Of a stretch of DNA of 64,000 nucleotides, positions 1 to 64,000 are shown piece by piece. A program made the position numbers and the translations under genes. Within the stretch, counting starts at the first letter, position 1, and each line of letters opens with the position of its first letter. Source of the stretch: Rickettsia endosymbiont of Lasioglossum villosulum (GTDB taxonomy: Bacteria > Pseudomonadota > Alphaproteobacteria > Rickettsiales > Rickettsiaceae); the NCBI RefSeq assembly GCF_964026455.1, contig NZ_OZ032152.1, positions 1,240,001 through 1,304,000 on the forward strand, read 5' to 3'. Under the pieces are notes generated by a model. It saw nothing but the letters and a program-made list of their open reading frames with translations. It did no database searches and was not told the origin of the DNA.

Positions 1-1
1 C

Positions 2-1570
2 CGTATGATTACTAAGCATAACGCTCCGACTCTTAAATTTTTAGTTAAATTTAATGAGCTTTTACAATTAATACAGGATAGATATATTCATTACCTAAAC
101 CTAACTTTTGATAATAAAAAGAAATTTGTCCTAATTATTGCTGCGTCGTTTGTGGTATTAATAATCAGTTTTAAGTTTGTGCAAAAAACCTTTATACCTC
201 AAGAAGATGATGGGTTCTTGCAATTATCTTTTAAAGGACCGGAAGGATCCAGCTTAGAGCATTCCACCGAAATAGTAATAGAAGCCGAGAAAATCCTTGC
301 TAATTACAAAGATATAGCAGGTTACTTAATGGTAATAGGAGCAGGTGGTAGTGATAATGTCTTTTCTTTCGTACCATTAAAAGATTGGAAGCAGCGTTCT
401 AGATCGCAAGAAACAATTAAGAATATGCTGAATAAGCAGTTCTCCGAGATAGTAGGTATGCAAGTTTTTGCTATGGATCCTCGCTCAATGGTCAGTAGTG
501 GCGGAGGTAGCCCTATCGAATTTACTATTCAAACAAATCTTGAGTATGATGATCTAGATAAAATATCGCAGCAATTTATAGATATAATGAAAGCAAACCT
601 GATTTTTTCTAACGTTAATAGGAACCTACAATCAGCAATGCCAACTATTGCTATCGAAATTAATCGTGATAAAGCTTATTTATATGGAATGAATATGGCA
701 AATATTGGTAAAACAGTGCAATATTTGCTGGCAGGTCAACAAGTAGGTGATTTTAGAATGGGGAACGATTTATATGAAGTAATTCTGCAATTTAATCAAA
801 AAGATCGTAGTAGCATTAGTGATTTTAGTAAAATTCTAATACCGACAAAGAATAATAATATGTTGCCCCTTGAATCAATAGCTAATATCACAGAAAAAAT
901 ATCCGTAAAATCATATAGCCATTATAACAACTCAAAATCTGTTACCATCTCTTCCGACCTTAGCCCTGATAGCAAAATTGAAGATGCGATTAACGAAATT
1001 AATAAAATAGCAGCTAACTTACTTGATTCGAGTAACACTATACTCGAATATATCGGAGAAATTAAACAAATGAAAGAAACAGATAGTAATATGCTTATGA
1101 CATTTGGCTTTGCTCTCATATTCATTTATTTGGTGCTTGCAGCACAATTTGAAAGCTTTGTTGATCCGTTATTAATATTGCTTGCTGTACCTTTTTCAAT
1201 AACCGGTGGGGTGCTTACTCTTTGGATTTCAGGTAACAGCCTTAATATGTATAGTAATATCGGGCTTATTACTTTAATTGGGCTAATCACTAAGAACTCT
1301 ATTATGATAGTAGAATTTGCTAACCAACTAAGGGAAAAAGGAGCAAATATTAGAAATGCTATAATAGAAGCTTGTACTCTTCGCCTGCGACCAATTTTAA
1401 TGACTACACTTGCTGCTGTCGTAGGTAGTATACCACTAATTTTTGCAACAGGTGCGGGAGCTGCTGCCCGTAATTCTATTGGTCTTGTAATAGTTGGTGG
1501 CTTAAGCATTGGTACTATATTTACAATTTTTGTTATCCCTGTAATATACCAAACATTTAAGAAAAATTAA
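2..1570 (+). CDS. RND-family efflux transporter (AcrB-like), C-terminal part, cut by window edge
   Basis: This is the C-terminal 522 residues of a proton-driven RND inner-membrane pump of the AcrB/MexF type. The reading frame is open to the first base, so the real start lies upstream and the ATG at base 5 is internal. A membrane helix (about residues 42-60) precedes the second periplasmic porter and docking section. A further cluster of helices follows from about residue 365. Family hallmarks near the end are the NIGLITLIGLITKNSIMIVEF helix and the LRPILMTTLAAVVGSIPL segment. Full-length family members are about 1,000-1,050 aa, so about half is present. Such pumps usually export drugs, bile-like compounds or lipids with a periplasmic adaptor; the adaptor is not in this window. 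Substrate cannot be inferred. Confidence 0.9.
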   Translation, partial: RMITKHNAPTLKFLVKFNELLQLIQDRYIHYLNLTFDNKKKFVLIIAASFVVLIISFKFVQKTFIPQEDDGFLQLSFKGPEGSSLEHSTEIVIEAEKILANYKDIAGYLMVIGAGGSDNVFSFVPLKDWKQRSRSQETIKNMLNKQFSEIVGMQVFAMDPRSMVSSGGGSPIEFTIQTNLEYDDLDKISQQFIDIMKANLIFSNVNRNLQSAMPTIAIEINRDKAYLYGMNMANIGKTVQYLLAGQQVGDFRMGNDLYEVILQFNQKDRSSISDFSKILIPTKNNNMLPLESIANITEKISVKSYSHYNNSKSVTISSDLSPDSKIEDAINEINKIAANLLDSSNTILEYIGEIKQMKETDSNMLMTFGFALIFIYLVLAAQFESFVDPLLILLAVPFSITGGVLTLWISGNSLNMYSNIGLITLIGLITKNSIMIVEFANQLREKGANIRNAIIEACTLRLRPILMTTLAAVVGSIPLIFATGAGAAARNSIGLVIVGGLSIGTIFTIFVIPVIYQTFKKN

Positions 1571-1702
1571 TAACTTGTAAAATAATTTTACAAATATAAA
1601 AATTTAAATGGACATCTATCTAAAAATAGAAAATTATAATTATATGGTAAATTGTTTTGAAGTCTAGATTTACTTAAACATCAATAATATGGAGAGCAAA
1701 AT

Positions 1703-1939
1703 ATGCTAATAAATACTTCTAGTAATCCACTTATCACTACTATACATTTACTATCTTCTATAGGTGCTATAAATTGGGGGCTAATTGGATTATTCAATTT
1801 TAACCTAGTAACACTTTTATTCGGTTCATTTCCAATTATTGTTAAGTTACTTTATATAATTATTGGTTTTTGTAGGATATATTCATTTTTATGTTTAGGA
1901 AAATTATTCTGTAAACCAGGTGTGGAAAAGGGGAAATAA
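1703..1939 (+). CDS. DUF378 family small membrane protein
   Basis: A 78-aa hydrophobic protein with two predicted membrane helices (about residues 10-35 and 38-62). The segment INWGLIGLFNFNLV is the conserved core of the DUF378 (YuzA-like) family, whose function is unknown. A GGAG-type ribosome site lies about 9 bases before the ATG at 1703. It is followed by a strong hairpin and runs convergently toward rpoC. The tail (GKLFCKPGVEKGK) is more polar than in many relatives. Confidence 0.8.
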   Translation: MLINTSSNPLITTIHLLSSIGAINWGLIGLFNFNLVTLLFGSFPIIVKLLYIIIGFCRIYSFLCLGKLFCKPGVEKGK

Positions 1940-1950
1940 TTAATAACTTT

Positions 1951-1990
1951 AGTATTATCCGTTGAGAAAAAAGCGGATAATACTATCTTT
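1951..1990 (+). terminator. Intrinsic terminator after the DUF378 gene
   Basis: A perfect 11-bp stem (AGTATTATCCG at 1951-1961 pairing with CGGATAATACT at 1974-1984) closes a 12-base loop. It lies 12 bases after the stop codon. The T tract behind it is short (ATCTTT), so termination may be partial. Confidence 0.6.
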
Positions 1991-2043
1991 AGTCAGTATA
2001 ACAAGACTCTATATCTTTTTTAATTAATAGCTGAATTTTGACG

Positions 2044-2080
2044 AAGCAATCTCAGGAATATCACTATGAGATTGCTTTTT
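2044..2080. repeat. Palindromic-element remnant between convergent DUF378 and rpoC
   Basis: AAGCAATCTCA (2044-2054) pairs with TGAGATTGCTT (2067-2077) and a T run follows on the plus strand. This is the inner stem of the family A palindromic element seen repeatedly in the window. It sits 5 bases downstream of the rpoC stop and could act as a bidirectional terminator. Confidence 0.65.
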
Positions 2081-2084
2081 AACC

Positions 2085-6293
<4,209 letters not shown>

Positions 6294-6431
6294 TTATTTG
6301 CTCCCAAATTTTGAAGTATCTGCATTATACTTCTTTATTAGAGTCGTTGTGTGAGTATACTTCTTTTCTTTCAAGAGCAGCATTATATACTCCTCCTAAA
6401 AGAAAATTTTAATAGTTTTATTTAATGATTC

Positions 6432-9400
6432 TTAAGATGTCACTTCAAGTTTTACATTAAGACATAAAGATCTAAATTCTTTTATCATCACGTTAAATGA
6501 TTCAGGAATACCAGATTCAAAATTATTTTCACCACGCACTATAGAGTCATAAATCTTAATTCTACCATTTACGTCATCTGATTTAACAGTTAACATTTCT
6601 TGTAAAGTATAAGCAGCCCCATATGCTTGTAATGCCCAGCATTCCATTTCCCCAAAACGCTGACCACCAAAATACGATTTTCCTCCAAGAGGTTGCTGAG
6701 TCACTAAACTATAAGGACCTATAGAACGAGAGTGAATTTTATTATCTACTAAGTGATGTAGCTTTAATAAATATTTCTGCCCTACAGTTACTAGGCGATC
6801 AAAATACTCACCAGTTCTACCATCAATTAGCTTTACTTGCCCTGAAAGATCTTGACCTGCAAGCCTTAGCATATCCTTAACGTCTTCAACCTTTGCACCA
6901 TCAAATACTGGAGTTGCAAAATATACTCCCTTAGCAGCTTCATTACAGAATGCAATAATTTCTTCGTCAGATTTTTCAAGTATATAATTAATATTCTCAC
7001 CATATAGCTCGATTAAAAACTTCTTAATCTTCTCAATACTTGCATGTTTAGTTTTATGTTCTTCTACTAACCCTGCTATTTTTTTTGCTAGATTCACTGA
7101 TGCCCAACCAAGATGAGTTTCAAGCACCTGCCCTATATTCATACGAGAAGGAAGACCTAAAGGATTGAGAACAATATCAACTACCGTCCCATCTTCTAAG
7201 AATGGCATATCCTCTTCTGGCACAATACGTGAAATAACACCTTTATTTCCGTGTCTTCCTGCCATCTTATCACCAGGTTGTAATTTATGCTTAGTTGCAA
7301 TAAATACTTTTACAACTTTTAAAGCACCTTGAGGTAAATCATCTCCGCTTTGTAATTTTTCTACCTTAGTAGCGAACCTTTTATTAAGAGCTTCTTTTTT
7401 GCCATCATAATGACCTTTTAGCTGTTCTATTTCGTTCATTACATTTGCATCTTCAACAGTAAACTGCCAAAGTTGTCCTTTAGATAAACCTTTTAATATT
7501 TCGCTTGTAATAGTTTGCCCAGTCTTTACTGTCTTAGGACCATTAATACTTATCTGTCCTACTAAAAGCTTCTCAAGCCAACTAAATACAAAATGCTCGA
7601 TAATTTCTAATTCATCATCACGGTCTTTTGCTAATTTCTCAATTTGTTGTTTTTCAATAGCAATAGCACGCTGATCTTTTTCAACACCTCGACGAGAGAA
7701 TACTCTTACTTCTACTACCGTTCCGCTAACCCCGGAAGGAACATGCAGCGATGAATCTTTCACATCAAAAGCTTTTTCTCCAAAAATAGCTCTCAGTAAT
7801 TTTTCCTCAGGAGTAATAGGTGATTCACTTTTCGGCGTTACTTTCCCTACTAAAATATCTCCTGCTTTTACTTCTGCACCTACGTAAATTATTCCGACTT
7901 CATCTAAATGACGCAGAGCTTCCTCGCTTACGTTCGGTATATCACGAGTAATTTCTTCCGGACCAAGGCGAGTATCTCTTGCTATTACTTCAAACTCTTC
8001 AATATGAACAGAAGTAAAGACATCTTCTTTTACTATTCGTTCTGATATTAGAATTGAATCTTCAAAATTGTATCCATTCCAAGGCAAGAAAGCGACTAAA
8101 ACATTTCTGCCTAAAGCAATTTCACCATTATCGGTACTAGGTCCATCAGCTATAATATCATTCTTCTTAACATAATGACCAACCTTAACTAAAGGCTTTT
8201 GATTGATACAAGTATTATGGTTAGATTTTTGGAATTTTAATAAGTTATAAATATCAACTGAAGGGGCACTTTCGGTTTTTTGACCAATAGCTCTAATTAC
8301 AATTCTATTTGAATCTACTTGTTCAACTATACCATCATTTAATGCAAGTACAGATGCTCCAGAATCTTTTGCTACCACTCCCTCAACTCCTGTACCTACA
8401 AAAGGTGCATCGGTTTTAATTAAAGGAACCGCTTGCCTTTGCATGTTTGATCCCATCAAAGCACGGTTAGCATCATCATTTTCTAAGAACGGTATAAGAG
8501 AAGCTGCAACAGATACAACCTGCATAGGCGTTACATCAATGAAGTCTACTTCATGTGGCTCTACCATTACAAAATTGCCACCTTCAACTCGGCAATTAAT
8601 AAATTCGCCCTGCAATACTCCATCTTTATCAACCTTAGAATTTGCTTGACCGATCTTATACTTCCCTTCTTCAATAGCTGAAAGATATACTACTTCATCG
8701 GTTACATGTCCGTCTTTGACTTTTCTATATGGGCTTTCTATGAAACCATGCTTATTTATTCTAGCATAAGTTGCCATAGAGTTAATTAGTCCGATATTTT
8801 GACCTTCAGGTGTTTCAATAGGACAAATACGACCATAGTGAGTTGGGTGCACGTCACGCACTTCAAAACCTGCTCTATCACGACTAAGACCACCAGGACC
8901 TAATGCTGATAATCTTCTTTTATGAGTTATTTCAGACAATGGATTTGTTTGATCCATAAATTGGGATAATTGCGAAGTGCTGAAAAATTCCTTTATTACT
9001 GAAACCAAAATTTTAGAATTCACTAAATCGTGAGGCATTACTGTATCAATATCACCTGCCGACATTCTTTCAACCACTGACTTTTCCATCCGGACAAGAC
9101 CTATTCTGAATTGATTTTCTATCAATTCACCAACCGATCTAACTCTTCTGTTACCTAAGTGATCAATATCGTCTATAATCCCTTTGCCATCTTTAAGCTC
9201 TACTAAAACTCTTAATATATTTTTTATATCATCTGTAGTTAAAACAGTAGTTTCATCAGAGATATTTAGTTCTAACCTTGAATTCATTTTTATTCGACCT
9301 ACTTCTGAAAGATCATATCTTTCAGGGTCAAAGAATAAATTATAAAATAAACTTTCAGCAGCTTCAATATTAGCAGGTTCGCCAGGTCTTAATACTCTAA

Positions 9401-10550
9401 AAATATCAAATAATGCTGATTCACGATCCTGGTTTTTATCAGAAAATAAAGTATTTCTTATATATGGACCGGATTGAGGATTAATTACTAGTACGCTAAT
9501 ATTTTTAATTTTCAGATCACTAATTACACTAAGTAACTCAACAGTAACCATTTCGCCGATTTTTGCTAATACTTCACCGCTTTCAGGATCTTTTAAATCC
9601 TCAGATAAATATTTACCAATTAAAGCTTCATGAGATACTAAAATATTATTAAGCCCTTCCCCAGCATATTTTTTAGCTAAACGAGGAGTAATTTTTTGTC
9701 CTGCTTTAAGTAAAACATTTCCTGTATCAGCATCTATTAAATCACTTGTTAATCTATGTGCAGTAATATGGCTAGGCATAAATTTAACTGCCCATCCCTT
9801 ATTTTTAACCACTTTATAATTTACTGAATCATAATAAAATTTTATAATTTCCTCTGTGCTCATGCCTATTGCTTTAAGCAAAGTAGTAGCATAAAGTTTT
9901 CTTTTTCTATCTATTCTAAAATAAATAATATCTTTAGTATCAAACTCTAAATCAAGCCATGATCCTCTATATGGAATAACACGTGCAGAATATAAAAGTT
10001 TTCTAGAAGAGTGAACTTTGCCCTCATCATGATAGAAAAACACCCCAGGTGAGCGATGCATTTGCGATACAACTACCCTTTCTGTACCATTAATAATAAA
10101 AGTACCATTTTTAGTCATTAATGGGATGTTACCCATATATACTTGTTGTTCTTTGATACCTTTAATCTCTCGGCTACCAGTATCTTCGTCTATATCCCAA
10201 ATACTTAACCTTAAGGTTACCTTAAGAGAAGAATCATAACTTAAGCTTCTTTGAGTGCATTCCTCTACATCATATTTTGGAGTATCAAATTCATGTTTAA
10301 CGAATTCTAAGTTAGCAATATTAGAAGGATCAGAGATAGGAAAAATTGAATTTAATATAGATTGTAAGCCTTTATTTTTTCTTTCGGAATCTTTTGTATC
10401 TAGCTGTAGAAAATTTTTTTCATATGAATTTTTTTGAATCTCAATTAAATTCGGTATATCTGCTACTAAATTTATATGACCAAAATTTTTTCTTACTCTT
10501 TTATTATGTGACAAGGGTTGTACTTCAATATTATCCCTTAATGAAACCAT
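6432..10550 (-). CDS. rpoB: DNA-directed RNA polymerase subunit beta
   Basis: Second-largest RNA polymerase subunit, 1,372 aa. An AGGAG site lies about 6 bases before the ATG. The rifampicin-binding cluster ([20 protein letters not shown] followed by RLSALGPGG, about residues 524-553) carries the susceptible-type residues known from E. coli (D516, H526 and S531 equivalents). Residue 973, counted from this start, is Leu in an [11 protein letters not shown] context. I recall Phe973Leu being reported for naturally rifampicin-resistant Rickettsia, so this is raised as a finding. Conserved segments [15 protein letters not shown] and [19 protein letters not shown] support full length. A hairpin lies in its leader and a 617-bp gap separates it from rplL, containing an attenuator-like terminator. 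Confidence 0.98.
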
Positions 10551-10573
10551 ATAATCTCCTGACTGATAAAAAA

Positions 10574-10603
10574 TTAACTATCAACATTGAAGTTAATAGT
10601 TAA
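10574..10603 (-). promoter_or_regulatory. Leader hairpin just upstream of rpoB
   Basis: TTAACTATCAAC (10574-10585) and GTTAATAGTTAA (10592-10603) form a 12-bp stem with one mismatch and a 6-base loop. It ends about 24 bases before the rpoB start codon, next to the ribosome site. It may influence rpoB translation; no protein-binding site is recognised. Confidence 0.4.
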
Positions 10604-11060
10604 AGAAACTTAAATAGACTTATTATTAAACTTTATTAACGCAAGCATTATGATAAGATTTTATAAAATCTTGTCTTAATACTGGAAAAACAAGGAAAAT
10701 AATAGCTTAAGGTGGCTTTTGCTATCATTTTTATACTGTAAATCTTTTTAATATAACTTACGGTAAATCTTCACTTATAATTAAGGACAAGTCTTACTAG
10801 AGTCCTAATCTTTTTAGTCGAATTTAAGATTAAATTCTTATCTTAAATCTGCATCATTAACTTTTAATTTTTAATGCTTAGAGTTTAAGTTATTAACGTA
10901 AATACGGTTTTACAGTTTCATAACTTAACTACATTAACTAAAATTTTTGTTAAATGAAGATAATTTTGATAAAAATTTTTAATGGTAATTTTTAACTTAG
11001 CGTTAACTACTAGAAATTACTAACAAATCACTTTATAAAAAAGTAATTCATTAACAAAAT
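10604..11060 (-). other. Non-coding upstream region of rpoB
   Basis: About 460 bp of very AT-rich sequence without a credible ORF on either strand. It holds a perfect 18-bp palindrome (AAGATTTTATAAAATCTT, 10655-10672). A promoter for rpoBC is likely here because a terminator-like hairpin separates it from rplL, but the base composition makes any specific -10/-35 call unreliable. Confidence 0.4.
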
Positions 11061-11064
11061 AGCT

Positions 11065-11104
11065 AAAAGCCTTATTTAAATTTAACTACTAAAATAAGGC
11101 TTTT
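11065..11104 (-). terminator. Attenuator/terminator between rplL and rpoB
   Basis: A perfect 13-bp stem (AAAAGCCTTATTT at 11065-11077 against AAATAAGGCTTTT at 11092-11104) lies 63 bases downstream of the rplL stop on the minus strand. Its position matches the rplL-rpoB attenuator known in E. coli, which lets ribosomal proteins be made in excess of polymerase subunits. The T tract is only four bases before AGC, consistent with partial read-through. Confidence 0.7.
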
Positions 11105-11167
11105 AAAAATTCTAATAAGCAATTTTAAATTTTATATTAACGTAAAAAATTTATTATAAAAATAAAA

Positions 11168-11548
11168 TTACTTTAATTCTACTTTTGCTCCAGCAGCTTC
11201 TAATTTGCTTTTAATTTCTTCTGCTTCTGCTTTTTTCACATTACTCTTAATTGGCTTTGGAGCTTCATCAACTAATTTTTTAGCTTCAATTAAACCAAGA
11301 CCTGTAATTTCTTTTACAATTTTAATTACTTCCACTTTTTTATCACCACTAGCAGCTAAAACTACTTCAAAATTAGTTTTTTCAGCAGCTGCTTCAGCAG
11401 CAGGAGCGGCGGCAGCGGCGGCAGCTGCTACAGCTACAGGTGCTGCTGCAGATACACCCCATTTTTCTTCTAACATTTTTACAAGCTCAGCTGCTTGCAT
11501 TAATGTTAAAGATGATAATTGTTCTTCAATTTTAGCTAAATCTGCCAT
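11168..11548 (-). CDS. rplL: 50S ribosomal protein L7/L12
   Basis: Stalk protein that recruits translation GTPases to the ribosome, 126 aa. The N-terminal dimerisation domain (about residues 1-32) is followed by an Ala-rich flexible hinge (about 33-56) and the C-terminal factor-binding domain with the conserved [19 protein letters not shown] segment. It follows rplJ by 38 bp in the transcription direction. A GAAAAAA-rich ribosome site precedes the ATG. A long antisense frame exists over this gene but is a composition artefact. Confidence 0.98.
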
Positions 11549-11586
11549 AATTTTTTCCTTTTTACTTTTATATATTATTATCTGAA

Positions 11587-12096
11587 TTAATTTTTACTAG
11601 CATTTGCTTGTACTACCCTGGCTAAGCTTGAAGACGGTGCTTGTAAAACGCCTGCAATCTTAGTAGCCGGAGCTTGTAATAACCCAACAATTTTACTTCT
11701 AAGCTCATTTAATGAAGGTAACTTAGAAAGTTCTTTTATTGAATGTTCATTTAATACTTGTTTATCGACTATACCGCCAACAATCTTAAGATTTTCATTG
11801 CTTTTAGCAAAATTAACTACTAACTTTGCCATTTCAACCGGTTCTTTAGAATAAACAATAGCGGTAGGACCCGAAAATAAGCTTACGATATCATCAAGAC
11901 CTGCTTTATTTGCTGCTATTTTTGCTAAAGTATTTTTTACAACTTTAAAACCTGCATCCTTAGACTTAAGAGACTCCCTAAGTGAATTGACTTCACTAAC
12001 AGTTAATCCGTGATAATGAGCAACGATTACAGATGGTGAATCTTTATAAATACTTGCTATTTCTTCTACAACTTCCGGTTTTTCTGATCTTAACAC
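11587..12096 (-). CDS. rplJ: 50S ribosomal protein L10
   Basis: Base of the L7/L12 stalk, 169 aa, with the typical opening ([20 protein letters not shown]) and the C-terminal helix that anchors L12 dimers ([12 protein letters not shown]). In many bacteria the L10-L12 complex represses its own mRNA leader. The 238-bp gap upstream (12097-12334), much wider than the rplK-rplA gap, is where such a leader and a promoter would lie; no fold is assigned. Confidence 0.97.
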
Positions 12097-12334
12097 TCTA
12101 TTAATTCTCCTTGTTACAACACTTGAGATGTTTCTATATTTTTCTTAATAACTTATTATTTATTAAGATAGCTATTTTTTTATACTTTATTAGTCTACTT
12201 ACAAAAATTTAGATTAATATTTGAAGTTTTACTTTAAGCTATATTTATAAAATTTAGTACAAATAAGTTTAATATATATTAGACTTTGCATAAATCAATA
12301 AGTTAGATAGCTAAAAAATATAGACTCAAATGTA

Positions 12335-13054
12335 TTATGCTATACTAGCTAAATCTATTTGTACTGATGCACCCATAGTAGAAGATAAATATATTGCTTT
12401 TAAATAACTTCCTTTCACTCCAGTAGGTTTTGCTTTAACTACTGCATCAATAAACGCTTTCAAATTTTTTAATAAATCTTGATCTGGAAAAGATAATTTT
12501 CCAAGACCTGCGTGAATTATACCTGCTTTTTCTGCTCTATATTCTACTTGACCGCTTTTAGCATTCTTAACAGCACCCTTAATATCTAATGTCACAGTCC
12601 CGAGTTTAGGATTCGGCATTAAACCTTTTGGTCCTAAAATTCTTGCAACTGAACCTATAGCTGCCATCATATCGGGAGTAGCTATACATACATCGAAATT
12701 GATCTTACCAGCTTTAATTTCATCAATAATATTGCTTGAGCCTACTAAATCTGCACCAGCAGCTTTAGCTTCTTCTTCTCTTTCCTCTTTACAAATAACG
12801 GCAACTCTTACAGTCTTACCTGTTCCTGCTGGTAAATTCACTACACCACGTACCATTTGATCAGAATGTCTTGGATCAATTCCAAGCTTCATAACTATTT
12901 CTAAGGTTGGATCAAATTTAACATAAGAAGCGGATTTTAATCTCTCAACCGCAGTTGTTAAATTATATAAACTATCCGATCTTACTTTAACGCGTGCTTC
13001 TCTTATTTTCTTACCGCCGCTAGATTTTATAGCAACATCTTTGTTATTTGACAT
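12335..13054 (-). CDS. rplA: 50S ribosomal protein L1
   Basis: rRNA-binding L1-stalk protein, 239 aa. The conserved signature is visible as [20 protein letters not shown] around residue 130. It starts 5 bp after the rplK stop, so the two are almost certainly cotranscribed. L1 commonly autoregulates the rplKA mRNA in bacteria. The C-terminal [13 protein letters not shown] is the normal family ending. Confidence 0.98.
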
Positions 13055-13059
13055 AATAA

Positions 13060-13497
13060 TTAATTCCCTACAACTTCAATTCCCATGGATGCTGCACTAC
13101 CACAAATAATCTTTGTTGCAGCTTTAATATCTTTTGTATTTAAATCAGGCATTTTTAACTTTGCAATCTCACGGCAATCATCCATAGTGATTTTACCTAC
13201 CACAGCTTCCTTTTTAGTAGCCCCAGATCCTTTGGTGACTTTAGCATATTTCTTTATAAGATGAGATGCCGGCGGTGTTTTAACTATAAAAGTAAAACTC
13301 TTATCTGCATATATAGTAATAACAGTTGGAAGAGGCGTCCCTTTTTCAATACCTTGTGTAACAGCATTAAAAGCTTTACAAAATTCCATGATATTAACTT
13401 TTCTTTGTCCAAGCGTTGACCCTATAGGAGGAGCAGGGGTAGCTTCACCAGCCTTTACATAAAAGTTAATATGACCTTCTATTTTTTTTTGTGCCAT
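13060..13497 (-). CDS. rplK: 50S ribosomal protein L11
   Basis: GTPase-centre ribosomal protein, 145 aa. The N-terminal proline-rich segment ([20 protein letters not shown]) and the C-terminal rRNA-binding domain ([20 protein letters not shown]) are intact. The C-terminal signature is seen around residues 125-140. It follows nusG by 92 bp in the usual nusG-rplK-rplA order. Confidence 0.98.
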
Positions 13498-13589
13498 TTA
13501 CGAATATCCTTCTTTTCTCTCTTAATCATAGCCTTAAATTTTTTTATCTTTAAAGATAATCAAATAATAATTCTATTCATTTATTTACA

Positions 13590-14162
13590 TTAGTCGTTTT
13601 TCTTTACTTGGGTAAAGCTCAACTCTATCGGAGTTGCTTTGCCAAATATTGATACTGAAACTTTTAATCTAGCTTTTTCTTGGTCTACTTCTTCTACAGT
13701 ACCTGTAAAGGTTTCAAAAGGTCCTTCTGTAACAGTCACTATTTCGCCGACCTCGTATAATTTCGCATCTTTTGCTTCTTTAGCTTCGGTTTCTAATCTA
13801 ATATTCTGTATTTCGCTTTCCGTAAGAGCTTTTGGAGTAGTTTTACTACCTAAAAAGCCTGTTACTCCTGGTATATTTTTTACTAAATGCCAAGATTTAT
13901 CTGTCATATTCATTTTTATTAGAATATAACTAGGCATTAATTTTTTTTCTACCTTGACGTTTTTACCGCGTTTAACTTCGGAAACACCAAAAACCGGTAC
14001 TAATATATCATCAAAAAAATCTGACATTTTTTGCTTGCTAATTCTCTCAAGCATCACTCGTTTTATACGATTTTCTGCTCCTGATGCAGTATGTATAACA
14101 TACCACTTTTTTGTATCTTTTTCAGAATTTGACAATATATCATCTATATTTTGTTCTGCCAC
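13590..14162 (-). CDS. nusG: Transcription termination/antitermination factor NusG
   Basis: Processivity factor that binds RNA polymerase and couples transcription with ribosomes or Rho, 190 aa. The NGN domain ([18 protein letters not shown], about residues 20-37; [20 protein letters not shown]) is followed by a KOW domain ([20 protein letters not shown], about 140-160). The gene is 18 bp after secE, the normal secE-nusG pairing. Length is typical. Confidence 0.98.
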
Positions 14163-14180
14163 AATTTATTCCTTGATAAC

Positions 14181-14381
14181 TTATTTACCGATGTTAAGTA
14201 AAATTTGTATTATATTATGTATACCATAATCGAGCACTAAACAAATTAGGCTAAAAACAAAAACCGCTAATATGACTACTAAAGTCGAAGCAGTTAACTC
14301 TTTTTTAGTGGGCCAAACTACTTTATAAGCTTCTTGTTTAACTTGTTCAAAAAACTTGTATATTTTATATTCTTTAAACAT
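14181..14381 (-). CDS. secE: Preprotein translocase subunit SecE
   Basis: A 66-aa single-TM SecE, the short alphaproteobacterial form. The amphipathic stretch [17 protein letters not shown] (about residues 12-28) is the conserved SecE motif, followed by one membrane helix (about 31-56). It clamps SecY in the translocon. The gene lies between tRNA(Trp) and nusG. Confidence 0.95.
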
Positions 14382-14422
14382 ATTTATAAGTTATTTTATA
14401 GTAAAAACCCTATTACTTGTAA

Positions 14423-14498
14423 TGGCAGGAGCGACAGGCATCGAACCCGCAACCTCCGGTTTTGGAGACCGGCGCTCTACCAATTGAGCTACACTCCT
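14423..14498 (-). tRNA. tRNA-Trp (anticodon CCA)
   Basis: On the minus strand a 76-base cloverleaf starts AGGAGTGTAGCTC, has the anticodon loop CTCCAAA between CCGGT and ACCGG, a GGTTCGATGCC T-arm, and ends GCCA with the CCA tail encoded. The acceptor arms AGGAGTG and CGCTCCT pair. It lies between fusA and secE, the position tRNA(Trp) holds upstream of secE in other bacteria. Confidence 0.97.
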
Positions 14499-14586
14499 AT
14501 CATATTTTAAATAAAAAATCAACAAAATTTATTGGAAACCTTTTTATTTAAATATAATATTTTTAATTTTAAGCTAATAATAAATA

Positions 14587-16662
14587 TTATTTTTTAGCTT
14601 TAATAGTATCTGCAACTTGAGTTGGCACTTGATCATAATGATTAAATACCATACTATACTGAGCTCTACCTTGCGATAAAGATCTAAGCGTATTAACATA
14701 ACTAAACATTTCAGCTAAAGGAACATATGCCTTGATCACTTGAGCATTACCTCTTGGCTCCATACCTTGAACTTGTCCTCTACGACTATTTAGATCACCA
14801 ATAACATCACCCATATACTCATCTGGTGTAATCACCTCAACTTTCATAATAGGTTCAAGTAATTTAGGATTACCTTTAGGCATCCCCTCTCTAAATGCTG
14901 CTTTTGCTGCAATTTCAAACGCAAGTACACTAGAATCTACATCATGGAAAGCACCATCAATTAATGTAGCTTTAAAATCGATCATCGGATAACCTGCAAT
15001 TACGCCTGTTTCCCTAATGTTATTTAATCCTTTTTCTACACCAGGAATATATTCTTTAGGTACAGCACCACCAACAATTTTACTTTCAAAAATAAAGCTC
15101 TTATTTTTATCTTCTTCTTTTAGAGGTTCAAAAATAATTTTTACACGTGCAAATTGACCTGCACCACCTGATTGCTTTTTATGGGTATAATCAATTTCGC
15201 AAGCTTTAGTAATTGTTTCACGATATGCAACTTGAGGAGCTCCAATATTTGCTTCAACTTTAAACTCTCTTCTCATACGATCGATGATGATCTCTAAATG
15301 AAGCTCACCCATTCCTTTAATAACAGTTTGCCCTGTTTCTTGATCAGTTGAAGTTCTAAATGAAGGATCTTCAGCTGCTAAACGAGAAAGAGCTAGTCCC
15401 ATTTTTTCTTGATCGACCTTTGATTTAGGCTCTACCGCAAGCTCAATAACTGGCTCAGGGAATTCCATTCTTTCTAGAATTACTTTTTTATCTTCATCTG
15501 ATAATGTATCACCAGTAGTGGTATCTTTAAGCCCTGCTAATGCTACTATATCACCTGCTGATGCTTCTTTTACATCCTCACGGTTATTAGCATGCATTAA
15601 TAGCATTCTACCTATTTTCTCTCTTTTATTCTTTACAGTATTAATAACAGTTGTCCCGGAAGTAATCTTACCTGAATACACTCTAATAAAAGTTAATGAA
15701 CCAACAAACGGATCATTCATAATTTTAAATGCTAAGGCAGAAAATGGCTCAGAAACAGAAATAGGGAAATCTTTTTCTTCACCTGTACTAACTTCAACGC
15801 CCTTTACTGTAGCAATATCAATAGGTGATGGTAAATAATCTACTACAGCATCAAGTAGAGGCTGTACGCCTTTATTTTTAAATGCACTACCACATAAAAC
15901 TGGATAAAAAGCTGCCGTAATAGTACCTTTTCTAATTAATTTTTTAATCTCTTCTTCAGTTACTTCTTCACCAGACAAATATTTTTCCATGATTTTATCG
16001 TCTAGTTCAACAACCATATCAAGCAAATTAGCACGATATTCTTCTGCTTTTACTTTCAGATCATCAGGAATTTCTTGATAAGAATACTCAGCACTTAAAG
16101 ACTCGTCTTTCCAAACTATTGCTTGCATTTTAACAAGATCAACAACTCCTTTGAAATTTTCTTCAATACCTATTGGAAGCTGAATAACTAAAGGTTTTGC
16201 TCCTAAACGATCCTTGATCATGTCAACGCATCTATAAAAATCCGCTCCCATTCTGTCCATTTTATTGACAAAACACATTCTAGGAACATTATATTTATCA
16301 GCTTGTCTCCATACTGTTTCAGATTGAGGTTCAACACCTGCAACGCCGTCAAATACTGCAACAGCACCATCAAGAACACGTAAAGAACGCTCTACTTCGA
16401 TAGTAAAGTCAACGTGTCCAGGAGTATCAATAATATTAATTTGTTTATCTTGCCATCTACAAGTAGTAGCAGCCGAGGTAATTGTTATACCACGTTCTTG
16501 CTCCTGCTCCATCCAGTCCATGGTAGCACCGCCCTCATGAACTTCACCTATTTTATGGGATTTACCTGTATAATATAGAATACGTTCTGTAGTAGTAGTT
16601 TTACCTGCATCAATATGAGCACATATACCGATATTACGGATATTTTCAAGCTTTTTACTCAT
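14587..16662 (-). CDS. fusA: Elongation factor G
   Basis: Translocase GTPase, 691 aa, within the short range for the family. G1 is [12 protein letters not shown] (about residues 15-26), G2 [10 protein letters not shown]3 DTPGHVDF (about 80-87) and G4 NKMDRMG (about 135). Domains II-V follow, with the domain IV and V segments [16 protein letters not shown] and [20 protein letters not shown]. It begins 2 bp after rpsG. In most bacteria tuf follows fusA; here the next genes are tRNA(Trp) and secE. Confidence 0.98.
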
Positions 16663-16664
16663 AT

Positions 16665-17156
16665 TTAGTTACCCTGCTTTGTTTTTTTAGGGCTAAAGTG
16701 TGAGAAAGCTTTATTAGCTTCAGCCATTTTATGGGTGTCTTCTTTCTTCTTAATAGCAACACCTCTATTATTTGAAGCTTCAAATAATTCTTCAGCGAGT
16801 TTATCAATCATCATTTTTTCAGAACGTTTTGTTGCCGCTGTAATAATCCAACGAGATGCAAGAGCATAGCCTCTTCTTTCATCAACCGGAGTTGGAACTT
16901 GATAATTAGCTCCACCTACTCTTACAGAAGTTACTTCCAAATATGGCTTTACATTATTCATAGCATTATTGAAAGTCTGATACGGATCAGCTTTATGTTT
17001 CTTTTCAATTTTATCGAAAGCAGAATAAACTATTTTTTCTGCGAGAGCTTTTTTTCCCTCTTTCATAATATTATTGATAAACCTAGAAAGTAAAACACTG
17101 TTATACTTCATATCAGGTAAAATTACTCGCTTTTCTGCGGCGTGACGACGTGACAT
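16665..17156 (-). CDS. rpsG: 30S ribosomal protein S7
   Basis: Head-assembly protein of the small subunit, 163 aa. Conserved segments are [34 protein letters not shown] and [19 protein letters not shown]. It lies 25 bp after rpsL and 2 bp before fusA, in the normal str-operon order. S7 represses the str mRNA in E. coli; the short rpsL-rpsG gap here leaves little room for the same structure. Confidence 0.98.
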
Positions 17157-17181
17157 TTGACTTTTTCTCTCTAACTAATAA

Positions 17182-17571
17182 TTATTTTTTTGTAGCTACA
17201 ACTTGTTTACGAGGAGCACCATAACGTGAACGACCTTGTTTACGCCCTTTAACTCCGGCAATATCATAAGCACCGAGTACCACGTGATATTTTACCCCTG
17301 GAAGATCAGGAACCTGCCCGCCTCTTACTAATACTCTATCGTGCTCTTTCACACTATGCTTTTCACCAGGAATATAAACATTTACTGTTCTTTTATTACT
17401 TAAACGTACAGTTGCTACTTTACGAAGAGCTGAGTTAGGCTTTTTAGGAGTAACAGTTTTTACTACTAAACAAACTCCACTTTTAAAAGGATTAGCCTCT
17501 AACGCAGGAGATTTAGTTTTACGAACTTTTGATTTTCTTCCAAAACGTACTAATTGATTATATGTTGGCAT
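17182..17571 (-). CDS. rpsL: 30S ribosomal protein S12
   Basis: Decoding-centre protein, 129 aa from the ATG at 17571. This start is preferred over one 16 codons upstream because it gives the canonical [15 protein letters not shown] and has a GGAGTG site about 8 bases before it. [19 protein letters not shown] shows Lys at the K43 streptomycin position. The K88 loop reads [10 protein letters not shown] where E. coli has GGRVKDLPGV, so both R86 and K88 equivalents differ (Gln and Pro). It is the first gene of the str block; the AT-rich 170 bp upstream probably hold its promoter. Confidence 0.97.
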
Positions 17572-17741
17572 TAAAAAAACACTCCAAAAAAACTTACATA
17601 TACGATGATTAAAGGGCAAAAACTACTTTTGCCCTTTGAATTTTAAATGATTTTACAAATGCAAATAATATATTTACACTGTCAAATTAAATTACACTAA
17701 ATTTAAATTATAATTACTTTTTCCATAAAAGCAAGTATGTT

Positions 17742-18395
17742 TTAACTAACAATTAGTTTTTTCTCTATTATTCTTGCTATAAAACTTATTAGCATCACTA
17801 AAATATAGTAACAACAAGCGGCAACAATCATGGGGAAAAAATAATTATACGTCTCAAGCGATACAATTTGTGCTCTTTTCATCAAGTCCATTTCTCCAAA
17901 CATTGAAATAATGGCTGACTCTTTGATTAAATTGATAAGCTCATTGGTTAGCGATGGAAAAATATTTTTAATTGCTTGTGGCAAAATTATATCTTTCATA
18001 ATCAAAAATTTGGGGATAGCAAGAGCTTCTGCCGCCTCAAACTGCCCTTTATCAACTGCATTAATTCCTGCTCTTATTACTTCCGAAACATAAGCACCTG
18101 AATTAAGAGAAAAAGAAATAGCACCTGCCATAAATACAGTAAATTTAATACCTATATAAGGTGAGGCAAAATATATAATACTTAATTGGATTAATAAAGG
18201 CGTACCTCTAAAAATAGAAGTATAAAAATCTGCAAAAAGTCTTAACGCACGATTTTTATTTACCTTACATAGTGCTAGCAATATTCCTATAACTAGACCA
18301 AATATAACAGCAATAACGCTATATTTCAAAGTAACCAAAGTCCCTTCTACGATAAAAAGAATTTTTGGAGAAAATTTTATTAAATATTCAAGCAT
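17742..18395 (-). CDS. Polar amino-acid ABC transporter permease (HisM/GlnP type)
   Basis: Inner-membrane permease of 217 aa with about five helices. The ATPase-contact EAA loop is clear (EAAEALAIPKFLIMKDIILP, about residues 140-160), and FRGTPLLIQLSIIYF near residue 68 is typical of the polar amino-acid (His/Glu/Gln) permease family. Such permeases import amino acids from the host cytosol, which fits a parasite lacking amino-acid synthesis. Its ATPase and binding protein are not adjacent. The substrate, often annotated as glutamine, is not shown by the sequence. Confidence 0.88.
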   Translation of the reverse strand: MLEYLIKFSPKILFIVEGTLVTLKYSVIAVIFGLVIGILLALCKVNKNRALRLFADFYTSIFRGTPLLIQLSIIYFASPYIGIKFTVFMAGAISFSLNSGAYVSEVIRAGINAVDKGQFEAAEALAIPKFLIMKDIILPQAIKNIFPSLTNELINLIKESAIISMFGEMDLMKRAQIVSLETYNYFFPMIVAACCYYILVMLISFIARIIEKKLIVS

Positions 18396-18432
18396 GTTTT
18401 TTGTGTTGTTAGTTTGCCAGTGTAGATACTAA

Positions 18433-18537
18433 ATTGTCATTGCGAGAAGCGGAGCGACGTGGCAATCTCAGGAATTTTATACTACTTCATGAGATTGCTT
18501 CGTCAAAACTTACAGTTTTTCCTCGCAATGACAATTT
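18433..18537. repeat. Palindromic element, family A
   Basis: About 105 bp of imperfect palindrome: outer arms TGTCATTGCGAG and CTCGCAATGACA, inner arms GGCAATCTCA and TGAGATTGC. It ends 1-2 bases from the sdhA stop and may serve as its terminator. I cannot assign an RPE subfamily number. Confidence 0.85.
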
Positions 18538-18538
18538 T

Positions 18539-20329
18539 TTAATACACCCTTTTCGCCAGTGGAATTGCTTTCACTTCATCACTCAAAGTAGTTAAAGTAA
18601 CAGGTTTGTAATCAAGCACCACCTTGCCGGATTCATCAACCCCGCTAAGAGTGTGCTGCATCCAATCTTTATCATTACGATCGGGATAATCTTCTCTTGC
18701 ATGTGCTCCTCTGCTTTCTTTTCTTGCAGCTGCTGAATATACAGTTACTAAAGCTTGATCAAGTAAGTTATCTAGCTCCAAGGCTTCAACTAAATCGCTG
18801 TTCCAAATTAAAGATTTATCATTAATTTTTATATCTTTATAACCGCTTCTTATCTCGCTAATCATTTCTGCCCCCTCATCTAGCACTTCTTGAGTTCTAA
18901 ATACTGAAGCATGACTTTGCATAGTTCGTTGCATTTTGAGCCTTAAATCTGCAACCGAAATATTACCACTACTATGACGAATTTTATCAAATCTACTAAT
19001 AATTTTTTCAAGTGATTCTTCTGATATAGGCTTATGCGGACTTGCTGGCTTAATAAGCTCAGCTGCTTTTAGTGCTGCACTTCTGCCAAATACTACTAAA
19101 TCAAGCAAAGAATTTGATCCTAGACGATTAGCACCATGCACCGATACACAAGCAGCTTCACCGATCGAAATAAGACCTTTTACTACGCTATTATGGTTTT
19201 TGCCGTCTTTAATTATTACCTGACCATGATAATTAGTAGGTATTCCGCCCATATTATAATGCACTGTAGGAAGTACTGGTATCGGCTCTTTGGTTACATC
19301 AACACCAGCAAAAATTTTAGCTGTTTCAGAAATACCAGGTAAACGACTATGTAAAATTTCAGGTGATAAATGATTTAAATGCAGGAATACATGATCTTTA
19401 TGCTCTCCAACTCCTCGTCCCTCACGGATTTCGATAGTCATCGCTCTTGAAACCACATCCCTTGAGGCTAAATCCTTTGCAGCCGGTGCATAACGTTCCA
19501 TGAAACGCTCACCATTAGCGTTAACAAGATAACCACCCTCACCTCTAGCTCCCTCTGTTATAAGACAACCAGCTGAATATATTCCGGTCGGATGGAACTG
19601 GACAAACTCCATATCTTGCAGCGGCAAGCCTGCTCTAATCGCCATACCACCCCCGTCACCCGTGCAAGTATGAGCCGAAGTTGCTGAAAAATAAGCACGC
19701 CCATATCCGCCCGTTGCAAGTACTACATTATGTGCTCTGAAACAATGCAGACTACCATCATCTAAATTCCATGCAACTACCCCTCTACATTCACCATCTT
19801 CCATTAATAAATCAATAGCGAAATATTCGATAAAAAACTGTACTTTATGCTTTAATGATTGTTGATATAAAGTATGAAGTATAGCATGTCCAGTACGATC
19901 TGCTGCTGCACATGTACGTTGTGCTGCCTTGCCTTTGCCGTACTCGGTAGTCATACCGCCAAAAGGACGCTGATAAATTTTTCCCTCTTCGGTTCTTGAA
20001 AAAGGTACGCCGTAATGCTCAAGCTCTAAAATCGCATCCGGAGCATTCTTGCACATATATTCGATTGCATCCTGATCACCTAACCAATCAGAACCTTTAA
20101 CTGTATCATACATATGCCAACGCCAATCATCCGCTCCCATATTACCAAGAGCTGCACTAATACCGCCTTGTGCTGCAACAGTATGGCTACGAGTAGGAAA
20201 AAGCTTTGATATACAAGCCGTATTAAGACCCTCTTTAGCCATACCGAACGCAGCACGTAAACCTGCCCCGCCTGCACCTACGACTATTACGTCAAATTTA
20301 TGATGAATTATATTATACGATTTGGTCAT
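18539..20329 (-). CDS. sdhA: Succinate dehydrogenase flavoprotein subunit
   Basis: Complex II flavoprotein, 596 aa, oxidising succinate to fumarate. The dinucleotide-binding glycine motif [14 protein letters not shown] lies at residues 18-31. His49 in SHTVAAQGG is the covalent FAD attachment site. The catalytic region includes [20 protein letters not shown] and the C-terminal [12 protein letters not shown]. The order sdhC-sdhD-sdhA is interrupted by palindromic elements in both intergenic gaps. sdhB, the iron-sulfur subunit, is not in the window. Confidence 0.98.
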
Positions 20330-20377
20330 TAAGTTAATTTTCTATTTTTAAATGTTTGTATGGGTTTCTTCCACTAT

Positions 20378-20477
20378 TGTCACCCCGTGGCTTGTCCACG
20401 GGGTCCAGCTAAAAATACTAATAATATTAGTATTTTTTATTATTTTCTGGATGCCGTGGTCAAGCCACGGCATGACA
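20378..20477. repeat. Palindromic element, family B (between sdhD and sdhA)
   Basis: Outer arms GTCACCCCGTGGCTTG and CAAGCCACGGCATGAC, with inner arms GGGGTCCAG and CTGGATGCC around an AT-rich centre of about 45 bp. It fills most of the sdhD-sdhA gap. Confidence 0.85.
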
Positions 20478-20487
20478 CATTTATTAA

Positions 20488-20865
20488 TTATCCTTTATAA
20501 AACACAGCTACTATAAAAGCTATGATAGTTAGAATACTAAATAGCTTCACTGCTATAATTAATGTATTCCGTAACTTGTTGCAGCTTATATAATCCTCTA
20601 TTACTACCTGCATTCCAAGCATGGCATGATATAAAGAAGTAATTACTGCGATTAATAAAGGTATTAAATTAATAGGTCTTTTCAGTTCCCAAATAATAAT
20701 ATTTACATCACTGTTTTTATGGGCTAGCGTAAAATATAGTAACCATAAAGAACACAACACTAATATAATAGCGGTAATTCTTTGTAGCAACCAATGATGT
20801 GAACCACTTTTAGCAGAACCAGTATTTTTTGCTTTTACAATCTCTGCTCTAAAATCATATGTCAT
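20488..20865 (-). CDS. sdhD: Succinate dehydrogenase hydrophobic membrane anchor subunit
   Basis: A 125-aa three-helix anchor for complex II. GSHHWLLQRITAIILVL near residue 20 and SLYHAMLGMQVVIEDYI near residue 80 match the family's quinone-site and haem-ligand regions. It works with SdhC, encoded upstream across a 248-bp gap containing palindromic repeats. Confidence 0.94.
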   Translation of the reverse strand: MTYDFRAEIVKAKNTGSAKSGSHHWLLQRITAIILVLCSLWLLYFTLAHKNSDVNIIIWELKRPINLIPLLIAVITSLYHAMLGMQVVIEDYISCNKLRNTLIIAVKLFSILTIIAFIVAVFYKG

Positions 20866-20902
20866 TAATTTTCTCTAAACACATTTTTTTTGTTATTAAG
20901 TA

Positions 20903-21071
20903 TGTCATCCCGCGAGCTTGTAGCGGGATCCAAAAAACGCCCTCGGTGTCATCCCGTGGCTTGTCCACGGGATCCAGTAAAAATATAAACGCAATAACTT
21001 CTTAAAATTAAAAGCTCGATTTATCTCGCTTTAGGCTGGATCCCGTGGACAAGCCACGGGATGACAAGCCC
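20903..21071. repeat. Palindromic elements, family B plus a short hairpin (between sdhC and sdhD)
   Basis: A short hairpin (TCCCGCGAGCTTGTAGCGGGA, arms at about 20909-20929) is followed by a complete family B element at about 20945-21067 with arms CATCCCGTGGCTTG and CAAGCCACGGGATG. The motif AAAACGCCCTCGGTGTCAT links them; the same link occurs in the 42.6-kb element. Confidence 0.8.
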
Positions 21072-21113
21072 CATCAACAACACCAGCAAACCATGAGATG
21101 ACAAATAATATTA

Positions 21114-21491
21114 CTACACCCACAACAATATCGTAAATAAGACAGAACAAATAACCACGCTCCAGCCTGTTAAATTAACTGCTTTTATAGAAAAGCCTAA
21201 TCCAATATCCCAAAATAAATGCCTGATGCCGTTACATAAATGATAAAACCAAGCAAAGCTAGTTAGGATCAAACATATTTTTATAATGCAACAACAATTA
21301 GCTAGCTGTATATAATTACTATTAAATTTACTGAGAATAAACCACCATGCCAAAATTGAAACTGCAAAAAATAAAGCTACCCCTGTCATACGATGCAAAA
21401 TCGATAAGGTAGAACTTATTTGCGGCTTATATATAGTTAAATGCGGCGAAATCGGACGCTTATTATAAATTTCTTGTTTGGTCTTAGTCAT
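21114..21491 (-). CDS. sdhC: Succinate dehydrogenase cytochrome b556 subunit
   Basis: A 125-aa complex II membrane anchor. RPISPHLTIYKPQISSTLSI followed by LHRMTGVALFF is the classic SdhC opening, and HLCNGIRHLFWDIG (about residue 80) contains the conserved haem-ligand histidine region. Three membrane helices are predicted. It is the first gene of the sdhC-sdhD-sdhA group. Confidence 0.95.
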   Translation of the reverse strand: MTKTKQEIYNKRPISPHLTIYKPQISSTLSILHRMTGVALFFAVSILAWWFILSKFNSNYIQLANCCCIIKICLILTSFAWFYHLCNGIRHLFWDIGLGFSIKAVNLTGWSVVICSVLFTILLWV

Positions 21492-21512
21492 ATTATATTA
21501 TTGGTTTGTATT

Positions 21513-21644
21513 ATACTTTTAAGACGAAGCTTTATTTGGAAAAGAGCAAGGCGTTTTGAAGCTTTTAACCGCAGCGTACATATAGTACGTGAGGATTAAA
21601 AGCAAAAAACAACGTAGCCAATTTTTCAAATAAAGCGAGTATTA
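21513..21644. repeat. Palindromic element, family C (overlaps trhO stop)
   Basis: A third repeat type: arms ATACTTTTAAGACGAAGCTT and AAATAAAGCGAGTAT, an inner GGAAAAGAGCAAG/AGCCAATTTTTCAA pair and a central CCGCAGCGTAC...GTACGTGAGGAT hairpin. Its last bases supply the trhO stop codon. Related copies lie at 37631-37756 and 49937-50077, with a half copy at 53149-53174. Confidence 0.75.
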
Positions 21645-22388
21645 CTTTCTCTCGAGCCAGTACCCTTCAGCAGGTGCTAGATCATCCGCCACCGCTCTTC
21701 TATCATCAAAAACAAAGCACTCACCTTGCCATAAATTATTCTTATTTTGTGTATCTTCTAGATATTGCAATATACCACCTTTTAAGTGATATACCTCTTC
21801 ATGTCCCATACTTTTCAGTAAGCTAGTAGATTTCTCACAACGTATGCCGCCGGTACAGAACATTGCAATTTTCTTACCTTTAAGTAATTCAGCATTTTGC
21901 TCAGCCCATGCCGGAAATTGTTTAAATGTTTCAGTATAAGGATTAATTGCCGATTTAAATGTACCGACTTCCACTTCATAGTCGTTACGTGTATCCACTA
22001 CTATAACATCTTGTTTCGTAATGAATTCATCCCAATCTTTTGTCTCTATATACTCGCCTTTAAACAGATTAACATTTAAATTGTCAACATTCATCGCAAC
22101 GATTTCTTTTTTAAGCCTGACTTTTAACTTTTGAAAAGGATGTATTTCACTGTAATTTATTTTAACATTCACGTCTTTCGCATTAGTTAGTTTTTTTAAT
22201 TCCTCAAGTACAAGATTTACACTTTCATATGAACCTGAAAAAGAACCATTAAAACCCTCTTTCGATAATAAGATAGTACCTTTAACATATTTTCTTTTAC
22301 CGACAAATAATAGTTTCGGTATTAAGCTTTCCGGCTCTTCTATATTTACAAAACTATATGCACTTAAAATTGCAATTTTTTCACTCAT
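21642..22388 (-). CDS. trhO: tRNA uridine(34) hydroxylase TrhO (rhodanese domain)
   Basis: A 248-aa UPF0176/TrhO protein. This family makes 5-hydroxyuridine at wobble position 34 of tRNAs in an oxygen-dependent way. An N-terminal ferredoxin-like domain (about residues 1-95) precedes a rhodanese domain with the catalytic-loop Cys in [11 protein letters not shown] (about residue 177). The C-terminal [12 protein letters not shown] is characteristic of the subfamily. It is a single-gene unit on the minus strand. The extreme end (EGYWLERK) abuts a family C repeat and may have been shortened by it. Confidence 0.9.
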
Positions 22389-22411
22389 AAATTATGGTAT
22401 TGGTTGTTTTT

Positions 22412-22528
22412 ATTGTCATTGCGAGGAGCAAAGCGACGTGGCAATCTCATAAAAATCTCCTAAGATTGCCACGCTCCTTACAGTCGCTCGCAATAACGTA
22501 TTTGGTATCCACGCAGATAACACCGCCA
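22412..22528. repeat. Palindromic element, family A with right-terminal repeat
   Basis: TTGTCATTGCGAGGAGC (from about 22413) pairs with GTCGCTCGCAATAACG (to about 22499). It is followed by GGTATCCACGCAGATAACACC, a degenerate version of the element terminus seen at 39479-39497. Confidence 0.75.
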
Positions 22529-22539
22529 CGACATGATAC

Positions 22540-22585
22540 TTAATTAGTAACCGATAATGGCACGAACATACTACTATCACCTCTC
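22540..22585 (-). pseudogene. Out-of-frame remnant of the DegP C-terminus
   Basis: Directly beyond the degP stop, the neighbouring frame reads IERGDSSMFVPLSVTN and then a stop at 22540. This resembles the last residues of normal HtrA/DegP proteases (compare IQRGDSTIYLLM of E. coli DegP). It shows that the present degP stop is secondary, created by a small frame-shifting deletion. Confidence 0.75.
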
Positions 22586-24058
22586 TCAATCAAATTTTTT
22601 AGCATTTTCATATAATTCTTCTAGTTTATTTATATCGCTTATGCTTTCTTGGTTAACATTACTTACTAAATCACCAACTCTAAAGCTACTATCTTCTTCA
22701 TCAACATTCGTAATAACTAATCCTACCTTATCATCAGATATAGCAAATTTTTGCTTTAACTCCTCAGTCAAGTTACTAAAAGTGATATTACTTTTTACAA
22801 TAGACGTGCCATTATCTTCTTTCTTGGTAACTTTTTCTATATTTTCTTCTACAGCTTCTTGTTTAACTTCCTCATTATCTGAAGTCATTTTTATTGGTAG
22901 TTCTATTGTTTCTCCGTCTCTTAATACTTTTACTTTCACTTCTTGATCGACAGGAATATCAGCAACAATTACACGTAATCTTTTAGTATTTTTAACTGTC
23001 TGCCCTGCAAATTCTAATATTATATCACCTGTTTTGATGCCTGCTTTATCACCTGGATCATCTTTTTGGATTTTAGCAACCAACACACCATTAGTGTCTT
23101 TTAGCCCTAATCCTTCTGATATTTCTTCGGTCAAATCTTGTATTGTTACACCAAGACGACCTCTATTTATTTTACCATCTTTTTTAAGACGCTCAATTAT
23201 AGGCTTTGCAGTATTTGAAGGAATAGCAAAACCAATACCTATATTAGTGCCAAGCGGTGAAAAAATTGCCGTATTTACACCAATTACTTTTTGATCCAGA
23301 TTAAACATAGGACCACCAGAATTGCCGTTATTAATTGCCGCATCTGTTTGGATAAAATTATCGACTATATTGTTAGTGTCAATATCAATATCCCGTCCTT
23401 TTGAAGAAATAATACCCGCAGTAACAGTACCACCAAGATTACCGAAAGGATTACCGATTGCAATAACCCAGTCCCCTACTCTTGCATCATTTGAATCACC
23501 AAATTCGACGAAAGGCAGCGGTTCCTCAACATCTATTTTTAAAAGAGCTAAATCAGTTTTAGTATCACTACCTATTAGTTTAGCTGGTAATTCAGTGTTA
23601 TCAGCTAATTTTACATTAATTTTACTAACATTAGCAATCACGTGATAATTTGTAACTATCAAACCATTAGGTTCAATAATAAAGCCAGAACCGAGCGGCA
23701 TCGCTTTTGGAGTAGGGTCAACTTCTTCAAGGTTAAGAGGTATGTTAAGACGTTCTAGAAAATCATTAATGAAATCCAGAGGTTTTTTTTCTTGTAAAGG
23801 ATCTTTTTCTGCAGCTTCTGCCTTACTATTAACATATTCTATAGTAGAAATATTAACAACAGCAGGGATTAAAGGCTCAACTATATCAGCAAAACTATAA
23901 CGTGATGCATTATTTACTTTTAGAGGTATGGAATTTATTTCAGTAAACTCACTTTCCTCCTCCAAATCTATTGCTTTTGAAGATTTATTATTTTCTTTCG
24001 CTAAAACATTGTTATTAAATATTAAAATTATTATAACAAAAAATATTTTCAGATTCAT
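22586..24058 (-). CDS. degP: Periplasmic serine endoprotease DegP/HtrA, C-terminus frameshifted
   Basis: A periplasmic chaperone-protease, 490 aa. A signal peptide covers about residues 1-20. The trypsin-like triad is visible: His in NYHVIAN (about 138), Asp in KTDLALLK (about 169) and Ser in NNGNSGGPMF (about 244). PDZ1 spans about 270-370. PDZ2 is cut short: the protein ends NAKKFD, while the adjacent frame still encodes the family's normal last residues. A deletion of roughly 20-26 bp at the AAAAAATTT run removed about eight residues and shifted the frame. The triad is untouched, but oligomer control or substrate binding by PDZ2 may be altered. It lies 3 bp after hflC, probably cotranscribed with hflK-hflC. 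Confidence 0.93.
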   Translation of the reverse strand: MNLKIFFVIIILIFNNNVLAKENNKSSKAIDLEEESEFTEINSIPLKVNNASRYSFADIVEPLIPAVVNISTIEYVNSKAEAAEKDPLQEKKPLDFINDFLERLNIPLNLEEVDPTPKAMPLGSGFIIEPNGLIVTNYHVIANVSKINVKLADNTELPAKLIGSDTKTDLALLKIDVEEPLPFVEFGDSNDARVGDWVIAIGNPFGNLGGTVTAGIISSKGRDIDIDTNNIVDNFIQTDAAINNGNSGGPMFNLDQKVIGVNTAIFSPLGTNIGIGFAIPSNTAKPIIERLKKDGKINRGRLGVTIQDLTEEISEGLGLKDTNGVLVAKIQKDDPGDKAGIKTGDIILEFAGQTVKNTKRLRVIVADIPVDQEVKVKVLRDGETIELPIKMTSDNEEVKQEAVEENIEKVTKKEDNGTSIVKSNITFSNLTEELKQKFAISDDKVGLVITNVDEEDSSFRVGDLVSNVNQESISDINKLEELYENAKKFD

Positions 24059-24061
24059 ATA

Positions 24062-24919
24062 CTACTTAGCTAAATTAAGATATTTTAAAACTTCAGCATC
24101 GGGCGAAATGATAAAATTAGTATCTTCTTTCTTTAAAGAATTTTTATATACTAAAAGCGACTTATAAAATTTGTAAAATTCCGGATCGGCAGAATAAGCA
24201 GAATTATATATTTTAGCCGCTTTCTCGTCACCATCACCTTTGATAATTTGGGCATCTTTGTAAGCTTTAGCAAGTATTATCTTACTTTCCTTATCGGCTT
24301 TTGAGCGAATACGAACACTTTCTTCTTGCCCTTCTGCCCTAATTTGTGTCGCTTCTTTTTCACGAGCAGTTTGCATACGACGATAAATAGCCGCACTATT
24401 TTCCTTTGGTAAGTCAGCTCTTAGAATTCTAACATCAACCACATCAATACCGAAGCTTTTAGCTTCGCCGTCTACTTGATTTAAAATATTAAGCATTACA
24501 TTACTACGCTCTTGCGATAATAAACTACTTAGTGAAATCTTACCTATTACTTTCCGCATTGAAGATTCAAGGTTACGAGTCAGCCTAATTTTGACTCCCT
24601 GATAATCATGAACAGTTTTATAAAACATTACAGGATTATTAATTTGAAACTTAGCATAAGCATCAACAATAACTCTTTTACCATCAGCAGCCGTTAACTC
24701 TTTTGCTTCAACTTCAACATCTAAAAGACGCTTATCAAAAAATTCAACATTTTGAATTAACGGAACTTTAATATGTAGTCCAGGTTTTTCTATGGTTCTT
24801 ACTGCTTCACCAAATTGGAATACTACAGCAGAGTGACGTTGATCAACTGAAAATAGTGAGCTAGAAATTAATATCAGCCCAAAAATAGCTGTAAAAATTA
24901 TATAGTAAATCTTTTGCAT
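24062..24919 (-). CDS. hflC: HflC, SPFH-domain regulator of FtsH protease
   Basis: A 285-aa membrane-anchored SPFH/prohibitin protein. An N-terminal signal anchor (about residues 3-22) is followed by the SPFH core (VDQRHSAVVFQFGEAVRTI, FFDKRLLDVEVEAKE) and a coiled coil (YRRMQTAREKEATQIRAEGQ, about 190-230). In E. coli, HflC and HflK form a large periplasmic cage around FtsH and modulate degradation of membrane proteins. hflK lies upstream across a repeat; degP follows after 3 bp. Confidence 0.95.
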   Translation of the reverse strand: MQKIYYIIFTAIFGLILISSSLFSVDQRHSAVVFQFGEAVRTIEKPGLHIKVPLIQNVEFFDKRLLDVEVEAKELTAADGKRVIVDAYAKFQINNPVMFYKTVHDYQGVKIRLTRNLESSMRKVIGKISLSSLLSQERSNVMLNILNQVDGEAKSFGIDVVDVRILRADLPKENSAAIYRRMQTAREKEATQIRAEGQEESVRIRSKADKESKIILAKAYKDAQIIKGDGDEKAAKIYNSAYSADPEFYKFYKSLLVYKNSLKKEDTNFIISPDAEVLKYLNLAK

Positions 24920-24951
24920 TTAATTTAACATTTTTTATTGTTTAATTAGCT

Positions 24952-25056
24952 TCGTCATTGCGAGGAGATTCGTAGAATCGACGTGGCAATCTCATGAAAC
25001 AATGCGATACTCCTGAGATTGCTTCGTTAATTACTTCGTAATTTCCTCGCAATGAC
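24952..25056. repeat. Palindromic element, family A (between hflK and hflC)
   Basis: Outer arms TCGTCATTGCGAGGA and CCTCGCAATGACT, inner arms GGCAATCTCA and TGAGATTGC. It separates two genes that are normally tightly linked. Confidence 0.85.
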
Positions 25057-25073
25057 TGGATGACACTACATCA

Positions 25074-26081
25074 TCACTTAATAGACATATGCGGTAATAG
25101 AGCATTATTAATAATAGTCTTACTTGAACCACTTAATACTTCTTCAGCTACTTCTAAATATAGCCTGTCTCTAGTTACTTGCTTATTTGCAGCATATTGG
25201 TTATAAATTGCACTAAATCTTTGGCTATCTCCTTCGGCCTTTGATATTATTTCCTCTCTATAGGCTTCTGCTTCTTCTATAATTCTAGCTGCTGCCCCTC
25301 TAGCTTCCGGTAATACTTTATTATTATAGGCTTGAGCTTGATTTATTTCTTTTTCTTTATCTGCTTTTGAAGTTTGCACATCTCTATAAGCATCTATTAC
25401 CTCAGCAGGTGGCTCAGCTTTTAATAATTGCACCTTTTCAATCATTACTCCAACGTTATAACTATCTAGAATTTTTTGTGCTAATGTTTCTATTTTATGA
25501 GTAATTTCCTGCTTCTGATCAGATAATACCCAAGAAATAGGCGTGTTCCCTATCACTTCTCTAACGGCACTTTCTACTGTTGACTTAACTGTTTCTTCAG
25601 GCTTTTGTACGTTAAACATAAAATCCTCAAGATTACTAATATGCCACATTACGTCACAATTTAAAGCAACAATATTCTCATCACCAGTTAACATAATACT
25701 TTCACCGGCAATATTTTTGGTATCACCACCACTACGCACAGAATTATTTGTACGATATCCAATCTCAATTCGTCTTGATTGTTTAACTTTCTCGACTATT
25801 TCTTTTTCAAATGGAGCAGGTAAACGATAATTAAGACCAGCGTAACCTTTACGAACAAAACGTCCAAACCTTGTTACAGCCGCTTCTTCACCCTCTTTTA
25901 CTTCATAAATACCTGAGGCAAGCCACAAAACAAAAGATGCTAGAGCAACTAAAATTATTGTTTTTGTACTGAAATTAAATTGATTTTTTCTTGGTCTTGT
26001 GAATATATTATCATCTTTATCGTTATCAAAATCTTTCCACGGAGATTTTTTAAAAATTGGGATATATTTTTTACTAAGCAT
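25074..26081 (-). CDS. hflK: HflK, SPFH-domain regulator of FtsH protease
   Basis: Partner of HflC, 335 aa. A short cytoplasmic N-terminus, one TM helix (about residues 40-58, TIILVALASFVLWLASGIY) and an SPFH domain beginning VKEGEEAAVTRFGRF. The coiled-coil region carries QTSKADKEKEINQAQAYNNK and ARIIEEAEAYREEIISKAEG. It has the typical N-terminal cytoplasmic tail that distinguishes HflK from HflC. It is divergent from mrp across 107 bp that must hold promoters for both. Confidence 0.95.
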   Translation of the reverse strand: MLSKKYIPIFKKSPWKDFDNDKDDNIFTRPRKNQFNFSTKTIILVALASFVLWLASGIYEVKEGEEAAVTRFGRFVRKGYAGLNYRLPAPFEKEIVEKVKQSRRIEIGYRTNNSVRSGGDTKNIAGESIMLTGDENIVALNCDVMWHISNLEDFMFNVQKPEETVKSTVESAVREVIGNTPISWVLSDQKQEITHKIETLAQKILDSYNVGVMIEKVQLLKAEPPAEVIDAYRDVQTSKADKEKEINQAQAYNNKVLPEARGAAARIIEEAEAYREEIISKAEGDSQRFSAIYNQYAANKQVTRDRLYLEVAEEVLSGSSKTIINNALLPHMSIK

Positions 26082-26188
26082 TTGCTTTTTATATTAATTT
26101 TGAAATTTGAAGATTTAGTGATTATATATATTATAGTATTTAACGTCAAGTTGCGAACTTATAGCAGACTTAAAAAGGAAATTTAATT

Positions 26189-27145
26189 ATGGCTGATTTA
26201 CACCAAAACCAAATTATCGATAAACTGCATAATATTGCTTTTAAAGACGGTACTTTTTTAAAACAAGTTATATCAAATATTATAATTAAACATAATAATG
26301 TTGGTTTTTCAATAGATATATCAGGCATTGACAAATTAGAAGCAGAAGAAATAAAGAATGAAGCAATTAAAAAGCTTAATGAAATAGTCGGCATAGGTAA
26401 AATAACTATTGTTTTTACTGAAAGTAGAATAGTGGAAAAAAAACCTCAAAAACCCAAACATTTTGTAGAGAATGTTAAAAAGATTATCCTAGTCGCTTCA
26501 GGTAAAGGAGGAGTCGGCAAATCTACTATTTCAGCTCTTATTGCTCAGCAATTAAGTTTAGAGAATTACCGAGTTGGCATAGTTGATGCTGATATTTATG
26601 GACCTTCAATTCCCCATATATTTGGTATTAATGAAGTGCCGCAAACAGTCAATGGGCGAATAATACCGGTAAGAGCAAAAAATATCGAAGTAATATCTAT
26701 AGGCTTCTTCGTTAAAGATTATTCCGCAATTATTTGGCGTGGTCCTATGGCTAGTAAAACTATTTATCAATTATTATCAGTGACAAAATGGGATAGCCTT
26801 GATTATTTAATTATTGATATGCCACCAGGGACAGGGGACATTCATTTAAGTATGCTGGAGAATTATCATTTAAACGGCGTGGTAATCGTTACTACTCCGC
26901 AAAAAATGTCGGAAATAGATGTCGTACGCTCGATAGATTTATATCAAAAATTAAATTTACCGATACTCGGAATAATCGAGAATATGAGCGATTTATTTGA
27001 TGGTAATAGTGGAAGTCATTTATCACAAAAATATAACATACCTTTAATAGCCCAAATTCCTGTTATGTCAAAAATAGCCTATGCTTGCGATAAATCACTC
27101 CCGCTTACCGACTTACTAACATTACCTTTAAAGGAATATTTATGA
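26189..27145 (+). CDS. mrp: Mrp/ApbC/NBP35-family iron-sulfur cluster carrier ATPase
   Basis: A 318-aa P-loop ATPase of the Mrp/ApbC family that carries Fe-S clusters to apoproteins. An N-terminal MIP18/DUF59-like region (about residues 1-75) precedes the deviant Walker A ASGKGGVGKST (about 103-113), with DADIYGPSIP and IDMPPGTGDIHL following. The usual C-terminal CxxC cluster motif (normally after the ENMS segment) is not seen: ENMSDLFDGNSGSHLSQ has no Cys pair. AAGGAAA precedes the ATG. Its stop overlaps the next start by 4 bp (ATGA), indicating translational coupling. Confidence 0.92.
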   Translation: MADLHQNQIIDKLHNIAFKDGTFLKQVISNIIIKHNNVGFSIDISGIDKLEAEEIKNEAIKKLNEIVGIGKITIVFTESRIVEKKPQKPKHFVENVKKIILVASGKGGVGKSTISALIAQQLSLENYRVGIVDADIYGPSIPHIFGINEVPQTVNGRIIPVRAKNIEVISIGFFVKDYSAIIWRGPMASKTIYQLLSVTKWDSLDYLIIDMPPGTGDIHLSMLENYHLNGVVIVTTPQKMSEIDVVRSIDLYQKLNLPILGIIENMSDLFDGNSGSHLSQKYNIPLIAQIPVMSKIAYACDKSLPLTDLLTLPLKEYL

Positions 27146-28173
27146 TCTGGGTGTTTACAGATAGTAGAACGGGAAATAACCACCAAGCAATTGCACTTGC
27201 TGAAAAATTAGCAGAAGAATATACAGTCATTAGGCTTGAATATAATTGCTTAGCCAAGTTGCCGAATTTTTTACTTAAATATTATCCTATTCATATAAAA
27301 AAAGAGATATTACAAGATATTACGGCGAAACCTTTGCCTAGCATAATTATTACTGCTGGAAGAAGAACGGCAGCTTTAGCATTTTATTTAAAAAACAAGT
27401 TAAAAAAAGAAATTAAACTGATTCAAATAATGCAACCTAATTTATCTTATGAAGTGTTTGAGGCGGTGATCTTGCCTTATCATGATCAAGATCATTGCGA
27501 GCGACTGCAAGGAGCGTGGCAATCTCAGGACTTTTTCACTAGATTGCTTCGTCAATGCTATGCATTTCCTCGCAATGACGATTTCATCATCCCAATAAAC
27601 GGAGCTATCAATAACGTAACTGCTAAATTTGCTACAGCAGAGGCAGAACTACAAAAACATTATCCTAAGCTTAAAGAATTTATTGCCATAATAATTGGCG
27701 GGAATAATAAAAAATTTAATTTTACCGAAAAAGAAGCTATTCATTTTTCTTCATTGTTAAAAAGAATATATGATAATCAAAAAACTCCTTTTTTCATTAG
27801 TTTTAGCAGACGCACACCTGACACAGTAAAATCAATTATTAAAAATAACATGCCGATTTCAACAATTATATATGATCCAACTACTGATACAGGGTTTAAC
27901 CCATATATCGCTATGCTCGCTAAAGCAAAATATATAATCTCTACAGCCGATTCTATATCAATGTGCAGCGAGGCAGCTTCAAGCGGCAAACCTCTTTATA
28001 TATTCTGCCCTTCAAATTTTAATTCTGCAAAGCACAAAATTTTTGTAAAAAAACTGGTTGAGCTGAAAATAGCAAAAATGTTTGATGAGTCTGTAACGAA
28101 ATTAGAAGAGTATAGCTATCCACCTTTAGATGAAGCTGAAAGAGTTGCTGAGATTATTAAACCTTTAATATAA
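27142..28173 (+). CDS. ELM1-family protein (DUF1022) with an in-frame palindromic-element insertion
   Basis: A 343-aa protein of the family annotated 'mitochondrial fission ELM1' (named from plant ELM1); its bacterial function is unproven. It shows a glycosyltransferase-B-like layout: IWVFTDSRTGNNHQAIALAE at the start, SIIITAGRRTAALAFYL, IIGGNNKKF in the middle and TADSISMCSEAASSGKPLYI near the end, resembling nucleotide-sugar-binding folds. Residues of about 117-147 (HCERLQGAWQSQDFFTRLLR and AFPRNDD) are encoded by a family A palindromic element that keeps the frame open. It overlaps mrp by 4 bp. The insertion sits between the two lobes, probably in a surface linker. Confidence 0.85.
   Translation: MIWVFTDSRTGNNHQAIALAEKLAEEYTVIRLEYNCLAKLPNFLLKYYPIHIKKEILQDITAKPLPSIIITAGRRTAALAFYLKNKLKKEIKLIQIMQPNLSYEVFEAVILPYHDQDHCERLQGAWQSQDFFTRLLRQCYAFPRNDDFIIPINGAINNVTAKFATAEAELQKHYPKLKEFIAIIIGGNNKKFNFTEKEAIHFSSLLKRIYDNQKTPFFISFSRRTPDTVKSIIKNNMPISTIIYDPTTDTGFNPYIAMLAKAKYIISTADSISMCSEAASSGKPLYIFCPSNFNSAKHKIFVKKLVELKIAKMFDESVTKLEEYSYPPLDEAERVAEIIKPLI
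27491..27582. repeat. Palindromic element, family A, inside the ELM1-family gene
   Basis: ATCATTGCGAGCGACTGCAAGG and CTCGCAATGACGAT are the outer arms; GGCAATCTC and AGATTGC the inner arms. About 92 bp are translated within the host gene without a stop. Rickettsia palindromic elements inside ORFs are a described phenomenon. Confidence 0.9.
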
Positions 28174-28187
28174 AAGCTGGTAATTAA

Positions 28188-28493
28188 ATGAATAAAGATA
28201 TACAATCCTACATATTTATCAAAAAGCTAAAATCTTTACCATTTATCGAAGAAATATGGCTTTTTGGTTCTCGTGCTAGAGGCGATAACAACGAGCGTTC
28301 CGATATTGATCTTGCTATCATTTGCCCTAATATTACAGATCAAGAATGGTTAAAAGTTGTAGATATTATAAATGATGCTGATACGCTTTTAAAAATAGAT
28401 TGTGTCAGGTTCGATAACACGAAAATAAGCCGTGAGCTTTATGAAAATATAATAAGAAATAAAAAGATTTTATATGTTAAAAATAAATATTAA
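28188..28493 (+). CDS. MNT-type minimal nucleotidyltransferase (antitoxin of a MNT/HEPT pair)
   Basis: A 101-aa Pol-beta-like nucleotidyltransferase. The motif GSRARGDNNERSDID (about residues 28-42) fits the family rule GS-x10-DxD exactly. In studied type VII systems (e.g. MntA of Shewanella), MNT proteins polyadenylylate a tyrosine of the HEPT toxin and silence it. The stop overlaps the next gene by 20 bp, typical for these pairs. It lies 14 bp after the ELM1-family gene, so all may share a transcript starting at mrp. Confidence 0.88.
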   Translation: MNKDIQSYIFIKKLKSLPFIEEIWLFGSRARGDNNERSDIDLAIICPNITDQEWLKVVDIINDADTLLKIDCVRFDNTKISRELYENIIRNKKILYVKNKY

Positions 28494-28875
28494 ACTTAAA
28501 ACAAAACTTGAAAACTTTCGTAAAGCTTTTATAGCACTTGAAGCTATTTATTTAAAACCAATCACAGAAGATCGTGCTTATATAGACGCAACAATTCAAA
28601 GATTTGAATTTACTTTTGAACTTGCTTGGAAATTTTTAAAAGAGTATTTTGCTCAAATGGGTATAGTTCTTAATTATCCCAAAGAAGTCATTAAAGAAGC
28701 TTACGCAGTGGGCATTATAAATGATGAAGATTTATGGATTCACATGCTTCTTGATCGTAATATGACCTCACACACCTATAATAAGAAGCTTGCTGATGAA
28801 ATTTATGAACATATCAAAAATTATACTCCTGAATTTAAGAAGTTGCTAAGTATTATTGATTCAGTGACTTTATAA
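28474..28875 (+). CDS. HEPT-domain protein (toxin of MNT/HEPT pair; 'nucleotidyltransferase substrate-binding protein')
   Basis: A 133-aa all-helical protein of the HI0074/HEPT family. The RNase-like motif R-x4-H-x-Y is intact as RNMTSHTY (about residue 96), so the toxin looks catalytically competent and the Tyr modified by the partner is present. FEFTFELAWKFLKEYF near residue 50 is the family's conserved helix. Its 3' end overlaps the convergent trmJ-like gene by 23 bp. Confidence 0.87.
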   Translation: MLKINIKLKTKLENFRKAFIALEAIYLKPITEDRAYIDATIQRFEFTFELAWKFLKEYFAQMGIVLNYPKEVIKEAYAVGIINDEDLWIHMLLDRNMTSHTYNKKLADEIYEHIKNYTPEFKKLLSIIDSVTL

Positions 28876-29545
28876 TACCTTGTAAAGTTTGGACTTCAGG
28901 GGTGGAAAGGTTATTGATACGCATAAATATATTGGTAATATTTTGCTGCATGGAGTGTTTCTTGTCAGGGGCTTTAAAGAATCCGGCTTTGTCTAATTTT
29001 CCGAATAAATTTGTTAGGAAATGATCTATTTCTTCTTTAGTAGCAAGTTTTTGAATATTATAAATATCTTCTCTTGATGCAGAATTACGAAATAATTCAT
29101 AACATACAATAATAACTGCTTGTGCGATGTTTAGCGAGCTAAATTCTGTAGTATTAATAGTGATAATCTTATTGGCAAGCGATATTTCTTCATTACTAAG
29201 CCCATTATTTTCCCGCCCAAACATTATCCCGACTTTTGCAGAATTCGGATAATCGGTAGTCAAATTTTGTGAAAATACATAATCTTTATTCATCGCTCGC
29301 TTGATGCAAGTAGTCGCATATAAATATTCGAGGTCTTTAATACATTCCTCTAAGCTATTATAAATTTTTGCATCATCTATAATATTTACTGCTCCAACTG
29401 CATTATTGCGGGCTTGTTCGTTTGGCCAACCATCTCTTGGGGTTATTATTCTAAGCTCATCTAAGCCAAAATTCTTCATGGCTCTTGCGGTAGCACCGAT
29501 ATTCTCACCCATTTGCGGTGCGACTAATATTATTATAGGCTTCAT
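28853..29545 (-). CDS. TrmJ-like SPOUT RNA methyltransferase
   Basis: A 230-aa SpoU/TrmH-class methyltransferase. MKPIIILVAPQMGENIGATA with RAMKNFG, then GIMFGRENNGLSNEE and NIAQAVIIVCYEL, are the SPOUT knot motifs. Similarity is best to TrmJ, which 2'-O-methylates tRNA position 32. The C-terminal extension (about residues 165-230) matches the TrmJ length. It ends overlapping the HEPT toxin gene on the other strand. ruvC lies 1 bp upstream in the same direction. Confidence 0.87.
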   Translation of the reverse strand: MKPIIILVAPQMGENIGATARAMKNFGLDELRIITPRDGWPNEQARNNAVGAVNIIDDAKIYNSLEECIKDLEYLYATTCIKRAMNKDYVFSQNLTTDYPNSAKVGIMFGRENNGLSNEEISLANKIITINTTEFSSLNIAQAVIIVCYELFRNSASREDIYNIQKLATKEEIDHFLTNLFGKLDKAGFFKAPDKKHSMQQNITNIFMRINNLSTPEVQTLQGIIKSLNQ

Positions 29546-29546
29546 T

Positions 29547-30020
29547 TCAGTAATTTTTCGTAACTAAACAGGTATAAGCGATTGCTACAGCATCAGCTTC
29601 ATCTGAGTTAGTAATTTGGGAAGTGCCAGGCAGAAGTAACTTAATCATATGCAAAATCTGATCCTTTTCGGCATGACCATATCCTGTGACAGTTTTTTTT
29701 ATCGTGTTAGGTTTGAATTCTCGCATATCTAAACCATATCTACCAATCAGCGACATTATAGCACCTCTAGCATAGCCAAGCTTTAACGAAGTTACGCTAT
29801 TAGTATTAACAAACGTTTCTTCAATCGCTGCCATATTCGGCTTATATTCTAATATCACTTTTTCTAATATACTATTGATATAGCTAAGCCTATGATGTAT
29901 TTCATCTTTACTAGTTGTTTTTATCGTACCGCTAGCTAAGTATTTCAGTTTTGCCGACTCTTTTGCAACCACCGCCCATCCCAAACTCCCAAGTGCTGGA
30001 TCAATCCCAAGTACTATCAT
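29547..30020 (-). CDS. ruvC: Crossover junction endodeoxyribonuclease RuvC
   Basis: Holliday junction resolvase, 157 aa. The four acidic catalytic positions are visible: Asp7 in [11 protein letters not shown], Glu in AAIEETFVN (about 67), and the Asp pair in [12 protein letters not shown] (about 140) and [12 protein letters not shown]. Length is normal. It lies 1 bp from the trmJ-like gene, so probably translated from one mRNA. Confidence 0.96.
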
Positions 30021-30054
30021 TGTTGTTTTTAGTTTATTATTATTTTTCTCAAAA

Positions 30055-30324
30055 TGTCATTGCGAGCGACTAAAGGCTTTGTTGCATGGCTCGATTTTTC
30101 CTCTGTCATCCCGTGATTTATTCACGGGATCCAGTTAAAAATATCAATAACATTGATATTTTTAGTTGTTTTTCTGGATCTAGTTCCCAAGTCACGGTAT
30201 GACACCGAGGGCGTTTTTCGAGCCATGTAACAACGTCGCGACTAAAAAGAGCGTGGCACTCTTATGAGAAAAACAAGATTCCAGAGATTGCCGCGTCGAT
30301 GCATTGCCTCTCCTCGCAATGACG
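30055..30324. repeat. Family A palindromic element split by a second element
   Basis: The outer element starts TGTCATTGCGAGCGACTAAA and ends CTCCTCGCAATGACG. It is interrupted at 30075-30237 by a separate miniature element. It fills most of the 314-bp gap between ruvC and era, which holds no gene. Confidence 0.85.
30075..30237. mobile_element. Miniature inverted-repeat element inserted in a palindromic element
   Basis: A 163-bp insertion. Its ends are GGCTTTGTTGCATGGCTCG and CGAGCCATGTAACAACGTC, 16 of 19 complementary. It is flanked by the direct 9-bp repeat GCGACTAAA at 30066-30074 and 30238-30246, a target-site duplication. The interior is a family B palindrome. TIR start (GGCTTTGTTG) and 9-bp duplication resemble those of IS903-type IS5-family elements. 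No transposase is encoded. Confidence 0.8.
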
Positions 30325-30334
30325 TTTGAATTCC

Positions 30335-31216
30335 TCATATTTTCATATGTTGATAATAATCAGAATTATCTTCCCATAACTCACGCACTTTGACGAATAA
30401 AAACAAATGCACGGGGAAGCCAAAAAACTGTTCCATCTGTTTGCAAGATTTCATTCCGAGTTCTTTGATTTTTGAGCCATTTTTACCGAGTATTATAGTT
30501 TTGTAGCTTTCTCTTGAAACTACTATAACCTGATTAATCTTTACGGATTTATCTTCAAGCTCTTCCCATTTTTCGGTTTGCACAGTTAGCTTATAAGGCA
30601 GTTCTTGCTGCAACCCTAAAAATAACTGTTCTCTCGTAATTTCTGCGGCGATAAAACGCATCGGCAAATCGGTTATGTCATCCTCTTCATAAAGCCAAGG
30701 AGCGATTTTTGCTTTACTTGTTATATATTCAATTAGCTTATTAACATTCTCACCCGATATAGCAGAAATAGGAAAAAGTAAGCTGTCAGGATATTGCTCT
30801 GTTAAGAAAGTTTTAATGTCGTTTAGATATTTTGACTCAATATCTATTTTGTTTAATAAAATTACTGGGACAATATTAAGTGAGCAAAGCTTATTTAAAA
30901 TATCATGCGTTATGCTATCTAATGGCTTTAAGCTATCAATAATTAACATGACAATATCGGCACTATGCAGGCTAGACCAAGCACATCTAACCATTGCCTT
31001 TTCTAAAGTCCCTTTCGGCTCAAATATCCCTGGCGTATCATATAAGATCACTTGCGTATCTTTTAGGGTAATAATGCCGGTAATAATTGACCTAGTTGTT
31101 TGAACTTTGGGGGTAACTATCGAAAGCTTTTCGCCAATTATTCTATTTAGCAAAGTGGACTTGCCACTATTTGGTCTGCCGATAATACAAACTGAGACTG
31201 TTTTTTGTTTAATCAT
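30335..31216 (-). CDS. era: GTPase Era
   Basis: Ribosome-assembly GTPase that binds the 3' end of 16S rRNA, 293 aa. G1 [12 protein letters not shown] (about residues 13-24), G3 DTPGIF (about 60), G4 NKIDIES (about 120), and a C-terminal KH domain with [20 protein letters not shown] (about 230-250). Its start overlaps the rnc stop by 8 bp, forming the common lepB-rnc-era operon. Confidence 0.97.
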
Positions 31217-31895
31217 TTTTAAGCCTATGCAATAAACTTCTTGCGGCGTTTTTTTCAGCTTCTTTTATAGAGTGTCCCTTACCTGTTTGCTCGTAGCCGT
31301 TTATTTTTACTGATACTGTAAAGGTTGATAAGTGAGCTACGCCCTCTCTTTTAATAAGTCGATATATCGGGATATGATGATCTTTGCTTTGTGCCCATTC
31401 TTGTAAGGCGGTTTTAGGGTCATAATCTGTTAAATCTTTGACTTTTATAAATTCAGCCCATAATTTCCCTATAATATTATGAATTGTAGTAATATCACTA
31501 TCGAGATATATAGCTGCGATTAAAGCTTCCGTAACATTTTCAATATTATTAGGATTATCACGCCCGCCGGCTATTTCTTCGCCATGAGTCATAATAATAT
31601 AATTTTTTAAACCAAGCTTAGCTCCTACTACACAAATTGTTTCCTTACAAACTAAATATGATCTAATTTTAGCTAAGTTTCCTTCGTTATATTCTTTAAA
31701 ATTATTAAATAAAATTTCTGTGATAATTAAATTTAATACTGCATCACCTAGAAATTCCAACCGCTCATAATCTTTATTAGCCTTATATTCATGATGCTGT
31801 CTTAAAGAGGGATGACTTAAGGCTTCTGTTAAAAGTGCCTTATTCTTAAAACTATAATCTAGTAATTTTTCTAACTCCTTAAATGACTCCATCAA
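31209..31895 (-). CDS. rnc: Ribonuclease III
   Basis: Double-strand-specific endoribonuclease, 228 aa, used in rRNA processing. The signature [19 protein letters not shown] (about residues 44-62) is intact, with the second catalytic acidic patch near [12 protein letters not shown] (about 118). A dsRNA-binding domain forms the C-terminus ([20 protein letters not shown] to [14 protein letters not shown]). It overlaps lepB by 4 bp and era by 8 bp. Confidence 0.97.
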
Positions 31896-32689
31896 TCCTC
31901 TATGCTGTATAGATTTCTAAATATCCTATTAAACCTAATAGACTCTACCCAAGGTTTTAACTTTAATATCAGATTAACAACCCCTATATCACTATCCCAC
32001 CATGTTATTTTTGTTGAAAACCAAATAAATTGTGCTTTGGCAATAAAATTCTCAAACGGCACAAAACCTAAATCAATCCTACTATCATTTGACTGATCTC
32101 TATTATCACCTATAAAGAAATATTCCCCTTCCGGTACATAAAAAGCATCTGTATTACCATATTTATCGTTAGACATAATTCCTAAAACAGGAGCAAGCTT
32201 ATAAGAAAAATATGTTTTGCCATTTGGCAATGTTTCTTTAAATTTTAAATATTTTCTTCCCTCTTCACTAACATAAGTTCCTGACTCTATACGCTCTATT
32301 TTTTCATCGTTAATGTATATTACATCATCAATTAATTGCACTTTATCCCCGGGAAGCCCTATCAAACGCTTTATATATCTAGTATTCATTTCGTGAGGAG
32401 GACGAAAAATTATGATATCGCCATGCTCTGGCGTGCGAGCAAATATTCGCCCCTTAAATAAATGAATAAAGTCAAAAAAAGATAAAGAATAATTACTATA
32501 TCCATAACTATATTTTGTACCAAAAATCCGATCATTTTCAAGTATAGTAGCTTTCATTGACCCAGTTGGAACCACAAAAGATTCTATTATTAATATTCTA
32601 ATCATTAGTGCAACAACTACTACTAAAATAAAAGATTTCCATTCTTGAGCAGTTGTTTTATTATTGTTTGATTCAGTATTTGTTTGCAT
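31892..32689 (-). CDS. lepB: Signal peptidase I
   Basis: Leader peptidase, 265 aa, cleaving exported proteins at the inner membrane. One N-terminal TM helix (about residues 19-37). The catalytic Ser44 is in PTGSMKATI, the general-base Lys near residue 105 in [13 protein letters not shown], and box E is [11 protein letters not shown] (about 197). It is the first gene of lepB-rnc-era. Length is typical for Rickettsia. Confidence 0.96.
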
Positions 32690-32766
32690 AAAGTTTTTTT
32701 TAGTTATATTTATTTGCTGTGTTATTAATGCTCGTATGTCATCCTTAGGGCATCAACTTAAGTACC

Positions 32767-32932
32767 GGTGTCATCCCGTGGCTTGACCACGGGATCCAGC
32801 ATAAAGCGAGATAAAATCGAGCTTTTAGCTTTAAAAACTTGTTGTATTTAGGCTTCTTTTTCTGGATCCCGTGGTCAAGCCACGGGATGACACCGAACGC
32901 GTTTTTCGACCCATGCAACAATAATACTCTTT
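32767..32932. repeat. Palindromic element, family B with a right terminus (upstream of lepB)
   Basis: Arms GTGTCATCCCGTGGCTTG and CAAGCCACGGGATGACAC. A right-hand end, CGACCCATGCAACAATA, matches the miniature-element terminus. It occupies most of the lepB-nuoF gap. Confidence 0.8.
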
Positions 32933-32968
32933 AAGTTAACACCTATGCCCCTACACATGACATAAAGG

Positions 32969-34222
32969 CTATTGCATTCTTTCTTCAATCTCGCTTCTGA
33001 AATGACGTATAAGCCCCTGAATTGGCCAAGCGGCAGCATCACCTAAAGCACAAATAGTATGCCCCTCTATTTCCTTTGTAACTTCAAGAAGCTGATCTAT
33101 CTCGGATTTTTTGGCATCACCTTTAACGAGCCGCATCATAACACGCCACATCCAGCTTGTACCCTCACGACACGGCGTACACTGACCGCAAGACTCGTGC
33201 ATATAGAACTTACTAAGACGTGCTATTGCATAAATAATATCAGTTGATTTATCCATAACAATAATCCCGCCAGTACCTAAACTAGAACCTGCTGCCTTTA
33301 AGCTATCAAAATCCATATCGGCAGTTTCGCATAGAGACTTAGGAAGCAGAGGAACAGAAGAGCCACCTGGTATTATGGCTTTAAGGTTATCCCAACCACC
33401 ACGAACACCGCCCGCATATTTCTCAATGATTTCTTTTAAAGGAATCCCCATTGCCTCTTCAACATTACAAGGCTTATTAACATGACCTGATATACAAAAA
33501 ATCTTAGTACCGGTATTATTTGGCTTACCGATCGATGCAAACCAACTAGCCCCTCGCCTTAAAATAGTTGGTACTACCGCAATAGATTCAACATTATTTA
33601 TAGTGGTTGGACAGCCATATAATCCGAAGCCTGCCGGAAAAGGCGGCTTTAGCCTCGGCATACCTTTTTTACCTTCTAAGCTTTCAAACAGGGCTGTTTC
33701 TTCGCCGCAAATATAAGCTCCAGCTCCACGATGCAAATAAATATCACAATTAAAGCCTGAACCGCAAGCATTTTTTCCTATCAAACCATCTTTATATGCT
33801 TCATCTAACGCACGCTGAATATTGGAAGCTTCGTTGTAAAACTCCCCTCTAATATAAATATAACAGCTATTTGCTCCTATGGCAAAACTGGCGAGCAAAC
33901 ACCCCTCTATTAACTTATGTGGTTCATATCTTAATATATCTCGATCTTTGCAAGTGCCGGGTTCAGATTCATCAGCATTAACTACTAGATAAGATGGCTT
34001 TTTTGATTCTTTAGGCATAAACGACCATTTAGTGCCGGTAGAAAATCCTGCACCTCCTCGTCCTCTAAGTCCCGATTTCTTAACTTCTTCAATAATCCAT
34101 TCTTTGCCTTTATTAAGCAAAGCTTTAGTATTATCCCAATCACCACGCTTCTTGCTAGATTTCAAATCATGGCTTTGCTCACCATGTAAATTAGTAAAAA
34201 TTCTATCTTCTTTTTTCAGCAT
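32969..34222 (-). CDS. nuoF: NADH-quinone oxidoreductase subunit F
   Basis: NADH-binding subunit of complex I, 417 aa. NADH site [17 protein letters not shown] (about residues 50-66), FMN site [16 protein letters not shown] (about 90-105), and the 4Fe-4S cluster N3 ligands in [12 protein letters not shown] (about 343-354) with the fourth Cys in [13 protein letters not shown]. It stands alone here, flanked by palindromic elements, as is common for scattered nuo genes in Rickettsia. Confidence 0.97.
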
Positions 34223-34236
34223 AAATTACTCTTGTT

Positions 34237-34331
34237 GTGTCATTGCGAGGAGCGGAGCGACGCGGCAATCTTAGGAATCATGTACTATCTCATGAGATTG
34301 CCACGCTCCTTACAGTCGCTCGCAATGACGC
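34237..34331. repeat. Palindromic element, family A (between secF and nuoF)
   Basis: TTGTCATTGCGAGGAGCGGAGCG-type left arm (from about 34237) and GTCGCTCGCAATGACG right arm, inner GGCAATCTTAGG and TGAGATTGCC. The three-frame openness of this element creates spurious short ORFs. Confidence 0.85.
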
Positions 34332-34335
34332 TTTT

Positions 34336-35250
34336 TTACTTTTTCTCAAATTTTCTATTGGCAAATATCGTAAGTATCGGAGCGGAAATAAAAATAGACG
34401 AATAAGTCCCTGCTATTATTCCAAAAAATACAAGTACGCTAAAACTACGAATCGCTTCACCACCAAAAAGAACAAGTGCCAAATTAGCAAGTAGAGTAGT
34501 CACTACTGTTAAAATTGTTCTAGATAGAGTTTCATTAATACTTAAATTTATGATTTCTGTGATGCCTTTTTTATGATATTTACGTAAATTTTCCCTGATC
34601 CTATCATATATCACTACCGAATCATTAACAGAATATCCTATGATAGTTAACACTGCCGCAATGGTGCTTAAGTTAAAATCAAGTTTTGTTATACTCATAA
34701 ATCCAAGTGCTAATATAACATCATGCACTAAAGCAATAAGTATACCAAGCCCAAAATACCATTCAAAACGCACCCAAATATAAACCATAATCGCCGCAAA
34801 CGAAAATAGCATTGCCATAGTACCTGCCTCAATTAGCTGCCTACCGACCTGCGGACCAACAAAATCCACCTTACGATATTCAAAATTATAAGGAAAATTA
34901 TTTTGTAAAGCTGTCTTTATTAGCTCAATATTTTTCATTAAATTATCTTCGCTACTACTACCAAATCTAATCGATAAGTCACGCTCACTACCAAAGTTTT
35001 GCAGCACTACTTCACCAATTCCAAGCTCACCTAAAACTTGACGCATTTTTGGTAAATCTGGCGTTTGGTCAAGCCTTACTTCTATAACTATACCTCCGGC
35101 AAAATCAATACCGAAATTAAATTTGTACATACCAATCCAAATAAAGCTAATGAGTGATAAAATAATTGAGAAAGTGTAACTGACTTTTTTAAAATTCATA
35201 AAATCAAAATCGATTTTATTAGGCAAAAGCCTCAAAGGATAAATTTGCAT
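34336..35250 (-). CDS. secF: Protein-export membrane protein SecF
   Basis: Accessory Sec translocase subunit using proton-motive force to aid export, 304 aa. Six membrane helices. Periplasmic P1 region holds [15 protein letters not shown] (about residues 47-61). The C-terminal membrane block shows [20 protein letters not shown] (about 207-226) and SLSRT-like [19 protein letters not shown], the SecD/F family signature. secD is not adjacent. Confidence 0.96.
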
Positions 35251-35321
35251 TATTAATATTTTATTGAATAAGAATGATATTTGTATTATATAGTAAATTT
35301 AAAAAGGTTAAATAATTTTTT

Positions 35322-35558
35322 ATGTCTGAAGTAGTAGTAAAAGAACAATTAGAGCAATATTTAAGCAAAATAGAGCGGTTAGAGCAAGAAAAAGCTGATC
35401 TATCTGAAGAAATTAAGGATATTTTTCAAGATGCTTCTTCACACGGATTTGATGTTAAAGCGATGAAAACTGTTTTAAAGCTAAAAAAACTTGATAAAGA
35501 TAAGCTAGCTGAACAGGACGCTATGCTTGAGTTATATAGAGATACTTTAGGGATTTAA
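35322..35558 (+). CDS. DUF2312 / GapR-like DNA-binding protein
   Basis: A 78-aa coiled-coil protein of DUF2312. Its relative in Caulobacter, GapR, is a nucleoid-associated protein that binds overtwisted AT-rich DNA and aids topoisomerases. The conserved core GFDVKAMKTVLKLKKLDKDK (about residues 45-64) follows an N-terminal coiled coil (LEQYLSKIERLEQEKADL). It is divergent from secF. It overlaps its own terminator at the stop codon. Confidence 0.9.
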   Translation: MSEVVVKEQLEQYLSKIERLEQEKADLSEEIKDIFQDASSHGFDVKAMKTVLKLKKLDKDKLAEQDAMLELYRDTLGI

Positions 35559-35597
35559 AATTCTACTACTTATTTTAAATCCCTAGCTTTATTTTTG
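35548..35597 (+). terminator. Intrinsic terminator overlapping the GapR-like stop codon
   Basis: A perfect 13-bp stem (TAGGGATTTAAAA at 35548-35560 with TTTTAAATCCCTA at 35573-35585) followed by GCTTTATTTTTG. The left arm contains the gene's stop codon. Confidence 0.85.
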
Positions 35598-35707
35598 TTA
35601 ATTCATCCTTATAATATCTATAATTTAAATTATAAAATTATTGACATAAGTTAACTATTAATATATTTTTGTCGCTACAAAAGTTAATTTAAATTAAGAT
35701 TTTTAAG

Positions 35708-36607
35708 ATGACAGATATAAGTATTGAATTAGAAGCAGTTAATTTTAGAGATAGCGTTATCCAAATTATTGCAGAATCTATACAGCAAAAATTTTTATTT
35801 GACTACCAAACACAAAAAGAAGTTTTTAAATATATTAAATTTAATATTAATTCAAAAAGCTATATATTACCCAAAACTATTTCTAATTCTAAAATATATA
35901 GATGAATTTATAGACATTAAGGCAAATTTCAGAGAATATATTAAATGGAAATTATCCAATAAAGTGGAATCAGTAAATTTAGAAAAAACTACCGCTGAAC
36001 TTTTAAATCAAATATATTTTCTTAATATTAAATTTATTGATGAAACTATTTCAGAAATTACTGATAAAATAGACCGAATTAAAAATTGTAAGTCTGAAAA
36101 TGAGGAGGAAGAAATTGCTCTTAAATGGTTTAATAGCTCAGAAGTAGAAAAAAATAAAATCGTTGAAAATTATCAAAAAAAGCTTGAGCAAAAATTAAGT
36201 GACACTATAAAAAGTCAAAAAGAGATTATTGATAGTCAAAAAAGCGAAACAAATCCTGGGGTAATTAGTTATCAAATCGAGCATATTTTAGATTTTGATC
36301 AAGACTTTAACAGCAAGTTTATATCAAATTCTATCAAACCTTTAATGAAACAGGATCTGGAAATTTAGATATTTCTATACTTCATTTGAGCGATGCACTT
36401 GAACAAAATACTACTATTACAAACCTTTATCTTAATTCGCATAATACAAATCAACCAAACAATAATATCATTTTTTCAGAAAGAGCAAGTACATTAGAGC
36501 TAAGTTTAGGCAAAATAGACTTTAATAATCCATATAATCTAATAAACTTTTCTAAAACATCTATAGAGATAATAGGTGAATTAGAAAATAATCTTGATTT
36601 AGAATAA
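35708..36607 (+). pseudogene. Frameshifted gene for an unrecognised Lys/Asn-rich protein with an LRR-like tail
   Basis: One former gene appears broken by two frameshifts. Frame 2 starts MTDISIELEAVNFRDSVIQI at 35708 and stops at 35905. Frame 3 then carries EFIDIKANFREYIKWKLSNK through a coiled-coil-like stretch to LDFDQDFNSKFISNSIKP near 36345. Frame 2 resumes with ETGSGNLDISILHLSDALEQ and ends at 36607. The segment SDALEQNTTITNLYL looks like a leucine-rich repeat of the ribonuclease-inhibitor type. A clear terminator follows. Function unknown; the total of about 300 codons reads continuously if the shifts are repaired. Confidence 0.65.
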
Positions 36608-36644
36608 TAAATAAGACTAGATTTTTATTGTTTAAAGAAAAAAG

Positions 36645-36673
36645 GCTTAACAATTCTTTTGTTAAGCTTTTTT
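36645..36673 (+). terminator. Intrinsic terminator after the pseudogene
   Basis: GCTTAACAA (36645-36653) pairs perfectly with TTGTTAAGC (36659-36667) over a 5-base loop, followed by six T residues. A sound terminator behind a dead gene supports the pseudogene call. Confidence 0.85.
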
Positions 36674-36747
36674 GTATTAATAGACTTACTATATTAAAGA
36701 GCATAGTAATGACAAAAATATTTAAAAAGTGCTAATTTTAGGATTTT

Positions 36748-37605
36748 TTAATTGGGTTGCTTCGTCAAATTACTTTGTAGCTCTCCTCGTAATGACATTG
36801 TTTTTTCAAAAGAACAAAATGATCTGTTACTACCCTGCTCAAGGAAATCGATAATTTGCATTACTATAGAATTGTTTTTATATTTCTCTTGAGCTTGCTT
36901 GATTCGATCAGCGAAATTACCCTCACCTAAAAAGATTTCCTGAACTATTTTTAAAGCATTTAAAGACTCTGCTTTATCAAACTCTTTCCTATTCATGCCG
37001 ATTAAGTTTAGCCCCTCAAGTACTGCACGTTTGCCGCTTGCAAGACCAAAAGGGATTACATCAGCTCCAACTGGTGATAAACCGCCAATCATTGCGTATT
37101 TCCCGATTCTTGCATATTGATGAACAGCAGATAAGCCGCCAATTATGACATAGTCTTCCACTTCTATATGCCCAGCTAGGCTTACATAATTAGCAAACAC
37201 TACATTATTACCGATTTTGCAATCATGACCGATATGAACGCCAACCATAAATAAATTGTTATTTCCTATGCTTGTAATCATTCCGCCGCCTTGGCTTCCT
37301 GCCTGCACTGTAACATATTCTCTAATAATATTGTTAGAACCGATTATCGTATTTGACAGCTCATTATTATATTTTAAGATTTGCGGAGGTTGACCAATAG
37401 ACGCAAACGGATAAATTACTGTACTTTCCCCGATTTCAGTAATCCCCTCAATAACTACGTGAGACTTTAGTTCTACATTATCATGCAGTATTACTTCTGG
37501 ACCAATAATACAATATGGACCAACTTTTACGTTCTTACCAAGTTTTGCACCTTCAGCAATTATACTAGTTGGATGGATTACCGGTTGTGTATTAGAACTT
37601 GACAC
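36748..37605 (-). CDS. lpxA: Acyl-ACP--UDP-N-acetylglucosamine O-acyltransferase with repeat-derived tail
   Basis: First enzyme of lipid A synthesis, 285 aa, a left-handed beta-helix of hexapeptide repeats. The catalytic His lies in GVHIGHDCKIGNN (about residue 126). The normal ending is IDFLEQGSNRSFCSFEK; after it come about 17 residues (TMSLRGELQSNLTKQPN) encoded by half of a family A palindromic element (about 36750-36798). The tail is therefore acquired. It is last in lpxD-fabZ-lpxA, separated from fabZ by a family C repeat. Confidence 0.96.
   Translation of the reverse strand: MSSSNTQPVIHPTSIIAEGAKLGKNVKVGPYCIIGPEVILHDNVELKSHVVIEGITEIGESTVIYPFASIGQPPQILKYNNELSNTIIGSNNIIREYVTVQAGSQGGGMITSIGNNNLFMVGVHIGHDCKIGNNVVFANYVSLAGHIEVEDYVIIGGLSAVHQYARIGKYAMIGGLSPVGADVIPFGLASGKRAVLEGLNLIGMNRKEFDKAESLNALKIVQEIFLGEGNFADRIKQAQEKYKNNSIVMQIIDFLEQGSNRSFCSFEKTMSLRGELQSNLTKQPN
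36750..36798. repeat. Half of a family A palindromic element at the lpxA 3' end
   Basis: GTTGCTTCGTCAAATTACTT and CTCCTCGTAATGACATTG match one arm of family A. The other arm is missing. It supplies the last coding bases and stop codon of lpxA. Confidence 0.75.
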
Positions 37606-37630
37606 TATTTATACTCCAAATATATAAGGG

Positions 37631-37756
37631 GTAGACGAGAATCAACTTGGAAAAGAGCAAGAAGCCTCGGAATTTTTGACCGCAGCGTACACGCGAGTAA
37701 CGTGAGGATCAAAAATGAGAAGCGACGTAGCCAATTTTTCAAGTTGATCGAGTATA
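37631..37756. repeat. Palindromic element, family C (between lpxA and fabZ)
   Basis: Left arm CAACTTGGAAAAGAGCAAG, right arm AGCCAATTTTTCAAGTTGA, with a central CCGCAGCGTACACGCGAGTA and GTGAGGATC. It ends 3 bases before the fabZ stop and matches the 21513 copy along its length. Confidence 0.75.
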
Positions 37757-37759
37757 CCC

Positions 37760-38197
37760 TTAAGATTTATCTTTGATCATTGCGGTAAATTTACTCTCCG
37801 CTGCCATTTCACCATCAACTTTAACCGTACTTGAAAACTTCCATACATTAGCTCTTTGCTGATCAATAGTAGCATGAATATGCATTGTATCCCCTGGCTG
37901 GACAACTTTGCGAAATTTTGAGTTCTCGATAGCCATTAAAAATACTTCTTTATTTTTAGTAGAGCCGAGAGATTTAGCAACTAATATAGCTGCAAGCTGT
38001 GCCATAGCTTCAACCATTAAAACTCCAGGCATGACAGGTCTTGCCGGAAAATGTCCTGTAAATTGCGGCTCATTAACAGTAACATTTTTAATGCCAGTTA
38101 TTGATTTATTAGGATCAATTTCAACTACTTTGTCCACTAATAAAAACGGATAACGATGAGGTATCAAATCCATAATTTCGGTAATATCGATAGTCAT
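37760..38197 (-). CDS. fabZ: 3-hydroxyacyl-[acyl-carrier-protein] dehydratase FabZ
   Basis: Hot-dog-fold dehydratase of fatty-acid synthesis, 145 aa. [14 protein letters not shown] (about residues 11-24) and [20 protein letters not shown] (about 48-67) hold the catalytic His and Glu. It starts immediately after the lpxD stop with no gap. It dehydrates 3-hydroxyacyl-ACP and so competes with LpxA and LpxD for the same substrate class, which explains the grouping. Confidence 0.97.
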
Positions 38198-39226
38198 TTA
38201 TTTAGATCTCTTATTTATTAATTGTTTCATAATAATAGATTGCCTATGCCAATCCATAACAGGTACAGCTGGACTACCGCCAACAATTTTACCCGCTTCT
38301 ATATTTTGTGCTACACCGCCTTGTGCTGCTACCTGAGCTCCATCACCTATATTTAAATGTCCGGCGACTCCCACTTGCCCTCCAAGAGCACAATATTTAC
38401 CGATTACACTACTTCCAGCTATGCCTGCTTGTGCTACAATAATAGAGCCTTTACCTATTTTGACGCTATGCCCGATCTGCACTAAATTATCTATACGGCA
38501 TAAATCTTCTATAATAGTATCTTGCAGCGATCCCCTATCGATAGTAGTGTTAGCACCGATTTCAACATTATTACCGATTTTAACAATTCCAGTATGAAAT
38601 ATTTTATGATGCATACCTTTTTCAGTAGAAAAGCCGAACCCGTCTTGTCCGATTTTTGCTCCTGAAAGTATTACAACATCATCCCCTATAACAGAATAAT
38701 TTATTGATACATTAGATTCGATTCTAGCATTTCTGCCAATAACCACTCCTGTCCCTATAAAGCTGCCTGCTTCTATTATGCTATTATCGCCTATAACAAC
38801 ATTATCCTCAATAACTGCATTATGACCTATATAACAATTTTTACCTATAGTTGCTGATTCTGCAACATAAGCTGATTTCATTATTTTAGCAGTATACGAT
38901 TTTACCGGAGCATAGAAAAAATCTATTAGCTTGCCGTAAGCAAAATATGAATTTTCAGCACGCAATAAAACAGTATTGGGATTTACTTCTCCAGTAAAGT
39001 CTTTTGGCACGATACAAGCTGCAGCTTTAGTATTTTTTAAAAATTGAGAATATTTAATATTGCTCAAAAAGCTAATATCATTAGAAGAGGCTTCTTGTAA
39101 AATTTTAATATCATGAATAGCTACATCTTCATGAATTTTAGGAGCTTCTATAAAATCTTGTAGGAAATCTGCAATTGCCGTTAGCTTTCTTGGTCCCAGA
39201 TTTCTATAAAAATTACTATTTACCAT
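38198..39226 (-). CDS. lpxD: UDP-3-O-(3-hydroxyacyl)glucosamine N-acyltransferase
   Basis: Third acylation step of lipid A synthesis, 342 aa. An N-terminal uridine-binding domain (about residues 1-105) precedes hexapeptide repeats ([20 protein letters not shown] and onward) and a C-terminal helix ([16 protein letters not shown]). The catalytic His is in [15 protein letters not shown] (about residue 250). It heads the lpxD-fabZ-lpxA group. Confidence 0.97.
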
Positions 39227-39310
39227 GCAGAATTTTAACGGATTTAATTTATCCCGTAAAGTATATAAGCGATAGCTTTATTATGCAACAACATTTGCAA
39301 GAAGTTTTGT

Positions 39311-39650
39311 ATTGTCATCCCGTGGCGGCATTGTTGCGTGGATACCAAATCGTCATTGCGAGCGGACTAAAAGGAGCGTGGCAATCCAGAAAAAATAATA
39401 AAAAATGCTATAAGTTAGCATTTTTTTACTTCCTTGCTTCGTCAATTACTTCGTAATTTCCTCGCAATGACGAGAAAATGATCCACGCAACAATGCCTCC
39501 CGTGGCTTGGGAACTAGATCCAGAAAAAAGCAAGAGTAATCGAGCTTTTAATTTGAGAAATTTAATATGTTCATGCTTTTTATTGACTGGATCCCATGAA
39601 CAAGCCACGGGATAACATCGAGGGTGCTTTTGATCTACGCAGGCAATGAC
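39311..39650. repeat. Family B palindromic element carrying an inserted miniature element
   Basis: The 487-bp gap upstream of lpxD and downstream of the glycosyltransferase gene (39227-39713) contains no gene. It holds a family B palindrome (ATTGTCATCCCGTGGC left; CAAGCCACGGGATAACATC right, about 39601-39621) split by the miniature element at 39327-39497. Confidence 0.8.
39327..39497. mobile_element. Miniature inverted-repeat element, 171 bp, with 9-bp target duplication
   Basis: Perfect 17-bp terminal inverted repeats, GGCATTGTTGCGTGGAT at both ends. The direct repeat TCCCGTGGC flanks it at 39318-39326 and 39498-39506. The interior is a family A palindrome (39351-39472). The host sequence is a family B palindrome, restored exactly when the element and one duplicate are removed. 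No coding capacity for a transposase. Confidence 0.88.
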
Positions 39651-39713
39651 TTAAGCAGGAATGACATATAGGGCATTTTCCAAGCCATGCAACAAAGCAG
39701 AAATTGACCAAAA

Positions 39714-40952
39714 CTATTTAGCAACGCTCTGACTTTCGCTATTTTCGATAGTAACCAAATGAGATAAATCTGAAGCTAATGCATTTGCATCCTCAGAATC
39801 TACAAAAGTTTCCCTTAACTTACGCATATTTTCTTTATACTTACTCCAGTTACTTCGCATATCATTAAAAGCATCTTGTATTGCTTGCTTAGAAATATTT
39901 TCTGATTGCAGAATATAACCTAATTGCAATTCCTTAGCTCTACGAGCATTAAGATTTTGTTCATCAGCTTGAGGAATCATTATTATTGGAACAGTAGCAT
40001 TTATTGATTCATATAAACTATTAGCACCTACATGTGTGAAAAATATAGCTGCCTCTGATAAAATTTTTGTTTGATCAACAAATTTATGAATCTCTATATT
40101 TCTAGATTTTTTTGAAGATAATTCTTTATACATTTCTTCATTATTACCTACAGAAATTATAACTTTATAAGATGTATTTTTAAAAAATTCTATTAATTGA
40201 TTAAATAAATCAAAATTAGTATTTACTGTACCTAAAGAGATATAAATTAAAGAGTTATCTTTTAACACTGCTTCACTTATAGGCTTATCAATAAATCTTT
40301 TACCGAAAAAAATTATATTTTCTTGATTACTAAATTCAGGTTGTAATTCAGAAGAAGTATAAGCTATAATCTCATCAGCATTACTACAGCTAAGATTACT
40401 TATCATATAATTAAATGGGAAATTTTTATTATCACTAGGGATAACATTAGGTGACTTTGTCCATTCTTCAGGCTTAGCTAGTAACATGGGGTTAGAACAC
40501 ACAGCAGGAATATGATATTTTTCTGCTATAACTTTCCCCCATACCGCAAATTGATCATATATCACTATATTAATTTCATTTTTATTAAAAAATTCTATGA
40601 TGGCAGGTTCTACCTCTGTAAGAATATTATCAAGTTGTGTATATAATATATTCAATTCAATAGTTTTAGAACTTACATCTTTTACAAAATTTGAAGCCGC
40701 AGTTCCTTGATATGGTATAAAAACTGCTCCTGAATTCTCTATTTGTTTTTGATAAGCTGGAACATTGAAGTAAGTAACTTTATGTCCTGACTTAATTAAG
40801 GCTTGCACAATTTCAAGGGTAGGATTTACATAGCCAAATAGAGGAGTCGTTATAAAAGCATAATGTAGGCTTTTTTGTCCCAATGCTGTAAAATTATGTA
40901 TGCTAATAAATATGATAATAAAAAATCTTAATATAAAGCTTTTTATATTCAT
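39714..40952 (-). CDS. UGT/MGT-family glycosyltransferase with N-terminal signal sequence
   Basis: A 412-aa GT1-family (UDP-glucuronosyl/macrolide) glycosyltransferase. The donor-binding signature is present as THVGANSLYESINATVPIIM and PQADEQNLNARRA (about residues 306-345); THxG is THVG here. An acceptor-lobe opening (YAFITTPLFGYVNPTLEIVQ) follows a hydrophobic N-terminal stretch (about residues 5-26, ending ALGQKS) that looks like a signal peptide. Bacterial members are normally cytosolic, so an exported version is unusual. The acceptor is unknown. It is flanked by repeats and non-conserved genes, in the accessory region. Confidence 0.83.
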   Translation of the reverse strand: MNIKSFILRFFIIIFISIHNFTALGQKSLHYAFITTPLFGYVNPTLEIVQALIKSGHKVTYFNVPAYQKQIENSGAVFIPYQGTAASNFVKDVSSKTIELNILYTQLDNILTEVEPAIIEFFNKNEINIVIYDQFAVWGKVIAEKYHIPAVCSNPMLLAKPEEWTKSPNVIPSDNKNFPFNYMISNLSCSNADEIIAYTSSELQPEFSNQENIIFFGKRFIDKPISEAVLKDNSLIYISLGTVNTNFDLFNQLIEFFKNTSYKVIISVGNNEEMYKELSSKKSRNIEIHKFVDQTKILSEAAIFFTHVGANSLYESINATVPIIMIPQADEQNLNARRAKELQLGYILQSENISKQAIQDAFNDMRSNWSKYKENMRKLRETFVDSEDANALASDLSHLVTIENSESQSVAK

Positions 40953-41067
40953 TTTTATAATTTAGTTAAAGTTAATAAAAACATGAGTGAATTATAACGA
41001 TGGGTTTTAAAAAAACAATAGATATTTAATTTAAAATAAATAATAATTTTTGAAGATTAATCAATAA
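40953..41067. other. Intergenic AT-rich stretch, nothing recognised
   Basis: Between the glycosyltransferase start and the repeat unit at 41068. It should contain the glycosyltransferase promoter. No ORF or hairpin of note. Confidence 0.4.
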
Positions 41068-41127
41068 TCAGATTGACTTATTTGAAGTTTTGCTTAGAAT
41101 CTTTTTGGAACAGCTAGGGCTGTTTCA

Positions 41128-41366
41128 GGGCTTGACATCCCTTAACTAACAAGTGGCTTCATCTACCATTAATTGATGTAACCCTCAATCATAGGATCGG
41201 GGGGATGGTAACGCATGTTCAGAGCTTAGAATTAAATATTATTTTAAGCTTAAAGGTTATCATGGCTGTTCTTGTTAGCGGTTTGTCAATCCCCTGATCA
41301 CCATTGAGATATTTAGTTTCTTGGTGATCAACTTGAATAATTTAAGTTTAAAGGAGATTAAACCGC
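41128..41366 (+). ncRNA. Structured 5' leader with start-site-sequestering helix (candidate)
   Basis: GCGGTTT (41278-41284) can pair with AAACCGC (41360-41366), which lies between the AAGGAG ribosome site and the ATG at 41368. Inside that helix TGATCACC (41295-41302) pairs with GGTGATCA (41323-41330). Upstream, CTAACAAG (41146-41153) is complementary to CTTGTTAG (41271-41278), and TTGACA (41132-41137) to TGTCAA (41284-41289). The two pairings compete for the same bases, as in a regulatory switch. Not a known class that I recognise. Confidence 0.4.
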
Positions 41367-41367
41367 C

Positions 41368-41784
41368 ATGAATAATAGTGTAGAAAAAAGAATAACCCTT
41401 ATCGAGCCATATTTAGATTTTATTATTAAAAGCGAAGAATTATTGCGAGAAATCTATCCAGATGGGATAGATAGGGATTTAATGATAGAATTTATTCTAG
41501 CTAAAAAACCTTATAAATCCTATGCTTATTATACTTTAATTCGTAGTTTATTTAAATCGCCATGCAATAAAATTATACTTATAATTGATAAACAATTGCT
41601 AAAATCTTTCTTAGGTTTATTCCGCTCTATTATCCTCGGTACTTTATCATATCTCAAGTTAATTAAAATTTTTATCTATGATGAAAATGATTTTGCTTTA
41701 GATATAAAAGCCTTAAAAAGTAATGAAAATTATTTCTGGTCATATAAAATCAATTACTTTAAAAAATTGATTAATTGGGAGTGA
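41368..41784 (+). CDS. Unrecognised 138-aa protein of the repeat unit
   Basis: I do not recognise this protein. It starts MNNSVEKRITLIEPYLDFII with an AAGGAG site 11 bases upstream. It is basic, Leu/Ile/Lys-rich, with a hydrophobic middle (about residues 70-100, NKIILIIDKQ to SLLK-like ILGTLSYLKLIKIFIY) and a conserved-looking tail (NENYFWSYKINYFKKLINWE). Partial copies of its 3' end elsewhere in the window have lost the start, so they are dead. After the stop, AACCGCCATAAATAA (about 41835-41849) resembles the ORF's own start region AACCGCCATGAATAA, suggesting a vanished tandem copy. Confidence 0.55.
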   Translation: MNNSVEKRITLIEPYLDFIIKSEELLREIYPDGIDRDLMIEFILAKKPYKSYAYYTLIRSLFKSPCNKIILIIDKQLLKSFLGLFRSIILGTLSYLKLIKIFIYDENDFALDIKALKSNENYFWSYKINYFKKLINWE

Positions 41785-41875
41785 TTGAAGAGTATAACTT
41801 AAATGGTGGAAGCAAATAAATATGATTTGCTAACCGCCATAAATAAAAAGTGTAAGACTTATAAAGATTTTATTT

Positions 41876-42148
41876 TCAGAAAATATTTTTTAATAACTTA
41901 TACACTTCAGAGTCATTACGTTTGCCAACTAATATGACGTAAATCGTACTTTCATTAAAGCTGTAAATTATTCTATATTCTCCGATATCGCATCTATGAA
42001 AATGAGAATAACTTACTAATAATTTACTATCATTCGGTATTGGATTTTCCATTAAAGACAGAATTTTATTTTTTATTTGACGCTGATGCTTTTCAGGGTA
42101 ACGCTCTAACGTTTTTATTACTCTTTTTTCTAAAACTATTTCTCTCAT
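41876..42148 (-). CDS. RelE/ParE-family toxin
   Basis: A 90-aa RelE-superfamily toxin. The opening REIVLEKRVIKTLERYPEKH and the C-terminal strand pair (YRIIYSFNESTIYVILVGKR) fit RelE-type mRNA interferases; the last acidic-basic segment is KRNDSEVYKLL. It follows its antitoxin by 3 bp. Whether it is an active ribosome-dependent nuclease cannot be told. Expression would be repressed by the antitoxin. Confidence 0.85.
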   Translation of the reverse strand: MREIVLEKRVIKTLERYPEKHQRQIKNKILSLMENPIPNDSKLLVSYSHFHRCDIGEYRIIYSFNESTIYVILVGKRNDSEVYKLLKNIF

Positions 42149-42151
42149 GGA

Positions 42152-42379
42152 TTAGCTTCTAAGAAATTTTTCTGATTCTTTTGCTGATAGCCACTCCGGT
42201 TGTTCTGTAATATTTTTTGCTGCCTTTCCCCAATAATCATCTTCAAGTTTAGTAAAATATTCATAATCTACTAAAACAACAGTAGGTCTACCTTGTTTGT
42301 TAATGACTATTGGCTCTCTTAATGCTTGATCAATAATTTTTCCAGGATTCTTATTTAATTCAGTTGCAGATATATTCAT
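42152..42379 (-). CDS. Phd/YefM-family antitoxin
   Basis: A 75-aa antitoxin. ISATELNKNPGKIIDQALRE and PIVINKQGRPTVVLVDYEYF are the Phd/YefM DNA-binding fold. The C-terminal tail (WLSAKESEKFLRS) would wrap the RelE-like toxin encoded 3 bp downstream. An inverted repeat lies directly before the start codon. Confidence 0.85.
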   Translation of the reverse strand: MNISATELNKNPGKIIDQALREPIVINKQGRPTVVLVDYEYFTKLEDDYWGKAAKNITEQPEWLSAKESEKFLRS

Positions 42380-42389
42380 ATAGTTTTAC

Positions 42390-42416
42390 GTATTATACTT
42401 AATATACCTATAATAC
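42390..42416 (-). promoter_or_regulatory. Putative operator of the Phd/RelE module
   Basis: GTATTATA (42390-42397) and TATAATAC (42409-42416) form a perfect 8-bp inverted repeat 11 bases upstream of the antitoxin ATG. Autorepression at such palindromes is usual for this family. Confidence 0.5.
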
Positions 42417-42516
42417 TATATATATTAACTAATAACAAATAAATTATTTTGATCTTTAGATTTATTTAATTTTTCTTGCAATGACATTTTGCAAATTATC
42501 ATACAAAGTTTACAAA

Positions 42517-42541
42517 TCAGATTGACTTATTTAAAGTTTTG
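42517..42541 (+). repeat. Solo copy of the 25-bp repeat-unit boundary motif
   Basis: TCAGATTGACTTATTTAAAG plus TTTTG differs at one base from 41068-41092. It is followed at once by a truncated family B arm and a miniature element. Confidence 0.7.
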
Positions 42542-42558
42542 TATTGTTATCCCGTGGT

Positions 42559-42712
42559 GGCATTGTTGCGTGGATAAAAAAACGCCCTCGGTGTCATACC
42601 GTGGCTTGTCCACGGTATCCAGAAAATAATAAAAAATACTAATTTTATTAGTATTTTTAACTGGATCCCGTGAATAAATCACGGGATGACAGGGGTAAAT
42701 GATCCACACAAC
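42559..42712. mobile_element. Degenerate miniature element with family B interior
   Basis: The left end GGCATTGTTGCGTGGAT is identical to the 39.3-kb element. The right end (GATCCACACAACAAAAA) is degraded. The interior is a family B palindrome. The left flank AGTTTTGTATTGT-ATCCCGTGG is shared with the 39.3-kb locus, but there is no matching duplication on the right. Confidence 0.65.
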
Positions 42713-42732
42713 AAAAAACTCCATAATATAAA

Positions 42733-42849
42733 TTAGTCAGAATTTAATAACTCTGAGTCATTCTGTGCAGCACCCAAAGTTTCAACATTAACACTTGGAT
42801 CATTATCTGGTTTTAATGGCTTTAAGATTAGAAGAATGTTTTTAGAATT
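42733..42849 (-). pseudogene. Possible C-terminal gene remnant
   Basis: An open stretch of 38 codons with a natural-looking polar ending (LKPDNDPSVNVETLGAAQND then SELLNSD and a stop). There is no start and a stop lies directly upstream. It may be the tail of a deleted gene; the family is not recognised. The rest of the 692-bp gap (42380-43071) is the element above and AT-rich filler. Confidence 0.3.
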
Positions 42850-43022
42850 TTAGAGGTTGTATTATTGATTTTATAATCATATTTGGAATCGATAGGTGGG
42901 TGTAATTCCATGAATAATCTTTAGATTATGTTAATATTAATTAGTTATAAATAACATTAATAAGTTAGTAAACAATTTTTTCATTAACAAAATAAATAAT
43001 AATTTAATTGAATAATTCTTTT

Positions 43023-43066
43023 CCTTACTTTATTATGTTAAGTAAGAATTTATATTTAAAGTAAGG
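43023..43066 (+). promoter_or_regulatory. Putative operator of the VapBC module
   Basis: CCTTACTTT (43023-43031) and AAAGTAAGG (43058-43066) are a perfect inverted repeat, with a third half site (AAGTAAG, 43040-43046) between. They occupy the space just before the antitoxin ATG at 43072, where VapB autorepression acts. Confidence 0.55.
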
Positions 43067-43071
43067 TAATT

Positions 43072-43314
43072 ATGAAAAATTATTATTCTACACTTACCAG
43101 TAAGGGGCAGTTAACTATACCCAATTTTATAAGAGAACAGCTAAATTTAACCTCAGGTATTAAACTTGAGTTTATTATCCAAGATAATTACATAGCTCTT
43201 GTCCCAATTAATAATTCAGTACACAAGTTAAAAGGTATTCTGCCTAAGCCTAAAAAAGCTATAAATTGTGATGAAATGAATGAAATTATTAGAGGTCGAT
43301 ATGATAGGAGTTGA
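43072..43314 (+). CDS. VapB-type antitoxin (AbrB/SpoVT fold)
   Basis: An 80-aa swapped-hairpin AbrB-type protein: STLTSKGQLTIPNFIREQLN (about residues 5-24) is the classic DNA-binding motif. The C-terminal half (KGILPKPKKAINCDEMNEII) should bind and block the PIN toxin. The downstream toxin overlaps it by 14 bp. Confidence 0.88.
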   Translation: MKNYYSTLTSKGQLTIPNFIREQLNLTSGIKLEFIIQDNYIALVPINNSVHKLKGILPKPKKAINCDEMNEIIRGRYDRS

Positions 43315-43720
43315 TACTAATATTTTAGTTAGATATTTAACGCAAGATGATGAAAAGCAGGCAAATATAGTGAATAGATTCATAGCCCAATATGAGCATC
43401 AAACAGGATCAATATTTATTAATAATATAGTAATCTGTGAACTTATTTGGGTTTTAGAAAGAGGCTATAAATACTCTAAAAAAGAAATTATTTCAGTAGT
43501 AAGAATTATATTATCTACTGCGGAATTTACATTTGAGCAAGCTGAAATATTATGGCTCTCTCTCAATGATTATGAAAAATATAACACTGACTTTTCAGAT
43601 ATTTTATTGGGTAAAATTAATAAAATATCTGGATGTGATTCTACTATAAGCTTTGATAGTAAAGCTTTAAATTTAAAAGAGTTTGATGACCCTATTAATA
43701 TCTTAGAAAAAGATAAATAG
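43301..43720 (+). CDS. VapC-type PIN-domain ribonuclease toxin
   Basis: A 139-aa PIN nuclease. I choose the ATG at 43301 (MIGVDTNILVRYL), which has AGAGGT 5 bases upstream, over one 7 codons earlier. Catalytic acidic residues are visible: Asp in VDTNILVR, Glu in ICELIWVLER (about 49), Asp in NTDFSDILLG (about 103) and the final CDSTISFDSKA. The fold is complete, so the toxin may be active; VapC enzymes usually cut tRNA or rRNA. Confidence 0.88.
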   Translation: MIGVDTNILVRYLTQDDEKQANIVNRFIAQYEHQTGSIFINNIVICELIWVLERGYKYSKKEIISVVRIILSTAEFTFEQAEILWLSLNDYEKYNTDFSDILLGKINKISGCDSTISFDSKALNLKEFDDPINILEKDK

Positions 43721-43728
43721 CAATATGT

Positions 43729-45492
43729 TTACCCATGCTGCCTATGCTTAGGTGGAGCATATTTATTTTGAACCTTTATTGCATTGCTTTTATTTTTAGT
43801 TATAAACGATTCTAAATCATCTTTAGTAAATTTGAACTTAGCAATATTTTCATCATAAGTTTTAGTTTTATTAAATCTTGTATCTTTACTTTTATCTATA
43901 GAAAACACCTCTATAAAACTTTCTTTTACTTCATTAGAAGTACTCGGATCATTCAATACATGGAATAAAGCTTTTACTGAATTTGTATTGTCTTTTAATG
44001 TACCATTACGGCTAGTTGCAGCTGCTATTACATATTCTGTAAGAAGTGGTTGTAAATTTTCTTTAGTTAAAGCATTAACATTACAAAATGATAATAGTAT
44101 TTTTGCTTTATCATCATGGTTTTCAACGACTCCTTGTTGCCATTTGGAATCATTATTTTCCTTTGACGGAATAAACATTTCTAATAATTTGGTTCCAAAG
44201 GTTTTATTTAAATTCTTGTTGTCATAAACTTCATAAACATTTAATAGAAATTTCTGATGTTCAAGCGTTTTATCTTTTTCTTTAGCAAGCCCATGATTAT
44301 TAGTATATTCTATAGTTTGGCAATATCCTTTAATATGTAGATAGTTAGCATATTTTTGGGCATCTTTAAAATCAAGAGTATCAATTCCTTGGGTATCTAA
44401 AACAACAGTATTTAAAGCATTTTCACGTAGCTGCTCATTTGTTTCTTTTAGAGTGTCGGTATATTTAAATTTTCCACCTATTTTTGCAATCATTTTAAAT
44501 AATACGTCAGCTAAAAATTTTACAATTTCACCTGGACTTTTAAATTCTCTAGCACTATATATCGCAATATTTGCATCCGCTTCCATGCCAACACCAAAAG
44601 CCATAGAAAGAGTTCTACCTTGCTTTTTAGCTAATATAATCTCATCTGTATCATTCGTTATTTCTTTTACATCAAATTCTGGCTCATTATCTTTAAAATA
44701 TTTTGTCGGTACGTTATCCAAATAACCACCATCAACATATTTTTTGCCATTAATTTCTACTGGTTCAAAAACAAGTGGGATAGAAGCAGAAGCACGGCAT
44801 GCTAAAGCAACTTCAACATCAGGCGTATCAAGGCTGCTAAAAATAGTTAGCACACCTGCATCTTTCTCAACAGCCGTAACCACTAAATCTTTATAGTTAA
44901 CAGGATCATATTTTCGAAGTAATGCTAAATCTCTAAAATATATTTTACCACCGCTTTTATGTCTTTCTCTTAACTCATCTAAATCTTTATCATCTTTGAC
45001 ATTTAGAATATCTGGTCTTTGTAAAAAATCACCTACATTATCTTTTATAGTTTTATCAAGCAAATTATATAAAGGTTTACCATCTTTATTTAACTGTAGA
45101 ACACCAGCAGAAAACCCTTTTTGTCCTAGTAAATCCTGTAAATTAGTAGTTTTAGATATTTCTTCAAATCGCTCAGCTGGTGTACCAAATGCCACTATTG
45201 CTGCAGTTATAGCACCGGCTGATGAGCCTGCAACAGCTTTTACATTATCTAAAAGATCAGCTTTTTTTAGTGCAGCATAAGCACCTGAATATATAGCCCC
45301 TTTAGCCCCACCACCACTAAAAGCTACATATTCTATAAGAGCTTCTTTAGAATCTTCTATATTTCTAATTGGAGTTTCTTGAACTTCTTTTAGATCATCT
45401 ATATATTTGACTTGCTCTTCTTGAACTTCCTTTAAATCAACAATAGGTTTAATAAAATTTCGATTTTTTTTAAAGTTTTCTATTTCTGCCAT
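43729..45492 (-). CDS. Patatin-like phospholipase
   Basis: A 587-aa phospholipase A of the patatin family. The oxyanion loop GGGAKGAIYSGAY (about residues 60-72), nucleophile elbow GSSAG (about 88-92) and catalytic Asp in YVDGGYLDNVP (about 253) form the complete Ser-Asp dyad. Rickettsia Pat proteins have been implicated in membrane damage and host-cell entry or phagosome escape. An N-terminal repeated motif (DLKEVQEEQVKYIDDLKEVQ) precedes the lipase domain. The C-terminal third is not assigned. No signal peptide is seen. It begins 9 bp after sodB, in the same direction. It differs from other genes nearby by having no repeats. Confidence 0.9.
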   Translation of the reverse strand: MAEIENFKKNRNFIKPIVDLKEVQEEQVKYIDDLKEVQETPIRNIEDSKEALIEYVAFSGGGAKGAIYSGAYAALKKADLLDNVKAVAGSSAGAITAAIVAFGTPAERFEEISKTTNLQDLLGQKGFSAGVLQLNKDGKPLYNLLDKTIKDNVGDFLQRPDILNVKDDKDLDELRERHKSGGKIYFRDLALLRKYDPVNYKDLVVTAVEKDAGVLTIFSSLDTPDVEVALACRASASIPLVFEPVEINGKKYVDGGYLDNVPTKYFKDNEPEFDVKEITNDTDEIILAKKQGRTLSMAFGVGMEADANIAIYSAREFKSPGEIVKFLADVLFKMIAKIGGKFKYTDTLKETNEQLRENALNTVVLDTQGIDTLDFKDAQKYANYLHIKGYCQTIEYTNNHGLAKEKDKTLEHQKFLLNVYEVYDNKNLNKTFGTKLLEMFIPSKENNDSKWQQGVVENHDDKAKILLSFCNVNALTKENLQPLLTEYVIAAATSRNGTLKDNTNSVKALFHVLNDPSTSNEVKESFIEVFSIDKSKDTRFNKTKTYDENIAKFKFTKDDLESFITKNKSNAIKVQNKYAPPKHRQHG

Positions 45493-45501
45493 AATTTATA
45501 T

Positions 45502-46131
45502 TCATTTAGTTAAATTATTTTCTACAAATTCCCAATTGATCATATGCTTAATAAAAATGTCAACGTAATCAGGACGTTTGTTACGATAATCAATATAATA
45601 AGCATGCTCCCAAACATCACATGCAAGAAGCGGTTGCATACCATTTGCTATAGGCGTACCAGCATTTGCAGTTTTTACAATCTGTAATCTGTTATTATGA
45701 TATACAAGCCAAGCCCAGCCACTACCGAACTGCCCCGTTGCTTCTGCTTTAAACTGTTCACAAAACTCTTCAAAACTACCAAAATCGTCATTAATTTGCT
45801 TTAATATTTTACCACTTGGCTTTCCTCCACCATTCGGCTTTATTGAATGCCAAAAAAATGTATGATTCCAAACCTGTGCAGCATTATTAAAAATTGCAAT
45901 ATTTTGATTTTGCGATGACCAGTCTATAATTTCTTCTAAATTCTTTTTTTGTAGTTCTTCTTTATCTTTTAGCAAATTATTTAAATTCTGCACGTAAGCA
46001 TTATGGTGTTTACCATGATGGTACTCAAAAGTTTCAGCAGTAAAATGTGGTTTAAAACTTTCTTTGTCATAAGGTAAATTAGGTAGCACAAAAGGATAGG
46101 AAGTTTGATTAGATTTATCACAATAAGTCAT
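45502..46131 (-). CDS. sodB: Superoxide dismutase (Fe)
   Basis: A 209-aa Fe/Mn-type SOD. Metal ligands appear in [12 protein letters not shown] (His, about 38), [11 protein letters not shown] (His, about 90) and [13 protein letters not shown] (Asp and His, about 175-179). GGGKPSGK and [11 protein letters not shown] point to the Fe form. An AGGAG site precedes the ATG. Its stop is 9 bp before the patatin gene, so both may be expressed together, combining oxidative defence and lipase. Confidence 0.95.
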
Positions 46132-46306
46132 GTTATTTTTCTCCTGTTTTATTATTAGTCTCTAGAAAAAATATATAGAGAATAGCTTTTTGTACGAACA
46201 ACCAAAAAAACTTATATCATATATAAGCATACTGTATTTGGCAGAATATTAAAACTAATAAAATTACTTTCAAGTGTTTTTAGCATTAAATTATTTTAAC
46301 TTTTTC

Positions 46307-46339
46307 TTGACTTACATATTAATATCCTTTAGTAAAGGA
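46307..46339 (+). promoter_or_regulatory. Promoter with overlapping palindrome upstream of the Thr-rich TM protein
   Basis: TTGACT (46307-46312) and TAGTAA (46330-46335) are separated by 17 bases, close to sigma-70 consensus. The inverted repeat TCCTTTA-G-TAAAGGA (46325-46339) covers the -10 box, so it may bind a regulator. The gene starts 45 bases further on. Confidence 0.5.
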
Positions 46340-46379
46340 CCGTATTTTATGGTTTTTAACTTAAATTGGAGAATAAATT

Positions 46380-47666
46380 ATGTATATACCTAAAGTTTTT
46401 AAATGTGTTATGCCTGTAGGTTTAACCGAAATTACCAGTAATTTAGGTAATAATATGAAATATGCAATTTCTCAAATAGCCAGCAAAACATTTCTGTCTG
46501 TTTATACAACAAATGATGATGGAGAATTCAGAGAAGGTTATTCCGCTAATATTTTATCATGTGATTTACCGCAGATTTATAAGGATAGTAAGCAAGAAGG
46601 AGCAAGTTTAACAACAGTATTTAAGAATTGTGGTAATAGAAATGCAATACATGAAATAGCGGGTCTTATTAATGAAGATGGTCAAAATCATGTTATTTTA
46701 AATCAAGCTGCAACTGTTTCTCAAAATGATACAGCTACTGTTTTAGACGAACTTTATGAGGTAATGGATACTAGATTATCTTCAAATGGTACTATTTCTT
46801 ATTTAGGTTTAGAAGATTGTAGCCCTGAAACAGCTAATAATGCACTTCAACAATTTAAAGATTATTTAATAAGCTTGATACCTACCACCACCACAACTAC
46901 AACAACAACGACTACAGAGTCACCTATTGATAAGGGTTGGGATATTAAAAATCATCTTAATATTACTTCAAATGATGCATATGAAGCGGGAAAAAAGTTT
47001 CTACATATGTTAGGTGTTTCCGTTCCAGACACTACAACTCCTCCTACAACTGCAGGAACTCCTAACGATGATACAAATGATGGTGGCTATACAGCTGCTT
47101 ATATTATTACTACCTTAGCAGGAGGAATAGTATTAGGGGGATTACTAGGATATGGGATTAAGCGTGGAATAGATTGGTATAAAGGGAAAAATAAGATAAA
47201 TCATGATGAAGAAAATCTATTATTAGAAACAAGCAATAATACTTACCAAATAAAAAAATTCATACCAACACTGATACAAAGCCTTAAGGAATTATCAAAA
47301 AGTGAAGAGAGATATGAAGAAATAGAAGACAATACGAATTCAGAATTAAACTACGATCTACTTGTTAAGTTATTAGAGAAATTTAATAATACTTTAAAAA
47401 ATACTCCAGACATATTGCAAATATTAAACGAATTAAAGGGAATTATAAATCAACAACACGAATTAAGTTCAAATATTAGTCAACAAATTTTACATACGTT
47501 ACAAGATACATTACAACATGATTCAAAGTCTCCAATTATTACTTCTTCTGATTCCCCTATGCATACATCAGGAGATCATGGATTAAATAATTTTTCTAAC
47601 TCCGATCATGATACTCATACTTCAGATGAAATGGTATCATTAGGAAACGTAGCAGACAGCCACTAA
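46380..47666 (+). CDS. Unrecognised Thr-rich single-TM protein
   Basis: I do not recognise this 428-aa protein. An N-terminal globular half (about residues 1-167) contains four or more Cys and no signal peptide. A run of eleven Thr (169-179) forms a linker, followed by a short domain and a second Thr/Pro linker (DTTTPPTTAGTP, about 219-230). One TM helix follows (about 239-262, IITTLAGGIVLGGLLGYGI), then a basic stop (KRGIDWYKGK). The last 165 residues are helical with a Ser/His/Asp-rich tail (HTSGDHGLNNFSNSDHDTHT). GGAG precedes the ATG. The linker-TM layout suggests an envelope-associated or surface protein, inferred only. Confidence 0.75.
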   Translation: MYIPKVFKCVMPVGLTEITSNLGNNMKYAISQIASKTFLSVYTTNDDGEFREGYSANILSCDLPQIYKDSKQEGASLTTVFKNCGNRNAIHEIAGLINEDGQNHVILNQAATVSQNDTATVLDELYEVMDTRLSSNGTISYLGLEDCSPETANNALQQFKDYLISLIPTTTTTTTTTTTESPIDKGWDIKNHLNITSNDAYEAGKKFLHMLGVSVPDTTTPPTTAGTPNDDTNDGGYTAAYIITTLAGGIVLGGLLGYGIKRGIDWYKGKNKINHDEENLLLETSNNTYQIKKFIPTLIQSLKELSKSEERYEEIEDNTNSELNYDLLVKLLEKFNNTLKNTPDILQILNELKGIINQQHELSSNISQQILHTLQDTLQHDSKSPIITSSDSPMHTSGDHGLNNFSNSDHDTHTSDEMVSLGNVADSH

Positions 47667-47699
47667 TAGCTATTTGTGGAATGAAAAATACCCTAAGGT

Positions 47700-47882
47700 A
47701 GTCCTGCCGTAGCTTGGGAATTAAATCCAAAAAAACAACTAAAAATATCAATATTTATTGATATTTTTAACTGGATCTAGTTCCCAAGCAACTAGATGAC
47801 ACCGTGGGCGTTTTTCGATCCACGCGGGCAATACCGCCACGGCATGACACCGAACATGCTTTCTGACCCATGTGGACAACGC
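47700..47882. repeat. Family B palindromic element and broken termini
   Basis: A family B element (CTGCCGTAGCTTGGGAATTA to AGTTCCCAAGCAACTAGATG) is followed by a terminus-like GATCCACGCGGGCAATACCGCC (split at about 47819-47838). A second partial arm (ACGGCATGACACC) and CCCATGTGGACAACGC follow. It lies between two convergent genes. Confidence 0.75.
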
Positions 47883-47890
47883 TAATCTTT

Positions 47891-48835
47891 TTAGTTCGCC
47901 AAGAGAAATGCCTTTTCAAGAGGTAATAATTTGAGACCTGGTAACATTGGCATAATTAATTTTATTCCGGCTTTTTCGTTGCTGTTACCATGCACTAAGA
48001 TAAAAGAACCATCTTGAACTTTTTCACCTTTTGCAAGCCAAGCATCGCTTCCGAGCGGAATAAATCCAAAATCTTTTAGCTTTTCTATTAATGTTTGATC
48101 TGAAACTAAACCGGGAAAACGAAAGAAAGGTGACGGAGCAATATTATGGCCAACTAATACTTTCCCTGCTTCAAGAACCTCTATTTCAAAATTTTCTTTA
48201 TTAGAGAGAAGAAAATTATTCTCAAGAGGTTTATCCTTGAAATACGGGTGGCTAAATGAATGATTAACCCAAGTAATTTGTAAATGACCTTTTTCTTGCT
48301 GCTGCACTAACCATAAAAATTCTTTCTCATGTTTGTTAATCCATAAACCTGAAACGCATATAGCAATTGGAATAGGTTTATTTAACTTAACAGATAGCTC
48401 AACAAGTTTGTTAAAAAATTCTTCCTCAAAGCTTTTAGAAGAAGGACACATATCAATTGTAAGAAATTGTCCTTTCACCTCATACATTGAATGAGTAGCA
48501 CCATAATTTTGCTGCACATAAGGTGGCTTTGTATATTTATTTAAAGCTTTGATATAAGGAGTATTACCTAATTTTTTTAGCAGATTTTGTTTTTCTGCTT
48601 CATTTCTAGGTAACTCCACTTGGTCTTGCGGAATTAGAGCAGTTTTAAAGGAATTTGGATCGACTAAAACAAAATATTTTTTAGAATTAGTTAAGTACGA
48701 ACGTATAGCAATTTTTGTTTCTTTATCGCTAGTGATTACAGGCAAAAAGACCGATTTATAGTCAACTATCCTTTCATTTGCATAGCTCGAATTAAAAAAC
48801 AATATTATAAAAATAAAACTTAAAACTTTTCTCAT
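47891..48835 (-). CDS. Polysaccharide deacetylase family protein (NodB-like)
   Basis: A 314-aa protein with a signal peptide (about residues 1-19, ending NSSYAN). NodB-homology motifs are visible: LTIDMCPS (MT1-like, one Asp), the zinc-ligand WVNHSFSHP (MT2, about residue 190) and FFRFPG (MT3, about 237). The usual TFDDG is TIDMC, so only part of the first motif is kept and activity is uncertain. It would act on periplasmic or surface glycans. It overlaps dusB by one base and is probably cotranscribed with it. Confidence 0.85.
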
Positions 48836-49815
48836 TACTCTCTATTTATAACGCTTGTATAAAACTCCACAATCTTATCTTTTACTGCTATTGGATCATT
48901 CATTAAATTAACAGCTCCCCTAAATTCTGCCGAGTTAGGCAGCCCGCTACTATACCAACCCATATGTTTACGAGCGATAGGTACACCTGCAGATTCGCCA
49001 TAATAATCAACGATAGTCTGATAATGCTCAAGCACTATATCTAGCTGACTCTCTATAGATGGTGCCGGTTTTTCCTCGCCTGTTTTAAGGTAGTGGTCAA
49101 TTTGTGAAATAAGCCAAGGTTTGCCATATGCCCCTCTACCGACCATAACCCCGTCCGCACCGGATTTCTCTAATGCTTCTTTAGCTTTGGCAAAATTAGT
49201 GATATCGCCGTTAGCTATAACCGGAATTTTTACTGCCTCTTTAACGTTTTTGATAAACTCCCAATCGGCTTTACCTGAATAAAATTGGCATCTGGTTCTA
49301 CCGTGAACTGTCACCATTTGAATTCCTGATCTTTCTGCAATTTTAGCTAGAGTTGGAGCGTTTTTTGTCTGATCGTCCCAGCCCATACGCATTTTGACAG
49401 TTACAGGAATTTTTACTGCTTTAACCGCTGCTTCAAAAATTTTAGCTGCAAGCCCCTCATCCCTCATCAAAGCCGAACCTGAATAGCCGTTTACAACTTT
49501 TTTCGCCGGACAGCCAAAATTCAGATCAATAATCTTTGCTCCCATATCCTCGTTCATCTTAGCAGCTTCAGCTATAACGTTCGGCTCACAACCGGCAAGC
49601 TGCACGCAGGCACTTGTTGCATCGTCTTGCATAATAGAACATTTTTGCAGTGATTGCCTAGATTCTACAATCATTGCTCTGCTTGCAATCATTTCCGACA
49701 CCACAAGCCCTGCTCCGAATCTTTTCACTAATCTTCTAAATTCTAAATCCGTTACACCAGACATCGGAGCAAGGATTACGTTTGAAGAAAGTTCAATATT
49801 ACCAATTTTTATCAT
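48835..49815 (-). CDS. dusB: tRNA-dihydrouridine synthase (DusB type)
   Basis: A 326-aa FMN-dependent enzyme reducing uridines in tRNA D-loops. [14 protein letters not shown] (about residues 16-29), the catalytic Cys in [20 protein letters not shown] (about residue 101), [24 protein letters not shown] and [13 protein letters not shown] are the family landmarks. The C-terminal [20 protein letters not shown] fits DusB. In many bacteria dusB precedes fis or ntr genes; here it leads a deacetylase gene. Confidence 0.94.
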
Positions 49816-49936
49816 AGAAAATGCTATATAAATAATTACGCATTATACTATAATTTCTTATTTTTGTCTAATACTAGTAAATTAAGAATAGACAAAAGCC
49901 AATTAATCTATTATAAGGATTAGATTACTTTTCTAG

Positions 49937-50077
49937 ATAAAACGAGTACATACTCAAATGATTTGGAGAATTGGAATGTAAAACAAGGGGCGAACACGCG
50001 GAGCCTATACTTAATAGGTGAGCATGTGAGTTCCTAGAGCTTTGCAGAGCCAATTTTTCAAATAAAACGAGTATATT
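49937..50077. repeat. Palindromic element, family C (divergent copy before tRNA-Phe)
   Basis: Right arm AGCCAATTTTTCAAATAAAA with CGAGTATATTT matches the other family C copies. The centre (CCTATACTTAATAGGTGAGC) has its own short palindrome. It ends 1 base before tRNA(Phe). No gene lies in 49816-50078. Confidence 0.65.
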
Positions 50078-50078
50078 T

Positions 50079-50154
50079 GGCCATGTAGCTCAGTTGGTAG
50101 AGCAAAGGACTGAAAATCCTTGTGTCGTTGGTTCGATTCCGACCATGGCCACCA
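50079..50154 (+). tRNA. tRNA-Phe (anticodon GAA)
   Basis: A 76-base cloverleaf: acceptor GGCCATG with CATGGCC, D-arm GCTCAGTTGGTAGAGC, anticodon loop CTGAAAA containing GAA, T-arm GGTTCGATTCC, discriminator A and encoded CCA. The partial copy of the 41-kb repeat unit starts at the very next base. Confidence 0.97.
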
Positions 50155-50280
50155 CTTCTTAATCACTCCCCATTAATTAGCTTTTTAAAGTAATTGATTT
50201 TATAAGACCAGAAATAATTTTCATTACTTTTTAAGACTTTTATATCTAGAGCAAAATCATTCTAATCATAGATGAAAATT
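50155..50280 (-). repeat. Partial copy of the 138-aa ORF 3' end abutting tRNA-Phe
   Basis: Reverse-complement match to 41660-41795: TTATAAGACCAGAAATAATT and TTCATTACTTTTTAAG are nearly identical. It starts directly after the tRNA CCA and stops at 50280. It forms a direct repeat with 51244-51354, bracketing the DUF3800 gene. Downstream, 50281-50401 holds a plus-strand open stretch (VNIDNLYKLKDENKVEFIAN, ends 50401) that may be another gene remnant. Confidence 0.7.
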
Positions 50281-50412
50281 AGCTTTACAAAACTACTGCC
50301 AAGTTGTAAATATAGACAATTTATATAAACTTAAGGATGAAAATAAAGTAGAATTTATAGCTAATAGGCGAATAACATGTAATAACTTTTTTGGTTTATA
50401 AGGTAGTAATTA

Positions 50413-51144
50413 ATGCATATATTATTTATTGACGAGTCAGGTGATCACAATCTTACAAAGATTGACCCTTCGTATCCTATTTTTGTACTTGGAGGTGTAA
50501 TTATAGAAAAAAATTATGCTGATAATGAATTAATATATGAAATGAATAAATTTAAGCAAAAAGTTTTTGGTACTACAGATATTATATTGCATACTGCAGA
50601 AATATGCCGTAATAAAAACAAATTTTTATGTCTCAAAGATAAAGATTTTAGAGAGTTTTTTTATCAAGAATTGAATAACTTAATGAATAGGCTGCAATAT
50701 AAAGTAGTTGCTTGTGTAATTCATAAAAATAAGCATTTAGATAGTTATGGCTTTGCTGCACTTGATCCATATATTTTGAGCTTGAATATATTATTAGAAC
50801 GTTTTGGTTATGAATTATCAAAAGGGAATCAAGGCGTAGTAGTTGCTGAAAGTCGTAATATTGTTTTAGATAATCAATTAAAAATAGCTTGGGAAAATTT
50901 AAAAATACAGGGTACAAGACATTTTAAAGCAAAATATTTAAAAAAACGTATTTGTGACTTCAAGTTAGAGAATAAAAAAAATAATATTGCAGGATTACAA
51001 TTGGCAGATTTAGTAGTATCGCCTATAGGGCGTTATATAATCGGTAAAAAGGTTCAGGAAGATTTTCAAATTATTAAACAAAAATTCAGAAAAAATGATA
51101 AGGGAATTTATGATGGGTATGGATTAGTAGTTTTACCTAAATAA
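50413..51144 (+). CDS. DUF3800 domain protein
   Basis: A 243-aa DUF3800 protein. The hallmark ILFIDESGDH begins at residue 3; a mid-section (GNQGVVVAESRNIVLDNQ) and the closing NIAGLQLADLVVSPIGRYII carry the conserved acidic and QLAD residues. The family has an RNase H-like look and often occurs in mobile or defence islands, but its biochemical role is unknown. AAGG lies about 9 bases before the ATG. It sits between direct repeats downstream of tRNA(Phe), so it was probably acquired. Confidence 0.85.
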   Translation: MHILFIDESGDHNLTKIDPSYPIFVLGGVIIEKNYADNELIYEMNKFKQKVFGTTDIILHTAEICRNKNKFLCLKDKDFREFFYQELNNLMNRLQYKVVACVIHKNKHLDSYGFAALDPYILSLNILLERFGYELSKGNQGVVVAESRNIVLDNQLKIAWENLKIQGTRHFKAKYLKKRICDFKLENKKNNIAGLQLADLVVSPIGRYIIGKKVQEDFQIIKQKFRKNDKGIYDGYGLVVLPK

Positions 51145-51158
51145 CCAGCGTTGATAGC

Positions 51159-51187
51159 GGTCGTTACCCGCTACGCAGTTAACGACC
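51159..51187 (+). other. Hairpin after the DUF3800 gene
   Basis: GGTCGTTA (51159-51166) pairs with TAACGACC (51180-51187) around CCCGCTACGCAGT. GC content here is higher than the surroundings. No T tract follows, so it is not a clear terminator. Confidence 0.4.
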
Positions 51188-51243
51188 TTGAGCTAATAGT
51201 AACATAAATTAATGCTATGTGCAATAATCATTTTATTTTCCTA

Positions 51244-51460
51244 CATTGATCAGCTTTTTTAAATAATTGATTTTATAAGACCAGAAATAATTTTCATTAC
51301 TTTTTAAGGCTTTTATATCTAGAGCAAAATCATTCTCATCATAGATGAAAATTTTAATTAATTTGAGGTAGGATAAAGTACCAAAAATAATAGAGCGAAA
51401 TAAACCCAAATAGGATTTTGGTAATTGTTTATCAACAAAACTTCAAATAAGTCAATCTGA
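51244..51460 (-). repeat. Internally deleted copy of the 41-kb repeat unit
   Basis: Reading the minus strand, the 25-bp boundary motif (51460-51436) is identical to 41092-41068. It is joined directly to sequence matching about 41577-41784 (51435-51244) with scattered substitutions. About 480 bp, including the leader and ORF start, are missing. The gap 51145-51535 contains no other gene. Confidence 0.75.
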
Positions 51461-51535
51461 TTTTGTAAGTCTTATTTAATGGATTGGTGTAGAGAAATAC
51501 CAAAATGATAAGTACAGCTATGTATAAATAATAGA

Positions 51536-52831
51536 TCAATGAGTAGATAGCAGTTTATAAAAATCAGCCGCTAAGAAAAGCGATCCGGTTATTATGATAT
51601 TTGCTTTATTATCGCCATTTATTTTTTTTATGTCCATAATTGCTTCTTCAAGACTTTCACTAGCAGCAAAATCAATACCGGTTTTGCTTGCCTCTAAGGC
51701 TATTATCTCAGCATTATAGCTTAATGTTTCAGATAAAACTTTAATACCATAACCTTTAGTTATCAAACCTTTGAAGTAAGCACAAAACTCTTCTATATTG
51801 CGGTTTTTAGTCATACCGAGTATTAAATATATCGGTGATTTTAAATTATCACGAATCCACGCTGTTAAGGCTTGGGCTCCACTATTATTATGAGCTCCAT
51901 CCACCCAAATTTGTACGTTATCACCTATTAATCTGGAATATTTTTGCGGATCAATTTTCTCGATTCTAGCAGACCAAATAGTATTTTGTAGACCCTTAGC
52001 AATAGCCTCATTATTAATATTAAATTGTTTATTAATAAGACTTATTAGTGCAATAACACTGGCTGCATTGATCAACTGATGATCACCAACTAAAGAGGGA
52101 GTAGGAAATTCATGTGTAAAATTTCGTGATGAGTAAATAAATCCGTTATCCGTTTTTTGTATACCGAAATCATATTCATAACAAAAGGTGGGGGCTGCTA
52201 AATTTTCTGCTTTTGCAAATAATATTTCATGAACTTCGGGAACTTGTACGCTTATAACACAAGGCGTGCCCTGCTTCATAATGCCAGCTTTTTCAAAAGC
52301 TATTAGCTGCAAGGTTGACCCTAGCACATGCATATGATCATATGAAATGGGGGTAATTAACGTAATTAACGGCTGATCTATTACATTTGTTGCATCAAAT
52401 CTACCGCCGAGTCCTGTTTCTAAAATTAATATATCAGCTTTATTATTCGCAAATGCTAGAAAAGCGGCAGCTGTCGTTCCTTCAAAAAAACTAGGTTCAA
52501 TATTAAATTTCTCACTTACTACCCTTACATGTTCACAAACTTGCCATAATTCATTATCTGAGATTTTCTCACCTGCTACTACAATTCGCTCGTTAAACTC
52601 TAATAAATGCGGGGAAGTATAGCAATGTACTTTATAGCCGGCGGTCGCAAAAATGCTTTTTAGCATAGCACTGCTTGAGCCTTTACCATTCGTACCTGCT
52701 ATATGTATTACAGGAGGGAGCTTTAAATGAGGATTACCTAAAGCTTTTAAAAGGCTATTTATATTTTCAAGGTCATATTTAATTTGGTTTTTCCAGTTTG
52801 GTTTTGGTACTGGAAAATGCGGCATGAACAT
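51536..52831 (-). CDS. folC: Bifunctional folylpolyglutamate synthase/dihydrofolate synthase
   Basis: A 431-aa Mur-ligase-like enzyme that adds glutamate to folates (and can join dihydropteroate with glutamate). ATP loop GTNGKGSSSAMLKSI (about residues 46-60), SPHLLEFNERI (about 75-85), LETGLGGRFDATNVI (about 134-148) and HMHVLGSTLQLIAFEKAGIM are diagnostic. WVDGAHNNSGAQALTAW lies near residue 310. Start could also be the Met two codons in. An isolated gene between repeats. Confidence 0.95.
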   Translation of the reverse strand: MFMPHFPVPKPNWKNQIKYDLENINSLLKALGNPHLKLPPVIHIAGTNGKGSSSAMLKSIFATAGYKVHCYTSPHLLEFNERIVVAGEKISDNELWQVCEHVRVVSEKFNIEPSFFEGTTAAAFLAFANNKADILILETGLGGRFDATNVIDQPLITLITPISYDHMHVLGSTLQLIAFEKAGIMKQGTPCVISVQVPEVHEILFAKAENLAAPTFCYEYDFGIQKTDNGFIYSSRNFTHEFPTPSLVGDHQLINAASVIALISLINKQFNINNEAIAKGLQNTIWSARIEKIDPQKYSRLIGDNVQIWVDGAHNNSGAQALTAWIRDNLKSPIYLILGMTKNRNIEEFCAYFKGLITKGYGIKVLSETLSYNAEIIALEASKTGIDFAASESLEEAIMDIKKINGDNKANIIITGSLFLAADFYKLLSTH

Positions 52832-52905
52832 TTTTTTGATTTTTTTATGAATAATAGAGTTATATAAGACTTTAAAAGCTCAAGATAGAAAAAGATTTAA
52901 AAAAT

Positions 52906-53102
52906 CTTATTATTGCATGGATTGGTTTTTCCGTCATTGCGAGGAAATTACCAAGTAATTGTACGTACGCAATCTAGTTAAAAAATGCTATAAATTAGCA
53001 TTTTTTGTTATTTTTTCTGGATTGCCATGTCGCTACGCTCCTCGCAATGACGATTTGGTATCCATGCAGCAACGCCAGACAAGCCACGGGATGACAGGGA
53101 GA
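52906..53102. repeat. Family A element with degenerate termini next to a family B fragment
   Basis: Core CCGTCATTGCGAGGAAATT to CTCCTCGCAATGACG (52932-53053). The right end GGTATCCATGCAGCAACGCC (53057-53076) and left end TTATTGCATGGATTGG (about 52911-52926) are degraded termini. The right end runs straight into a family B arm (ACAAGCCACGGGATGACAGG), i.e. another insertion into family B. The 331-bp gap (52832-53162) has no gene. Confidence 0.7.
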
Positions 53103-53148
53103 GAATGATCCACGCAAGCAAGCCTTAAGCGGGAATGACATATAATAG

Positions 53149-53174
53149 CTAATTTTTCAAGTTCAACTAGTATA
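53149..53174. repeat. Half family C element at the bioY 3' end
   Basis: AGCTAATTTTTCAAGTTCAA and CTAGTATATTTGA match the right arm of family C. It supplies the bioY stop region, as at trhO. Confidence 0.55.
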
Positions 53175-53714
53175 TTTGACTTTTGGTTTTACCACGTTAA
53201 TAAGCCCAATTAATAAAGCTGATTTAATTATACCAGGTATTATAAAGGGTAATACACCGCCGTAAAATGCACCGCTTGCTCCTATCATTTTAGCAAGCCA
53301 CATCCAGCCTAAACTCATAATGATAATATTACCGATCAAACATAAGGTAATTTGATTTAATAGCTTATTATTAATAAAAATTTTATCTTTTAAGCTTGCC
53401 ATAACGTATACAGCAATTATAAAGCCTGCTAGATATCCAGCGGTAGGACCGAATAATATTCGTAAGCCACTGGAAAATTCTCCAAATATAGGCATTCCTA
53501 CTACTCCAAGAGTTATATAAGATAATATCGTTAAAGGGGCAGTGGTCTTATTATATGTAAGCCCGATAAACATAACTGCAACGGTTTGCAATGAAATAAA
53601 TATCGGCTTCATAGGTATTATTATTTGCGAACAAATCGCAAGCAATGCTATCCCTAACGCTATTTCTATTGTTTGCCTTTTTAATAATGGAAAAGAGATC
53701 GAACTAAGTTGCAT
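53163..53714 (-). CDS. bioY: Biotin transporter BioY
   Basis: A 183-aa substrate-binding membrane protein (S component of ECF transporters, or a solo transporter) with six helices. The signature GRILFGPT-like LRILFGPTAGYLAGF (about residues 83-97) and GMPIFGEFSSG (about 71-81) are characteristic. Rickettsia generally lack biotin synthesis, so import from the host is the expected role. No ATPase or BioN is adjacent. Its 3' end merges into a family C half element. Confidence 0.92.
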   Translation of the reverse strand: MQLSSISFPLLKRQTIEIALGIALLAICSQIIIPMKPIFISLQTVAVMFIGLTYNKTTAPLTILSYITLGVVGMPIFGEFSSGLRILFGPTAGYLAGFIIAVYVMASLKDKIFINNKLLNQITLCLIGNIIIMSLGWMWLAKMIGASGAFYGGVLPFIIPGIIKSALLIGLINVVKPKVKYTS

Positions 53715-53795
53715 AAGCTATCTCATATTTTATTTTTAAGTAAGTAACTAAATATAATGATATAGGCTCGTTGTCAACAAATGAAAATAATTATT

Positions 53796-53945
53796 TTAGT
53801 TTTCTTCCACAGAATCTAAATCAAGCTTTTTATACATTTCTTGATAAGAAGAATATTCATTTATGTTTAAGCCATTAACTGATTCTTCTAATATTTTGAT
53901 GGATTCTGCATTCAGTTCCTTTTCTTGTTTTTTCTTATTATCCAT
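53796..53945 (-). CDS. Small 49-aa charged protein (hypothetical)
   Basis: A 49-codon ORF, MDNKKKQEKELNAESIKILE onward to SYQEMYKKLDLDSVEEN, lies between the glutathione S-transferase and bioY on the same strand. The amino-acid pattern is soluble and helical. There is no clear ribosome site before its ATG, but it begins 31 bp after the upstream gene's stop, so translation by coupling is possible. Function unknown. Confidence 0.5.
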   Translation of the reverse strand: MDNKKKQEKELNAESIKILEESVNGLNINEYSSYQEMYKKLDLDSVEEN

Positions 53946-53976
53946 AATACTGTATATTTATAGCTGGTATGAGCTT

Positions 53977-54645
53977 TTAGAAATCTAAATCTGTATAATA
54001 GCTTGGTGGAGTAAAGCCTGGGATTCTATCTTGCAATAATAATCTAAAAGCGGGTCTTGATTTAATTAGCGAATACCAATGTTTAATAACAATCCATTTA
54101 TCCCAATAAATTTCACTAAAATAATCAAGTACGGATAAATGACAAGCTGCTGCAATATCGGCAATAGTTAGGGAGTCTGAAACTATATAACTTCTTTTCT
54201 TAAGTAAGCTAGTCATATATTCTAGGTGATAATTTAGGTTATTTTTTGCAGCACGTAAAAATTCAGTTCTCGGGCTACTCATTTTAGCGATTGATCTTAT
54301 AACTTTTTCATCGATAATAACTTTTGTAACTTCACGATAAAATTTATCATTAAACCAAAAGAATAATCGCCTGATTTCACAACAAACATCTACATCCTCA
54401 TCTAAAAAATTAAAATTTGGATATTTGCTATGAAGATATTCTACCAAAGGATAAATACCAACTACAGATAAGCCATATTGTTCCTCTAAAACAGGCAATG
54501 TTCCGGCAGGGTTTATTTTCAGAAATTCTTTATTAAACTGCCAATAATCTTCTTTAATTGTAGTAAATTGTATATCTAATTCTTTTAAAAAGACACGAGC
54601 TTGTCTTGAGATGGGACAAATAGGATAATGATATAATTTTTTCAT
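53977..54645 (-). CDS. Glutathione S-transferase family protein
   Basis: A 222-aa thioredoxin-fold plus helical-domain protein. KLYHYPICPISRQARVFLKE is the N-terminal domain with the site-like Cys-Pro-Ile-Ser; NPAGTLPVLEEQYGLSVVGI (about residues 47-66) is the cis-Pro glutathione loop; the C-terminal domain has SDSLTIADIAAACHLSVLDY. I start at 54645. The frame is open to 54711, but those 22 codons (MLDPVVKPRDD...) derive from a family B element. Neither start has a good ribosome site. May act in stress defence or as an SspA-like regulator. Confidence 0.85.
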   Translation of the reverse strand: MKKLYHYPICPISRQARVFLKELDIQFTTIKEDYWQFNKEFLKINPAGTLPVLEEQYGLSVVGIYPLVEYLHSKYPNFNFLDEDVDVCCEIRRLFFWFNDKFYREVTKVIIDEKVIRSIAKMSSPRTEFLRAAKNNLNYHLEYMTSLLKKRSYIVSDSLTIADIAAACHLSVLDYFSEIYWDKWIVIKHWYSLIKSRPAFRLLLQDRIPGFTPPSYYTDLDF

Positions 54646-54675
54646 TAGGGGTTTAACATATATATTTATGTTCTT

Positions 54676-54800
54676 AGTGTCATCCCGTGGCTTGACCACG
54701 GGATCCAGCATAAAGCGAGATAAATTGAGCTTTTAATATAGCGAAAAAATTATTTCATAATTTTTAACTGGATCCCGTGGACAAGCCACAGGATGACAGA
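54676..54800. repeat. Palindromic element, family B (between GST gene and rnpB)
   Basis: Arms GTGTCATCCCGTGGCTTG and CAAGCCACAGGATGAC, inner GGGATCCAGC and ACTGGATCCCG. It lies immediately downstream of the RNase P RNA 3' end, overlapping the potential N-terminal extension of the GST gene. Confidence 0.85.
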
Positions 54801-54802
54801 AT

Positions 54803-55187
54803 AAGGTCTATAAGCCGGATTCTGTACGAACTATAAATAGCTCGTTGTAGTTATTTATCTAGGATAAACGTTATCGTTTACCTCAAGCAATCTACCCGCA
54901 TTACAAACCGGTTAGAGATACCCGGGAGCTTATAAAAGCTCTGTAACGCCTATTTGATTTTGCTCTTGGTGGGGTTTACCATGCGTAACTTGTTACCAAC
55001 TTACCGGTGTGCTCTTACCACACCTTTTCACCCTTACCGTAATATAGAATATATTACGGCGGTTTATTTTCTGCGGCACTTTCCCTAAAGTAATATTACT
55101 CCGCCGGGCGTTACCCGGCACCATACCTCTATAGAGTCCGGACTTTCCTCGTAATTTTTTAAAAATCACGCAACTACACGACCTATT
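54803..55187 (-). ncRNA. rnpB: RNase P RNA component
   Basis: On the minus strand the conserved 5' segment GAGGAAAGTCCGGACTC (near 55150) and the 3' segment GAATCCGGCTTATAGACC (near 54806) identify bacterial type A RNase P RNA. The pairing GGTC/GACC closes helix P1. Internal landmarks include GGTGCCGGGTAACGCCCGGC and GGGTGAAAAGGTGTGG. It matures tRNA 5' ends. Boundaries are accurate to about 5-10 bases. The gap to ppdK (55188-55327) should hold two divergent promoters. Confidence 0.95.
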
Positions 55188-55327
55188 TAGATTATGCTAA
55201 ATTTTCACAAATTAGTCAATATTTACTATTAACAATAATTTAACGTTGCCACTATTATTAGCATAATGTATAAATAGGGTTTAAGTTCCAAATACCATCA
55301 ATAATTATTAGCAAATTTTATATATAT

Positions 55328-57964
55328 ATGAAAAAATTAATTTACTATTTTGGTAGTAACGGTAGCGATGGAAACGCTAGTATGAAAGATATACTTGGTA
55401 ATAAAGGAGCTGGGCTTGCTGAAATGTCTAACTTAAAATTACCTATACCTGACGGCTTTACTATCACTACTGAACTTTGTAACTATTTTTATACTCATGA
55501 TAATAGCTTTCCTAAAAATTTTAGAAATGAACTAAGAACAGCTGTAGAAAAACTTGAAGCCACCACCGGCAAAGTTTTTGGAAGCACCAAAAATCCTTTA
55601 TTATTATCGGTAAGATCAGGCTCTATTGTTTCAATGCCTGGTATGATGGACACCATACTTAACCTTGGAATGAACGATGAAGTTTGTGCAGCTCTTGGAG
55701 AAGTATGCAAGGACAAAAGATTTGCCTTTGATAGCTATAAAAGATTTCTAGAAATGTATGGAGCAACTGTTTTATCCATACCAAGTGATTTATTTGAACA
55801 AATTTATGAAAGACATAAGATTCAAGCCGATATTTATAGAGATAGCGATGTTACGCCAGAATTATTAGAAAAAATCATTGAAGACTTTAAAAAATTACAT
55901 GTAAAATATGCAGAAAAGTTAATAATCGATCCTTACGAACAGTTAGAATCGGCAATTAAAGCGGTACTTAATTCTTGGATGAGTAACAGAGCAGTTATAT
56001 ATAGAAAAATCAACAATATTTCCGAAAGCTTTGGCACTGCTATCAATATACAATCTATGGTTTTTGGTAATTTAAGCAAAACTTCAGCAACAGGAGTTAT
56101 TTTTACTAGATCACCCTCTACAGGTGAAAAAAAGCTTTTTGGTGAATTTTTGATAAATGCTCAAGGGGAAGATATAGTATCAGGCACTAGAACACCTTTG
56201 CCTATTATTTCTGATGACTCAAATTCCATGAAAGCAACAATGCCGAAAGTTTTTGATGAATTATCAAAAATTTCTGAAACTTTAGAGAAGCATTATCTAG
56301 ATATGCAAGATATAGAGTTTACTATAGAAAACAGCAAGCTTTATATATTACAAACTCGTACAGCTAAAAGAACTGCCATTGCTGCTATAAAAATTGCTGT
56401 ACAAATGGTGGAAGAAAAGCTGATCTCTAAAGAACAAGCTTTAATGCGAATCGATCCTGAGTCGTTAAACCAATTATTGCATACTCGTATAGATTATAGC
56501 AAAGGTCTTACATCTATTGCAGATGGATTACCTGCCTCCCCAGGTGCCGCAACTGGTATTATCGTATTTTCACCTTATGATGCTGAAAAACTATCACATC
56601 ACCATAAAGTGATTTTAGTAAGGCACGATACTAGTCCTGAAGACATTAACGGCATGCATGTTTCCTCAGGTATTTTAACAATACGAGGTGGTATGACTTC
56701 ACATGCTGCGGTTGTAGCAAGAGGTATGGGCAAGCCATGCGTTTGTGGAACTAATAATTTAGTAATAGATGAGAAAAAACAAACATTAACAGCTGGCGAT
56801 CTGGTACTTAAACAAGGCGACATTATCACAATTGACGGCGGTACAGGTAAAGTTTTTTTAGGAGCAGTGCCATTAATTCAACCTACTTTTAGTGAAGAAT
56901 CAAAACTAATTTTAGAATGGGCAGATGAGACAAGTGAACTAAAAATTCGCACCAATGCCGAAACAGTAAGTGATGCTTTAGTATCAGTAAAATTTGGTGC
57001 TAAAGGCATTGGTTTATGTCGTAGTGAACATATGTTCTTTGATAAAAACAAAATTCCTCTAGTACGGGAAATGATTATTGCCCCTGATATAGATAGAAGA
57101 AAGCTTGCTGTGCAGAAATTACTACCTCTTCAAACACAGGATTTTAAAGCTTTATTTAGAGTGATGGGCGATAAACCGGTAAATATTAGATTACTTGATC
57201 CACCATTGCATGAGTTTTTACCTACAACTGAGGAAGATAAGAAAAATCTAGCAAGTAGTTTAAATTTGCCATTATCGATGATTAATCAACGTCTGCACGC
57301 TATGCATGAGGTAAACCCTATGCTTGGTCATCGTGGTTGTAGACTTGGTATCTGCTCACCAGAAATTTATCAGATGCAAGTGGAAGCAATCTTTACAGCT
57401 ATTTTTGAGCTCCATAAAGAAGAAAATATTGAGTGTAAATTAGAATTAATGATTCCTTTAATTAGTAATGTTAATGAAATCAAGAAGCTTAAAGGTGATA
57501 TTTATGAAATGATTCATGAGCTAGAAGAGCGTTATGAGCATAAATTTTCTTTTAGTTTAGGTACTATGATTGAGTTACCAAGAGCAGCACTTAACAGTAA
57601 AAAGATAGCTGAAGAAGTTGATTATTTTAGCTTCGGTACTAATGATTTAACCCAAACTACATATGGAATTTCCAGAGATGATATAGCCTCTTTCTTACCT
57701 TATTACTTAGAAGAAAGAATCTTCGAGTCCGATCCATTTACTACGCTAGATGAAGAAGGAGTAGGAGAATTAATTGAGATTGCTATAAAACAAGGAAAAA
57801 GCAGCAACCCTAGCTTAAAGCTGGGTGCTTGTGGCGAGCATGCTGGACACCCTGCTTCTATAGAATTTTTTCACAGAATGAATTTAGATTATGTTTCCTG
57901 CTCCCCTTATCGTATTCCAATCGCACGAATCGCCGCCGCACAAGCTAAAATTAAACATGGATAG
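55328..57964 (+). CDS. ppdK: Pyruvate, phosphate dikinase
   Basis: An 878-aa three-domain enzyme interconverting pyruvate, ATP and phosphate with PEP, AMP and PPi. ATP-grasp domain (GNKGAGLAEMSNLKLPIPDG, about residues 24-44; LLLSVRSGS), the phosphohistidine loop GGMTSHAAVVARGMGKPCVC (about 455-474), and the PEP domain with ICSPEIYQMQ, FSFGTNDLTQTTYGISRDD (about 770) and the catalytic Cys in GACGEHAG (about 838). In a parasite with incomplete glycolysis it may let PEP or pyruvate be formed from imported metabolites. A family A element follows at once. Confidence 0.97.
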   Translation: MKKLIYYFGSNGSDGNASMKDILGNKGAGLAEMSNLKLPIPDGFTITTELCNYFYTHDNSFPKNFRNELRTAVEKLEATTGKVFGSTKNPLLLSVRSGSIVSMPGMMDTILNLGMNDEVCAALGEVCKDKRFAFDSYKRFLEMYGATVLSIPSDLFEQIYERHKIQADIYRDSDVTPELLEKIIEDFKKLHVKYAEKLIIDPYEQLESAIKAVLNSWMSNRAVIYRKINNISESFGTAINIQSMVFGNLSKTSATGVIFTRSPSTGEKKLFGEFLINAQGEDIVSGTRTPLPIISDDSNSMKATMPKVFDELSKISETLEKHYLDMQDIEFTIENSKLYILQTRTAKRTAIAAIKIAVQMVEEKLISKEQALMRIDPESLNQLLHTRIDYSKGLTSIADGLPASPGAATGIIVFSPYDAEKLSHHHKVILVRHDTSPEDINGMHVSSGILTIRGGMTSHAAVVARGMGKPCVCGTNNLVIDEKKQTLTAGDLVLKQGDIITIDGGTGKVFLGAVPLIQPTFSEESKLILEWADETSELKIRTNAETVSDALVSVKFGAKGIGLCRSEHMFFDKNKIPLVREMIIAPDIDRRKLAVQKLLPLQTQDFKALFRVMGDKPVNIRLLDPPLHEFLPTTEEDKKNLASSLNLPLSMINQRLHAMHEVNPMLGHRGCRLGICSPEIYQMQVEAIFTAIFELHKEENIECKLELMIPLISNVNEIKKLKGDIYEMIHELEERYEHKFSFSLGTMIELPRAALNSKKIAEEVDYFSFGTNDLTQTTYGISRDDIASFLPYYLEERIFESDPFTTLDEEGVGELIEIAIKQGKSSNPSLKLGACGEHAGHPASIEFFHRMNLDYVSCSPYRIPIARIAAAQAKIKHG

Positions 57965-57970
57965 TCTTTT

Positions 57971-58071
57971 TGTCATTGCGAGGAGATGCGAAGCAGAGGG
58001 CGGAGGCAATCTCACCAAATATCCTGAGATTGCACACGTACAAAACTTACAGTTTCTCCTCACAATGACGA
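57971..58071. repeat. Palindromic element, family A (between ppdK and polA)
   Basis: TGTCATTGCGAGGAGATGCG and TCTCCTCACAATGACG are the outer arms, GGCAATCTCA and TGAGATTGC the inner ones. It lies between the two convergent genes and probably acts as a bidirectional terminator. Confidence 0.85.
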
Positions 58072-58089
58072 AAAACTGGATTACTATAT

Positions 58090-60696
58090 CTAATGTATTT
58101 CCATCCAATTATTACCAGCTCTAATTTCGGTAATAATTGGTACATCCATATTGGTAGAATTCTCCATAATTTGTTTGATAATCGGCATTATCGTTTCTAC
58201 TTCATCTATTGGTGCTTCAAATAATAGCTCATCGTGAATTTGCAACACTAATCTAGTTTTAAGTTTACGCTTCTCTATTTCTCTATCAAGTAGGGTCATC
58301 GCTATTTTGATTATATCGGCATTAGTCCCTTGAATTGGGGCATTAATAGCGGCACGCTCGGCAAATTGCTTGAGTCTTTTATCATTAATTAGCGGCACAA
58401 AACATTTACGTCCGAAGAAATCAGTAACATATCCATTTGCTTGAGCAAAGCTTTTAGTCGCTTCCATATATTCCTGCACGCCTTTATATTCAGCAAAATA
58501 TTTTTTGATATATTCAGCAGCTTCACTATTACTAACATTTAGCTGCTTTGCAAGCCCAAACGCACTTATCCCGTAAATAATACCAAAATTTATAGCTTTT
58601 GCTTTACGTCTATGTTCGCTAGTTAACTCCTCTTTTTGTAAATTGAAGATCTGACAAGCAGTTTGAGTATGTATATCATCTTTATTAATAAATGCTTGTT
58701 TTAAAGCCTTTATATCTGCGATATGGCTTAATATTCTAAGTTCTATTTGCGAGTAATCCGCTGATATTAATTTATAGCCTTGCTCTGCAATAAAAGCTTG
58801 CCTGATTTTATTCCCCTCCCCCGACCTAATAGGTACATTTTGCAAATTAGGCTCTTGTGAGCTAAGCCGTCCTGTAGTAGTGGAAGTTTGCAAAAAAGTG
58901 GTATGAATCCGGCGGGTTATATTATCTATTTGCTTTGGCAGACTATCAGTATAAGTATTTTTTAGCTTGGTAAGCTGACGCCATCTTAGCAATAAATCAG
59001 CGATAGGATAACCTTGCTCGCTAAGCTTTTCGAGTATATCAGCCCCTGTTGAATAGGAATTTGCTTTAGCAGAAGTTTTACCGAATGGTAATTGCATCTT
59101 TTCAAATAAAATTTCACCTAATTGTTTTGGTGAACCAATATTAAACTTCGTACCACTTAAAGCAAAAATTTCTTCCTCAAGCTTTAATATTTCTGTTCCA
59201 AATTCACTAGATAATTGATTCAAATAATTTGCATCCACCTTTATGCCGGCTTTTTCCATTTTATCTATCACAAAACAAACAGGTAAATCGATTTCTTTAT
59301 AAATTCTAAAAGCCTTGTTATCTTTTTTAAGCTCTAAAATAGTTTGCTGATAAAGATCGGTAAAATTAGCTACTATTTTTGCTGCCTCTTCTATTTCTAA
59401 CGCTTCAAATAAATTCTTTTGCGGCAGACCTGCGGATAGTGCATAATTCATTAGCTCTAAATCTTCAATTGCTTTAATTTGCTCTGCCCTACTAGCATAA
59501 AATTTCAGCAGAGATTTTAGTGAATAAGTGATTTTCTTTATTGACTGGTCAGTTAGTAAATTAAAAATAATATCTGTAAACCATTCATTATCAGCCTTAG
59601 AATTGTAAGAAAAAAGATCATTGGTCCCATTTGAGATTTTAATAATATAAGCTTGATTTTTTAGGGATAAAATAAATGCAATATTAGCTCCTTTATTCTG
59701 CAACAAATATATGCCAAATATCCCTGCTTTTTTAGCCTTTTCAGCGAAAGCTTCAAGCTCAGCTTTATTACTGATTTCTTTTATCTCTACGGCTTTTTCT
59801 TCTATTACTTCTTTATGTTCACTAATTTTAATGTCAAATAAATTCTCTGCTCTTTTATATAAAGATTTAAAGCCATATTCGTGTAGAAACTCTGTTAATT
59901 TATTATGATCAGGTGGCGACCATTCCAAAGCATCTAGCTTGAAATCCATGTCAACATTATAATCCAGCCCAATTAACTGCCATGAAATTAGAGCAGCTTC
60001 CTTTGAGTTTTGTAGCGTCTCACGTTGTTTTATGCTTGAAACTTGCTCTAGGGAATTAAAGATATTCTCAACTGTACCAAACCGGGTAATAAGGCTGCTT
60101 GCGGTTTTTGGTCCTATTGACGGCACACCAGGGATATTATCAGATTTATCACCGATTAAAGCCATCACCTCACGTAACTTATCAGAAGTAACGCCGAATT
60201 TTTCAACAACATTATCTTCTGTAATATATTTGGCTTTTAGCGGATCATATATTTTTACATTGTCATTCATTAACTGCAATAGATCTTTATCGGAAGATAT
60301 GACCACTACTTCTTCTCCAATAGAAGCGGTTTTAGCTGCAAAAGTTGCTATAATATCATCAGCTTCAAAGCCATTTTTTTCTAAAATTGGGAAGTTTAAA
60401 TTTCTTGCAACATCACGCACTAATGGCAATTGTGCGATCAAATCCTCAGGCGGTGGTGGACGATTAGCTTTATATTCAGGATAAATTTCATGACGGAAAT
60501 TTTTACCGCCGCTGTCAAACACTACTGCTGCATGTTTCGGCTTAAAGTCGTTAAGTAGCTTTAGCAGCATTGAGGTGAAGCCATAAAGAGCTCCTACAGG
60601 CTCACCTTTTGGGGAAGTTAAAGGCTGTTGTGCATAATATGCTCTGAAAACAAATCCGTATCCGTCTATAAGCAGTAAAGTATTTTTCTTGGTCAT
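58090..60696 (-). CDS. polA: DNA polymerase I
   Basis: An 868-aa family A polymerase, shorter than E. coli's 928. The 5'-nuclease domain (about residues 1-290) starts [19 protein letters not shown] and includes [10 protein letters not shown] and [18 protein letters not shown]. The middle region (about 300-480) keeps the exonuclease fold, but where the catalytic DxE should sit it reads [12 protein letters not shown], so proofreading is probably lost. The polymerase domain has motif [14 protein letters not shown], motif [17 protein letters not shown] and motif [12 protein letters not shown]. It removes primers and fills gaps. Confidence 0.97.
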
Positions 60697-60807
60697 TTTG
60701 TATGAGAATTAAAGATAAATGATAATATAATAATGAATTAAGCTCCTGATTTCAATTTAAGAATTTTACTCCTCTTTTTTTTAATCTCTGCTATATTCTA
60801 TAAATGC

Positions 60808-60975
60808 CTTAGTGTCATCTAGTTGCTTGATTGGGTGGATCAGTCTTCTGTCATTGCGAGGAGAAACACAGTTTCGACGCGGCAATCTCATGAAGCCCTG
60901 TGCTATTTTACGAGATTGCCACGCTCCTTACAGTCGCTCGCAATGACGACTTTTGACCCGCACGGCGGGGTGGCA
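60808..60975. repeat. Family A element within a family B remnant (between polA and ccmC)
   Basis: Core TGTCATTGCGAGGAGAAACA to GTCGCTCGCAATGACG (60849-60950). Its flanks, GTGTCATCTAGTTGCTTGA before and TTTTGACCCGCACGGCGGGG after, look like broken family B sequence. The 325-bp gap (60697-61021) contains no other feature. Confidence 0.7.
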
Positions 60976-61021
60976 AGGGCGGAGTTAACCCAAATAAATT
61001 ACTTTTTAGCAGAAATGCATT

Positions 61022-61714
61022 ATGTTTAAATTACTAAACCCTCATTATTTTGATAAATTGTCAAAAATAGTAATTCCTATATTGGCAATATTGACTTTTC
61101 TAACATCGGCTATTGGTCTTTACTTAGGGCTAGTAGTTTCCCCGCCTGACTATCAACAAGGCGAATTCGTACGTATTATGTATGTTCATGTGCCTGCCTC
61201 TTGGATGGCACTCGCTATTTATGTCTTTATGGCAGCCTGTAGCTTCAGCTATTTAGTATGGAAAACTACTATGTCATATTTGCTTGCGGTAGCTGCTAGC
61301 TATATCGGGGCTACTTTCACCTTAATTAGCTTAGTAACAGGCAGCATATGGGGAAAGCCTATATGGGGAGTATGGTGGGTATGGGATGCTCGGCTTACTT
61401 CAATGTTAATATTATTCCTACTATATTTAAGTTACATTATAATAGTTAATAGTGCAGAAGATATAAGAAAAGCCCAGAACCCTGCTTCTATTATTGCCCT
61501 TATTGGGCTTATTAACATACCAATAATAAAATTTTCGGTAAATCTCTGGTATAGCCTGCACCAGCCAGCTAGTGTTTTAAGATTAGGCTCACCAACTATT
61601 CACTCATCAATGCTAAAACCTTTAATGATAATGTTTGTAAGTTTTATATTATATTTTTTGTTAATATTATTTTTAAGAACCTCTATATTAATCAACAAAA
61701 TTAAAAACCGATAA
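61022..61714 (+). CDS. ccmC: Haem exporter/handling protein CcmC
   Basis: A 230-aa inner-membrane protein of the cytochrome c maturation (system I) pathway that presents haem to CcmE. The tryptophan-rich motif [13 protein letters not shown] (about residues 118-130) lies between two conserved His loops, VHVPASWM (about 56) and WYSLHQPAS (about 180). Six membrane helices. ccm genes are scattered in Rickettsia; none of the others are adjacent. It is followed 4 bp later by fdxA. Confidence 0.95.
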
Positions 61715-61718
61715 AAAA

Positions 61719-62042
61719 ATGACCTACGTTGTAACTGATGAATGCGTGAAATGTAAATATACTGATTGTGTTGAAGTATGTCCGGTAGATTGTTTTTATG
61801 AGGGTGAATTTATGTTAGTCATCAATCCGGATGAATGTATAGATTGCGGGGTATGCGTGCCTGACTGCCCAATAGATGCAATAAAACCTGAAACACCAGA
61901 ATTGATTGAATGGGTAGAGCGAGCAAAACACTTTATAGAACATGAGAAATGGCAAGTCATTACTAAGAAAAAGCCCGCACTACCAGATGCTGATAAATTC
62001 AAAGATGAAAAAGATAAATTTAATAAATATATTGGTGTATAA
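61719..62042 (+). CDS. fdxA: Ferredoxin FdxA, 7Fe type
   Basis: A 107-aa bacterial ferredoxin. The N-terminal half has [18 protein letters not shown] (3Fe-4S ligands with the extra spacing) and [16 protein letters not shown] (4Fe-4S ligands) from about residues 9-55. The acidic tail ([17 protein letters not shown]) is typical of the group. It is an electron carrier of unknown partner. It starts 4 bp after ccmC. Confidence 0.95.
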
Positions 62043-62207
62043 AAGGACTAATTATCTATTTGTGTCTATTTTGTCACAAACTTATCTAAAGTTTTTGCTT
62101 TAATCTATTAAATTTATATATTAATGTAGCACTATTAATAATAGTATGTTATACCAGCCCTAAAGATAGCTTTTTATTAATTAATTCAAATTATTGAGGT
62201 ACTAAAA

Positions 62208-62885
62208 ATGAAAAAATTACTTTTAATAGCTGCTACAAGTGCAACAGTTTTATCTTCAGCCCTTTCATTCGCTGATTGCGGGAATGATATCTGGTATTTA
62301 AGAGTAGATGCTGGTGCGGCAATGTTCAATAAAGAAAAGGATAGCCAAACTGGTCTTAAATTAAAATCTAATACAGCTTTTACTGGTGATATTGGTGTTG
62401 GTAACTATATTGCAGAAAATTTCAGAGCTGACTTAACTTTAGGTACTACATTCAGTGGTAAATTAAAGAAGTCTGGCAATGTCAATGGAACTAATCGTTC
62501 ATCAAGCCACAAGCCTAATATCACACGTTTACTTATTAATGGTTACGTAGATCTATCTAATTTTGAGATGTTTGATGTTTTTGCTGGTGCTGGTATCGGT
62601 GCTACAATGCTGAAAGAAAAAGTTTCATATTCTCAAAATATTAATAATGTTACTGTTTCTAATTCTTATTCAAGCAAAAACACAACTAACCTTGCTTACA
62701 AACTAACTTTAGGTGCTTCTTCACAAATTTCTGATGGAGTTAAAGCAGAGTTAGCTTATAGCTGGATAAGTGATGGTAAGGCAAAAGGCGGGACTGTAAA
62801 AAATCCAGCAGGACAAAATGTGCAAGTTAAAGGAACACGTTATCAAAGCCATAACCTAACTGCAGGTTTAAGATTTGATATATAA
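62208..62885 (+). CDS. Adr-like outer-membrane beta-barrel protein, copy 1
   Basis: A 225-aa outer-membrane protein. A signal peptide (about residues 1-22, ending SFADCG) is followed by an eight-stranded beta-barrel with C-terminal HNLTAGLRFDI, the family's closing strand. The pair here is the tandem family whose R. conorii members were named Adr1 and Adr2, adhesins that bind host vitronectin; I cannot say which copy is which. TTGCTT and TATATT (62095-62122, 16-bp spacing) are a weak possible promoter. It is 46% or so alike to the next gene by eye. Confidence 0.85.
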   Translation: MKKLLLIAATSATVLSSALSFADCGNDIWYLRVDAGAAMFNKEKDSQTGLKLKSNTAFTGDIGVGNYIAENFRADLTLGTTFSGKLKKSGNVNGTNRSSSHKPNITRLLINGYVDLSNFEMFDVFAGAGIGATMLKEKVSYSQNINNVTVSNSYSSKNTTNLAYKLTLGASSQISDGVKAELAYSWISDGKAKGGTVKNPAGQNVQVKGTRYQSHNLTAGLRFDI

Positions 62886-62905
62886 TCAAATAATAAGCGA
62901 TATTT

Positions 62906-62955
62906 AATAGTTTCAAGTAATTAAAATAACTTTTCTATTACTTGGAACTATTTTT
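62906..62955 (+). terminator. Intrinsic terminator after the first Adr-like gene
   Basis: AATAGTTTCAAGTAAT (62906-62921) and ATTACTTGGAACTATT (62937-62952) pair with a single G-T exception; a T tract follows. The two Adr-like genes are probably independent transcripts. Confidence 0.8.
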
Positions 62956-63030
62956 CATTAGATTTAGGTAATAATCTTATCTAAAATTTAATTTTAATAA
63001 CTAACAAATAATTTAAGGAATATTAATAAT

Positions 63031-63789
63031 ATGAAAAAATTACTTTTAATAACAGCTGCAAGTACAGCTATTTTATCTTCAGCTGCAATATTTGCTGCTA
63101 CTGATCCTTGCGAAGGAGTTGTGATGAATGCCCCTATGACTGATTCAGCTATGAATTCATCAATGCCAGCATCAGCTATGGAAAATCTATGGTATCTAAA
63201 AGTAAATGCTGGTGCTGTGATTTTTGATAGCCAAAAAGATAAGCCTACAGGAATAAAAATGAAGTCTAACACTGGCTTTACTGGCGAAATCGGTGCAGGT
63301 TACTATATCATGGATAATCTAAGAACTGATTTTACAGTTGGTTTAGTAACAAGTAATCATTTAAAAAAATCAGCAAATGATAAAAAGGGTGATAGAGTTT
63401 CAGTAAAACACAGACCTAATATTGTAAGCTTCTTATTAAATGGTTATGTTGATGTAGTTGATTTAAATATGTTTAAAGTTTTTGCTGGTGCTGGTATTGG
63501 TGCTGCAATGGTGAAAGAAAAAATTTCATATGCATACGCTGATCCTGCTATCGCTGCTACTAAAAGTGGTAAAGTAAATGTTAAAAATAAAACAAATTTT
63601 GCTTATCAACTATCTTTAGGTACTTCATTTGAAGTTGCTCAAGGCGTAAAAGCTGAGCTAGTTTATAGCTGGAGAGATTACGGTAAAACAAAAACTAAAG
63701 CTGTTACTAAGAATGGTGAGTCAGCAAGATTTGGTGGAACACGCTATAGAGGTAGTAACTTAATGGCTGGTCTAAGATTTGATATGTAA
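63031..63789 (+). CDS. Adr-like outer-membrane beta-barrel protein, copy 2
   Basis: A 252-aa paralogue of the gene before. MKKLLLITAASTAILSSAAI is its signal peptide, shared almost entirely with copy 1. It then has an added 32-residue N-terminal segment rich in Met, Ser and Ala (VMNAPMTDSAMNSSMPASAM) before the shared WYLKVNAGAVIFDSQKDKP. Barrel strands (VKHRPNIVSFLLNGYVDV, FKVFAGAGIGAAMVKEKISY) and the closing LMAGLRFDM match copy 1. AAGGAA precedes the ATG. The added segment probably lies at the periplasmic face or pore mouth. Confidence 0.85.
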   Translation: MKKLLLITAASTAILSSAAIFAATDPCEGVVMNAPMTDSAMNSSMPASAMENLWYLKVNAGAVIFDSQKDKPTGIKMKSNTGFTGEIGAGYYIMDNLRTDFTVGLVTSNHLKKSANDKKGDRVSVKHRPNIVSFLLNGYVDVVDLNMFKVFAGAGIGAAMVKEKISYAYADPAIAATKSGKVNVKNKTNFAYQLSLGTSFEVAQGVKAELVYSWRDYGKTKTKAVTKNGESARFGGTRYRGSNLMAGLRFDM

Positions 63790-63825
63790 TTTTTTACATC
63801 TTTAAATCCCTAAATCCAAGAAAAG

Positions 63826-63857
63826 AGAGTCTTTAGTTTCCTAAAGGCTCTTTTTTT
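63826..63857 (+). terminator. Intrinsic terminator after the second Adr-like gene
   Basis: AGAGTCTTTAG (63826-63836) pairs with CTAAAGGCTCT (63841-63851) with one wobble over a 4-base loop, followed by seven T residues. Confidence 0.88.
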
Positions 63858-63865
63858 ATACACTC

Positions 63866-64000
63866 ACGTCATTGCGAGGAAAAACTGTAAGTTTTGACGA
63901 AGCAATCCAGTAAAATGCATAGCATTTTTATTATCTTTTCTAGATTGCCACGCTCATTCATTCGCTCGCAATGACGACTTAGTATCCAGGCAACAAAGCC
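63866..64000. mobile_element. Family A element with a right terminus ending at the window edge
   Basis: CGTCATTGCGAGGAAAAACT to GCTCGCAATGACG (63866-63977), then GTATCCAGGCAACAAAGCC, the miniature-element terminus (its complement begins GGCTTTGTTGCCTGGAT). The terminus finishes at the last base, so a target duplication cannot be checked. The left end is not visible. Confidence 0.65.

Follow-up and report, generated by a model that had tools for sequence, protein, structure and literature searches.

Two genes that we take, with the initial annotation, to be ruvC-like and era-like enclose the site considered here (Table 1). It lies in the window, by which we mean the whole stretch of 64,000 nucleotides that was analysed, in a host genome that forms one contig of 1,512,138 bp. 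Among the named relatives found by comparison of Era proteins, Rickettsia sp. MEAM1 (93%) comes closest to that genome, followed by the Diachasma alloeum endosymbiont (92%); very near records are possibly omitted. The gap between the two genes holds a palindromic repeat (family A of the initial annotation) whose two halves, carrying an inverted pair at 30052-30066 and 30313-30327, are separated by a 163-bp element at 30075-30237, set between copies of the 9-bp sequence GCGACTAAA that are identical at 9 of 9 positions. The ends of the element, GGCTTTGTTGCATGGCTCGA and, reading inward from the right, GACGTTGTTACATGGCTCGA, are alike at 17 of 20 bases, and the GTCA of the host palindrome (30056-30059) stands 6 bp outside the target. 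The initial annotation had described a split palindrome with a 163-bp insert and 9-bp duplicates, which proves correct to the base.

The longest open frame in the 163-bp element is at most 41 codons, stop to stop, and it is therefore non-coding. Folded as single-stranded DNA, the whole element gives z = -10.1 relative to shuffles. Its core comprises two hairpins in inverted orientation on either side of a perfect inverted repeat; by eye, the first reads GTC ATCCCGTGA TTTAT TCACGGGAT CCA, that is, with the GTC tag, 9-bp stem, 5-bp loop and CCA tail of the CGTC-4 description. Against the RPE4 protein model TIGR03777 the core scores 17.9 and 15.2 bits, under the cutoff of 23.95, and it is RPE-4-like rather than a member of RPE-4. 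The Rfam search returned matches below the gathering score only, the best of them a weak one to WsnRNA46 (Wolbachia sRNA 46) on both strands of window positions 30093-30218 (best 28.1 bits, gathering score 65.3); that Wolbachia RNA may itself come from such a palindrome.

Table 1. Features of the ruvC-era gap and of a second family member, in window coordinates
Feature	Position	Strand	Basis
ruvC-like gene, left of site	29547..30020	-	used in gap comparison
Host palindromic repeat, split by the insert	30055..30324		unsplit orthologues and paralogues
Target repeat, left copy GCGACTAAA, 9 bp	30066..30074		sequence, repeat comparison
Left terminal inverted repeat GGCTTTGTTGCATGGCTCGA	30075..30094	+	first 19 bases as in left end of full-length G020 IS
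First core hairpin TGTCATCCCGTGATTTATTCACGGGATCCAG, CGTC-4/RPE-4-like	30104..30134	+	inverted pair; RPE4 model only below cutoff
Central perfect inverted repeat, 13 bp, 3-bp spacer	30136..30164		inverted-repeat search
Second core hairpin, inverted relative to first, with mismatches	30174..30204	-	by eye
Right terminal inverted repeat GACGTTGTTACATGGCTCGA (inward reading)	30218..30237	-	sequence, inverted-repeat search
Target repeat, right copy GCGACTAAA, 9 bp	30238..30246		sequence, repeat comparison
era-like gene, right of site	30335..31216	-	used in gap comparison
Second family member, subfamily B, 171 bp (39327-39497), repeats TCCCGTGGC	39318..39506		exact 9-bp repeats

Unsplit sites in the window and in relatives

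Four unsplit copies of the host repeat are found in the window (34239-34329, 60850-60947, 22415-22497 and 27492-27583), and all four align through the join with 72-80% identity, in keeping with the earlier statement that removal of the insert restores a normal repeat of this family. The same join can be followed in other genomes. Every one of the 23 same-genus genomes, the window's own counted, has an Era match. An adjoining ruvC match made the gap readable in 17 of them besides the window's own genome; five loci (L097, L100, L101, L116 and L117) have no ruvC match beside Era. The insert is present in none of the 17 relatives with a readable gap, and five of them (G019, G016, G022, G005 and G015) carry an unsplit repeat of the same kind at this position. 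With the insert removed, the window flanks give a single alignment of 196 columns and 88% identity to G019 and align in one piece across the join to G022, G016, G015 and G005 (71-75%); left intact, the window sequence aligns to G019 in two parts with 172 bases unmatched. The G019 site is imperfect, having 13 additional bases close to the join; G022 shows the unsplit ...TTTTAGTCGCTCGCAATGACG. The initial annotation had proposed looking for such empty sites between ruvC and era, and had named two findings that would count against it, halves that never joined in related species and a missing direct repeat; five relatives align across the join, and the repeats are there.

Eleven other relatives have different palindromes in the gap, and one (L111) has a gene there, both as judged by eye. 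Among the eleven, the Omalisus symbiont G014, with the same gap sequence as L069, has an element of its own with such ends in another palindrome. At L063, L102, L105 and L109 the gap contains a shorter element, by eye roughly 75 bp, with similar ends; it has a different, single-hairpin core and the same type of target, and the far half of the host palindrome is absent. In Rickettsia sp. MEAM1 (L061) no ruvC match was found at the locus, and a short way past era (within 5861-6400) a ruvC-like start appears behind a palindrome, its likeness ending after about 11 codons; ruvC may be interrupted there.

Family members and their 9-bp flanking repeats

The end motif, with up to two mismatches allowed, is matched 181 times in this genome, and a reversed-pattern control not once. 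The 181-bp site as a whole has at least 61 matches in the genome (40 of 205 candidates were scored, and some places count twice, on both strands), and the element finds matches in 23 of 23 same-genus genomes, some of which may cover the core only. Members were collected by likeness to the window element or by the end motif, from the window and 60 loci of this genome (30 of those from the 181 end matches) and from 120 further loci elsewhere, two readable ends being required; this left 118, of which 34 are from this genome and 84 from other Rickettsia.

Exact flanking repeats occur in this set at a length of 9 bp, in 21 of the 118 members (5/34 in this genome, 16/84 in other Rickettsia), and at no other length from 4 to 13. 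When flanks were re-paired at random, 9-bp repeats averaged 0.43 for this genome and 0.39 for the others, with at most 3; one mismatch allowed, the real counts rise to 9/34 and 20/84. Merging of elements with similar outer flanks reduced the 118 members to 79 sites, 14 of which have exact 9-bp repeats, and random re-pairing of these gave a mean of 0.37 and at most 3. Chance repeats were rejected as an explanation on the restriction to 9 bp, the low re-pairing controls and a like restriction to 9 bp in the G013 pairings described below. The remaining 97 of 118 members have no exact repeat, readable repeats having been lost or never present. At a single locus (L171), where the end pair is of a different kind, the repeat is 8 bp long. 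The second member in the window is intact, and its TCCCGTGGC starts right after the GTCA of another palindrome.

The element is thus short and non-coding, with terminal inverted repeats and a fixed 9-bp duplication, and belongs to a dispersed family for which there are full-length insertion sequences (IS) with the same ends; these are the features of a miniature inverted-repeat element (MITE).

Full-length insertion sequences and the landing register

A search with DDE_Tnp_1_5 found two copies of a 1150-bp IS in G020. One of its ends, GGCTTTGTTGCATGGCTCG, is identical to the left end of the window element across 19 bases; the other is GGCGTTGTTGCATGGCTGT in one copy and differs by one base in the second. 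It is in the ends alone that the IS and the window element are alike. The 321-aa protein of this IS scores 228 bits to the NF033579 model of IS5 family transposases (cutoff 140) and also exceeds the cutoffs for PF13737 and PF01609, which makes it an IS5-family DDE transposase; relatives at E <= 0.001 are found in 39 of 261 genomes of the order. The IS903 group of the IS5 family has a 9-bp duplication and GGCTTTGTTG ends. The earlier description of the element's ends as IS903-type holds loosely, the G020 protein being about 28% identical to IS903B-labelled and 32.5% to an ISAba12-labelled transposase (pairwise identities, range about 28-33%); the window element is itself gene-less, and the rickettsial IS is a distant relative of IS903, not IS903.

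A full-length IS with the same ends, which the initial annotation had recommended searching for, therefore exists in other Rickettsia (G020 and G013) and was not found in this genome, where the G020 transposase protein has no match and the family model four weak ones, the best at 6.9e-5 and far below the cutoff. The four PF01609 proteins encoded here were rejected as partners, as the ends of their IS differ (CATACGCATCAAGTTAAG; CGGGCTGTTGAAAAA), and GGCTTTGTTCGGAAGGG elements of G005, G019 and G020 were likewise set aside. Beyond its own genome the window element is matched best, by E-value, in G013 (91%), and nearly as well in G022 (92%) and G005 (91%). G022, rich in full-length MITEs near that of the window (92% at best), has no match to the G020 protein or to the family model, and G005 carries just the distant GGCTTTGTTCGG type of IS.

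In G013, the symbiont of the firefly Pyrocoelia pectoralis, the IS breaks the assembly and leaves protein fragments at contig ends. Of 37 end matches, 30 were read, and these gave 12 left junctions and 11 right ones with exact ends. When left flanks are paired with right flanks, they agree at 9 bp in 8 pairings, with 4 different 9-mers, and at no length of 4-8 or 10-13; since the targets recur, a matched junction pair may not bound one and the same IS copy. MITEs of this genome have 20 of 20 end bases in common with the right end of the IS. Exact 9-bp repeats were also seen at 6 of 30 loci with a transposase relative, among distant full-length relatives whose ends start with GGCTTTGTTGC, and at an IS of G258, outside the genus, whose ends are nearest to those of subfamily B (below). 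The flanks of the two full-length G020 copies and of three copies in G186 showed no matching 9-bp repeats, for which recombination between copies could be the cause.

Two side observations concern these last genomes. The G020 copies (L119 and L123) have identical proteins, lie 35 kb apart and show the same flank in inverted order, beside a gene that we read as Tn3-transposase-like; an IS-bounded inversion or duplication is likely. The three G186 copies (L192, L193 and L194) are of a related 1213-bp IS, with the transposase match in two separate pieces in each.

End bases 11-19 divide the family into subfamily A (CATGGCTCG, 53 members), subfamily B (CGTGGATC, 39 members) and a mixed group of 26. 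For GTCA, the motif with which these rickettsial palindromes open, the distance to the element end is 15 bp in 35 of 53 A elements and 9 bp in none; among B elements the distance is 9 bp in 21 of 39 and 15 bp in 2. Both registers occur in mixed elements (7/26 and 6/26). Other offsets up to 35 have at most 2 hits for A and at most 4 for B, left and right summed, and the register is absent in 18 of 53 A and 18 of 39 B elements. After merging, offset 15 is kept at 24 of 33 A sites and offset 9 at 14 of 26 B sites. Judged from these positions, A elements land in rickettsial palindromes at GTCA + 6 bp + 9-bp target, and B elements directly after GTCA (GTCA+0). Neither this target rule nor the two subfamilies had been seen by the initial annotation. 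The window element obeys the A rule, as GTCA TTGCGA [GCGACTAAA]. It belongs to the rarer kind in its own genome, where A accounts for 3 of 34 members and for a single one of 22 merged sites, that of the window element; B accounts for 14 of the 22. The G013 IS has the register of subfamily A: 12 of its 23 junctions have GTCA at offset 15, and none has it elsewhere between 0 and 35.

Where the palindrome is of the CGTC-4 type, the A position coincides with the hairpin loop plus two pairs on each side, as in GTCATCCCGT[GGACAAGCC]ACGGG; in palindromes of other kinds it is off the exact centre. A first test of mirror symmetry about the target came out slightly above control (A 8/53, or 15%, against 9%; B 4/39 against 7%) and a second at control (A 5 against a mean of 3.9; B 3 against 3.0), so that the register is the safe statement, and what is said of hairpin loops rests on the register and the named CGTC-4 cases and not on the symmetry tests.

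The register also bears on whether the composite of palindrome and insert might have spread as a unit by recombination or gene conversion, with the register a product of copying rather than of target choice. Some sites do have outer flanks in common, which is why 118 elements merge to 79 sites, the largest group holding 21. However, the register persists after merging, the exact repeats of A elements vary from site to site (GCGACTAAA, GGCTTGACC, GGCAAGCTA, AGCCATGAA, GGAGCCGTA, TATGGCTGC, AGTTTTTCC and others), and the G013 IS enters different palindromes in the same register. Of the explanations considered we give this one the least credence, and very little of it.

We infer instead that the 163-bp segment reached the ruvC-era gap by transposition. 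It would be a non-autonomous MITE, with the ends of an IS5-family IS whose transposase is of the NF033579 type and a body of two inverted CGTC-4/RPE-4-like hairpins. The transposase of a full-length IS with such ends, of which copies are present in G020 and G013, would act in trans, binding both ends of the element and linking them to target strands cut 9 bp apart, and repair would then yield the two copies of GCGACTAAA. Target choice would be non-random, with A elements and the G013 IS preferring palindromes at their common register, and the partner IS would have been lost from this lineage, or would never have been on this chromosome. That the segment is a MITE moved by a G013/G020-type IS5 transposase, with a 9-bp duplication and a palindrome target at GTCA+6, seems to us highly probable. 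The earlier proposal that a MITE was moved in trans by an IS5 transposase thus gains from the duplication, the IS5-type ends and the full-length version in relatives, and sequence comparison makes trans movement the favoured reading for elements with these ends, to which the claim is limited; palindromic elements lacking them lie outside it.

A MITE with the same duplication could have been mobilised by some other transposase accepting similar ends, and the lack of a partner in this genome and in the MITE-rich G022 would fit. So would subfamily B, the prevalent type in this genome, with its slightly different ends and different register; no clear full-length partner for it emerged among the collected loci, and a loose pattern for its ends gave 51 IS-length pairs, many of them the same IS again or separate MITE ends. 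For subfamily A, however, the MITEs and the G013 IS agree, because ends (20/20), duplication length and target register all coincide, and another transposase is in our judgement improbable as the mover of the window element.

Relation to known palindromic repeats and insertion sequences

The nearest described pair that we found is MITEAba12 and ISAba12 of Acinetobacter, where the portion of the account consulted describes a gene-less miniature element with ends GGCTTTGTTGCA..., 9-bp duplications and a full-length IS with the same ends, and where similar ends and 9 bp are tabulated for related IS (PMC6382973). MITEAba12 differs from the window element in its length of 113 bp and its interior, and its targets are said there to lean to AT-rich sequence with no identifiable sequence trend (PMC6382973), unlike the fixed register of the Rickettsia elements inside palindromes.

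This class of element bears on the question of how rickettsial palindromic elements move. A review table lists their target duplication as '?' (PMC2229807), and a later paper inclined towards one shared origin for RPE-4, -6 and -7, with insertion hotspots not excluded (PMC3767692). In R. conorii, RPE-6 goes under the name CGTC-1 and RPE-4 under CGTC-4 (PMC3733652), and the build given for CGTC-4 (GTC tag, stem of 9 bp, loop of 5 bp, CCA tail) recurs in the core hairpins of the window element; many targets of the family are, as in the RPE-4/RPE-6 type, palindromes starting with GTCA. Unlike the window element, RPE-4 and RPE-6 are described without IS-like ends in the sections consulted (PMC3733652, PMC3767692).

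The RPE-4-like dimer core might be regarded as the mobile part, moving by another route, with the IS-like ends incidental. Among 18 CGTC-4-like dimers, in stretches not picked for ends, 5 are bounded by such ends left and right and 3 at one side only; the other 10 lack them altogether, and 7 of these 10 measure 75-78 bp. End-less dimers are thus common. But it is the IS-like ends, not the core, that the 9-bp repeats directly flank, and in the R. rhipicephali gap (L063 and L102, by eye) similar ends enclose a shorter element with a different core. A mobile core is therefore very improbable as the explanation of the window element, if marginally less so than the copying of composites. The end-less dimers do lead us to reject the notion that every palindromic element of Rickettsia is a MITE of this kind: with 10 of 18 lacking ends, many palindromic elements are left unexplained by this family, and the MITE reading of the initial annotation does not carry over to Rickettsia palindromic elements at large.

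REPINs are doublets of REP sequences moved by a RAYT tyrosine transposase, with no target duplication; the 9-bp duplication of the present family speaks against a REPIN. REP palindromes also serve as landing sites for IS (IS1397, ISRm22 and ISPpu9/10, for example) of several families, including IS5, according to a survey in which, in the part consulted, R. conorii had no IS, so that nothing was tested there (PMC1525189). The Rickettsia case differs from those REP-targeting IS in that a MITE family and its likely IS follow a common rule, and in that the body of the MITE itself carries hairpins of the target type. A literature search, made mostly at the level of listings, returned no description of IS5-type MITEs or of a landing rule in Rickettsia.

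A tentative further reading, to which we give a little less than an even chance, is that IS5-type IS and their MITEs use palindromes as landing pads in a fixed register, and that, the MITE body being itself made of palindromes, each insertion supplies new pads. If so, the element would be self-nesting and kept out of genes, its subfamilies would have diverged in register (GTCA+6 and GTCA+0), and its movement would be one of the engines that spread rickettsial palindromic repeats and give them their mosaic structure. Whatever the standing of that reading, for one palindrome-bearing class there are now clear ends, a duplication of 9 bp, a candidate transposase, a landing rule and, in relatives, an unsplit site. 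Together these make trans-mobilisation and target choice directly testable with defined DNA, and they offer a simple account of how different palindromes can come to pile up in one gap.
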